This document shows positions 1-38,267 of a stretch of 38,267 bases of DNA, one piece after another (position 1 is the first letter of the stretch; the number at the start of each line of letters is the position of its first letter). The stretch comes from Erysipelotrichaceae bacterium. GTDB taxonomy: Bacteria; Bacillota_I; Bacilli_A; Erysipelotrichales; Coprobacillaceae. Where the stretch lies: the NCBI GenBank assembly GCA_021770925.1, contig JAETPY010000019.1, positions 1 to 38,267 of the forward strand. The letters are read 5' to 3'. The notes beneath the pieces are model-generated. The model was not told the origin of the DNA, did no database searches, and was given only the letters and a program-made list of their open reading frames with translations. The translations under genes were made by a program, and so were the position numbers.

Positions 1-408
1 GAAGAAGTAGACAGTGCATATGAAGCATTGATAAGAGCATACGTAGACTTAAGATTAATTCCAAATAAGGATCTATTACAAGAATTGATCAATAAAGCAA
101 ATGGATTAAATGAAGCGAATTATACAGCTAAGACATGGTCAGTAATGTCAAATGCATTAGAAGAAGCAAAAGCAGTATTAGGTAATCCAAATGCAAGTGA
201 AGAAGAGGTTAAAGCGGCAGAAACGGTATTAAAAGATGCAATGAATAATTTAGTAATTAAAAATACAGCATCAGATGTTAAATCTGTTAATAATGGTGAT
301 TCGTCAGCAATAAAAACTGGTGATAACAGTAAAATTCTTTCATTAGGATTAACCAGTTTGATAGCTCTTGCTGGTGGTTCTATTATATTAAAAAAGAAAA
401 AAGATTAA
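1..408 (+). CDS. C-terminal end of a FIVAR-repeat cell-surface protein (5' partial)
   Basis: The reading frame is open from the first base, so the gene begins outside the window; the 135 residues here are its C-terminal end. They form a helical FIVAR-type repeat (NKDLLQELINKANGL...NYTAKTW, with alternating Leu/Ala helices), followed by a Ser/Asn-rich linker. The tail is a wall-anchor-like signal: IKTGD, a hydrophobic helix of about 20 residues, then KKKKD. FIVAR domains are common in large secreted glycosidases and adhesins of gut Firmicutes, so the missing N-terminal part is probably an extracellular enzyme or binding protein (inference). The motif is a TGD form rather than canonical LPXTG. 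A closely similar C-terminus closes the decayed gene ending at 35322, so the two are paralogues. Confidence 0.8.
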   Translation, partial: EEVDSAYEALIRAYVDLRLIPNKDLLQELINKANGLNEANYTAKTWSVMSNALEEAKAVLGNPNASEEEVKAAETVLKDAMNNLVIKNTASDVKSVNNGDSSAIKTGDNSKILSLGLTSLIALAGGSIILKKKKD

Positions 409-424
409 AATTTTAGTTTTTGTG

Positions 425-457
425 AAATAGTCACTATTTAATTAGTGACTATTTTTA
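425..457 (+). terminator. Rho-independent terminator after the FIVAR surface protein
   Basis: A 12-bp perfect stem (425-436 with 443-454) has a 6-nt loop and a T-rich right flank. It starts 17 bases after the stop codon. Confidence 0.8.
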
Positions 458-465
458 TTAAGGGT

Positions 466-596
466 ACTGGTATACTATTATGCAGCTGAAGCTGATTTGG
501 ACATAGATTATCACTGTTATGTGTGGTAAAGTACAAGCTGTTGGCCGTGATACTATAGATGAGGAAATTGATATGGTATATTTTATAAAAATATGA
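466..596 (+). pseudogene. Possible gene remnant in the intergenic region
   Basis: Two short peptide stretches in different frames look coding-like. The first, ending at the TAA around 528, reads YYAAEADLDIDYHCYVW; the second (519-596) reads MCGKVQAVGRDTIDEEID and a few more residues before TGA. Neither has a convincing ribosome binding site. They could be the frameshifted 3' end of an old gene. I do not recognise the family, and chance open frames are a real alternative. From 597 to about 740 I see only AT-rich sequence. Confidence 0.22.
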
Positions 597-742
597 TTTA
601 AAATGATAAAATATTTGGTTTAATTATTAAGACATAATTTGTTGAAATGTTTTGTTTTTCGCTAAATAATATAGGAAAATGCTAAAAAACCCGTTGTATT
701 TTATTGGTTAAATTCAAAAAAATTTGATAATTGCAATAAAAT

Positions 743-771
743 TTGCATAAATATAATTTTTATGATATTAT
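743..771 (+). promoter_or_regulatory. Candidate promoter for the small DUF6465-like gene
   Basis: TTGCAT (743-748), 17 bases, then TATTAT (766-771), about 30 bases before the start codon at 804. A G-rich ribosome binding site (GGGGGAT, around 786-792) lies between. Confidence 0.45.
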
Positions 772-803
772 AGGTGATGTAGAAACGGGGGATAGAATTA
801 GAA

Positions 804-1022
804 ATGAAATCAATATTTGAAGTTCAATACAGAGGTAAAAACGTTAATACAGCTGAAATTGAAAAAATGGTAAAAGAGGACGTTAAATCAAAAGGAGTTA
901 AGATCTCATCTATTGATACGTTGAACATGTATTATACACCAGAAACTGCTTCAGTGTATTACGTTGTGACTACTAAAGACGGTGAATCAATTAATAACGA
1001 AGAACCAATCGCTGTTGAGTAG
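804..1022 (+). CDS. Small DUF6465-like protein
   Basis: The 72-residue protein starts with KSIFEVQYRGKNVN and ends with a TASVYYVV strand and an acidic tail. This recalls the DUF6465 family of Firmicutes, where a conserved 'QY.GK' beginning and a C-terminal 'YVKPEENAVYYVING'-like strand frame a short alpha/beta domain. Function in that family is unknown; no membrane segment or catalytic motif is visible. The gene has its own candidate promoter and a following terminator, so it looks monocistronic. The start is set by ATG 804, with GGGGGAT about 11 bases upstream. Assignment is from remembered family pattern only. Confidence 0.6.
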   Translation: MKSIFEVQYRGKNVNTAEIEKMVKEDVKSKGVKISSIDTLNMYYTPETASVYYVVTTKDGESINNEEPIAVE

Positions 1023-1048
1023 TCTTAATATAATATCCAAGATATATC

Positions 1049-1090
1049 CAAAAACAAAGAACGGTGCTAGATACCGTTTTTTGTTTAAAA
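1049..1090 (+). terminator. Rho-independent terminator after the DUF6465-like gene
   Basis: An A-rich left arm ending ACGGT pairs with ACCGT followed by TTTTTTGTTT, around a short loop at 1065-1073. It is the classical A-stem-T layout. Confidence 0.75.
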
Positions 1091-1149
1091 AAATTAATAA
1101 TTTTTAAAAATTATTATCTTTAATCTTAGTGGTTAATCGACAAGAAACA

Positions 1150-1158
1150 TGCTATAAT
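1150..1158 (+). promoter_or_regulatory. Extended -10 promoter for the WG-repeat lipoprotein gene
   Basis: TGCTATAAT is a perfect extended -10. No good -35 is visible. The ribosome binding site AAGGAG (about 1169-1174) and ATG 1184 follow. Confidence 0.55.
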
Positions 1159-1183
1159 TATTTTGTTTTAAGGAGTGAACAAA

Positions 1184-2605
1184 ATGAAAAAGATTGTAGT
1201 AGGTGTTTTAGTATTGTTATTATTTACAGCTTGTTCTAGTAACGATAATAGTCAAACACTTTTTGTAGCTGATAAAAATGATCGATATGGTCTTGTTAAT
1301 ATAGATGGAGAAAAACAAACTAAATTTATCTATGATAAATATGAGTCAATAGGTAATTATGGGTATATTGTAGTTAAAGATAAAAAATATGGATATCTTT
1401 CTTATGAAGGGGAAGAAATTATAAAATTGGGTGAGTATCAAAGATTAGAGTCTATCTCAAATATGGTAGTTGCTTTTGATAAAAATGACAATATTTCAAT
1501 TTTAAATAGTGCTGGTAAAACTCTATATAAGACTGATAAAAAAACTGAAATAGTTTTATCTGGTTTGCCTATTGTTCATAAGGATAATGATTTTCTGGTT
1601 CTTCATGATACAGGCGAGGTGCTAGTAAATAGTAAAGACAAGATTTTAAGTAGTAATATGATTGATGATTATATTGCAGTATGTTTTGAAAAATCATTAC
1701 AAATATATAATCAAGCGAATTTAAAAAAGGTTGTTAAGGTTAAACATGGTGGAAAGTACCAGCTGATGTCTCATAGTCATGATGAAGGCTATTTGTTTTA
1801 TAACCGTGAGAGTCAAGAGTCATTGGCTTGTGATAATGATGGTAATATCGTATTTGAAGCTAAAATAGATCTTGATGATTTCTATTTTGATAAATCAAAT
1901 AATATTACTGGTGTAAAGAATCAAACAACTTATTTGTTTGATAAAAAGGGTACAGCAACTGCAATTAATAGTTATTATCGAGACCTTGATAACTATGTTA
2001 TAAAAAATAAAGAAATGATTTATGGACCTCATAAATTTGTTTACAAAGGAAAGGAAATTGAAGTAAATAATATTCAATTGGATCCAATGGCTTCATATAC
2101 TAGTAAAAAAATTTTTCCAGTTTATGCAAGAAATAAGGGCTATAAGTATTATGGTTTTGATGGTAAAGAAGCATTTAAGACCGTTTTTACAAGTGCTGAG
2201 GTTTTTGATCAAAATAATTTAGCTGTTGTTTCAAAAGAAGATGAAAAATATTATTTGATTAATCAGTCTGGCAAAAAGGTATCTAATAAATATACTAGAA
2301 TTAATCATATTGGAGAAAAATATTATGCTGGGTTTGTTTCTGGCAGCAAATATGAGGTAATCGATACAAGCGGTAAGAAAATTATTGATGATAAATTTAT
2401 GGACGATGGTTATATTTTTATATATAATGAGGTAGTCTACGGTATTTTTAATAAAAGTGGAACAAGTTATGTTTATGATATGGATGAGCTGGAAGTTGTT
2501 TTTTCGGTTGAAGGAAATCTTGAATTTGCTGATGATGGATATTTTGTTAAAGATGATGGCGATGGCTATTATTCGTTGAGCGGTGAAGAAATTTATACGA
2601 GGTAA
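1184..2605 (+). CDS. WG-repeat lipoprotein
   Basis: This is a 473-residue secreted lipoprotein. Residues 1-17 form a Lys-started hydrophobic signal peptide with lipobox FTAC, so the mature protein would begin at a diacylglyceryl-Cys. The rest is built from repeats of the WG (KWG) type: NDRYGLVNIDG, DKKYGYLSYEG, NKGYKYYGFDGKE, EKYYLINQSGKK, each a beta-hairpin with a Gly/Asp turn. Such proteins are predicted to form extracellular beta-propeller-like surfaces; the ligand is unknown. I chose ATG 1184 over GTG 1175 because the GTG lies inside the AAGGAG ribosome binding site. The next gene follows within 5 bases, so the two are probably co-transcribed. Confidence 0.75.
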   Translation: MKKIVVGVLVLLLFTACSSNDNSQTLFVADKNDRYGLVNIDGEKQTKFIYDKYESIGNYGYIVVKDKKYGYLSYEGEEIIKLGEYQRLESISNMVVAFDKNDNISILNSAGKTLYKTDKKTEIVLSGLPIVHKDNDFLVLHDTGEVLVNSKDKILSSNMIDDYIAVCFEKSLQIYNQANLKKVVKVKHGGKYQLMSHSHDEGYLFYNRESQESLACDNDGNIVFEAKIDLDDFYFDKSNNITGVKNQTTYLFDKKGTATAINSYYRDLDNYVIKNKEMIYGPHKFVYKGKEIEVNNIQLDPMASYTSKKIFPVYARNKGYKYYGFDGKEAFKTVFTSAEVFDQNNLAVVSKEDEKYYLINQSGKKVSNKYTRINHIGEKYYAGFVSGSKYEVIDTSGKKIIDDKFMDDGYIFIYNEVVYGIFNKSGTSYVYDMDELEVVFSVEGNLEFADDGYFVKDDGDGYYSLSGEEIYTR

Positions 2606-2609
2606 TGAA

Positions 2610-3653
2610 ATGGATTATTATGTTTATATGCTTGTGTCTCTAGCGATAATGTTAGTAAGTGTAAAGTTTATTTTTTGTGAGCTGGAAGGGCGTACAGCTA
2701 GAAAAAAAGGATTATTGAGCTGGTATTTGAAGTTATCAAAGCCGTTTAAATATATTCGAACACGAAGTATTATTTTAATGAGTATTTTTTGTTATATGAT
2801 TGTATCTGTACAGCCTATTTTTACAATTCAATGGTTGATTGAATTAGTTGGTTTTGTTGCAGTTGGAGTTATTTTTGATGGTATTAGTCAATTAGCGGGT
2901 TATTATTTTAATAAAGTGCGATTTAAAAAAGATATTCGTAATGCATTAGTTACTAAAGATGAAATTAATAAGGCAATAGAATTACCAGATAATGATTTGG
3001 TACAACAAAGTATGCCAGTTTATTCAAGCCACGAGATTGTTTCTAGATATTTAAATGAGCAGACACATTTAGCTGCAATTTCTCTTGATGGCGGAGATTA
3101 TATTTCATCATTTGAAAAACTGCCGCCGATTACTTATGCGGTTGAAGCTCAATTTGAAAAAGCAAAAGAAAAACTTTCTAATCAAAGTATTAAAGTTACA
3201 AGATTAACTAGTGAGGGTAAGCTTCCTTTTAAGGATGAGCGTTTAGATGTTGTAGTAAATGAGCTGGCTAATTATGATAAATATGATTTATATCGGGTAG
3301 TTAAGCCTGGTGGCTATATCTTAGTGAATCAAATGGGTAGTGATAATTACTGTGAACTTATCAATACTTTTTTACCTTTTAAATTACATAGCCAATGGAA
3401 TTTAGAATCTGGTTCTAGAACTCTTAGTGAAATTGGTTTGGAGATAGTTGATGGGGTGGAAGAACATGGTTATGTTCGTTTTAATTCATTGACTTCATTT
3501 ATTCATTTTATGAAAGAAATTACTCATACTGATATTAGTCAAGATCGATTTATAAATTTTTATGGGCATGTTTTAAAACAAATCAAAGAAAAAAGCTATT
3601 ATGAGCTTACTACGCATCGTTTTATGGTGGTAGCAAGAAAAAAAGAACTTTAA
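2610..3653 (+). CDS. Membrane-anchored class I SAM-dependent methyltransferase-like protein
   Basis: The 347-residue protein has two parts. About the first 100 residues contain three hydrophobic segments (YVYMLVSLAIMLVSVKFIF; SIILMSIFCYMIVSV; a third around WLIELVGFVAVGVIF). The cytosolic remainder resembles the second half of a Rossmann methyltransferase: PFKDERLDVVVNELANYD, then a post-motif 'RVVKPGGYILVNQMG', which is the typical 'R.LKPGG' strand. The classical glycine-rich motif I is not obvious, so SAM binding may be modified or lost. The C-terminal HRFMVVARKK matches the usual last strand. The start at ATG 2610 is preceded by GAGGT. The substrate cannot be read from sequence. Co-transcription with the upstream WG-repeat lipoprotein is likely. 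Confidence 0.6.
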   Translation: MDYYVYMLVSLAIMLVSVKFIFCELEGRTARKKGLLSWYLKLSKPFKYIRTRSIILMSIFCYMIVSVQPIFTIQWLIELVGFVAVGVIFDGISQLAGYYFNKVRFKKDIRNALVTKDEINKAIELPDNDLVQQSMPVYSSHEIVSRYLNEQTHLAAISLDGGDYISSFEKLPPITYAVEAQFEKAKEKLSNQSIKVTRLTSEGKLPFKDERLDVVVNELANYDKYDLYRVVKPGGYILVNQMGSDNYCELINTFLPFKLHSQWNLESGSRTLSEIGLEIVDGVEEHGYVRFNSLTSFIHFMKEITHTDISQDRFINFYGHVLKQIKEKSYYELTTHRFMVVARKKEL

Positions 3654-3668
3654 AATCTGAATTAAATT

Positions 3669-3709
3669 AATAAAATGACAGGGGATAAATTCTTGTCATT
3701 TTATTGCTT
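3669..3709 (+). terminator. Terminator after the methyltransferase gene
   Basis: AATAAAATGACA (3669-3680) pairs with TGTCATTTTATT (3694-3705). The U-run is only moderate, and the -35 of the next promoter overlaps its end. Confidence 0.6.
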
Positions 3710-3731
3710 TTAGAAATGATTGTTGTATAAT
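3704..3731 (+). promoter_or_regulatory. Promoter of the corrinoid-uptake operon
   Basis: TTGCTT (3704-3709), 16 bases, TATAAT (3726-3731). Transcription would begin near 3738, leaving about 200 nt of untranslated leader before ATG 3940. Confidence 0.6.
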
Positions 3732-3737
3732 GGTACT

Positions 3738-3939
3738 AACTTGATATGTATATTTAATGGCTAATTGAAGCATTAATAAAGAATCTTGTAAAAATCTGCT
3801 ATTTTATTGATAAATAACTATTGATTATCGAAAATGTAGTGAAAATCAGGAGCAGATACTTACCATTATTTTAGGATCTATTTTACAGATGATAGAGTAG
3901 TAAATAAGATCCTTTTATGCAGTTTTAGGAGATAATATA
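3738..3939 (+). promoter_or_regulatory. Structured 200-nt leader RNA, candidate divergent cobalamin riboswitch
   Basis: The leader is long and paired. ATCTGCT (3794-3800) can pair with AGCAGAT (3851-3857). Between them lies AGTGAAAATC (3838-3847), nearly the cobalamin-riboswitch core GGTGnnAnTC, followed by GAGCAG and then ACCATTAT (3862-3869). The last differs from the B12-box GCCACTGT by three transitions. The leader ends in a terminator-like hairpin and an AGGAG ribosome binding site. Position (before a corrinoid-type ECF operon) and layout (aptamer-like core, then terminator) fit a riboswitch. The core motifs are degenerate, however, and a different ligand or a simple attenuator remains possible. 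Confidence 0.35.
3873..3917 (+). terminator. Terminator-like attenuator hairpin in the leader
   Basis: AGGATCTATTTTAC (3873-3886) pairs with GTAAATAAGATCCT (3900-3913) at 12 of 14 positions, followed by a short T-run (3913-3916). It sits 23 bases before the start codon of the first gene, where an expression platform would be expected. Confidence 0.6.
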
Positions 3940-4605
3940 ATGAAAAAAATATCAAAATTAATGATTATCATTTTTATTTTGCTAAATGCAGCTGGCTGTA
4001 CTAATAAAGCGAGTGATAAATTAATCAATACTAATGCGATAAAGGTTGAAGGTGATGGAATTTGTGAACAGACTGCGTCATTAAATGAAAATGTTAACAT
4101 TACTAAAGATATAAAAAATGCATCTGTGGCAGATAATAATGATTTGACTAATTATAATAATAATCAGTTTAATAATGAATCTAAAACTAATGATGTCCAG
4201 GATATTAAACCTGATGAGCAGATGATCAGTGTAAGTATTATGATTGACTGCAAAACTATTTTTGATAATTTAGATGATTTAGAAAGCGGGTATAAGGACT
4301 ATGTTCCTAAAGATGGTATAATCCTGGATGCCATTTCTTTAAAGGTAAAAAAAGGCAGCACAGTATTAGATGTGTTAGAAAACGTAAATCAAAAATATGG
4401 TTTAAATTTAAAAACTCGAAAATCTTCATTTGGGACGTATATTTATGGAATTGGAAATATAGAAGAAAAAATTTGTGGAAGCTCAAGCGGCTGGATGTAT
4501 TGTGTAAATGGTGCTTTTTTAGGACAGAGTGCCAGCTCTTATCGATTAAAAGATGGGGATAAAATCAAATGGTGTTTTACATGTAAACCAGGAGATTTAA
4601 ATTAA
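3940..4605 (+). CDS. DUF4430 (transcobalamin-like beta-domain) lipoprotein
   Basis: This 221-residue protein has a signal peptide with lipobox NAAGC (Cys20), so it should be tethered to the outer membrane face. Residues 21 to about 85 are an Asn/Asp/Lys-rich disordered linker. The C-terminal ~90 residues match the DUF4430 pattern: GSTVLDVLENVN, YIYGIGNI, SSGWMYCVNG, SSYRLKDGDKIKWCF. DUF4430 is the family of the C-terminal beta domain of transcobalamin and intrinsic factor, and in bacteria it accompanies transporters. It heads an operon with ECF transporter genes, so a role in capturing a corrinoid or similar ligand for import is inferred. Start: ATG with AGGAG 11 bases upstream. An isolated ligand-capture role for a different small molecule cannot be excluded. 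Confidence 0.72.
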   Translation: MKKISKLMIIIFILLNAAGCTNKASDKLINTNAIKVEGDGICEQTASLNENVNITKDIKNASVADNNDLTNYNNNQFNNESKTNDVQDIKPDEQMISVSIMIDCKTIFDNLDDLESGYKDYVPKDGIILDAISLKVKKGSTVLDVLENVNQKYGLNLKTRKSSFGTYIYGIGNIEEKICGSSSGWMYCVNGAFLGQSASSYRLKDGDKIKWCFTCKPGDLN

Positions 4606-4624
4606 ATTTTGAAAGGAAATTGAT

Positions 4625-5464
4625 ATGATCATAAAGAATTTTAAAGATAGTCATCCAATAGTATTGTTTAGTTATTTTTTAGCGATTATTATTTTATCAA
4701 TTATTCAGTGTAATTATTATCTAATCGTATTGATAACGTTCTCAGCCCTTTTAGTAGATTATTTTTATAATCGAGATAATTTTTTTAAAGATATAAAATA
4801 TTTTATTATTTTAGTTTTAATCGTTATGGTTAGTAATCCTCTTTTTGTTATGGAGGGTAAAGACATAATTTATCAAAATAGTTACATTACTATTACTAAG
4901 CAGGCAGTAATTTATGGTTTGGTTTTTGGAATGTTATTAGGGAGTATGCTTTTATGGTTCAAGGTGATGAAAAAATGCATTACTGATAGTCATATAGTAT
5001 ATTTATTTGGTTCTATTTTGCCAACTTTAGGTTTGGTGATTTCGATGAGTTTTAATATTATCAATAAATTAAAAAATCAGTATCAAAAAATAAAAGAAGC
5101 TAATTATCATATGCCAACTAAAAATAAATTTGTTTATTATCGTAATATAGTAGTGATCTTAGTTACCTATGCATTTGAATCTTCATTAGATATGATGAGT
5201 TCTATGATTGCTAGAGGGTATGGAAAAACTAAAAGGACAAGTTTCCATTTATATAGTTTTAAAAAAGATGATATGTTGAAATTATTGATTGTTATTGGAT
5301 TAAGTATGATTTGTTTATGGGGATATTTTGGATATTATCGAGATTTTTATTATTATCCAGCTGTTCAAGTATATCATTTTAAGCTGATAGATGCCGTGTT
5401 TTTCTTAGCGTATTTATTATTAGCAGTTTTTCCAATATGGTTAGGAGGAAAGAAAGATGTATAA
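4625..5464 (+). CDS. ECF transporter transmembrane component T (CbiQ-like)
   Basis: The 279-residue polytopic membrane protein has hydrophobic segments near residues 12-45, 58-75, 95-115, 125-145, 218-240 and 250-272. The cytoplasmic coupling region contains SSLDMMSSMIARGYG (Arg197), the hallmark Ala-Arg-Gly coupling motif that contacts the ECF ATPases. In the family, EcfT joins the ATPase pair to the substrate-binding S component. Here T, A-A' and S follow each other with overlaps, forming a dedicated (group I-like) transporter rather than a shared module. The stop overlaps the next start by 8 bases, implying translational coupling. Confidence 0.82.
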   Translation: MIIKNFKDSHPIVLFSYFLAIIILSIIQCNYYLIVLITFSALLVDYFYNRDNFFKDIKYFIILVLIVMVSNPLFVMEGKDIIYQNSYITITKQAVIYGLVFGMLLGSMLLWFKVMKKCITDSHIVYLFGSILPTLGLVISMSFNIINKLKNQYQKIKEANYHMPTKNKFVYYRNIVVILVTYAFESSLDMMSSMIARGYGKTKRTSFHLYSFKKDDMLKLLIVIGLSMICLWGYFGYYRDFYYYPAVQVYHFKLIDAVFFLAYLLLAVFPIWLGGKKDV

Positions 5465-6977
5465 GATTGAAAACTTTAGTTTTACTTATCCAGAAGAAAA
5501 AAATGTAATTAAAAATATTTCTTTTGGTATAAACGAAGGTGATTTTGTCGTAATTTCTGGTAAAAGCGGGTGTGGAAAGACAACTTTATTAAAGCATCTT
5601 AAACCTTCATTAAAGCCTGAAGGTAAGATGAGTGGAACGATTATTTTAGATGAAGAGATTGAGGATGATGATACTAAAATAGGTTTTGTTTTTCAAAATC
5701 CAAATGACCAAATTGTTATGGATAAAGTTTGGCATGAAATTGCTTTTGGTTTAGAAAATACAGCGGTTCCTTTAAAACAGATGAAGCGTAGAGTGGGAGA
5801 AATTGTTAATTATTTTAATTTACAAAATATTATTAGTAGAGATACTCAATCTTTATCTGGTGGGGAAAAGCAGCTGGTTAATCTGGCTAGTGTAATGGTG
5901 ATGAATCCTAAAGTTATATTACTAGATGAAGCAACAGCTCAATTAGATCCGGTTAATAGAGATGAGTTTATTAAAATTTTAAAACAAATCAATGATGATT
6001 TTAATGTAACAGTAATTTTTGTAGAGCATCAATTAGAAGGTTTATTGAATGTTGCTAATCGTTTGATTGTTATGGATGAAGGGAAAATTATCATTGATGA
6101 TGAAATTAAAATGGCTGTGGAAAAGATGCTGGCAAAAGAAATATTTGTTGAATCATTACCTGATTATGTTCGGATTTCCTCTTTAACTGATGAATTATGT
6201 ATGTCTATTAAAGATGCAAGAAAAGCATTGGCTGATTTTGATAATTTTGATATTAAGGAAATTGAAGATGTCGATATTGGCGTATTAATGAAGATAAGGG
6301 ATTTGAATTTTGGCCATGATGATATCGTTTTGAAGAATCTTGATTTGGATATTAGACAAAATGAAATACTTTCAATTGTAGGTGCTAATGGTAGTGGAAA
6401 ATCATCATTTCTTCGCTGTATTGCGGGACTGGTGAAATATCAGGGAGAAGTTACAAAGGTCGGTAATGTTGATAAAATTGGCTATTTACCACAAGATCCA
6501 ACAACATTATTTTTAAGTGATAAAGTAATTGATGATTTGCTGGCAGTTGACGAAAGTATAAAAAGTGTAAATATCCAATTGGATAATTTAGGTATTAGCG
6601 ACTTGAAGGAAAAGCATCCATTTGATTTAAGCGGTGGTCAAAAACAACTGGTAGCTTTGGCTAAAGTGCTTTTAACCAAACCACAGTTATTATTATTGGA
6701 TGAACCAACAAAAGGAATTGATGCTTTAAGTAAAGAAAATTTAGCAGCCTTAATTAGAGGCTTAAGTAAACATATGACAATTATTGTAGCTAGCCATGAT
6801 TTAGAATTTGTTGCAAAAATAAGCGATCGTGTTGCGATGATTTTTAATGGACAAATGGAATCGGTTGATACAATGAGGGAATTTTTTAGTCATAATTTAT
6901 TCTATACAACAACAATTAATAAAATTATTAGATCGAATAATCCTGAAGTAGTATTATTAGAGGATCTGGGCTTATGA
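5457..6977 (+). CDS. ECF transporter fused double ATPase (A-A')
   Basis: Two ABC ATPase domains are joined in 506 residues. Domain 1: Walker A GKSGCGKTT (residues 35-43), Q-loop FQNPNDQ, signature LSGGEKQ, Walker B VILLDEA, switch His in EHQ. Domain 2 starts near residue 280: Walker A GANGSGKSS, Q-loop LPQDP, signature LSGGQKQ, Walker B LLLLDEP, switch His in ASHD. All catalytic motifs are present in both halves. ECF modules usually use two separate ATPases; a fused form is found in dedicated vitamin or cobalt importers. It would energise uptake through the neighbouring T and S proteins. The ribosome binding site AGGAGG lies inside the end of the T gene; the stop overlaps the S gene (ATGA). 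Confidence 0.9.
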   Translation: MYKIENFSFTYPEEKNVIKNISFGINEGDFVVISGKSGCGKTTLLKHLKPSLKPEGKMSGTIILDEEIEDDDTKIGFVFQNPNDQIVMDKVWHEIAFGLENTAVPLKQMKRRVGEIVNYFNLQNIISRDTQSLSGGEKQLVNLASVMVMNPKVILLDEATAQLDPVNRDEFIKILKQINDDFNVTVIFVEHQLEGLLNVANRLIVMDEGKIIIDDEIKMAVEKMLAKEIFVESLPDYVRISSLTDELCMSIKDARKALADFDNFDIKEIEDVDIGVLMKIRDLNFGHDDIVLKNLDLDIRQNEILSIVGANGSGKSSFLRCIAGLVKYQGEVTKVGNVDKIGYLPQDPTTLFLSDKVIDDLLAVDESIKSVNIQLDNLGISDLKEKHPFDLSGGQKQLVALAKVLLTKPQLLLLDEPTKGIDALSKENLAALIRGLSKHMTIIVASHDLEFVAKISDRVAMIFNGQMESVDTMREFFSHNLFYTTTINKIIRSNNPEVVLLEDLGL

Positions 6978-7660
6978 AAATAACTAAAAATGTAATTATT
7001 TTAACTTTAATTGCTGTAATTGCATTATTGGGAGTAGTTTTATTTAAAGATGAAAAGTATAATTTAGTTATTATTTTGATCGTTATGTTATCATGCATAC
7101 CGCTTTATTTTAAGTATGAACATGATAAACCAAAAACTAGGGAAATAGTAGTTCTTGCAATTATGATTGCACTTACAGTAGTTTCACGAATTATTTTTAT
7201 GATTACTCCAAGTTTTAAACCAGTGACAGTAATGATAATTATCTGTGGTATTGTTTTTGGTAGAGCCTCAGGTTTTATGTGCGGTTCATTATCGGCACTG
7301 TTATCTGATTTTGTGTTTGGAATTGGTCCCTGGACACCATTTCAAATGTTTTCCTGGGGAATTATTGGATACATATCAGGTATATTTAGTAAACGTCTTT
7401 ATAAGGATAAATATTGTTTATATGGCTATAGTGTTATTTGTGGAATAGGCTACTCATTAATTATGGATCTGTGGTCTGTTTTGACAATTGAAAATAGTTT
7501 TAATTTGACAAGGTATTTGGCAATTGTACTAACATCTTTGCCAGTGATGTTAGTATATATTGTTTCAAATATAATTTTTATGTTTTTGTTAAGTAAGATA
7601 ATGTTTCAAATCTTACAGCGAGTGAAAATGAAATATGGAATAACGGAGGGAAAAATTTGA
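6974..7660 (+). CDS. ECF transporter substrate-binding S component (CbrT-like, probable corrinoid)
   Basis: The 228-residue membrane protein has two N-terminal hydrophobic segments (to about residue 48) followed by an S-component fold of about six helices. The stretch SFKPVTVMIIICGIVFG, then SLSALLSDF and GPWTPFQMFSWG, matches a family of ECF S components related to the cobalamin transporter CbrT, as I remember it. S components bind the vitamin with high affinity and dock on the T subunit. Substrate is inferred from context: DUF4430 and toroid proteins in the operon and a corrinoid adenosyltransferase downstream. The start overlaps the ATPase stop (ATGA), so translation is coupled. Another cobalamin precursor such as cobinamide is equally possible. 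Confidence 0.7.
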   Translation: MKITKNVIILTLIAVIALLGVVLFKDEKYNLVIILIVMLSCIPLYFKYEHDKPKTREIVVLAIMIALTVVSRIIFMITPSFKPVTVMIIICGIVFGRASGFMCGSLSALLSDFVFGIGPWTPFQMFSWGIIGYISGIFSKRLYKDKYCLYGYSVICGIGYSLIMDLWSVLTIENSFNLTRYLAIVLTSLPVMLVYIVSNIIFMFLLSKIMFQILQRVKMKYGITEGKI

Positions 7661-8775
7661 TGAAAAAATTTATAAGTTTAATTATATCTTTAGTTATTAC
7701 AGCTGGTATTATTGTACCAGTTAATGGACAATCAGATGCTTTGAAAAAAGCGCAGGATTATTGGTTAAATAATAAAGAATTAAACAGTTTGGACGCTATT
7801 TTGACTGTTGAAGCACTTGGTTTAGATGTTGAAGATAGTAAAAATGGATTCATTGTTGATTATGATTTTGGAGCACCTGTCAATAGTTATGGAGATGCAA
7901 TTAATTATGAAGATATGGATTGTGGGTATTTATCAAAAAGTATAATGGCTTTAGCAGCTATGAAAATTGATCCAGCTAAATTCACTTTAACTGATGGTTC
8001 AACTGTAGACTTAGTGGAGATTTTAAAATCAAAAATAGATTCAGAGGGTAATGTTTTTTATGGTAGTGGGAACCCTGAATCAAGTACTGCTTATACAATG
8101 TATGCTTTGGCAATTGTTGATCCTAACTATGATCTTAGTAAATTAGGAGATAAATTAGCTAAGATGCAATTAAGTGATGGATGCTGGGGTTATAATGGTG
8201 CTTGGGGCGGTCCTGATATTACAGGATGGATCGTTGGTGCTTTATCACTATGCGGTGATATGTATCAAAGCTCAATTGATAAAGCTTTAGCTTATTTTGT
8301 CTCTATTCAACAGCCTGACGGGGCATTTGTACCAAGTGATGAATGGAGTGTGGCAAATAGTAATACACAGGGATGTGTAGTTTGGGGATTATTAGAATAT
8401 AATGCGAATATTATAAATGCTGGGATATTTAAAAATGCCTATGATTCATTAATGACATTTATGCTGGAGGATGGATCTTTTGCATATAAAGCTGATCAAG
8501 ATTATGGTGATAGTTATGCGACAATGCAGGCTGCATTAGCATTAGGAGTTTATGAAAATGGTTCACTTTTTATGAATATTCGCAATCAATATGAAAGTAT
8601 AACAAATATTCAGCCGGATGAACCAAAAAAAGATACAAATTCAGAAATAGTAAGTACCCCAGATAATAAAACAGCAGTTTCTGTTGAAACTGGTGATGAT
8701 GCTTTGGTCTTGGTAAGTATGGTTACGATTGTTATTAGTGGTGGGATTTATCTTTTAATTAAAAAAGCTTTTTAA
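7660..8775 (+). CDS. Surface alpha/alpha-toroid protein, transcobalamin alpha-domain-like
   Basis: The 371-residue precursor has a signal peptide (about 1-24, ending near VNGQS). It has a repetitive alpha/alpha-barrel body with prenyltransferase/terpene-cyclase-like turns: DGCWGYNGAWGGPDITGW, PDGAFVPSDEWSVANSN, EDGSFAYKADQDYGDS. A linker leads to a wall-anchor-like tail, VETGDD plus a hydrophobic helix and KK. The same toroid fold forms the N-terminal domain of transcobalamin/intrinsic factor, whose C-terminal domain is DUF4430. Here the two halves are separate surface proteins flanking an ECF importer. No DXDD cyclase acid motif is seen, so a binding rather than enzymatic role is inferred. 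ATG 7660 is chosen over TTG 7657; GGAGGG is 9 bases upstream, overlapping the S-gene stop. Confidence 0.68.
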   Translation: MKKFISLIISLVITAGIIVPVNGQSDALKKAQDYWLNNKELNSLDAILTVEALGLDVEDSKNGFIVDYDFGAPVNSYGDAINYEDMDCGYLSKSIMALAAMKIDPAKFTLTDGSTVDLVEILKSKIDSEGNVFYGSGNPESSTAYTMYALAIVDPNYDLSKLGDKLAKMQLSDGCWGYNGAWGGPDITGWIVGALSLCGDMYQSSIDKALAYFVSIQQPDGAFVPSDEWSVANSNTQGCVVWGLLEYNANIINAGIFKNAYDSLMTFMLEDGSFAYKADQDYGDSYATMQAALALGVYENGSLFMNIRNQYESITNIQPDEPKKDTNSEIVSTPDNKTAVSVETGDDALVLVSMVTIVISGGIYLLIKKAF

Positions 8776-8864
8776 TTTAGCGGATTATAAATCGACTTTT
8801 TCAATAAAATCTAGTTAAAAAAATGTTGTTAAAGTTTAATTTTTGTCGATATATCCTGATAATT

Positions 8865-8878
8865 TGTAAGCGCTAAAT
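8865..8878 (+). promoter_or_regulatory. Candidate cre (CcpA) site upstream of the HPr gene
   Basis: TGTAAGCGCTAAAT matches 12 of 14 positions of the cre consensus TGWAANCGNTNWCA. It lies just upstream of the -35 region of the HPr promoter, a position compatible with activation or weak repression. Confidence 0.45.
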
Positions 8879-8894
8879 TTTGTTCAAAAAGTAC

Positions 8895-8923
8895 TTTAAA
8901 ACAAGCAGTTTAGGTGGTATAAT
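8895..8923 (+). promoter_or_regulatory. Promoter of the HPr gene
   Basis: The extended -10 TGGTATAAT (8915-8923) is strong; the -35 TTTAAA (8895-8900) is weak. A GGAGGAG ribosome binding site follows at about 8942-8948. Confidence 0.6.
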
Positions 8924-8957
8924 TAGTGTATAGAAATTTTAAGGAGGAGTCATAGAA

Positions 8958-9227
8958 ATGGCAGAAAAATTATCTTTTGTAGTATCTGATCCAGTTGGAT
9001 TACATGCTAGACCAGCTACTATCTTAGTTAACCAAGCTAGTAAGTTTACAAGTGATATTAAATTAGTTTATAATGGTAAAGAAGTAAACTTAAAATCTAT
9101 TATGGGAGTTATGTCTTTAGGTGTACCTACTAAAGCTACAGTAGAAATTATCGCTGAAGGTGATGATGAAAAAGACGTAATCGTTTCTATTGCTAAAGTT
9201 ATTAAAGAACAAAAAGTAGCAGAATAA
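8958..9227 (+). CDS. ptsH: Phosphocarrier protein HPr
   Basis: The 89-residue protein contains GLHARPAT with the phosphorylatable His16 and KSIMGVMSLG with the regulatory Ser47. These are the sites for enzyme I/PEP and HPr kinase/phosphorylase respectively. HPr passes phosphate from enzyme I to PTS sugar permeases, and in low-GC Gram-positives its Ser-phosphorylated form is the CcpA co-repressor. Length and motifs are standard. The gene stands alone here: ptsI is not next to it, and a terminator follows immediately. Codon use is the most restricted (GCT, GTT, AAA) of the region, consistent with high expression. A candidate cre site lies upstream. Confidence 0.95.
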   Translation: MAEKLSFVVSDPVGLHARPATILVNQASKFTSDIKLVYNGKEVNLKSIMGVMSLGVPTKATVEIIAEGDDEKDVIVSIAKVIKEQKVAE

Positions 9228-9231
9228 ATAT

Positions 9232-9256
9232 AAGAAGTCTCTGGACTTCTTTTTAT
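9232..9256 (+). terminator. Terminator after ptsH
   Basis: AAGAAGTC (9232-9239) and GACTTCTT (9244-9251) form an 8-bp stem with loop TCTG and a T-run. It separates ptsH from ybaK by only about 16 bases, so some read-through could still supply the downstream pair. Confidence 0.8.
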
Positions 9257-9272
9257 TTGTAGGAGGAAAATT

Positions 9273-9758
9273 ATGCCAAAGTCAATTAAAACTAATGCGC
9301 TTAGATTATTGGATAAAGCTAAGATTGCATATGAAATAAAAGAGTATCAATACGACGAAGAACATTTAAGTGGTGATCATATTGTATCTCAGGTAGATAT
9401 GGATGCTAAAGATATTTTTAAAACTTTAGTTTTAAAAGGAAATAACGATTATTTAGTTTGTTGTATCCCTGTACTTGAAGAAATAGATCTAAAAAAGCTT
9501 GCAAAACTTTCTAATCATAAAAGTGTTGCAATGATTCCAATGAAAGATCTTTTAGGGACTACTGGATATATTAGAGGTGGCTGTTCACCAGTTGGAATGA
9601 AAAAGAAGTTTAATACTTATTTTGATAGTTCAGTTAATAGATGTGATAAAATAGCTTTAAGTGCAGGTAAACGAGGTTATCAAATGGTTGTTGATGCTAA
9701 AGAACTGGTTTGTTATTTAAATGCTGTGATCGGGGATGTAATAAAGGAGCAGTTATGA
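9273..9758 (+). CDS. ybaK: YbaK/EbsC-family Cys-tRNA(Pro) deacylase
   Basis: The 161-residue protein matches the YbaK/EbsC editing family in length and pattern: an N-terminal helix, KTLVLKGNNDYLVCCIPV, DLKKLAKLSNHKSVAMIP, then GTTGYIRGGCSPVGMKK with the conserved Gly-Tyr-x-x-Gly-Gly-x-x-Pro-x-Gly loop. YbaK hydrolyses Cys mis-attached to tRNA-Pro (and some Cys-tRNA-Cys) in the cytosol. Lys in KTLV and the Gly-rich loop are the usual active-site positions. The stop overlaps the start of the adenosyltransferase gene (ATGA), suggesting coupling but no obvious functional link. An AGGAGG ribosome binding site precedes the start. Confidence 0.88.
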   Translation: MPKSIKTNALRLLDKAKIAYEIKEYQYDEEHLSGDHIVSQVDMDAKDIFKTLVLKGNNDYLVCCIPVLEEIDLKKLAKLSNHKSVAMIPMKDLLGTTGYIRGGCSPVGMKKKFNTYFDSSVNRCDKIALSAGKRGYQMVVDAKELVCYLNAVIGDVIKEQL

Positions 9759-10252
9759 TTCAATGTTACTATGGAAACGGAAAAGGTAAGACAACTGCTG
9801 CAATTGGTCAGGCATTAAGAATGGCTGGTGCGGGTAAGAAGGTAATTGTGATTCAGTTTTTAAAGGATGGTTTTAGCAGTGAAAATATAATGTTAAAAAA
9901 ATGTGGAATAAAAGTAGTTGCCAAAAAGATGCCAAATATGTTTATTGATATGGACAATCCTAAAATGATTAAAGAAGTTAGTAAGCAAATTAATGACTTA
10001 TTTTCAGTGATTGATGAAAGATATGATGGAATTGTTTTAGATGAACTATTAGATGCGTTGACTTTAGGTCTTATTAATGAGGGAATGGTGTATGATCGTC
10101 TAATTGATTTGAAAGATGATCATGAAATAATTTTAACAGGAAGAATGCCTAGTCATAAGATTAAAACGATTCTTGATTACTCTAGTGAAATAAAAAAACA
10201 TAAACATCCGTATGATAAAGGAATAATGGCAAGAAAAGGGATAGAATATTGA
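9755..10252 (+). CDS. cobA: Corrinoid adenosyltransferase (CobA/CobO/BtuR type)
   Basis: The 165-residue protein begins with a P-loop, GNGKGKTTAA (residues 7-16), continues with KVIVIQFLKDG and the Walker-B-like DGIVLDELLDAL, and ends with the family signature RKGIEY. The enzyme transfers the adenosyl group of ATP to reduced corrinoids, giving adenosylcobalamin precursors, and belongs to the BtuR/CobO/CobP family. It is slightly shorter than the usual 170-200. The start is ATG 9755, preceded by AAGGAG and overlapping the ybaK stop; the longer frame from 9710 lacks a ribosome binding site. Its presence soon after the DUF4430/ECF/toroid operon supports corrinoid salvage as the theme of this region. 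Confidence 0.88.
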   Translation: MIQCYYGNGKGKTTAAIGQALRMAGAGKKVIVIQFLKDGFSSENIMLKKCGIKVVAKKMPNMFIDMDNPKMIKEVSKQINDLFSVIDERYDGIVLDELLDALTLGLINEGMVYDRLIDLKDDHEIILTGRMPSHKIKTILDYSSEIKKHKHPYDKGIMARKGIEY

Positions 10253-10305
10253 AATAAATATATTTTAAGAAATATAAAATATCGCAATTTCATGAATAAA
10301 ACAAG

Positions 10306-10334
10306 TAGTCAAATTTATAGAGATTTGCTATAAT
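10306..10334 (+). promoter_or_regulatory. Promoter of the phosphoglucomutase gene
   Basis: TAGTCA (10306-10311), 17 bases, then TATAAT (10329-10334) with TG extension (TGCTATAAT). The ribosome binding site AAGAGG follows at about 10341. Confidence 0.6.
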
Positions 10335-10354
10335 TAATATAAGAGGTGAAAAAC

Positions 10355-12040
10355 ATGGATTATAACAATGAATATCAAAGATGGACAGATTGTGAAAACT
10401 TAGATCCATCATTAAAAGCAGAATTAGCTGGTATGAATGAAAAGGAAAAAGAAGATGCTTTTTATATGAATCTAGAATTTGGTACAGCAGGTATGCGAGG
10501 GGTCTTAGGTGCTGGGACTAATCGAATGAATATTTATACTATTAGAAAAGCTAATGTTGGTTTTGCTAAATATGTATTAGGTTTACCTGAGGGAAAAGAG
10601 CGAGGAGTTGCAATTGGTTATGATAATCGTCATATGTCATATAAATTTGCAATTGAAAGCGCTAAGGTTTTAGCTACTTATGGAATTAAGTCTTATATAT
10701 TTGAAAGTTTGAGACCAACTCCTGAGTTGTCTTTTGCAGTTCGTTATTTAAAATGTGCTGGTGGTATAATGATTACTGCAAGTCATAATCCTAAAGAATA
10801 TAATGGATATAAGGTTTATGATGATACTGGATGTCAGCTGATTCCTGAATGGGGAGATCAAGTAGTTGCATATGTAAACGAAGTTAAAGATGAGCTTGCA
10901 ATTGAAGTAGCTAGTGATGAAGATGCTTATCCATATATTACATGGATTGGTCAAGAAGTTGATGAGGCTTATTATAAAGAAGTAATGGCAATTGAAATTA
11001 ATCCTGGAATGGATAAAAGTGATTTCAAGATCGTATTTTCACCACAACATGGTACTTCAAATTTGCCAGTTAGAAATTGCTTAACACGTTTAGGGTATGA
11101 TGTTGTGCCGGTATTAGCACAATGTGCACCTGATCCTGATTTTTCAAATACTGCTTCACCAAATCCTGAGGTGGCTTGTTCTTATGATCTAGCAATTAAA
11201 AAAGCTAAAGAAGTAGATGCTGATGTTGTTGTTATTTGTGACCCTGATGGTGACCGTTTAGGAGTTGTTGCTAAACATGAAGGTGAATATGTATTGATGT
11301 CTGGTAACCAGAGTGCAGCTGTCTATCTTGAATATATTTTAAGTGAACTTAAAAAACAAAATAGATTACCTGATAATGCAGTAATGTATAATACAATTGT
11401 TACTAGTGATTTAGGTGAATTAGTTTCTAAATCATATGGTGTAGAGGTAGAAAAGACTTTAACAGGGTTTAAATTTATTGGTGACAAGATTCGTAAATAT
11501 GAAAAAACTAAAGAAAAAGAATTTATCTTTGGTTATGAAGAATCTTATGGATGTGTAGTTAAAGATTTTGTTCGTGATAAGGATGCTGTACAAGCAGTGG
11601 TAATGGCTGCTGAAGCTGGTAACTATTATAAAAAACAAGGTAAAGATTTAATTGATGTTTTAAATGAATTATATGCTAAACATGGTACATTTAAAGAAAG
11701 TCAAATTGCTTTGTCTAAAGCTGGAGCTGCTGGGGCTGCAAGAATTAAAGAAATTATGGATAATTTACGTAAAGATGCCCCTACAGAAATTGGTGGTGTT
11801 AAAGTTGTTAAAGCAGAAGATTATGGAAATAGTACATGCTCTGATGGAACAACAATTGATTTACCTAAATCTAATGTATTAAAATATTATTTAGAAGATG
11901 GTTCATGGATTGCTGCTCGTCCTAGTGGAACTGAACCAAAATGCAAATTCTATTTCTCAATCAAAGGAGCAGATGCTGATGATGCGGCAAATAAAACAGA
12001 GATATTCCAAAAAGATATGATGAATATTATTGGTGAATAA
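10355..12040 (+). CDS. pgcA: Alpha-phosphoglucomutase / phospho-sugar mutase
   Basis: The 561-residue cytosolic enzyme interconverts glucose-1-phosphate and glucose-6-phosphate, linking the glycogen enzymes found further on to glycolysis. It has the four loops of the alpha-D-phosphohexomutase family: the phosphoserine loop TASHNP (Ser143), the metal loop DPDGDRLG, the sugar loop FGYEESYG and the phosphate loop RPSGTEPK. The N-terminal FGTAGMRG is also typical of the PgcA/YbbT subgroup, and length matches. GTG 10346 lies within the ribosome binding site, so ATG 10355 is chosen. Mannose phosphates may be secondary substrates. The gene has its own promoter and terminator. Confidence 0.93.
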   Translation: MDYNNEYQRWTDCENLDPSLKAELAGMNEKEKEDAFYMNLEFGTAGMRGVLGAGTNRMNIYTIRKANVGFAKYVLGLPEGKERGVAIGYDNRHMSYKFAIESAKVLATYGIKSYIFESLRPTPELSFAVRYLKCAGGIMITASHNPKEYNGYKVYDDTGCQLIPEWGDQVVAYVNEVKDELAIEVASDEDAYPYITWIGQEVDEAYYKEVMAIEINPGMDKSDFKIVFSPQHGTSNLPVRNCLTRLGYDVVPVLAQCAPDPDFSNTASPNPEVACSYDLAIKKAKEVDADVVVICDPDGDRLGVVAKHEGEYVLMSGNQSAAVYLEYILSELKKQNRLPDNAVMYNTIVTSDLGELVSKSYGVEVEKTLTGFKFIGDKIRKYEKTKEKEFIFGYEESYGCVVKDFVRDKDAVQAVVMAAEAGNYYKKQGKDLIDVLNELYAKHGTFKESQIALSKAGAAGAARIKEIMDNLRKDAPTEIGGVKVVKAEDYGNSTCSDGTTIDLPKSNVLKYYLEDGSWIAARPSGTEPKCKFYFSIKGADADDAANKTEIFQKDMMNIIGE

Positions 12041-12090
12041 TGACTCAAATTAAAAAACGTTGATTTTAATCAATGTTCTGGTTTGTTGAT

Positions 12091-12137
12091 AAAAGTGGTA
12101 TAAAAACTAATTTTAAAGTTCTTATACCACCTTTTTT
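12091..12137 (+). terminator. Terminator after phosphoglucomutase
   Basis: GTGGTATAA...ACT (12095-12108) pairs with AGTT.TTATACCAC (12117-12130), then a run of six T. A weaker inverted repeat (12057-12076) lies just before it. Confidence 0.8.
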
Positions 12138-12386
12138 GTTTTTGATTCATTATTTAGTCCTGTTATATATTTTATTTTTATTTCTGCTTTTTATAGAAAT
12201 AGGCCTGCTTTTCCATAGCTATCTTGCCATTTTTCTTAAATTACGGTATGTAAAAATAAGCACTGTCTGATGACTCACTGTTAGATTGTGAAATTTCGTT
12301 TTGACAGACTTAGTCAAAATTTAGAAACTTGAAATAAGTAAGGATGTTTAATTAATTATAATTTTTAGAGTGGTAAAAAGCTAATA
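12138..12386. other. Intergenic stretch without a recognisable gene
   Basis: No credible coding region. A short inverted repeat, TTTTGAC...GTCAAAA (12299-12319), is the only structure seen. Confidence 0.5.
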
Positions 12387-12420
12387 CGAAAAAAGCCATA
12401 ACAAGAAGTTTGGCTTTTTA
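12387..12420 (-). terminator. Terminator of the minus-strand accessory cluster
   Basis: An AAAAAGCCA / TGGCTTTTT inverted repeat with T-rich ends on both strands lies directly at the 3' end of the minus-strand gene ending at 12418. It may work in both directions. Confidence 0.65.
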
Positions 12421-12759
12421 AAGCTTATCTTTTTTACTATCATGATACGCTTTTAATTCTTTGATTAAATCAAAATATAATTTATCTTCATCCTTATTAA
12501 AAAGATATTGAGCAATAATTTTTGGAAGTACAAGTATCCCTATGGTTAATTCTACTAGTGACCCAATAATTGATACTAAAAAGGTCGAATCTGTCATTTT
12601 GTCGTACATACATACAAACAGAATAATTGGCGATATGGCAAGTATACAAAAAATAATCATGATTATCCAAAAAAAACATTTCTTCATAAATTGTTTTGTT
12701 TTTTCTCTTGTCTCTAAAATATCAAATGAGTCTGGACAACAGTATATCGGTATTTCCAT
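12418..12759 (-). CDS. Small two-helix membrane protein of unknown function
   Basis: The 113-residue protein has a short N-terminal cytosolic part, two hydrophobic helices (about residues 28-52 and 60-82, FFWIIMIIFCILAISPIILF and a second ending in VELTIGILVLP) and a charged C-terminal helix (LYFDLIKELKAYHDSKKDK). I do not recognise the family. Its start overlaps the end of the preceding minus-strand reading frame by 38 bases. It closes an apparent three-gene cluster with the ImmA/IrrE-type protease gene, and a terminator follows at once. Membrane partners near ImmA/IrrE-type proteases occur in mobile-element immunity loci, but that role is only a possibility here. Confidence 0.55.
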   Translation of the reverse strand: MEIPIYCCPDSFDILETREKTKQFMKKCFFWIIMIIFCILAISPIILFVCMYDKMTDSTFLVSIIGSLVELTIGILVLPKIIAQYLFNKDEDKLYFDLIKELKAYHDSKKDKL

Positions 12760-13031
12760 AATTTGTTTTAAGGATTATGTTTAGTTCACCATCATTTATA
12801 TCAGCTTGTTTTATTTTGTCTATGGAAACATTAAATCCATTTGATAAAGTGGCAAAATTTTTAGAAAAATTAATTGCAGTATCAAAATAGGTGTTTTTGG
12901 CTTTGGGTTCACTGATTTCTTTATCTATATTTGCTTGTTCATCTTTTAAAAGCTCCGCTTTTAATTTATCGAATTGTTCTTGAAGTTTGTATTTATCTAT
13001 AGAATTCTGATTGACATTTTTTTGTTTTCAA
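12722..13031 (-). pseudogene. Unrecognised ~100-residue reading frame with a disrupted start
   Basis: On the minus strand the frame is open from about 13027 to the TGA at 12722-12724. It gives a coherent hydrophilic protein of about 100 residues (QEQFDKLKAELLKDEQANID, then NFSKNFATLSNGFNVSIDKI, ending ILLSRLI). It has no ATG. A TTG at 13031, with AGGAAG about 8 bases upstream, is well placed but one frame off. Losing one A from the A7 tract at 13017-13023 would join them (MKTKNVNQNS...). So either the gene is frameshifted or the homopolymer permits slippage. It follows the protease gene by 26 bases. No known domain is recognised. Confidence 0.45.
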
Positions 13032-13056
13032 TATATGCACTTCCTAAGATTAAAAC

Positions 13057-13691
13057 TTAAATATTGATTTGTGGTTGTAACCCCAAATAATCGATTCTAG
13101 CTTTTACAACGTTAGAAGATACATTAAATAATATAGATAAAGAATTAATTGTTTCTTCAAATGTTTTTTTGTCGTTAATGCATACTTGATATGATGTGAT
13201 AAATGTTTCTTTTGGCATAAGGATTTCTCCAGCTAAAGTGTTCGCCTCAATTTCTTTTTCATCTAAGTTATGTAAGTCATCATCTAATCTATACAAATCT
13301 AAAAAACCGCCTTTTTCATCAATATCTTTTGTGTGAAGGATACTATGAGCTAATTCGTGAGCTAAAGTGAAATTAATTTTATGTATAGATGATAGCATAT
13401 TTTTTTAGTTGCACTATCTTTGAAATTGAACTTTGAATTATAATATATATTAATATTATCTCCAGATATATGTATCATACCTTGTATGCCCTGGTTATTA
13501 AATAATTCTTGGAGTTTATTTTCAGAAGCACTAAAATCTTTACTATTAAAAGGGATGGCTAATCGTGATAATATAATTTTAATATCAACGGGAATAATAT
13601 TCCAATTTACTTTTTCGAGCAGATTAAGTGCTGTTTTTTCATAATTACCAGAAATATATAATTGTCGTAATTTATCTAATTTATCACACAT
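13057..13691 (-). pseudogene. ImmA/IrrE-family metallopeptidase gene, frameshifted at an A7 tract
   Basis: Two overlapping frames read as one protein of about 211 residues. The first half (from ATG 13691, GGAGG 8 bases upstream) has the usual N-terminal pattern: ALNLLEKVNWNIIPVDIKIIL...RLAIPF, then GMIHISGDNINIYYN. The second half carries the zinc motif HELAHSILH and the later acidic EKEIEANTLAGEILMPKE, where the third ligand Glu and 'A..lLmP' are diagnostic. One extra A in the run of seven A at the junction (about 13400-13406) would restore the frame (ATKKNMLSSIHKINFTLAHE). ImmA/IrrE proteases cleave repressors and act in mobile-element induction, toxin-antitoxin or stress control. No cognate XRE repressor gene is adjacent. 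Mutation, sequencing error or programmed slippage are all possible. Confidence 0.72.
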
Positions 13692-13820
13692 AAACATTCC
13701 TCCAATCACCTTAATGATATCTTATCATATTAATTATGTCATATTCTGTTTTTTGTATGACACATTCATATGTTTATTGAAAGTAAAACATTGAGAATAA
13801 TTTGTTTTGATATTTGATAA

Positions 13821-14018
13821 TATTTTTATAAATTTATAAGTGTTTGCGTTGACAACGTTTATTGGCATTTTGATGATCTTATATCTATAAAATATCTTAA
13901 TGATATATTAGCATATATTGAGAAGTCAACCAATAAAACTAGTAAAATTCAACATAATTTAACAGATATTGAGCATTATAAAGTTAACTTTTTATTGGCA
14001 GTTTTACAGTTATTATAA
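13821..14018 (+). other. Possible coding remnant in a ~480-bp intergenic region
   Basis: A 65-codon open frame without a start codon reads VYWHFDDLISIKYLNDILAY, then IQHNLTDIEHYKVNFLLAVL and a stop. It looks protein-like but has no ribosome binding site and no recognised family. The rest of 13710-14182 shows nothing but AT-rich sequence. Confidence 0.2.
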
Positions 14019-14182
14019 TCTTTTGAAATGCTTGGTATAGGGTAATTTTTTGTTAAAGTTTTTTATTTTATAGTTGTGTTTTATTGTAATTTATGTTGAT
14101 GAGACAAGTTTTACAGTATCAAAATTCATTGATTATGTATTAAAAGAAATTTAGAAAAACAGCTGGTGGTATATTATTAAAG

Positions 14183-14222
14183 AAAAAATCATAAATAACT
14201 TTACAATTCAAGTTGTTTATAA
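14183..14222 (-). terminator. Terminator of the minus-strand eetA-eetB pair
   Basis: On the minus strand, ATAAACAACTT pairs with AAGTTATTTAT across an 8-nt loop and is followed by GATTTTTTC. Confidence 0.65.
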
Positions 14223-14228
14223 TCTTTT

Positions 14229-14744
14229 TTACTTTTGCTGAATAATATATTTTCCGATTTTTATATAAATAAGCTGAGCAGTAATGCCTATTGCTGCACC
14301 TGATATAGATCCTATTAGCAATAAATAGGGAAGATAGTATAAAAATGTTGTTGTACTGAAGAAAATCATAGCTATTAATAATTGCCCAACATTGTGAAAA
14401 ATACCACCAATAATTGAGACGATATAGTTTGAAAATAGTTTGGTCTTGTAAAAAAAGAGCATCATCATTAAGGAAGTCATACCACCTGCTAAACTATATA
14501 GCATCATATATAGGTTAGTGAAAGTAATACCGGTAATAAATATTCTCAATAACATAACAATGCAGGCTTCTTTAAAACCAAAACAAAATAATAAAATTAT
14601 TGTTGTTATATTTGCAAACCCGATTTTTGCTCCAGGAATACCAAATTGAAAGGGAATGAGTGATTCTATATAACTTAAAATGATTGCTATGGCACAAAAT
14701 AAGGCTAAATAGCACATTTTTTTTATGTTAATAGCTCTTGCCAT
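14229..14744 (-). CDS. eetB: Gx transporter family membrane protein, EetB-like
   Basis: The 171-residue protein is almost wholly membrane-embedded, with about five or six helices. Family features are KMCYLALFCAIAIILSYIES at the N-terminus, PGAKIGFANI, then LLRIFITGI and SIIGGIFHNVGQLL, matching Gx_transp (also labelled heptaprenyl diphosphate synthase component I). In Listeria and lactobacilli this protein is EetB, part of the flavin-based extracellular electron transfer locus, where with EetA it is thought to move electrons from the quinone pool outward. It overlaps the eetA-like gene upstream by 17 bases and lies divergent to apbE, which supports that reading. Its fold resembles ECF S components; transport of a prenyl-type molecule is an older alternative. 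Confidence 0.75.
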   Translation of the reverse strand: MARAINIKKMCYLALFCAIAIILSYIESLIPFQFGIPGAKIGFANITTIILLFCFGFKEACIVMLLRIFITGITFTNLYMMLYSLAGGMTSLMMMLFFYKTKLFSNYIVSIIGGIFHNVGQLLIAMIFFSTTTFLYYLPYLLLIGSISGAAIGITAQLIYIKIGKYIIQQK

Positions 14745-15087
14745 CTAGATCACCATCCTCACCATTAACGACTTCAGCAATCAATTGATGTGGTAAGCAA
14801 ATAATGCTCTCACCTGTTTGAGATATGTGTCCCTGTTTTATACATGTTTTGTCTGGACAGGTAGCTTTATCCATATAGATTTCATTATTTTCAATAATCA
14901 AAATATTTTCATTATTAATATTGATTGTTTGGTTTTCATTTAAATCATAAATACCGTATTCTTTTTGATTAATAGTTATTCTAACGATATGACCAGTTTG
15001 ATTATGGTTTAATAAAAAAAGACTAATAATTAAAACTGCTATAATCAATATAATTATTATATCATGTTTAAAAGTTCTATTTTTCAT
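14728..15087 (-). CDS. eetA: NusG domain II extracellular protein, EetA-like
   Basis: The 119-residue protein has one N-terminal membrane anchor (about residues 9-26) and an external NusG-domain-II-like beta barrel. Diagnostic residues are ATCPDKTCIKQGHIS followed by ESIICLPHQLIAEV, with three cysteines and a CLPH motif. In Listeria and lactobacilli the EetA protein has this domain and pairs with EetB in flavin-based electron export. The name comes from the stand-alone resemblance to NusG domain II; there is no link to transcription. The start is ATG 15087 with GAGGT 8 bases upstream. The neighbouring divergent apbE gene would flavinylate a partner protein. Confidence 0.75.
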   Translation of the reverse strand: MKNRTFKHDIIIILIIAVLIISLFLLNHNQTGHIVRITINQKEYGIYDLNENQTININNENILIIENNEIYMDKATCPDKTCIKQGHISQTGESIICLPHQLIAEVVNGEDGDLDGKSY

Positions 15088-15099
15088 TTATATACCTCA

Positions 15100-15108
15100 T
15101 GCTATAAT
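15100..15108 (+). promoter_or_regulatory. Extended -10 promoter of apbE, almost no leader
   Basis: TGCTATAAT is a consensus extended -10. Only 17 bases separate it from ATG 15126, so the transcript would start within or just before the AGGAGGT ribosome binding site (15114-15120). The 38-bp divergent gap must also hold the eetA ribosome binding site. Confidence 0.55.
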
Positions 15109-15125
15109 AGATTAGGAGGTATATT

Positions 15126-16103
15126 ATGCAAAAAATGATAAAAATCCTATTATTTCTTACATTAGCTCTTTGTGGGTGTCAAAGTCAGCCTACCCCGCTA
15201 TCTGATAAACAATTTTGTTTAGATACAATTGTTCAAATAACACTATATGATTCGAATTCTACAAATATTTTAAACCATTGTTTTGATATTTGCAATGAAT
15301 TAGAACTGATTTTTTCATCTACTAATCAGAATAGTGAACTATATAAAATTAATCATAATATTAATAAATTGAAAGAGCAAACTATCTCAAATGATTTATA
15401 TCAGGTTATAAAAGAAGGACTAGAGTATTGTGAATTATCGAATGGACAATTTGATATAACAATTGGTTCTGTTTCATTGTTATGGGATTTTAAAACAGAA
15501 AATCCAACTTTGCCTAATCAAAGTATATTAGAAGAAAATTTAAAAAGTGTTTCTTATAAAAATATACAGTTATCTAAAAATAAAATTGTTTATTTAAATG
15601 AAAAGACAATGATAGATTTAGGAGCTATTGCTAAAGGGTATATTGCTGATAAAATTAAAGATTACTTATTAACTGAAAATGTCAATAATGCTTTAATTAA
15701 TTTAGGTGGTAATGTATTATGTGTAGGAAATAAAAATAATGAAAATTATGCAGTTGGATTAACTGATCCACAGAATACAAGTCAATCTATTTTAAGTTTA
15801 AAAATTGATGACTTATCGGTTGTTACCAGTGGTACATATCAAAGATATTTTGAAATAGAACAGCAAAAGTATCATCATATTTTAAATCCTCAGACTGGAT
15901 ATAGCTATGATAATGGTTTATCATCTGTAACGATTATATCTGAATCGTCTTTACAGGGGGATGTTTTAAGTACGGTTTGCTTTTCGTTAGGTGAAGAAAA
16001 AGGTATAGATTTATTAAATTCAATGGATAATGTTTATGGCTGTTTTATAGATAATGATAATAATATAAGTTATTCACAAGGATTTAAAGATTATATAAAA
16101 TAA
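15126..16103 (+). CDS. apbE: FAD:protein FMN transferase lipoprotein (ApbE / FmnB)
   Basis: The 325-residue lipoprotein has a signal peptide with lipobox LCGC (Cys18), so it acts outside the membrane. ApbE enzymes split FAD and attach FMN to Thr/Ser of target proteins. Matching motifs are FCLDTIVQITLYD, NGQFDITIGSVSLLWDF, IDLGAIAKGYIADKI, NALINLGGNV, VVTSGTYQRYFE, HHILNPQTGY and the metal-binding end SLQGDVLSTVCFSLG. Length is standard. It is divergent from eetA-eetB, like the FmnB genes of extracellular electron transfer loci. No target lipoprotein with an FMN-binding domain is present in the window, so its substrate lies elsewhere in the genome. Confidence 0.93.
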   Translation: MQKMIKILLFLTLALCGCQSQPTPLSDKQFCLDTIVQITLYDSNSTNILNHCFDICNELELIFSSTNQNSELYKINHNINKLKEQTISNDLYQVIKEGLEYCELSNGQFDITIGSVSLLWDFKTENPTLPNQSILEENLKSVSYKNIQLSKNKIVYLNEKTMIDLGAIAKGYIADKIKDYLLTENVNNALINLGGNVLCVGNKNNENYAVGLTDPQNTSQSILSLKIDDLSVVTSGTYQRYFEIEQQKYHHILNPQTGYSYDNGLSSVTIISESSLQGDVLSTVCFSLGEEKGIDLLNSMDNVYGCFIDNDNNISYSQGFKDYIK

Positions 16104-16116
16104 TGAATATTTTAGT

Positions 16117-16141
16117 GAGTCATAAAATATGACTCTTTTTG
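16117..16141 (+). terminator. Terminator after apbE
   Basis: GAGTCATA (16117-16124) pairs with TATGACTC (16128-16135), 3-nt loop, followed by TTTTT. Confidence 0.85.
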
Positions 16142-16595
16142 TATTATGATAAATGCTTTAAAGTTATTTGTTATGTGTATTAGATACATATAATATTGAG
16201 ATTTAAATTAGAAATTTTGTTTGTATAAATATTTAAGCCTTAAAACTTTGCTGGTTGAATAGACTTAGTATGGTGGAAGAATAAAGAAAATATTTATTTG
16301 ATTAAATAGGCTTTAATCCAGTGATAATGAGAACTAAGTGATATACCAGGATTTTTAGTAACTTTACTCAACGTTAGTTTTAGATGATTTTTTTGTAATT
16401 GACAGTAACAATTTTAAACCATTCATCAATAATTCTTTTTTATTTATGTATTTTTTAATTATCAATATTGTAATTTGCTTAGTTATATAGGATATCTATA
16501 CTGTCTTTATTGATCAAGATATTTTATAAAAATTTTTATTTAACTAACACTAAATATTTACTAACATCACATTGTCAAATTATAGGATAAGTTGA
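16142..16595. other. Intergenic stretch, nothing recognised
   Basis: About 450 bases of AT-rich sequence with stops in all frames. I see no gene, repeat or clear structured RNA. Confidence 0.5.
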
Positions 16596-16609
16596 TGAAA
16601 GCGCTATCT
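16596..16609 (+). promoter_or_regulatory. Candidate cre (CcpA) site upstream of glgB
   Basis: TGAAAGCGCTATCT matches 13 of 14 positions of TGWAANCGNTNWCA. It lies about 30 bases upstream of the -10 element, covering the -35/-45 region, where CcpA binding would repress glgBP in rich sugar. Confidence 0.55.
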
Positions 16610-16637
16610 TTTTTTGGGTGGAATTATTTCTAGAATA

Positions 16638-16646
16638 TGATATAAT
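16638..16646 (+). promoter_or_regulatory. Extended -10 promoter of the glgBP operon
   Basis: TGATATAAT (TG, one base, TATAAT) lies about 35 bases before the glgB start; the -35 is weak. The ribosome binding site is GGGGGAG at 16669-16675. Confidence 0.6.
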
Positions 16647-16681
16647 GTTGGTGTCTAAAATTAATAAAGGGGGAGTGACAC

Positions 16682-18559
16682 ATGCTCGATGATTTTTTAA
16701 TTCACGTATTTCATAAAGGAAATACTCTTGAGGCGTATAAACTTTTTGGTGCTCATTTTGAAACTAATAACCATAAAAAAGGTGTCCGCTTCACCGTATA
16801 TGCACCTAATGCACGCAGTGTGCAGGTTGTAGGTGAATTTAATGACTGGGATGGAAAAGACCATTACATGGAAAAATATAGTGATGGTGGTATTTGGACT
16901 TTATTTATTCCAGGGATTAAAGAATATACATTATATAAGTATCGAATTGAAACACAAAATTTTGCAACTGTAGATCGTGCTGATCCATACGCATTTTATA
17001 GTGAATTAAGACCTGGAACAGCTTCAAGTGTTTATAATATTGAACGTTTTCGCTGGTCTGATAAAAAATGGATGAATAGTCGTACGAAGAATTTTGACAA
17101 AGCAATGAATATCTATGAAGCAAACATAGGTTCATGGAAGATGAAAAAAGATTTTACAGATGAAGAAGATGGTGAATTTTATACTTATGAAGAAATGATT
17201 GATTTATTAATACCATATTTAGTAGAGAATAATTATACTCATTTAGAATTAATGCCGTTAACTGAGTTCCCGTTTGATGGGTCATGGGGTTATCAGGCAA
17301 CAGGATATTTTAGTATTACAAGTCGATATGGAACACCTAAAGGTCTTATGTCTTTTATAAATGCTTGCCATAAGGCGGGGATTGGTGTTATTATGGATTT
17401 CGTTCCAGCCCATTATGTAAAAGATGGCCATGGATTATATAAGTTTGATGGTGGCTTTGTATATGATTATCCTGATATTGATCGTCGATATACTGAATGG
17501 GATAGTGTTTATTTTGATGTTGGACGTGATGAAGTACGTAGCTTTTTAATGAGCAGCGTTGGTTTTTTAGCTGAATATTTCCATATAGACGGAATTCGTT
17601 TTGACGCAATTAGTAATTTAATTTACTGGAAGGGAAATAAAGAGGCTGGAATAAATGATGGTGCTCATGAGTTTATGAAACGTATGAATAATCATATGAA
17701 AGGATATTATCCAGGAGTAATGTTAATTGCTGAAGATTCTAGTGATTTTCCTGGTGTTACTAAATCACCTGATATAGGTGGTCTTGGTTTTGATTATAAA
17801 TGGGATTTAGGCTGGATGAATGATACACTAAAATATATGAAACTAAATCCTGTTTATCGTAAATACGATCATAACTTATTGACTTTTTCAATGGCATATT
17901 TCTATGGTGAAAACTTTATTTTACCGTTCTCTCATGATGAAGTAGTTCATAGTAAGGGAACTATAATCGATAAGATTTGGGGAAATAATGAACAGAAGTT
18001 TGCACAGTTAAAAACGCTTTATACTTATATGATGATTCATCCTGGTAAAAAATTGAATTTTATGGGAAATGAATTAGGTGAGTATAAAGAATGGGATGAA
18101 AAAGTATCTTTGGGATGGAATATTTTAACATATCCTATTCATGATTCATTCCATGAATTTATGATTAAGTTAAATGAAATATATAAAGAACATCTTTGTA
18201 TGTATCAGCAGGATTATGGAATGAATGGATTTGAATGGCTTGTAGTCGATGATTCTAATCAGAGTGTTTTTGCAATTGAACGTAAAGATACTGATGGTAA
18301 TTCATTGATTGCTGTAATGAATTTTACAGAAAATAAACACGAAGGATATATGATTCCAGTTAATAAGCCAGGAAATTATAAAGAAATTTTGAATAGTGAT
18401 AGAGATATTTATACGGGTGGTAATTTTATAAATAAACGAGCTATTAGAGCTAAAAAAGGACGGGTTTTAAACAAAGAATATTACATACCAGTAAATATTG
18501 CGCCTTTTGGCAGCATGATCTTTGAATATAAACCAATTAAGAGTAAAACTGATAAATAA
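16682..18559 (+). CDS. glgB: 1,4-alpha-glucan branching enzyme
   Basis: The 625-residue GH13 enzyme transfers alpha-1,4 chain ends to alpha-1,6 positions in glycogen. An N-terminal CBM48 domain (VRFTVYAPNARSVQVVGEFN, DPYAF) precedes the barrel. Catalytic regions are present: IMDFVPAHYV, GIRFDA (nucleophile Asp308), LIAEDSSDFP (acid/base Glu351), LPFSHDEVVH (transition-state Asp) and FMGNELGE. Length is normal for the short bacterial GlgB form. It is 11 bases upstream of glgP, so the two form an operon. The biosynthetic glgC, glgD and glgA genes are not in the window. Upstream lies a candidate cre site, suggesting control by carbon source. Confidence 0.95.
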   Translation: MLDDFLIHVFHKGNTLEAYKLFGAHFETNNHKKGVRFTVYAPNARSVQVVGEFNDWDGKDHYMEKYSDGGIWTLFIPGIKEYTLYKYRIETQNFATVDRADPYAFYSELRPGTASSVYNIERFRWSDKKWMNSRTKNFDKAMNIYEANIGSWKMKKDFTDEEDGEFYTYEEMIDLLIPYLVENNYTHLELMPLTEFPFDGSWGYQATGYFSITSRYGTPKGLMSFINACHKAGIGVIMDFVPAHYVKDGHGLYKFDGGFVYDYPDIDRRYTEWDSVYFDVGRDEVRSFLMSSVGFLAEYFHIDGIRFDAISNLIYWKGNKEAGINDGAHEFMKRMNNHMKGYYPGVMLIAEDSSDFPGVTKSPDIGGLGFDYKWDLGWMNDTLKYMKLNPVYRKYDHNLLTFSMAYFYGENFILPFSHDEVVHSKGTIIDKIWGNNEQKFAQLKTLYTYMMIHPGKKLNFMGNELGEYKEWDEKVSLGWNILTYPIHDSFHEFMIKLNEIYKEHLCMYQQDYGMNGFEWLVVDDSNQSVFAIERKDTDGNSLIAVMNFTENKHEGYMIPVNKPGNYKEILNSDRDIYTGGNFINKRAIRAKKGRVLNKEYYIPVNIAPFGSMIFEYKPIKSKTDK

Positions 18560-18570
18560 GGGGAAGTAAA

Positions 18571-20967
18571 ATGTTTAAGACAAAAGAAGAGTTTAAGTAT
18601 GAGTTTTCGAAAAGAATTATTGAAACATATGGAAGAACAGTAGAAGAATCACATCTTACTGAAAAATTTTTAGTATTAGAGTTGATGGTAAGAGACTATG
18701 CTTCAGTAAATTGGGCAACAAGCAAAGCTTTAATTCGTAATAATTATCAAAAACAAATGCATTATTTTTCAATGGAATTCTTAATGGGTCGTTTATTAGT
18801 TAATAATATGATGAACCTTGGGATTTATGATATTGCAAAAGATGGATTGGCAGAATTTGGAATTAATATTCATGATTTAGAAGAACTAGAATCAGATGCT
18901 GGACTTGGAAACGGTGGTTTAGGAAGATTAGCTGCTTGTTTTATGGATTCATTAGCATCACTTGCTTATCCTGGACATGGACATACAATTCGTTATCAAT
19001 TTGGATTATTTAAACAAAAAATTGAAAACGGCTATCAAATTGAATTACCTGATCAATGGATGCAAACAGGATTCAACTGGGAAGTAAGAAAACCAAAACA
19101 TCGGGTTCCAGTTAAATTTTTTGGAAAAATCGTTTATAATGAAGCAACAGGAAAATATGAACATGTAGATGCTGAAGAAGTTTATGCTGTTCCTTATGAT
19201 GTACCAATTGTTGGTAATGGAACAACAACTACTAATACATTAAGATTATGGGATGCAGAAGCTAGTGATAATATTCCTGCAAATCAAAACTTTAGACAGT
19301 ATATCCAAAATGTACGTGATATTTGCCAAATGCTTTATCCAGATGATTCAACACCAGCTGGTAAAATGCTACGTCTAAAGCAAGAATATTTCTTTACTTG
19401 TGCAGGATTAAACTCAATTGTCAAAGCTCATTTAAGGGTTTATCCAAATATGAATAATTTCCATGAAAAGAATGTTATTCAATTAAATGACACTCATCCA
19501 GTACTTGCAATTCCAGAATTGATGAGAATTTTAATTGATGAAAAAGGTTATGAATGGGATGAGGCTTGGGATATTACAACCCAGACATTTGCTTATACAA
19601 ATCATACTATTTTAGCTGAAGCTTTGGAAACTTGGCCAATTGATTTAATGCAGTCATTACTGCCACGCATTTACCAGATCATCGAAGAAATTCATCGTCG
19701 TTTTATTGGTTATGTAAAAATGGTAAGTAATCGAGATGAAGAACTATTAAATCGTGTTATGATTTTAAGAGACGGTACAGTGTATATGGCGCGTCTTGCA
19801 ATTGTGGGAAGCTTTAGTGTTAATGGAGTAGCTCAATTACATTCTGATATTTTAGTTCAACATGAGTTAAAGGATTTTGCAACTTTATATCCAAATAAGT
19901 TTAATAATAAAACTAATGGAGTAACACATCGTCGCTGGCTTGCATACTGTAATCCAGAACTTGCTTCACTAATTAATGAATATATTGGTGATGATTGGAT
20001 CAAAGATCCAGATAAATTAGAAAATTTAATGGATCATGTTGATGATACAGCTTTACAAGAACGTTTCTTAGAGGTAAAACGTGAAAGAAAGCAAATTTTA
20101 GCTGATTATATTTTAGAACATAATGGGATTAAAGTTGATGTTGATAGTATTTTTGATATTCAAGTAAAACGTCTTCATGCATATAAACGCCAATTATTAA
20201 ATGTATTACATATTATTGATTTATATTTTAGAATGAAAGAAAATCCAGATTATCGAATTGAGCCAAGGACATTTATTTTTGGGGCTAAGGCAGCAAGTGG
20301 ATATTATTTTGCAAAAAAGGTAATTAAATTAATTAATAGTGTTGGAGATATTGTAAATAAAGATCCAGAAACAAATAAATATTTAAAAGTAGTTTTCTTA
20401 GAAAACTACGGAGTAACTTTAGCTGAAAAAATTATGCCGGCTGCTGATGTTTCAGAACAAATTTCTACTGCTGGTAAAGAAGCAAGTGGAACTGGTAATA
20501 TGAAATTTATGATGAATGGTGCAATTACTCTAGGAACTTTAGATGGAGCTAATGTTGAAATTTCTCAGCGTGTAGGTGATGAAAACTGTATTATCTTTGG
20601 TATGAAAGATCATGAAGTTAAAGATTTACAATACAGTGGAACTTATAATGCTTGGGATATTTATAATAATAATCCTCATTTAAAACGAGTTATTGATAGT
20701 TTAATGGATGGAACATTTATTGCCAATAGAGAAGAGTTTAGAGTAATTTTTGAAGAATTAATGAATAAAAATGATGAATATTTTGTTTTAGCTGATTATG
20801 ATGCATATTGTAAAGCTCAGGCAAAAGTAAGAGATCTATATCAAGATCGCTTACATTGGGCAAAGGTCTGCTTAATTAATATTGCTAAAAGTGGTTTCTT
20901 CTCTTCAGATCGTACTATTCAAGAATATGTTGATGATATCTGGCATTTAGATAAAGTGAAGTTTTAA
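18571..20967 (+). CDS. glgP: Glycogen/maltodextrin phosphorylase
   Basis: The 798-residue GT35 enzyme releases glucose-1-phosphate from glycogen ends using PLP. Signature regions are HYFSMEFLMGRLL and DAGLGNGGLGRLAACF near the N-terminus, NDTHPVLAIPELMR, VKRLHAYKRQLLN and the PLP-lysine motif EASGTGNMKF (Lys645). Length and domain order are standard. Its product feeds the phosphoglucomutase at 10355. The start, ATG 18571, follows AAGGGGAAG. It is co-transcribed with glgB and closed by a terminator; a CRISPR array follows, then pulA. Confidence 0.95.
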   Translation: MFKTKEEFKYEFSKRIIETYGRTVEESHLTEKFLVLELMVRDYASVNWATSKALIRNNYQKQMHYFSMEFLMGRLLVNNMMNLGIYDIAKDGLAEFGINIHDLEELESDAGLGNGGLGRLAACFMDSLASLAYPGHGHTIRYQFGLFKQKIENGYQIELPDQWMQTGFNWEVRKPKHRVPVKFFGKIVYNEATGKYEHVDAEEVYAVPYDVPIVGNGTTTTNTLRLWDAEASDNIPANQNFRQYIQNVRDICQMLYPDDSTPAGKMLRLKQEYFFTCAGLNSIVKAHLRVYPNMNNFHEKNVIQLNDTHPVLAIPELMRILIDEKGYEWDEAWDITTQTFAYTNHTILAEALETWPIDLMQSLLPRIYQIIEEIHRRFIGYVKMVSNRDEELLNRVMILRDGTVYMARLAIVGSFSVNGVAQLHSDILVQHELKDFATLYPNKFNNKTNGVTHRRWLAYCNPELASLINEYIGDDWIKDPDKLENLMDHVDDTALQERFLEVKRERKQILADYILEHNGIKVDVDSIFDIQVKRLHAYKRQLLNVLHIIDLYFRMKENPDYRIEPRTFIFGAKAASGYYFAKKVIKLINSVGDIVNKDPETNKYLKVVFLENYGVTLAEKIMPAADVSEQISTAGKEASGTGNMKFMMNGAITLGTLDGANVEISQRVGDENCIIFGMKDHEVKDLQYSGTYNAWDIYNNNPHLKRVIDSLMDGTFIANREEFRVIFEELMNKNDEYFVLADYDAYCKAQAKVRDLYQDRLHWAKVCLINIAKSGFFSSDRTIQEYVDDIWHLDKVKF

Positions 20968-20981
20968 AAATATAAAAATTT

Positions 20982-21012
20982 AAAAGAGCTGATTTATAAA
21001 ATCAGTTCTTTT
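20982..21012 (+). terminator. Terminator after glgP
   Basis: AAAAGAGCTGATTT and AAATCAGTTCTTTT form a 14-bp stem (one G-T pair) with a short loop; TTTT is in the right arm. Confidence 0.8.
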
Positions 21013-21207
21013 ATCATTATCATCAATATAAGTTTACCAGGCGTAATTTCTTTGCAAATTCCCAAAACTGTTGGGAGAGTAAGAGTTTAAGAGATTTTTA
21101 TATGAAATTATTAAAAATAGAATATAGCTGGTAAAAAAATAGAAAAGTGTTGATATATAAAGGTTTTGAGGTATAATAGAACATGTAAAGTGGTTTATTT
21201 ACTAGGG
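21013..21207 (+). promoter_or_regulatory. CRISPR leader with promoter
   Basis: This AT-rich 195-bp segment precedes the first repeat. It holds TTGATA (21150-21155), a 16-bp spacer and TATAAT (21172-21177), giving a start near 21184, just ahead of the first repeat at 21208. The distal end of the array has the degenerate repeat, so this side is the leader side and transcription runs on the plus strand. Confidence 0.7.
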
Positions 21208-22486
21208 GTTTAATAACAACATAAGATGTATTGAAACCCCCGACAAGGTATGCTTTCTTATTGGCGTTACGAAGTTTAATAACAACATAAGATGTATTGA
21301 AACTGAAAAGACTTCGTTATTATTATAAAGAAGAATATAGTTTAATAACAACATAAGATGTATTGAAACAAGTGTAAAAGGTGTTAAAATGTTCACAAGC
21401 AAAATGTTTAATAACAACATAAGATGTATTGAAACAAATTTCTTATATTGCCTTTTTCATCAACAATTAAGTTTAATAACAACATAAGATGTATTGAAAC
21501 GGATGCTAATGGAAAGCCTTTAGATCCTCGACAGGTTTAATAACAACATAAGATGTATTGAAACTATACTTTGTTTATATCTTCCTTTACTGCTATTGCG
21601 TTTAATAACAACATAAGATGTATTGAAACAGTGGTTTTACATCAAATGTGTTGTAAACAAAATCGTTTAATAACAACATAAGATGTATTGAAACAAGATT
21701 GTGCATATCGCTTTCAGATAGTTTCTATCTGTTTAATAACAACATAAGATGTATTGAAACGCTTTTAGTTCCTCTACAGTTTCGTTTAGCTTTTTACGTT
21801 TAATAACAACATAAGATGTATTGAAACTAAGGTAATTTCTTTTTAATAAAATATCTCCGTTTGTTTAATAACAACATAAGATGTATTGAAACAATATAAG
21901 TTGTGTCTGTTTTATTGAAGTGACACAGTTTAATAACAACATAAGATGTATTGAAACTTCGTAGTAAAGTCTTCTGTAGACAGTTGTTTTCCATGTTTAA
22001 TAACAACATAAGATGTATTGAAACGCTCTATCCGTACGGGCAAATAAAGTAAATCTTGTTGGTTTAATAACAACATAAGATGTATTGAAACCGCATACGA
22101 TTTTTCTATTAAAAATAACATGGCTAAGTTTAATAACAACATAAGATGTATTGAAACCGCATACGATTTTTCTATTAAAAATAACATGGCTAAGTTTAAT
22201 AACAACATAAGATGTATTGAAACTACTTTCCAATAGTATATCTTTAAAATTTGGTTTAGGTTTAATAACAACATAAGATGTATTGAAACTATTTAGTATT
22301 AACAATATAATATTTTGTAAACAATGTTTAATAACAACATAAGATGTATTGAAACCCATAGCAACTTTATTGTTACACATAGGATTATTCGTTTAATAAC
22401 AACATAAGATGTATTGAAACTCATATTATTATCACTATAGAGATTATTGTGATGCTGTTTAATAACAACATAAGATATATAAGAAT
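21208..22486 (+). CRISPR. CRISPR array: 20 repeats of 30 bp, 19 spacers
   Basis: The 30-bp repeat begins GTTTAATAAC and ends GTATTGAAAC. Nineteen copies are identical, starting at 21208, 21274, 21340, 21406, 21471, 21535, 21600, 21665, 21731, 21798, 21863, 21928, 21995, 22062, 22128, 22194, 22260, 22326 and 22391. The twentieth (22457-22486) matches for 20 bases and then degenerates. Spacers are 34-37 bp, mostly 35 or 36. Spacers 14 (22092-22127) and 15 (22158-22193) are identical. The ATTGAAAC 3' end is typical of type I-B and type III repeats, but no cas gene is present, so the type is inferred from the repeat only. Hydrophobic repetitive peptides read on the minus strand here are repeat artefacts. 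Confidence 0.98.
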
Positions 22487-22728
22487 TTAATTAGTTTTAT
22501 AAAAAATATAATATGCTTGTGAAGCCTTGTTTAGGGGCGTTTTATTTTTTATTATTGATAAATATTTTTTGAACTCAAAAGATGTAAATAGATTCTTTAT
22601 TTTAATTTTTGTTTTTAATAAAGAAAAAACTTAGACTTTTTGGTTATTTAGTTTAAGATATAAATAATAAGTATAATTTAACTTGAAAAATTGTATAATA
22701 AAAGGAAAGATAAGTAACGTTTATTGCA

Positions 22729-22757
22729 TTGCCTTAGTTAAAAATATAAGATATAAT
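22729..22757 (+). promoter_or_regulatory. Promoter of the pulA operon
   Basis: TTGCCT (22729-22734), 17 bases, TATAAT (22752-22757), 24 bases before ATG 22782. This suggests a short leader with a GGGGTG ribosome binding site. Confidence 0.55.
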
Positions 22758-22781
22758 GAGGTAGAAAAATGGGGTGAAATT

Positions 22782-24866
22782 ATGGAAAAAAGTGCCGTTA
22801 GAATGATTGCACAAGTAGTAGCTTTGAAAAAAATAGAAGTATTACTCTTGAAAAAATATTATGAAGGTAATAGCCCAAGATTTTATTTACGTGATTTAAA
22901 TAGCGGTGATTTAAAAGAAATAAAAATTTCAGGTAAGTATATAGAAGAACAATTTGTACATTACTATTTCGATGATATTGAAATAGATTTTTGTCATGTT
23001 TATCAAATTGTTGATGCTTATGGATTAACAGAGATACTGCAATATACTAAGCTTGTTTGTGACCATGAATTTTTAAAGCAAAATTATTATGATGGTGATG
23101 ATTTAGGGTGTCACTATCGCCCTGGATATACAACATTTAAAGTATGGGCTCCAACTGCTTTGCAGATGAAGGTTTCAATTACTAAGAATAATAATACTTA
23201 TACATATGAAATGCAAAGAGTAGATAATGGTGTGTTTTATGCGAAAGTATCTGGTGATTTTGATAATTGTCAGTATGTATATTTAGTTAGACATCATGAG
23301 GGTTTCTATCCTGCATTAGATCCATATGCATATAGTTCATCTTCAAATAGTTTAAGCAGTATAATAATAGATTTAGATAAAGTTAAAATAGATTTAAATC
23401 GTGACAAGCTTCCAACATTAGTAAATAAAACGGATGCTATTATATACGAGGTTAGTGTTCGTGATTATACAATGTATGAAAATAGTCTAAGTGCCTATAA
23501 GGGAAAATTTAAAGGAATATGTGAAGAAGGGTTAAAGACCAAGCATGGTAATAGTGCGGGATTAGATTACCTAGTTGAACTAGGGATTACCCATTTGCAA
23601 TTAATGCCAATATTTGATTTTGCAACAGTTGATGAAAGTAATCCTGAATTATTATATAATTGGGGCTATGATCCAGCCCAATATAATGTTCCTGAAGGAA
23701 GTTACTGTAGTGATCCAAATGATGGTTATAGCCGTGTTGTTGAATGTAAGGAAATGATTTCTAAATTACATTCTAAAGGTATAAGAGTTGTTATGGATGT
23801 TGTTTATAATCATATGTATGATGTAAATGCAAGTGCATTCGAAAGATTAGTACCTGGATATTATTTTAGAAAAAATCATGATGGGACGCTATCTAATGGT
23901 TCGTGGTGTGGTGATGATTTAAATAGTCAGGAACATATGGTAAGAAAGTATATTCTTGACATGTCTAAACGCTGGCAGCAGTTTTACGGTGTTGATGGTT
24001 TTCGTTTTGACCTGATGGGAATAATTGATATTACTACAATTAATCAAGTTTATGAAATGTGTTCAAGCCATGATAAATCATTCCTTATCTATGGAGAAGG
24101 CTGGAATATGCCAACAAATTTACCAGATGAAAAAAAAGCTATGCAGGACAATCATGCTAAGATGTTAAATATTAGTTTTTTTAATGATGAATTTCGTGAG
24201 GTCATAAAAGGTGGCAGCGGTGATTTTGTTTTGGTGAATAAAGGGTTTATTACAGGAAATCTTTATGAAACAGAACATGCTAAAAATATAATCTCTGGAT
24301 TAAATCGTTACTCAAAACCAGATCAGTCAGTTAATTATGTTGAATGCCATGATAATGCGACTGTTTTTGATAAATTATATATATCAAATGTTGAAGAAGG
24401 ATTATCGGGAATTTTAAATCGTCAGAAAAATTTGACGATCATGACATTATTAGCTCAGGGAATTCCATTTATTCATGCAGGACAGGAATTTTATCGCACT
24501 AAAGGCGGAATATATAATTCGTATAATACTTCAGATAATATAAATTGTATAAATTGGGATTTTAGAGATATCTATAAAGATGATATTGATGATATTAAAA
24601 AAATAATTCAGTTACGTAAAAACAATAAATGTTTTCGATATGCAACAAGAGAAGAAATTGAAAAAAATGTTTTAGTTGAAAATATAGATTATAAGATGGT
24701 AAAATATACACTCAAACAAGATAGTGGAGAATATAAAGAATTTATAATTTATATTAACCCATCTAGTTTTACTTTTGATTATCAGGAAAAAGAATATAGT
24801 TGTATCTATGGCAATATAAATGATAGTCAAATTGGACCTAAAACTATTGTTGTTCTAGCAAAGTAA
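22782..24866 (+). CDS. pulA: Type I pullulanase (glycogen debranching enzyme)
   Basis: The 694-residue GH13 enzyme hydrolyses alpha-1,6 branches of glycogen or pullulan. It has an N-terminal beta domain, a CBM48-like domain (TTFKVWAPTALQMKV) and the catalytic barrel. The type I pullulanase signature YNWGYDP is at residues 292-298. Catalytic parts are VMDVVYNHMY, GFRFDLMG (Asp410), IYGEGWNM (Glu439) and YVECHDNATV. No signal peptide is seen, so it acts inside the cell, complementing GlgP by removing branches. ATG 22782 follows GGGGTGAAATT and a good promoter; an upstream in-frame extension to 22683 lacks both. The gap to pth is 11 bases, so pulA-pth-mfd probably share a transcript. Confidence 0.93.
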   Translation: MEKSAVRMIAQVVALKKIEVLLLKKYYEGNSPRFYLRDLNSGDLKEIKISGKYIEEQFVHYYFDDIEIDFCHVYQIVDAYGLTEILQYTKLVCDHEFLKQNYYDGDDLGCHYRPGYTTFKVWAPTALQMKVSITKNNNTYTYEMQRVDNGVFYAKVSGDFDNCQYVYLVRHHEGFYPALDPYAYSSSSNSLSSIIIDLDKVKIDLNRDKLPTLVNKTDAIIYEVSVRDYTMYENSLSAYKGKFKGICEEGLKTKHGNSAGLDYLVELGITHLQLMPIFDFATVDESNPELLYNWGYDPAQYNVPEGSYCSDPNDGYSRVVECKEMISKLHSKGIRVVMDVVYNHMYDVNASAFERLVPGYYFRKNHDGTLSNGSWCGDDLNSQEHMVRKYILDMSKRWQQFYGVDGFRFDLMGIIDITTINQVYEMCSSHDKSFLIYGEGWNMPTNLPDEKKAMQDNHAKMLNISFFNDEFREVIKGGSGDFVLVNKGFITGNLYETEHAKNIISGLNRYSKPDQSVNYVECHDNATVFDKLYISNVEEGLSGILNRQKNLTIMTLLAQGIPFIHAGQEFYRTKGGIYNSYNTSDNINCINWDFRDIYKDDIDDIKKIIQLRKNNKCFRYATREEIEKNVLVENIDYKMVKYTLKQDSGEYKEFIIYINPSSFTFDYQEKEYSCIYGNINDSQIGPKTIVVLAK

Positions 24867-24877
24867 AGGAGAAGTAA

Positions 24878-25432
24878 ATGAAGTTAATTGTAGGATTAGG
24901 GAACCCAGGTAGAGAATATGAGGGAACCCGCCATAACTGTGGCTTTATGGTAATAGATAAACTAGCAGAGAAATTAAATGTTAGTGTTGATCAAAATAAA
25001 TTTAAAGGTTTATATGTAAAGTTTAAATATCATGGTGAAGATGTAATTTTATTGAAACCGCAAACATATATGAATCTTTCTGGTGAGTCTGTTAGTACAT
25101 TGATGCAGTTTTTCAAAATAGAAATAGAAGATTTATTAGTTATATATGATGATCTGGATATGCCAGTAGGTAAATTACGATTACGAAAAACAGGTAGTGC
25201 TGGTGGTCATAATGGAATAAAAAATATTATTGTGCATTTAAATAGTCAGGATTTTAAAAGAATTCGAGTTGGTATTGATAGGCACAAATATATGAAAGTG
25301 GTTGATTATGTTTTATCACGTTTTACCAAAGAAGAAACCGATGCTATTAATCAGGGAATTGAAAATGCAGTTAATGCTATTATTGACTATCTTGATCATG
25401 GTTTCGATTATATAATGAATCGGTACAATTAG
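24878..25432 (+). CDS. pth: Peptidyl-tRNA hydrolase
   Basis: The 184-residue cytosolic enzyme recycles peptidyl-tRNA. Motifs include LIVGLGNPGREYEGTRHN with Asn9 and catalytic His19, KPQTYMNLSG, IYDDLDMPVGKLRLR with the catalytic Asp, and GSAGGHNGIKNI. Length and order are standard. It is followed 8 bases later by mfd, a conserved neighbour pair in Firmicutes. The start has AAAGGAG upstream. Confidence 0.97.
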   Translation: MKLIVGLGNPGREYEGTRHNCGFMVIDKLAEKLNVSVDQNKFKGLYVKFKYHGEDVILLKPQTYMNLSGESVSTLMQFFKIEIEDLLVIYDDLDMPVGKLRLRKTGSAGGHNGIKNIIVHLNSQDFKRIRVGIDRHKYMKVVDYVLSRFTKEETDAINQGIENAVNAIIDYLDHGFDYIMNRYN

Positions 25433-25440
25433 AGGCAATT

Positions 25441-28400
25441 ATGAAACAGTTAGATGATATTTTAAGACAAAATAAGGCTTTTAAAACTTTATTGAATGGT
25501 AAAGGAAACATCATTGTTAATGATATTAACGATGAGGCACTATTAATATCTAGTGCCTTTTTGACATTGAAAAAGGACATTGTAGTTGTAAAACCAAACC
25601 AGTATGAAGCTAATATGTTATATCAGCAAATTATGTCAATTAATGAACATGATACTTTACTATTCCCGGTTGATGAATCATATCGTATAGAGGCTTTAGC
25701 AGCATCACCGGAATTATTAGGTCAAAGAATTGATACTTTGTATCAATTAACTACAGATAAACCTAAAATACTTATTACCCATAGTCAGGCATTAGTTCGA
25801 TATTTACCAGCTAAACAAATATTTAAAGAAAATTGTTTGGATTTAAAAGTAGGAATGCAAATAGATATTTATGATTTACAAAAATATTTATTAAAAGCAG
25901 GTTATCAAAGTGCTATTAGAGTAGATCAGCCATTCTATTTTTCAAAACGTGGTGGAGTAATCGATGTATTTTCAATTCAATATGAAACACCAGTTAGAAT
26001 TGAATTCTTTGATGATGAAATTGATAATATTCGTTTTTATAATCAAAATAGTCAAAGAACAATAGAAAGCGTTAATGAAGTTACAATTATTCCTGCTAGT
26101 GATGTATTATATGATGAATCAGAAGTACCTGCAGTTATTGGCAAAATTAATGATTTAAGAGATAAACAAGCAGAAGAATTAGATGAAGTATATTTAGATG
26201 ATTATTTAAATAAAGTTTCTATTGATCAAGAAAATCTTCGTAATCATGATACAAGTTTTACTATGTATAACTATTTTAATTTATTTAGACAAACAGCAAG
26301 TATTAAAGACTATCTAAATGATCCTTTGATTATTCTTGCAAATAGTCAAGATATTAATTTTGCTTATAAGAATTATCTTGAAGAAAATCATTATTATTAT
26401 CATGAATTAATAGGAATTGGTAAAAGTATAGAGGGTTTGAATTTATTTAGAAATCTTTATGAAGTAATTGATGATGCTGTAATTGATTTTAAATCTTTTG
26501 CAACAAGTGAAAAAGATGTTTTATTTAATGCTCGAGCAGTTATGATTGATAATCAAGATGAAAAAATGCTAATTAATCAAATTAGAACATATTTAAAATT
26601 ATCTAAAGTAGTAATTGCTTTAGATGATGAGCATCAATTACGCTTAATATGCGAATTATTTGATCGTTATGAATTATTATATACATTGGTTGGAATTAAA
26701 GATGAATTATACCCAGGATTGAATATTACAATTAGTAAATTTGGTTTTGGAATAGAATTAATTGATGAAAATATCGTTATAATTAGTGCAAATGAATTAT
26801 TTAAAACAAGGAATATTAAAAAACCAAAATATTTTAAATACAAAAATGCTAAAGTATTAAAAGATTATCAGGAATTAAATGTAGGAGATTATGTGGTTCA
26901 TGATAACTATGGAATTGGACAATATTTAGGAATTAAAACTTTAGAGGTGCAAGGGTATCATAAAGATTATTTATATGTAGCATATGCTCAAGATGATACA
27001 TTGTATATTCCTGTTGAACAGTTTAAATTAATTAGGAAGTATTCAAGCGGTGAAGGCAAAGTACCCAAAATCAATAAATTAGGCAGTTCACAGTGGCAAA
27101 AAACTAAAGCTAAGGCTAGAAATAAGGTTGATGATATTGCTGATAAATTGATTGAAATTTATTCTGCTAGAATCAATCAGCCAGGTTATGCTTTTCCTAA
27201 GGATAATGATATGCAGCTTGAATTTGAAAAAGCATTTGGGTATGAGTTAACTATAGATCAGGCTCGTTCTGTTGAGGAAATCAAAGCAGACATGGAAAAA
27301 CCTCAGCCAATGGATCGTTTGTTGTGCGGGGATGTAGGATTTGGTAAAACAGAAGTTGCACTAAGGGCTGCCTTTAAGGCAATTTTGGGTAACAAACAGG
27401 TTGCTTTTTTATGTCCAACGACAATTTTATCAATGCAGCATTATAAAACAATGACTGCTAGATTTAAGGATTTTCCAGTAAAAATAGCATTATTGAATCG
27501 TTTTACTTCAACTAAGCAGAAAAAACAGATTCTAAGTGATCTTAAATTAGGAAATATCGATTTGCTGGTAGGAACACATCGGATATTATCTAAAGATGTC
27601 ATTTTTAAAGATATTGGTCTTTTATGTATTGATGAAGAACAGCGTTTTGGAGTTAAGCAAAAAGAAAAAATTAAAGAGTATCGAAAAACGATTGATGTTT
27701 TGACTCTTACGGCTACACCAATTCCTAGAACATTGCAAATGTCTTTGATGGGAATTAGAGGATTATCACAAATTGAAACGCCACCTAAAAATCGTCAACC
27801 AGTTCAAACTTATGTAATTGAAAAAAATAATGTTTTAATTAAGCAAATTATTGAACGGGAATTAGCACGTGATGGACAGGTTTTTTATTTATATAATCGA
27901 ACTAATCAGATTGCAAATGTAGCATATAATATTGAGTTAATGATCCCAGGGGCTAAAGTTGCGATTGGTCATGGAAAAATGGATAAAAATGAATTAGAAG
28001 ATGTAATGATGCGTTTTGTAAATAGAGAGTTTAATGTACTTGTTTGTACTACAATTATAGAAACTGGAATAGATATTCCTAATGCTAATACAATAATTGT
28101 TGAAAATGCAGATAAGTTTGGGTTAAGTCAGCTTTATCAAATAAAAGGTCGAGTAGGGCGGAGTGATCGAGGCGCCTATGCATATTTGCTATATAATCCA
28201 ACTCGTGTATTGAATGAAGAAGCTAGTAAACGTTTAAAAGCAATTAAAGAGTTTACTGAATTAGGTAGTGGATATAAAATTGCGATGCGAGATCTTGCAA
28301 TTCGTGGTTCTGGGGATATTTTAGGTGGTACACAATCTGGTTTTATTGACTCAATTGGATTTGAAATGTATATGAAAATCTTACAGGATGCAATTAATCA

Positions 28401-28872
28401 AAAAATGGGTAAAAAAGAAGCAGAGGAAAAAGAAGTTAGAAGTGTTAATGTTAATGTAGAAGGGTATATTCCTCATGATTATGTTTCTAGTGATATTGAA
28501 AAGCTGGAATTATATCAACGTTTGGATAATACTAAAACAATTAAAGAAATTGATCATTTAAAGAGTGAATTTATTGATTACTATGGTAAATTACCTAAAG
28601 AGGTGATTGCTTTGATTGAAAAGCGAAAGTTAGATATTTTAGCAGCCTCTAAAATTATTGATAAGTTAGAAGAGAAAAAAGGTAAAATGGAAATAACTTT
28701 TAGCAAAGAATATAGCAAAAATGTAAAAGGAGATCAGTTGTTTGAAACAGTAAATCGTTTATTTACTAGACCGATGTTTAAACAATTAGATAATAAAATT
28801 ATGATTGTTTTACCAAAAGGTGATCAATGGTTAGAAAGGATGAATCAGCTTATTACTGTATTGAATCATTAG
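25441..28872 (+). CDS. mfd: Transcription-repair coupling factor
   Basis: The 1143-residue ATP-dependent translocase removes stalled RNA polymerase and recruits UvrA. Order of domains: UvrB-like N-terminal modules (including YRIEALAASPELLGQRIDTL and PFYFSKRGGVIDVFSI), the RNA-polymerase-interacting CarD-like domain (VGDYVVHDNYGIGQYLGI, about residue 480), then RecG-like helicase motifs. The helicase region has Walker A GDVGFGKT (from residue 630), DEEQ box (731-734), TLTATPIPRTLQMSL and QIKGRVGRS. The C-terminal TRCF domain ends the protein (about 1010-1143). It is full length. It follows pth by 8 bases, as in Bacillus and Clostridium. Confidence 0.97.
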   Translation: MKQLDDILRQNKAFKTLLNGKGNIIVNDINDEALLISSAFLTLKKDIVVVKPNQYEANMLYQQIMSINEHDTLLFPVDESYRIEALAASPELLGQRIDTLYQLTTDKPKILITHSQALVRYLPAKQIFKENCLDLKVGMQIDIYDLQKYLLKAGYQSAIRVDQPFYFSKRGGVIDVFSIQYETPVRIEFFDDEIDNIRFYNQNSQRTIESVNEVTIIPASDVLYDESEVPAVIGKINDLRDKQAEELDEVYLDDYLNKVSIDQENLRNHDTSFTMYNYFNLFRQTASIKDYLNDPLIILANSQDINFAYKNYLEENHYYYHELIGIGKSIEGLNLFRNLYEVIDDAVIDFKSFATSEKDVLFNARAVMIDNQDEKMLINQIRTYLKLSKVVIALDDEHQLRLICELFDRYELLYTLVGIKDELYPGLNITISKFGFGIELIDENIVIISANELFKTRNIKKPKYFKYKNAKVLKDYQELNVGDYVVHDNYGIGQYLGIKTLEVQGYHKDYLYVAYAQDDTLYIPVEQFKLIRKYSSGEGKVPKINKLGSSQWQKTKAKARNKVDDIADKLIEIYSARINQPGYAFPKDNDMQLEFEKAFGYELTIDQARSVEEIKADMEKPQPMDRLLCGDVGFGKTEVALRAAFKAILGNKQVAFLCPTTILSMQHYKTMTARFKDFPVKIALLNRFTSTKQKKQILSDLKLGNIDLLVGTHRILSKDVIFKDIGLLCIDEEQRFGVKQKEKIKEYRKTIDVLTLTATPIPRTLQMSLMGIRGLSQIETPPKNRQPVQTYVIEKNNVLIKQIIERELARDGQVFYLYNRTNQIANVAYNIELMIPGAKVAIGHGKMDKNELEDVMMRFVNREFNVLVCTTIIETGIDIPNANTIIVENADKFGLSQLYQIKGRVGRSDRGAYAYLLYNPTRVLNEEASKRLKAIKEFTELGSGYKIAMRDLAIRGSGDILGGTQSGFIDSIGFEMYMKILQDAINQKMGKKEAEEKEVRSVNVNVEGYIPHDYVSSDIEKLELYQRLDNTKTIKEIDHLKSEFIDYYGKLPKEVIALIEKRKLDILAASKIIDKLEEKKGKMEITFSKEYSKNVKGDQLFETVNRLFTRPMFKQLDNKIMIVLPKGDQWLERMNQLITVLNH

Positions 28873-29055
28873 ATATATATATTGTTTTAGGTTATTTGAA
28901 GATATTAAATTGGCATTTGTTATTGACTGAAAAACGTATGTAACAAGTGCTTTTTTATGTTTATAAATAGTGTCAGAGATTATGTTCATAAACATTGGGA
29001 AAAAATATAAAATTATTATGCTTTTATACTATGAAATAACAGTACTATTTATTCA

Positions 29056-29064
29056 TGGTATAAT
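29056..29064 (+). promoter_or_regulatory. Extended -10 promoter before a 36-codon gene
   Basis: TGGTATAAT stands 22 bases before ATG 29086; no good -35 is visible. The 180 bases between mfd and this site hold no gene. Confidence 0.45.
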
Positions 29065-29085
29065 TATTTAGGTGGAGAATGGAAT

Positions 29086-29196
29086 ATGGAAAAACTAATG
29101 TGCATGATAATTGAAAAAAGTAAGGCCTATAATAGAATTATAAAGAAAGTAGTTGAAGAGCATGTTGCAAATTTGGAAAATAATTATTTGTTTTAA
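29086..29196 (+). CDS. Hypothetical 36-residue peptide
   Basis: A short frame with a promoter-like extended -10 and GGTGGAG about 9 bases before ATG encodes a charged helical peptide (MEKLMCMIIEKSKAYNRIIK, ending HVANLENNYLF). It lies 52 bases before the next, broken gene and may be part of the same transcription unit. I know no family for it. Presence of both promoter and ribosome binding site is the only support; conservation would be needed to call it a gene. Confidence 0.35.
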   Translation: MEKLMCMIIEKSKAYNRIIKKVVEEHVANLENNYLF

Positions 29197-29248
29197 TAGG
29201 CTAAGTTAAATTAGAATTTGTTTGATAACAAAAAGGCGGTTTATCTTT

Positions 29249-29835
29249 ATGGTGTATAATATTTCAACTATTAATAATTTACCATATTTGTCAGGATACT
29301 ATTTTTTCTTACTTGGGAAAAAAGGATATACTTATGGGCAATCTGGAGATGCATTGTTTTATAAGTTTGATGAATTAGCAGAAAGAATAGGTGCAAATTC
29401 TGTAATTATTCAAAGTTTTAGAAGTTCAACAATTTCAGATGAGCTTGTTAAATGTATTGAAAAAAGTCATGGTTTAGAGAGATGCATTTTGCACTTCACT
29501 ATACACAGTCAGCTCTTGTAGTAACAAATTCACATCTGATGAATTTTGATTTTAAAGATGATGAAATATTTGCAGTAATATCATTTAAAGCTTTAGACGA
29601 TATATATTCGAGAGATGTTGATTTGATAAATGATATTATAAAACTGTCAACGGATGGTGATACGGCGTTACTAAAAAAGGCAAAGAAATTACAAGAGGGT
29701 GTTGGTCTTCTTGAGCGGATAGAAAACAAGTTGATTTTACAACCTAATCTTTATGGATTAGGGATAGATTTAAAACAATCAGAGAAAAAACTAGCAAAGA
29801 AATCGTTGTTCACGGTTTGTAAATCATTATTCTAA
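29249..29835 (+). pseudogene. Frameshifted hypothetical gene (~195 residues if joined)
   Basis: Two overlapping frames look like one gene. The first (from ATG 29249) encodes LPYLSGYYFFLLGKKGYTYG and FDELAERIGANSVIIQSFRS, then hits a stop at 29519-29521. The second, from 29482, continues FALHYTQSALVVTNSHLMNF...FAVISFKALDDIYSRD and ends at 29835 with a Lys-rich helix. The frame change falls at or near the (AG)3 repeat (about 29474-29481, TTTAGAGAGATG), a plausible slippage site for a 2-base indel. I do not recognise the family. The joined protein has no membrane segment apart from a weak hydrophobic stretch at the N-terminus. It could be a recently inactivated accessory gene. Confidence 0.4.
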
Positions 29836-29913
29836 TATAGAATAACTGATGACAGAATGAAATAATATTCTCAAATTATGGTGGCCTATGTCTGCAGAAG
29901 TAGAAATAAAGTT

Positions 29914-29936
29914 AGGTTAATTGAATAACCTTTTTT
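29914..29936 (+). terminator. Possible terminator after the frameshifted gene
   Basis: AGGTTA (29914-29919) pairs with TAACCT (29926-29931), followed by TTTTT. The stem is short. Confidence 0.5.
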
Positions 29937-30060
29937 CATATTTAATCATAGACTGTAAGAACTATATAATTTGGCAATCAAATTTCAGTTTGTAGAGATA
30001 CTATAATGAATTAAAATGTTACAATAACTCATATTAAAAGAATAAAATCCAATGATATGT

Positions 30061-30117
30061 TTATACTTGAAAATGAGTAGGTTGAATATTATAATCTACT
30101 TGTAAATCAGATAACAT
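30061..30117 (-). CDS. 18-codon mini-ORF with a perfect, hairpin-sequestered Shine-Dalgarno
   Basis: On the minus strand, TATAAT (30157-30162) is followed about 40 bases later by AAAGGAGGTGAT, a full-length complement of the 16S rRNA 3' end, and then ATG 30117. The frame is only MLSDLQVDYNIQPTHFQV. CCCTCC just upstream can pair with GGAGG and hide the ribosome binding site. This arrangement is typical of type I toxin mRNAs of Firmicutes (TxpA/BsrG and holin-like toxin families), but the peptide is not hydrophobic, so the toxin part may have been replaced or lost. A leader peptide or a decayed toxin gene are both possible. Confidence 0.3.
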   Translation of the reverse strand: MLSDLQVDYNIQPTHFQV

Positions 30118-30120
30118 TGT

Positions 30121-30144
30121 ATCACCTCCTTTCAACGGAGGGAC
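30121..30144 (-). promoter_or_regulatory. Sequestering hairpin over a perfect Shine-Dalgarno
   Basis: On the minus strand, CCCTCC followed by GTTGA and AAGGAGG forms a small stem-loop covering the ribosome binding site of the mini-ORF at 30061-30117. Confidence 0.5.
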
Positions 30145-30250
30145 GATAACGTTATTATTATACTATATCAGGGTTACTGAAATGATTTATTTTTATAAAT
30201 GATAAGAGGTTGAAGTATATAGGCTCGTCAAATAAAGGAGTCTGTCTTCA

Positions 30251-30373
30251 ATGCAGAAGAAAAATGAAATTCCAGTTTGTTGGTTAGATAAAGAACTATA
30301 CTCTTTGTTTATTTGGGATAAATATTTTTTTATTAAAATAAATATATTGAAAATGATTATAAAAATAGAGTAA
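30251..30373 (+). CDS. Doubtful 40-residue reading frame
   Basis: ATG 30251 has AAAGGAG about 10 bases upstream and opens a 40-codon frame (MQKKNEIPVCWLDKELYSLF, then aromatic and Ile-rich residues). Its stop lies inside the left arm of the following terminator hairpin. It may be an isolated small gene, a remnant or chance. No family recognised. The other bases of 29937-30416 hold no further gene. Confidence 0.22.
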   Translation: MQKKNEIPVCWLDKELYSLFIWDKYFFIKINILKMIIKIE

Positions 30374-30415
30374 AAACTTAGGCTTATTTTATCCTATGTT
30401 TTTACTCTATTTTTT
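30361..30415 (-). terminator. Strong bidirectional terminator at the end of dut
   Basis: AAAAATAGAGTAAAAAC (30361-30377) pairs with GTTTTTACTCTATTTTT (30398-30415), extended by TAGG/CCTA, with T-runs on both strands. It abuts the dut stop codon on the minus strand. Confidence 0.85.
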
Positions 30416-30416
30416 G

Positions 30417-30875
30417 TTAATTATTATTATAATTGTTTAAAATTGTATCAAAGTCTAAACCTATTTTAAATCCTAATGTAAAATAATCATCGATACAATT
30501 TTGAAAAGCTTCAAAACTGTAAGTATCAATTACTTTTAAGGCACTTTGATAAACTTTAATCAGTTGATCAGCAGCATTATTAGTATCACTAATTTCTTGA
30601 TAATTTTTTAGATTATCGACATGCAATTCAAATCCTACAGACATTAACATATGTAAACCGTCAATATAATAATCTAATAGTTCTTTATCATTAGTAGAAG
30701 AACTATCCCAAAAACTAAATATTTTGGCCTCTTCACTAGCTTTTGCTAATTCACAAAGAAAAGCTAGTATCTTAGTTTTAACTTTATCTTTGTTTAAAAC
30801 ACTATGATCAAAATTATTAACTAATTTTAATTCATTAGTTACATGTTCTTGATAAATCTTATTTATTTCATTCAT
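30417..30875 (-). CDS. dut: Dimeric (all-alpha) dUTP diphosphatase
   Basis: The 152-residue helical protein hydrolyses dUTP to dUMP, keeping uracil out of DNA. It belongs to the dimeric dUTPase/MazG-like superfamily, not the trimeric beta-barrel type. Key parts are CELAKASEEAKIFSFW (the Glu pair for Mg), ELLDYYIDGLHMLMSVG (Glu/Asp-Gly second metal motif) and the C-terminal DDYFTLGFKIGLDFDTILNNY. The length is near the short Firmicute members. Start at ATG 30875, because GTG 30887 sits in the AAGAGGTG ribosome binding site. It lies downstream of yigZ on the same strand, separated by 55 bases. Confidence 0.8.
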   Translation of the reverse strand: MNEINKIYQEHVTNELKLVNNFDHSVLNKDKVKTKILAFLCELAKASEEAKIFSFWDSSSTNDKELLDYYIDGLHMLMSVGFELHVDNLKNYQEISDTNNAADQLIKVYQSALKVIDTYSFEAFQNCIDDYFTLGFKIGLDFDTILNNYNNN

Positions 30876-30930
30876 TATAGTAATCACCTCTTAATAATTA
30901 TTATACTCATCTTTATGACATTTTAATGAA

Positions 30931-31530
30931 TTACGATAATTCTATATAGTCATTTCTAATATATATTTTTTTATATGTATTATTGGTTAAATCCTGGATG
31001 ATCGATAAAAACGATTCATCTTCAAGATAACAATTATAGCTAACTTGTTCAAGATATTCAACATTAATACATTTTATTTTATGCACTTTAAGTAAATGCT
31101 CGAATTTTTTAGTATATGAATAATCAATTGTTATTTTGTATAATGGTACACTGAATTTTTCTACGATATCAGCCTCTTTTAAAGCATCAGCGACACTTTG
31201 ACGATATGCACGTGTTAATCCTCCAGCACCTAATTTGATTCCGCCAAAATATCTAGTTACAATAGCAATAATATTAGTTAAATTATTTTTTTCTAAAACA
31301 TCTAACATAGGAAGACCAGCTGTACCACTAGGTTCACCATTATCATTTGCTCTTTTTTGATTTCCTACAATATAAGCAATACAATTATGAGTTGCATCAT
31401 GATATTTTTCTTGATATTGATGAATAATTTTGTCAATTTCTTCTTTATCATTACAAGGAATCAAAGTACAAATAAACTCGGATTTTTTAATTACCCATTT
31501 ATAAGTTGTTATTTTACGTATAGATTTCAT
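30931..31530 (-). CDS. yigZ: YigZ/IMPACT family protein
   Basis: The 199-residue protein has the two-domain layout of the IMPACT/YigZ family: an N-terminal UPF0029 domain with KKSEFICTLIPC, ATHNCIAYIVG, NDNGEPSGTAGLPMLDVLE and VTRYFGGIKLGAGGLTRAY, and a C-terminal ferredoxin-like domain (PLYKITIDYSYTKKFEHLL). The family is widespread and links to translation stress control in eukaryotes; bacterial function is unsettled. ATG 31530 is preferred because GGGGGAT lies upstream; an in-frame extension to 31605 would enter the divergent promoter region. It runs opposite to degV. Confidence 0.88.
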   Translation of the reverse strand: MKSIRKITTYKWVIKKSEFICTLIPCNDKEEIDKIIHQYQEKYHDATHNCIAYIVGNQKRANDNGEPSGTAGLPMLDVLEKNNLTNIIAIVTRYFGGIKLGAGGLTRAYRQSVADALKEADIVEKFSVPLYKITIDYSYTKKFEHLLKVHKIKCINVEYLEQVSYNCYLEDESFLSIIQDLTNNTYKKIYIRNDYIELS

Positions 31531-31625
31531 TAAATCCCCCATTTCTTTATTATCATAACATATATTACTAGAAATATGATGATAAATTTGATATATTAGT
31601 AGCATAACTATAGGAGGGAATAATT

Positions 31626-32507
31626 ATGAGTAGAATAGCAGTTTTAGCAGATAGTGGATGTCAATTGCCAATTGGCTCATTAGAAGAGCAAGGTATTTAT
31701 ATTGTTCCTTTAACAATAACTATGAATAATAAAACGTATTTAGATTTAGAAGAAATAACAGCTTTAGATGTTTTTAATAGAATGGAAGAAACTGGAGAAA
31801 TAGTTAAAACATCACAGCCTTCAACTGGATCGATACAAGCAGCAGTTCATAAAATTAAGGAAGCTGGTTATGATCATATTATTGCTTTATCAATTGCAAC
31901 AGGGTTATCTTCAACTTTAAATGGAATGAAGTTAGCTTGTGATATGGTAGGGATACCTGTTACTTTAATTGATACAAAAGGTACAGCTAGCAATCATCGT
32001 TATTTAGTTAGGGTTGCTAAAAAATTGATCAATGATGGTAAAAGCATAGATGATATTGGAAGTATCTTAACTGCTATGGTAGAGCAGTCAGGGACGTTGA
32101 TCATGGCTCCAAATTTAGATCATTTAAAAAAAGGTGGTCGGATTACTCCAGCAGTTGCAATGCTGGGAAACTTATTAAAAATTGTTCCAGTAATGAAATT
32201 AAATTATAATCTTGGTGGTAAAATAGATACTTTAGATAAAGTCAGAACAATAAAAAAAGCGAATTTAAAAATCATTGAACATATGGTTGAAGTATGTGGT
32301 GTTAATAATCAGGATTATATTATTGCTATTGAACATGTGTTAGTTGATGAATTAGCACAATCAATGAAACAAGCATTGATTGATAAAATTGGAAAATGCC
32401 AGGTTATAGTAAGAGAGTTGCCTGCTGTGGTTGGTGCTCATATGGGAGTTGGCGGAGTTGGGTATCAATATATAAAAAAATATGAGGGTTTATCATGGAA
32501 CGAATAA
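31626..32507 (+). CDS. DegV family fatty acid-binding protein
   Basis: The 293-residue protein is a DegV/FakB-type binding protein. Conserved parts are AVLADSGCQLP, IVPLTI with a following acidic segment, KTSQPSTG (the Thr-Ser-Gln-Pro-Ser loop that holds the carboxylate), IIALSIATGLSSTLNG, LDHLKKGGRI and the C-terminal VVGAHMGVGGVG. FakB partners present bound fatty acid to the kinase FakA for phosphorylation. Species often carry several DegV paralogues, so the ligand chain cannot be read here. The gene has AGGAGGG upstream and overlaps luxS by 13 bases, so the two are translated from one message. Confidence 0.9.
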   Translation: MSRIAVLADSGCQLPIGSLEEQGIYIVPLTITMNNKTYLDLEEITALDVFNRMEETGEIVKTSQPSTGSIQAAVHKIKEAGYDHIIALSIATGLSSTLNGMKLACDMVGIPVTLIDTKGTASNHRYLVRVAKKLINDGKSIDDIGSILTAMVEQSGTLIMAPNLDHLKKGGRITPAVAMLGNLLKIVPVMKLNYNLGGKIDTLDKVRTIKKANLKIIEHMVEVCGVNNQDYIIAIEHVLVDELAQSMKQALIDKIGKCQVIVRELPAVVGAHMGVGGVGYQYIKKYEGLSWNE

Positions 32508-32941
32508 CAAGTTTTAGTGTGGATCATACAAAATTGACAAAGGGAGTATATGTTTCTAGAATAGATGGTGATTTGATTACTTATGATATTCGAATGACTG
32601 ACCCTAATGTTGAGCCGGCTTTGGATCCTAAAGCAGCTCATACAATTGAACATATTGGTGCGACATTACTTCGAAACGGCAGCTATAAAGATAAAATTAT
32701 TTATTTTGGTCCTATGGGCTGTATGACAGGTTTTTATTTAATTACTAAAGAGTTGGATTTAAAAATAGTTAATAATTTAGTTAAAGATGTATTTAGACAG
32801 ATTGCTTTATGGGATCAAGATATTCCTGGAGCAAAAGCTGAAGAATGTGGAAATTATAGTTTTATGGATTTAAATAAAGCTAAGGAGTCAGCTAAATATT
32901 TTGTTGATTCACCATGGCAGCATGAGTATTATTATTTATAA
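32495..32941 (+). CDS. luxS: S-ribosylhomocysteine lyase (autoinducer-2 synthase)
   Basis: The 148-residue metalloenzyme cleaves S-ribosylhomocysteine to homocysteine and DPD, the AI-2 precursor. The metal ligands are visible: HTIEH (His49 and His53) and Cys118 in EECGNYSF. Catalytic Cys76 lies in FGPMGCMTGF, and the conserved Glu52 is in HTIEH. Length is standard at about 150. The start lies within the degV 3' end (13-bp overlap), an unusual link between methyl-cycle recycling and fatty-acid handling. A strong terminator follows immediately. Confidence 0.96.
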   Translation: MERITSFSVDHTKLTKGVYVSRIDGDLITYDIRMTDPNVEPALDPKAAHTIEHIGATLLRNGSYKDKIIYFGPMGCMTGFYLITKELDLKIVNNLVKDVFRQIALWDQDIPGAKAEECGNYSFMDLNKAKESAKYFVDSPWQHEYYYL

Positions 32942-32948
32942 TTAATAG

Positions 32949-32988
32949 GTAAAATATTATAATTAAGAGATAATATTTTACTTTTTTT
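32949..32988 (+). terminator. Terminator after luxS
   Basis: GTAAAATATTAT (32949-32960) and ATAATATTTTAC (32970-32981) form a perfect 12-bp stem, followed by seven T. Confidence 0.88.
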
Positions 32989-33230
32989 GTTTTTCAATGT
33001 TTGCTCTTACATGTTTTGCTGGCTTAAAGAATTTTAAAATTTATACTGAAATTAAGTTCATGAAAAATATGAAAAAGGGAAAATAATGAATTTAAAGAAA
33101 AGGATTAAAGGCCAGTGTCATTAAGTTAAGCATCAAAATACAAAAAAGTGTTGACAATCCAAATAAACTGGTTCCAATGTCAAGGCCAATATACTGACAG
33201 TTATGAATAAGTTATGGAATGTGATGAGAA

Positions 33231-33263
33231 TGGAGCTATGTTTTAAGCCGTAGCTTCATTTTT
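33231..33263 (+). terminator. Isolated terminator-like hairpin in a gene-free stretch
   Basis: TGGAGCTATG pairs with CGTAGCTTCA across an 8-nt loop, followed by TTTTT. The segment 32989-33400 has no gene; a TTGACA at 33151 lacks a matching -10. It could end a small RNA or be a leftover of an old gene. Confidence 0.4.
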
Positions 33264-33514
33264 CACACTTTGGTGGTATTTTGTTGTAGCTAAAAAAGTG
33301 CACTTTTTTAAAGTACATTGTTATACTACTCTAATTTTTGTTGTTTACAATATCGTATATAACCAGTCATTAATACAAGTAAATTTGTGAGTTTATTAGA
33401 ATACTAAATATATATTGACGATACAGTTGGCTATATCACAGATGCAAAATGATTTATGGATATTTATTAAACCTCTTTTTAGTTTCTGTATAAAACAGCT
33501 AATCATGTTAATAT

Positions 33515-35322
33515 AAATCTGCCATATCATTGACAAATTTTAGTAATGATACATATGAATATATTTTAGCTGTTGAAGAAGATACAAAAGCAATAAAAGT
33601 GGCAGTAGATTATGATGGTAAGACAAAATTGATGTTAACAATGATACATTAGTAGGAAATATAATTTCATCGAATGATTTAAGGGGGAGAATTAATGATG
33701 GATATGTTATGGCGGCAGCTAATGATGGTATTACAAAAAGGGTTTATCATATTCAAGTGATTAAACCATATAATCAAAACACAGAAGTATTAAAAATAGA
33801 ATTAGATAATCATGAAATTACGGATAAATTTAATGAGCAGGGAAATCTTAAAACTATTGTTTATAATGATCAAGTGGTTATAGATATAGCATGTCAAGAC
33901 AACCAAGCTCTAATAGAAATTAGTAGTGGGAAAGAAAGATTTGAAAAGATGGGAGAAATTATTCAATCAATAAATATTTATAAGGAATCACTAGTAATTG
34001 ATATTGTAATTACTTTACCTGATGGTAATTATAAGGAAAAGTGTCATCTTGATTTACAAAAAGCTTCTTATCTGTCAGATTTAATATGGAATGATAGTGC
34101 AACAGCAGGTTATGGTGAGATTCAAAAAGATAAAGTATCAAGCGGCTTAGCAATTTGTTTACCAGATGAAAATGGTAATCTAGTTAGATTTGATAAGGGA
34201 ATTGGGACTCATGCTCAATCAATTATTTCATATGATGTAGAGGGTAAAGGATATCAGCGTTTATAAGGATATGTAGGAATAGATTATGCTAAGTTTAATG
34301 ATGGTTATGATGGGGTACAGTTTGAGATATATGGTGATGATACTAAATGATTTGATAGTGGCATAATGTTAAGTAAAACGCCAATGAAATATTTTGATGT
34401 TGTTGTTGCAAAAGTAATAACTTTAAAAGCCTTACAAGGGGATAATAATTGGAATGATCATTCAGATTAGGTAGATATTAAATTTACTTCAGAATTTATG
34501 ACAACATCAATTAAATATTATAATCAAACTATATTGCCTAGTGAAGATGGTATAATTACTTCAAGCATTCAAGATGATTTAATTGAGGAAAATACATTTG
34601 TAACATATACGTTTACATCAAATGATGGTTGTTCTTTAAAAGAGGCCAAAATTAATGGTAATACTGTATCATTAGATAATAATCAATATACAATCAGTGA
34701 TGTTCAGGAAAATATTGATGTTGAAGCAGTTTTTGAAAAAACAGTTTTGAAATTAATAAAAATGCTTTATCAATTGTCATCGAAATGGCTAAAAATGCTG
34801 ATTTAGAAAAAGTCGTACCAGCTGTAGTTAAAGAATTCAATGAAGCTTTAACAAATGCTAAAGACGTATATGACAATACTAAGGCAACACAGGAATATTT
34901 TAGCTAATGAAAATGCAATGCAGGAAGAAGTAAATGAAACATATACAAAATTAATTAAAGCATTTTTAGAACTAAGATTTAAACCAAATAAGGATTTATT
35001 AAATGAATTAATCAATAAAGCAAATGGATTAAGTGAAGCAAATTATACAGCATCATCATGGAAAGTGATGAATGAAGTATTGAATGATGCAATAGTAGTA
35101 TTAAATGATGCAGAAGCTAATCAAGTAGAAGTAAATAAAGTAAAAGATGTATTAGCAAAACGATTAGCAGGATTAGTGGCGGATTCAGCAGTGGAAACAG
35201 TAAAACCGGAAGATAAAACAGCAAGTGTAAAGACTGGTGACGACAGTGTGATTGCTACAACAATTACATTAATGCCATTAAGTTTAGCTGGATATTATAT
35301 TTTTAAAAAGAAAAAATTTTAG
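33515..35322 (+). pseudogene. Decayed surface protein gene: NPCBM, FIVAR and wall-anchor remnants
   Basis: Reading through interruptions gives one protein. It has an Ig-like/cadherin-type part (LTNFSNDTYEYILAVEEDTK, IDVNNDTLVGNIISSNDL), an NPCBM-type carbohydrate-binding domain (YLSDLIWNDSATAGYGEI, KGIGTHAQSIISYDV, VGIDYAKFNDGYDGVQFEIY, NNWNDHSD) and a FIVAR repeat. It ends with the anchor VKTGDD plus a hydrophobic helix and KKKKF. Damage: frameshifts near 33627 (one A lost), 34745 and 34890, and nonsense codons at 34264 (TAA), 34348 (TGA) and 34468 (TAG), all in NPCBM; no start codon upstream. NPCBM domains accompany glycosidases such as GH98, so this was probably an extracellular glycan-active enzyme. 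Its last 400 bases closely resemble the gene ending at 408. Short open frames inside should not be taken as separate genes. Confidence 0.8.
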
Positions 35323-35364
35323 ATTAGTTCTTATAAAATTTTATAGAAAATAAAATAATTCAGG

Positions 35365-35400
35365 TAAGAAGTGTGAGTGTTTTGCACTTCTTATTATTTA
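35365..35400 (+). terminator. Terminator-like hairpin after the decayed surface gene
   Basis: TAAGAAGTG (35365-35373) pairs with CACTTCTTA (35385-35393), followed by a broken T-run (TTATTATTT). Confidence 0.5.
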
Positions 35401-35783
35401 AAATGTCGAGTATGATGAATTTAGCAAAGTATGAATAATATTGTAAGTAGTAGTTGTTAGGGCTGGTGTAATTAGTTAGACAGACATCAGTAACTAGTTT
35501 AGTGATAAGCATAAAAGTTTTTTGCCTTTGATACAATACTATCAGATTTATAAGTGGGTTATGACATTTTTATAAATTGAAATTTATATCTTTAATTGTA
35601 GTATTTTTCATAATGCTGTTTTTAAATTCATTTTTTTGTATAATATTATATCAATTTCAACATGTTTTTAAGTTACTATATGTATATTTGCAATATCATC
35701 AATGTTGACTTTATTGTTGTTTATTGTTTTTAACATTCAAATAAAAAAAACTTGATTTAATGTTAATTATCCATTAAAATTAA

Positions 35784-35789
35784 TATAAT
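35784..35789 (+). promoter_or_regulatory. Candidate -10 for the three-gene peptidase module
   Basis: TATAAT about 110 bases before ATG 35897; no convincing -35. If used, the transcript contains the long inverted repeat at 35812-35844. The rest of 35400-35780 holds no gene that I can see. Confidence 0.35.
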
Positions 35790-35811
35790 CATTATGTATA
35801 AGAGATACGAA

Positions 35812-35844
35812 CTTGCTGAAACGCTTATAAGCGTTGTTAGCAAG
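35812..35844 (+). repeat. Long inverted repeat upstream of the peptidase module
   Basis: The centre AACGCTTATAAGCGTT (35820-35835) is a perfect 16-bp palindrome; CTTGCT and AGCAAG flank it as a second pairing block with 2-3 nt unpaired between. It is notably GC-richer than its surroundings and has no T-run. It could be an operator for a dimeric regulator or a leader RNA hairpin. Confidence 0.65.
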
Positions 35845-35896
35845 CTGCTGGAATATATATAAGATTATTTGGTAGTATTGTTAAGGAGGAAATTTT

Positions 35897-36229
35897 ATGG
35901 AGAATAAGGATGCTTTTTATACTTATTTAGGATTCGAAGAAATGGAAACATCAGATGGATTTAAAAATTTTATACCTAATACAGATTTGATATTTAAAAC
36001 AGCAAGTGTATCTTCAGAAGAAATTGGGAAGGAAATAGCTGAAATTAGTTCTAATATAATTAGTCAACTAGATAAAATAAAAATGGCTACAGATGATTCG
36101 TCCTATGCTATTGATGAAGTTGGTATAAAGCTTGTACTTACAGAAGAGGGAAAAGTATCTTTTTTGTCTGCAGCTGGTGTGTCGGGTGGAATAAGCGAAA
36201 CAATTGAGTTAAAAATTAAAAAAAAATAG
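35897..36229 (+). CDS. Trypsin-co-occurring domain 1 (CU044_2847-like) protein
   Basis: The 110-residue protein has no signal or membrane segment. After an N-terminal variable part there is a helix (EEIGKEIAEISSNIISQLDKI) and then a strand set, IDEVGIKLVLTEEGKVSFLSAAGVSGGISETIELKI. This matches the Trypco1 pattern: a central 'veVeFGl.l..e.g.vi' strand pair, small-residue stretch, final 'v.l.w' strand. Trypco1 proteins are described as partners of trypsin-like proteases in predicted bacterial conflict systems. Here the neighbour, 11 bases downstream, is instead a papain-like peptidase. A strong AAGGAGG precedes the start. The match is by remembered pattern, and this short domain diverges easily. 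Confidence 0.6.
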   Translation: MENKDAFYTYLGFEEMETSDGFKNFIPNTDLIFKTASVSSEEIGKEIAEISSNIISQLDKIKMATDDSSYAIDEVGIKLVLTEEGKVSFLSAAGVSGGISETIELKIKKK

Positions 36230-36240
36230 GTATTTAAATT

Positions 36241-37902
36241 ATGACTAATGAATTTGATTATTTAGAGGGGATAAATAAAAGTGCACCGTCTTTTTATTTG
36301 ATAAGAAATGGTGATAATAGGGTGGAAGATGTAAAAAATTTTTTAAAACAAACTAAATTATCTGATTATTTAAGTAATAAAAAAGAAAAGAAAAATATTT
36401 CATCATATTATCAGGAGAAATTAAAGAATCATATTAATAATTTTCAAAATATAATTGATATGATTGATGGAGATATAACATTTATATATGAGCCTATTTA
36501 CGTAGATAAGTTATATAGAGATACCTATTATCATTATCATTCAGAAAAGCATTGTCATATTGAAAGAAATTGTAAAAGAATATTTATTTTAAAAGATAGA
36601 TGGGAGCCTATAAATTTATATGATATAAGTAGACATGATGAAATACAAAAAAATTTAGTAGGTTGTGTTGTAATAAGACCTATGATGAGTTCACCAATAG
36701 GAAGAGTTTTAATAGATCCATTTAAGACCAATATAAAAAGTTGTTATATAAGAACAACAAAATTATCTGTGATCTTATTAGGACAAAAATATGAAATAAA
36801 CTGCTACCCATTTACCGCACAAGATAATGAATATATGCGATGTGCTGAAACTTCACTTTGGACGATTTTAGAATACTGCGGTTTTCGCTATTCTGAATAT
36901 AGAACAATATTACCAAACGAATTTATAAAAGAATTAGAGCCAATAAGTGTAGAAAGGGTTCTGCCTTCTAAAGGGTTAGATATTTCGAAAAAATCTTTGC
37001 TTTTAAAGAAATTTGGATTTTATCCAAGGGTATATACTTATGATACTTATAAAAAATATTTTATGTCGGGTCATACTGTTTTTAAAAATATTTTTTATTC
37101 TTATGTTCAATCGGGATTTCCAATTTCAATGACTATAACTAGTAAAAAGTTGCAAAAGCATGCAGTTGTTTGTATTGGACATGGGGAAATAAATTATGAT
37201 AAAAATCTCAATGATACAAAAAAACTTATATTTAAAGATGCAAGAGAAATTGAATTTATTAATTTTTCTGAGTTAATAGATCAATATGTAATAATGGACG
37301 ATAATCAAACGCCATATCGCTTGGAAAATTATAATAGATTTTCTATTGATCATTGTGCTCAAATAGTTATGTTTATTGTTCCATTATACAAAAAAATATT
37401 TATGGATGTTAAAACGGCATATGTTATTTTTGAAACATATATAGAGGATTATATTAAAGAAATAAGTAGTTATGTGAGAGAACATGCTGTAGATAAAAAT
37501 AATTATAAAGTAATTCAAAATATTTTTTTAACATCTTCAAGAAATTATCATATATTTAAAGTAGAAAAATCAAAAAGCTATACTGAAAAGTATCTTTATT
37601 CATCTTTACCATTACCAAGATTTATTTGGATTATGGAGTTGGGAATTTATAATGATGTTAAAGATAGTCATAAAGTTTTTGCAGAAGTTGTTTTGGATGC
37701 TACAGTAGAAGTGCCAAATTTTGAATACAATACTTTAAATAATAATGGATGTATGATTTTACATCGAATAGGGAAACATATAGGGTATACAGTATTTAAT
37801 GAGGATTATTCACAGATGTCAAAACGATTTGTCGCAAATACAGAAGATATTTTTGAAGATAGTTTTGAAATGTTTGATAAAAATCTAGAATTTAAAATGT
37901 AG
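36241..37902 (+). CDS. Predicted papain-fold (C39-like) cysteine peptidase, putative effector
   Basis: The 553-residue cytosolic protein has no signal peptide. About residues 1-150 are helical and His/Tyr-rich (YYHYHSEKHCHIERNC). A core follows: VGCVVIRPMMSSPIGRVLI, then PFTAQDNEYMRCAETSLWT with a possible oxyanion Gln194 and nucleophile Cys201. Further on, LQKHAVVCIGHG offers catalytic His307 and YVIMDDNQTPY an Asp353/354. Spacing and order (Gln, Cys, His, Asp) fit the papain/C39-like superfamily. I recall uncharacterised bacterial proteins with the same 'RP...IGR...PF..QD....CA...LW' layout; none has a known role. The C-terminal 200 residues are unassigned. With the Trypco1-like protein upstream and a small protein after it, it forms a compact operon. 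The 'protease effector' role is inference. Confidence 0.6.
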   Translation: MTNEFDYLEGINKSAPSFYLIRNGDNRVEDVKNFLKQTKLSDYLSNKKEKKNISSYYQEKLKNHINNFQNIIDMIDGDITFIYEPIYVDKLYRDTYYHYHSEKHCHIERNCKRIFILKDRWEPINLYDISRHDEIQKNLVGCVVIRPMMSSPIGRVLIDPFKTNIKSCYIRTTKLSVILLGQKYEINCYPFTAQDNEYMRCAETSLWTILEYCGFRYSEYRTILPNEFIKELEPISVERVLPSKGLDISKKSLLLKKFGFYPRVYTYDTYKKYFMSGHTVFKNIFYSYVQSGFPISMTITSKKLQKHAVVCIGHGEINYDKNLNDTKKLIFKDAREIEFINFSELIDQYVIMDDNQTPYRLENYNRFSIDHCAQIVMFIVPLYKKIFMDVKTAYVIFETYIEDYIKEISSYVREHAVDKNNYKVIQNIFLTSSRNYHIFKVEKSKSYTEKYLYSSLPLPRFIWIMELGIYNDVKDSHKVFAEVVLDATVEVPNFEYNTLNNNGCMILHRIGKHIGYTVFNEDYSQMSKRFVANTEDIFEDSFEMFDKNLEFKM

Positions 37903-37916
37903 AAGGAGGAGAATGA

Positions 37917-38099
37917 GTGTATTTGGATTTAGATTTTTGTACATCATTTATTGTAATTCTTAATGATGAACAGAAAAAAAGAAAAAAAGAAATTGATAAA
38001 ATGAATAAAGAACGTTTAGAAAATGCGTTATTTAGTATTAAAGAGGATAACAATTTGGAACATGAATGCTATTATGATGCATTAGAAAAAGGATACTAA
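37917..38099 (+). CDS. Small charged protein, third gene of the peptidase module
   Basis: The 60-residue protein starts at GTG 37917, with AGGAGG 7 bases upstream; ATG 37913 is too close to the ribosome binding site and gives only 16 codons. A short hydrophobic start (CTSFIVIL) leads to a highly charged helix (DEQKKRKKEIDKMNKERLEN) and an acidic end (EDNNLEHECYYDALEKGY). The pattern suggests a coiled coil. It lies 14 bases after the peptidase gene and before a terminator, so it belongs to that operon, perhaps as a regulator or inhibitor. No family known to me. Confidence 0.5.
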   Translation: MYLDLDFCTSFIVILNDEQKKRKKEIDKMNKERLENALFSIKEDNNLEHECYYDALEKGY

Positions 38100-38147
38100 T
38101 TCAGTCAATGGTATTAAGTTAAGAGAAAACGAAATATCATAGAATTA

Positions 38148-38192
38148 AGAAAAGGTGTTTGTTAAAACTAAGATAACCACCTTTTCTATTAT
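38148..38192 (+). terminator. Terminator of the peptidase module
   Basis: AGAAAAGGTG (38148-38157) pairs with CACCTTTTCT (38178-38187), followed by a T-rich tail (ATTATTTC). The last 75 bases of the window show no feature. Confidence 0.65.
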
Positions 38193-38267
38193 TTCTAAAT
38201 CAAAGTTGAAAAATAGTTATTTTAGACATACTTGAAAAGAACTAGCACCTAGCTCAAAAAATTTTGT

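What the first reader, a model, noticed from the sequence alone, without database searches (positions are those of the whole stretch)
21013..22486. CRISPR array without cas genes inserted in the glycogen gene cluster
Nineteen identical 30-bp repeats plus a decayed last one, with a leader promoter (TTGATA-16-TATAAT), lie between glgP and pulA; no cas gene is present within about 16 kb on the right or 21 kb on the left. Perfect repeats and clean 34-37 bp spacers suggest the array is still maintained, so it probably uses Cas proteins from elsewhere. The ATTGAAAC repeat end points to type I-B or III.
Basis: partly seen in the sequence, partly recalled or inferred. Interest (0 to 1): 0.55.

Follow-up and report, generated by a model that had tools for sequence, protein, structure and literature searches.

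The report
Satellite CRISPR array served in trans
The repeats are a real and apparently active bacterial immune memory bank that has no enzymes of its own beside it but shares its repeat and control region with a complete CRISPR-Cas system elsewhere in the same genome; this is a known arrangement, with an unusually well-conserved mirrored signal in its control region.

Summary
The array is real: 19 perfect 30-bp repeats plus a decayed 20th (window 21208-22486), 19 spacers of 34-37 bp (18 distinct), and a leader with a promoter, between glgP and pulA, with no cas gene found in the window. A complete type I-B operon (cas6-8b-7-5-3-4-1-2) lies on another contig, directly beside a three-repeat array with the same repeat and a similar leader. 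The genome's type III-B/RT-Cas1 locus uses a different repeat. So this is a type I-B satellite array served in trans, a known arrangement (C. difficile 630 has 12 arrays). It looks active: a near relative has the same site, over 99% identical just outside the array, but its seven spacers are all different; four relatives have a short empty site; the newest spacer matches a prophage head gene in a sister species, with CCT beside it. One less ordinary point: the leader carries an inverted 8-bp pair, TTTACCAG...CTGGTAAA, 95 bp apart, kept letter for letter across genera while the DNA between has randomised; in one genus both halves differ but still match. Inverted leader motifs were noted in C. 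difficile; the geometry and paired change may be new.

The parts
21033..21040 (+). leader, outer arm TTTACCAG of the long-range inverted pair (-175 from repeat 1)
21128..21135 (-). leader, inner arm (CTGGTAAA on +, i.e. TTTACCAG on -; -80 from repeat 1)
21150..21177 (+). leader promoter-like site TTGATA-16-TATAAT
   Evidence: similar sequence in most Thomasclavelia-genus leaders of the alignment
21198..21207 (+). leader end TTTACTAGGG abutting repeat 1; a near copy of the arm motif, with one more G than most paralogues
21208..22420 (+). CRISPR array: 19 perfect 30-bp repeats with 34-37 bp spacers
21238..21273 (+). spacer 1 (leader-proximal, so by convention the newest); 1 mismatch to a prophage minor head gene in G039, 5' flank CCT
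21501..21534 (+). spacer 5; 1 mismatch in G039 and 2 in G038 to a remnant that by eye reads as a broken peptidoglycan-binding (lysin-like) frame, 5' flank GCA in both
22092..22193 (+). spacers 14 and 15, identical, with the repeat between them
22457..22486 (+). degenerate terminal repeat
   Evidence: identical in the orthologous array of G039
18571..20967 (+). glgP, left neighbour (not part of the system)
22782..24866 (+). pulA-like, right neighbour (not part of the system)

Best explanation
A type I-B CRISPR array that works as a satellite. Its leader and repeat match those of the array beside the only I-B cas operon found in the genome, so Cas1-Cas2-Cas4 made from that operon insert new spacers here, the leader promoter makes the precursor RNA, Cas6b cuts it within the repeat leaving the ATTGAAAC tag (tag rule recalled), and Cascade (Cas8b, 7, 5) with Cas3 attacks phage DNA. 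Shown from sequence: the shared repeat and leader, open cas genes, complete difference of spacers at an otherwise near-identical site in a relative, a site that is empty in other relatives, and a prophage match of the leader-proximal spacer. Inferred: transcription, processing, acquisition in trans, interference. Also inferred: the inverted leader pair TTTACCAG/CTGGTAAA is the docking signal for the adaptation machinery or a DNA-bending partner.
For: Same repeat, 0 mismatches, twice on C6 (14782-14877; a third copy with 1 mismatch), directly downstream of cas1-cas2. Operon: Cas6b, Cas8b, Cas7b, Cas5b, Cas3b, Cas4b, Cas2b by PADLOC and Cas1b by NCBIfam; cas3 is open over 839 aa with HD and P-loop motifs. 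Leaders of C4, C6 and C25 align throughout. The array at the same site in G039 has 7 spacers, none at least 80% like any of the window's 19, although the 240 bp before the array, the 325 bp from the decayed repeat to pulA, and pulA itself are 99.6, 99.1 and 99.6% identical (glgB/glgP further left 91.6%). G038 has the empty site between flanks 90 and 86% identical. Of 4 distinct spacers searched in 43 family genomes at up to 3 mismatches, 2 have protospacers in sister species; spacer 1 lies in a head gene among terminase, portal, scaffold and capsid genes, 5' flank CCT, fitting the CCN motif reported for C. difficile I-B (PMC8406132, abstract and passages).
Against: No expression data. 8 of 8 exact scans of IMG/VR with cores of 8 spacers (7 from the window, 1 from C25) found nothing; the array against 50,697 phage and 72,556 plasmid records gave only chance-level matches. 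2 of the 4 spacers searched in the family had no match. The spacer 5 protospacer has GCA, not CCN. My pattern for the Cas3 DExH box found no match. The cas-side array has 2 spacers against 19 here, the reverse of the usual trend (PMC12814883, section 15 read). The jump from 91.6 to over 99% identity at the site means that segment was exchanged between species, so the spacer block could have been swapped by recombination rather than replaced one by one. The genome is fragmented (176 contigs, 89% complete), so another I-B cas1 could be missing.
Confidence: 0.92

Rival explanations
1. A stranded relic: the array no longer gains spacers and is merely kept.
For: No cas genes nearby; decayed sister relics exist in this genome (C149) and relatives. 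Recombination could account for the different spacers in G039.
Against: Perfect repeats; no shared spacer with the array at the same site in G039 although the leader differs at 1 of 230 bases and the decayed repeat is identical; the leader keeps the two motif arms that four one- or two-repeat relics lack; the leader-proximal spacer matches a phage gene.
Confidence: 0.05
2. The array feeds the type III-B/RT-Cas1 locus on C131 instead of, or as well as, the I-B system.
For: The III-B locus is in the same genome with an RT-Cas1 fusion and Cmr6, and its own array has two repeats only. Sharing between I-B and III-B is discussed in PMC12814883 (passages).
Against: Its repeat (GTTGCACCTTATCTAATGAGGAATTGT) is unlike this one; the identical repeat sits beside the I-B operon. 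Loading of I-B crRNAs into the III-B effector is not excluded.
Confidence: 0.08
3. The array has a regulatory rather than defensive role in the glycogen cluster.
For: Its position between glgP and pulA, occupied in three of nine genus genomes.
Against: No spacer matches the window outside the array at up to 7 mismatches; spacers at this site are not shared between the genomes compared; other arrays of the family lie on other contigs and in other places.
Confidence: 0.02
4. The inverted leader pair is a transcription regulator's operator pair, not an adaptation signal.
For: The inner arm ends 14 bp before the -35 box.
Against: The exact motif is absent from 1 kb upstream of cas6; the arms survive in G003 and G006, where the promoter stretch has changed; different Cas1 lineages go with different arm sequences.
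Confidence: 0.35

Closest known systems
Clostridioides difficile type I-B with multiple dispersed arrays (PMC8406132; abstract and passages seen)
   Same: I-B cas operons serving many arrays (12 in strain 630, some in prophages); CCN motif; 'two conserved inverted repeat motifs' noted upstream of every array (its Fig. S6, not seen).
   Different: Another genus, and most C. difficile strains have two or three cas operons. The C. difficile motif sequence and spacing were not available to me, so identity with TTTACCAG/CTGGTAAA could not be tested. Here the motif is followed across genera with near-invariant spacing and a paired change.
Arrays with a cas-identical repeat at a distance (PMC12814883; abstract, outline, passages and section 15 seen)
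   Same: Arrays with the same repeat are reported to gain spacers at comparable rates whatever their distance to cas.
   Different: Here the distal array is far longer (19 spacers) than the cas-side one (2), opposite to the usual trend.
IHF-dependent leaders with upstream motifs, types I-E, I-F, I-C (Santiago-Frangos et al. 2021; recalled, seen only as a reference, not held)
   Same: Short leader motifs at fixed phase that help dock Cas1-Cas2.
   Different: Here one motif is used in two opposed copies about 95 bp apart in a type I-B leader; the protein is unknown.
Sulfolobus islandicus I-A leader with Csa3a distal and Cas1 proximal motifs (PMC9456107; abstract and passages seen)
   Same: A distal and a proximal leader element; mutating the distal one lowers acquisition.
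   Different: Those two motifs differ and bind two proteins; here the motif is the same, inverted, and no csa3a-like gene was sought.

Membership tests
CRISPR array | identical direct repeats with distinct spacers of near-constant length | tested here: met
   19 perfect repeats, 19 spacers (18 distinct) of 34-37 bp
CRISPR array | leader on one side and a decayed terminal repeat on the other | tested here: met
CRISPR array | spacers match mobile elements | tested here: met
   spacer 1 in a prophage head gene; of 4 spacers searched in the family, 2 had a match; phage, plasmid and IMG/VR searches negative
CRISPR-Cas type I-B | Cas8b with Cas5, Cas7, Cas3 and Cas6 in one operon | tested here: met
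   on C6, not beside this array
CRISPR-Cas type I-B | adaptation genes cas4-cas1-cas2 with a linked array of the same repeat | tested here: met
CRISPR-Cas type I-B | crRNAs with an 8-nt 5' tag made by Cas6b | not testable with these tools
   needs small-RNA sequencing; the repeat ends in ATTGAAAC
CRISPR-Cas type III-B with RT-Cas1 | this array shares the repeat of the III-B locus | tested here: not met
   the C131 repeat differs
C. difficile type I-B leader with paired inverted motifs | the same motif sequence and spacing | not tested
   Fig. S6 of PMC8406132 not seen; motif letters unknown to me

The most novel reading that the evidence does not exclude
Leaders served by Cas1b-type integrases carry a long-range inverted pair of a short motif at a fixed spacing from each other and from repeat 1, whose letters change together between lineages (TTTACCAG/CTGGTAAA about 95 bp; TTTTCCCAAGT/ACTTGGGAAAA 95 bp; TTCGACCATC/GATGGTCGAA-like about 60 bp; TTTTGCGGTCAATCT/AGATTGACCGCAAAA 184 bp apart in the III-B/RT-Cas1 leader, with a third partial copy midway by eye). 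The pair would be a docking site by which the adaptation complex, or a partner that loops the leader, marks which arrays are live, and would explain how one cas operon keeps several satellite arrays active.
Probability: 0.4. Interest if true: 0.55.

Novelty: new member of a known kind. Interest (0 to 1): 0.3.

Why it matters
The array itself is ordinary for type I-B bacteria with several arrays. What it adds is a natural set of paralogous and orthologous leaders (intact, decayed and empty sites in one genus) in which the parts needed for spacer acquisition can be proposed from conservation. The paired inverted motif gives a specific, testable candidate for how Cas1-Cas2 finds distant arrays in type I-B systems of these Firmicutes.

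Tried and rejected
Protospacers in public viruses: the array with its leader against phages and plasmids gave only chance-level matches, best E 0.1 and 0.03; 8 exact IMG/VR scans of single-spacer cores gave 0 hits. Because of caps, 14 of the 18 distinct window spacers were never searched in the family genomes and 11 of 18 never in IMG/VR.

Rfam on the window: 0 matches. Folding of the repeat as RNA: -2.1 kcal/mol, no better than shuffles.

Idea that the inverted pair is the ends of a small mobile element that carried the leader: judged unlikely, since the array lies outside the pair, which stops about 70 bp before repeat 1. Idea of an RNA hairpin: judged unlikely, since both arms lie upstream of the promoter-like site in the window.

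Results against the leader reading: for the window leader alone the inverted pair is not significant against shuffles (p 0.093); 8 of 18 leaders tested had p above 0.05; and for 2 of the 10 with p 0.03 or less (G083_C36, G003_C13) the best pair lay elsewhere. One six-repeat array (G039_C86) has no motif and no recognisable leader. The stretch from the inner arm to -12 is 53-67% identical among the four leaders that share the motif (47-68% if G033_C6b is included), somewhat more than the stretch between the arms, and had no shuffle baseline of its own. The trailer control covers 17 arrays, not one for every leader; the lowest trailer p was 0.065. The C131 leader was tested over 300 bp and a wider distance range than the others. 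The leaders of one genome and genus are related by descent, so their shared motif is not so many independent events. The phylum-wide Cas1 search added only two genomes (G028, G013); their leaders show inverted pairs by eye but were not put through the shuffle test.

The inserts at the glgP-pulA site in G040 (a 259-aa ORF) and G042 (an ORF of at least 385 aa on the other strand; the glgP end was not reached) were not identified by any search.

Literature: searches. The four Thomasclavelia+CRISPR papers and the RT-Cas1 papers were seen as listings with abstract starts only.

Full report
What is there. Window 21208-22486 holds 19 perfect copies of GTTTAATAACAACATAAGATGTATTGAAAC and a 20th that keeps its first 20 bases. 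The 19 spacers are 34-37 bp; 18 are distinct, because numbers 14 and 15 are the same. A promoter-like site, TTGATA-16-TATAAT, lies at 21150-21177. The neighbours are glgB, glgP, pulA, peptidyl-tRNA hydrolase and mfd. No cas gene was found: 20 of the 36 ORFs were given to PADLOC and the only Cas-named hits were weak helicase cross-hits of Mfd; Pfam named 4 more; 12 were not scanned.

Where the Cas proteins are. The window is all of contig C4 of a 2.88-Mb genome in 176 contigs. The same repeat, up to 3 mismatches, occurs on three other contigs: C6 (3 copies, two of them perfect), C25 (4 copies with one shared change, plus a decayed one) and C149 (one copy, a relic). On C6 the array directly follows cas1 and cas2, and the operon reads cas6b, cas8b, cas7b, cas5b, cas3, cas4b, cas1b, cas2b; cas3 is open over 839 aa with HD and P-loop motifs, though my pattern for a DExH box found none. 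A second cas1 on C131 is a fusion of a reverse transcriptase with Cas1 beside Cmr6 (type III-B), and its two-repeat array has an unrelated repeat. So the window array belongs by repeat and leader to type I-B. From contig coordinates array and operon are at least about 29 kb apart; in the single-contig relative G037 the cas8b and pulA loci are about 0.9 Mb apart.

Relatives. The repeat, up to 3 mismatches, is in 8 of 43 family genomes, 5 of 9 in the genus. Cas8b is in 6 of 9 genus genomes. The glgP-pulA junction holds an array in 3 of 9 genomes (the window genome, G039, G035), is short and empty (167-219 bp) in 4 (G036, G037, G038, G041), and holds another insert in G040 and G042. In G038 the empty site lies between flanks 90 and 86% identical to the window. 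The site was therefore filled in part of the genus, or emptied in G038.

Is it alive. The G039 array at the same site has a leader with one difference in 230 bp and the same decayed last repeat, but none of its 7 spacers is at least 80% like any of the window's 19. The 240 bp from glgP to the array, the 325 bp from the decayed repeat to pulA, and pulA are 99.6, 99.1 and 99.6% identical, while glgB/glgP to the left are 91.6%. So this segment was exchanged between the two species recently, and the spacers have been wholly replaced since, or were swapped in the exchange. Spacer 1, next to the leader, matches with one mismatch a minor head gene in G039 that lies among terminase, portal, scaffold, major head and tail genes, with CCT on the 5' side. 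CCN is the reported motif of C. difficile I-B (PMC8406132; abstract and passages). Spacer 5 matches a remnant in G039 and G038 with GCA on the 5' side; by eye the frame resembles a broken peptidoglycan-binding domain. Spacers 13 and 14 had no match outside the array in 43 genomes. None of the four searched spacers hits its own genome outside the array at up to 3 mismatches, and none of the 19 matches the window elsewhere at up to 7 mismatches. 8 IMG/VR scans and the phage and plasmid searches were negative.

The leader. Aligned leaders of the family show an 8-bp motif twice in opposite directions: TTTACCAG at -172 to -175 and CTGGTAAA at -77 to -80 from repeat 1. Of 28 arrays with at least 190 bp upstream, 18 have both arms exactly, 4 have one exact arm, and 6 have neither. 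Of those 6, four are relics of one or two degenerate repeats (G000_C149, G035_C48, G038_C6, G039_C222), one is a six-repeat array without a recognisable leader (G039_C86), and one (G033_C6b) has a different matched pair. Two further arrays (G038_C100, G039_C119) begin too near a contig end to judge; a third skipped row (G033_C6) is the rest of the G033_C6b array. Between the leaders of G000_C4, G003_C60, G006_C4a and G036 (three genera) the arms agree at 16 of 16 positions in all 6 pairs, whereas the stretch between the arms is 44-57% identical under an aligner whose shuffled baseline is 55%; the stretch from the inner arm to -12 is 53-67%. In G033_C6b both arms differ from the usual motif and still match each other over 12 bases. 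A third near copy, TTTACTAG, abuts repeat 1 in the window. Against 300 dinucleotide shuffles each, 10 of 18 leaders have an inverted pair at p 0.03 or less, and 8 do not, the window leader among them (p 0.093). Of the 10, eight have their arms between about -200 and -69; G083_C36 and G003_C13 scored on stretches nearer the repeat. The III-B leader of C131, tested with a longer stretch, has 15-bp arms (p 0.003). None of 17 trailer flanks reached p 0.05 (lowest 0.065). A second family, from genomes with Cas1 about 30-34% identical to this one, has TTCGACCATC-like arms about 60 bp apart. The exact motif is not in the 1 kb upstream of cas6, which speaks against a common regulator of array and operon.

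What is known. Many I-B arrays served by I-B cas operons are established in C. difficile (12 arrays in strain 630; two or three operons in most strains), and the same paper mentions 'two conserved inverted repeat motifs' upstream of every array, without a tested function in the passages seen (PMC8406132; the figure was not seen). A survey reports that arrays with identical repeats gain spacers at similar rates regardless of distance to cas (PMC12814883, abstract) and that distal arrays are usually shorter (section 15); here it is the reverse. Leader motifs that place the integrase are described for another type (PMC9456107, abstract and passages). The search (Thomasclavelia and CRISPR) listed 4 papers, none with a title about CRISPR arrays of the genus; that is a narrow search of one open-licence library.

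Verdict. The paired leader motif is the part worth a specialist's look; its role in spacer acquisition is an inference from conservation and position.

Noticed in passing
G000:C131, L027 13319-19671: Type III-B locus with an RT-Cas1 fusion and a two-repeat array; its leader has a 15-bp inverted pair 184 bp apart with, by eye, a third partial copy midway.
   Followed up: partly
window 20968-24866 against G039 (L121): Identity jumps from 91.6% in glgB/glgP to over 99% from the glgP end through pulA: a recently exchanged segment that starts at the array site.
   Followed up: partly
G000:C149 18181-18210 (L026): Relic mini-array: one near-intact repeat, a spacer-like stretch and a decayed repeat, with a leader remnant that lacks the promoter region.
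   Followed up: partly
G038:C6 13082 (L085) and G039:C222 6044 (L098): Orthologous relics of one or two repeats without a leader upstream of a signal-peptidase-like gene (name by eye); could be checked as CreTA-like units.
   Followed up: partly
window 21198-21208: The number of G at the leader-repeat junction varies between arrays (TACTAGG, TACTAGGG, TACTAGGGG before TTTAAT), which may record imprecise integration.
   Followed up: no
G000:C25 8924-9150 and G035:C24: The repeats of an array share a private change (ATAGGAT), and the cas-side array of the window genome ends in GAAAT although its other two repeats end in GAAAC: arrays seem to homogenise from their first repeat.
   Followed up: no
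window 3940-8775: Operon with a DUF4430 protein, a double ABC ATPase and an ECF-type S component: probably a vitamin-uptake ECF transporter. PADLOC's mad3 and AriA hits to the ATPase look generic.
   Followed up: no
G039:C86 199-556 (L094): Six-repeat array without the conserved leader.
   Followed up: no
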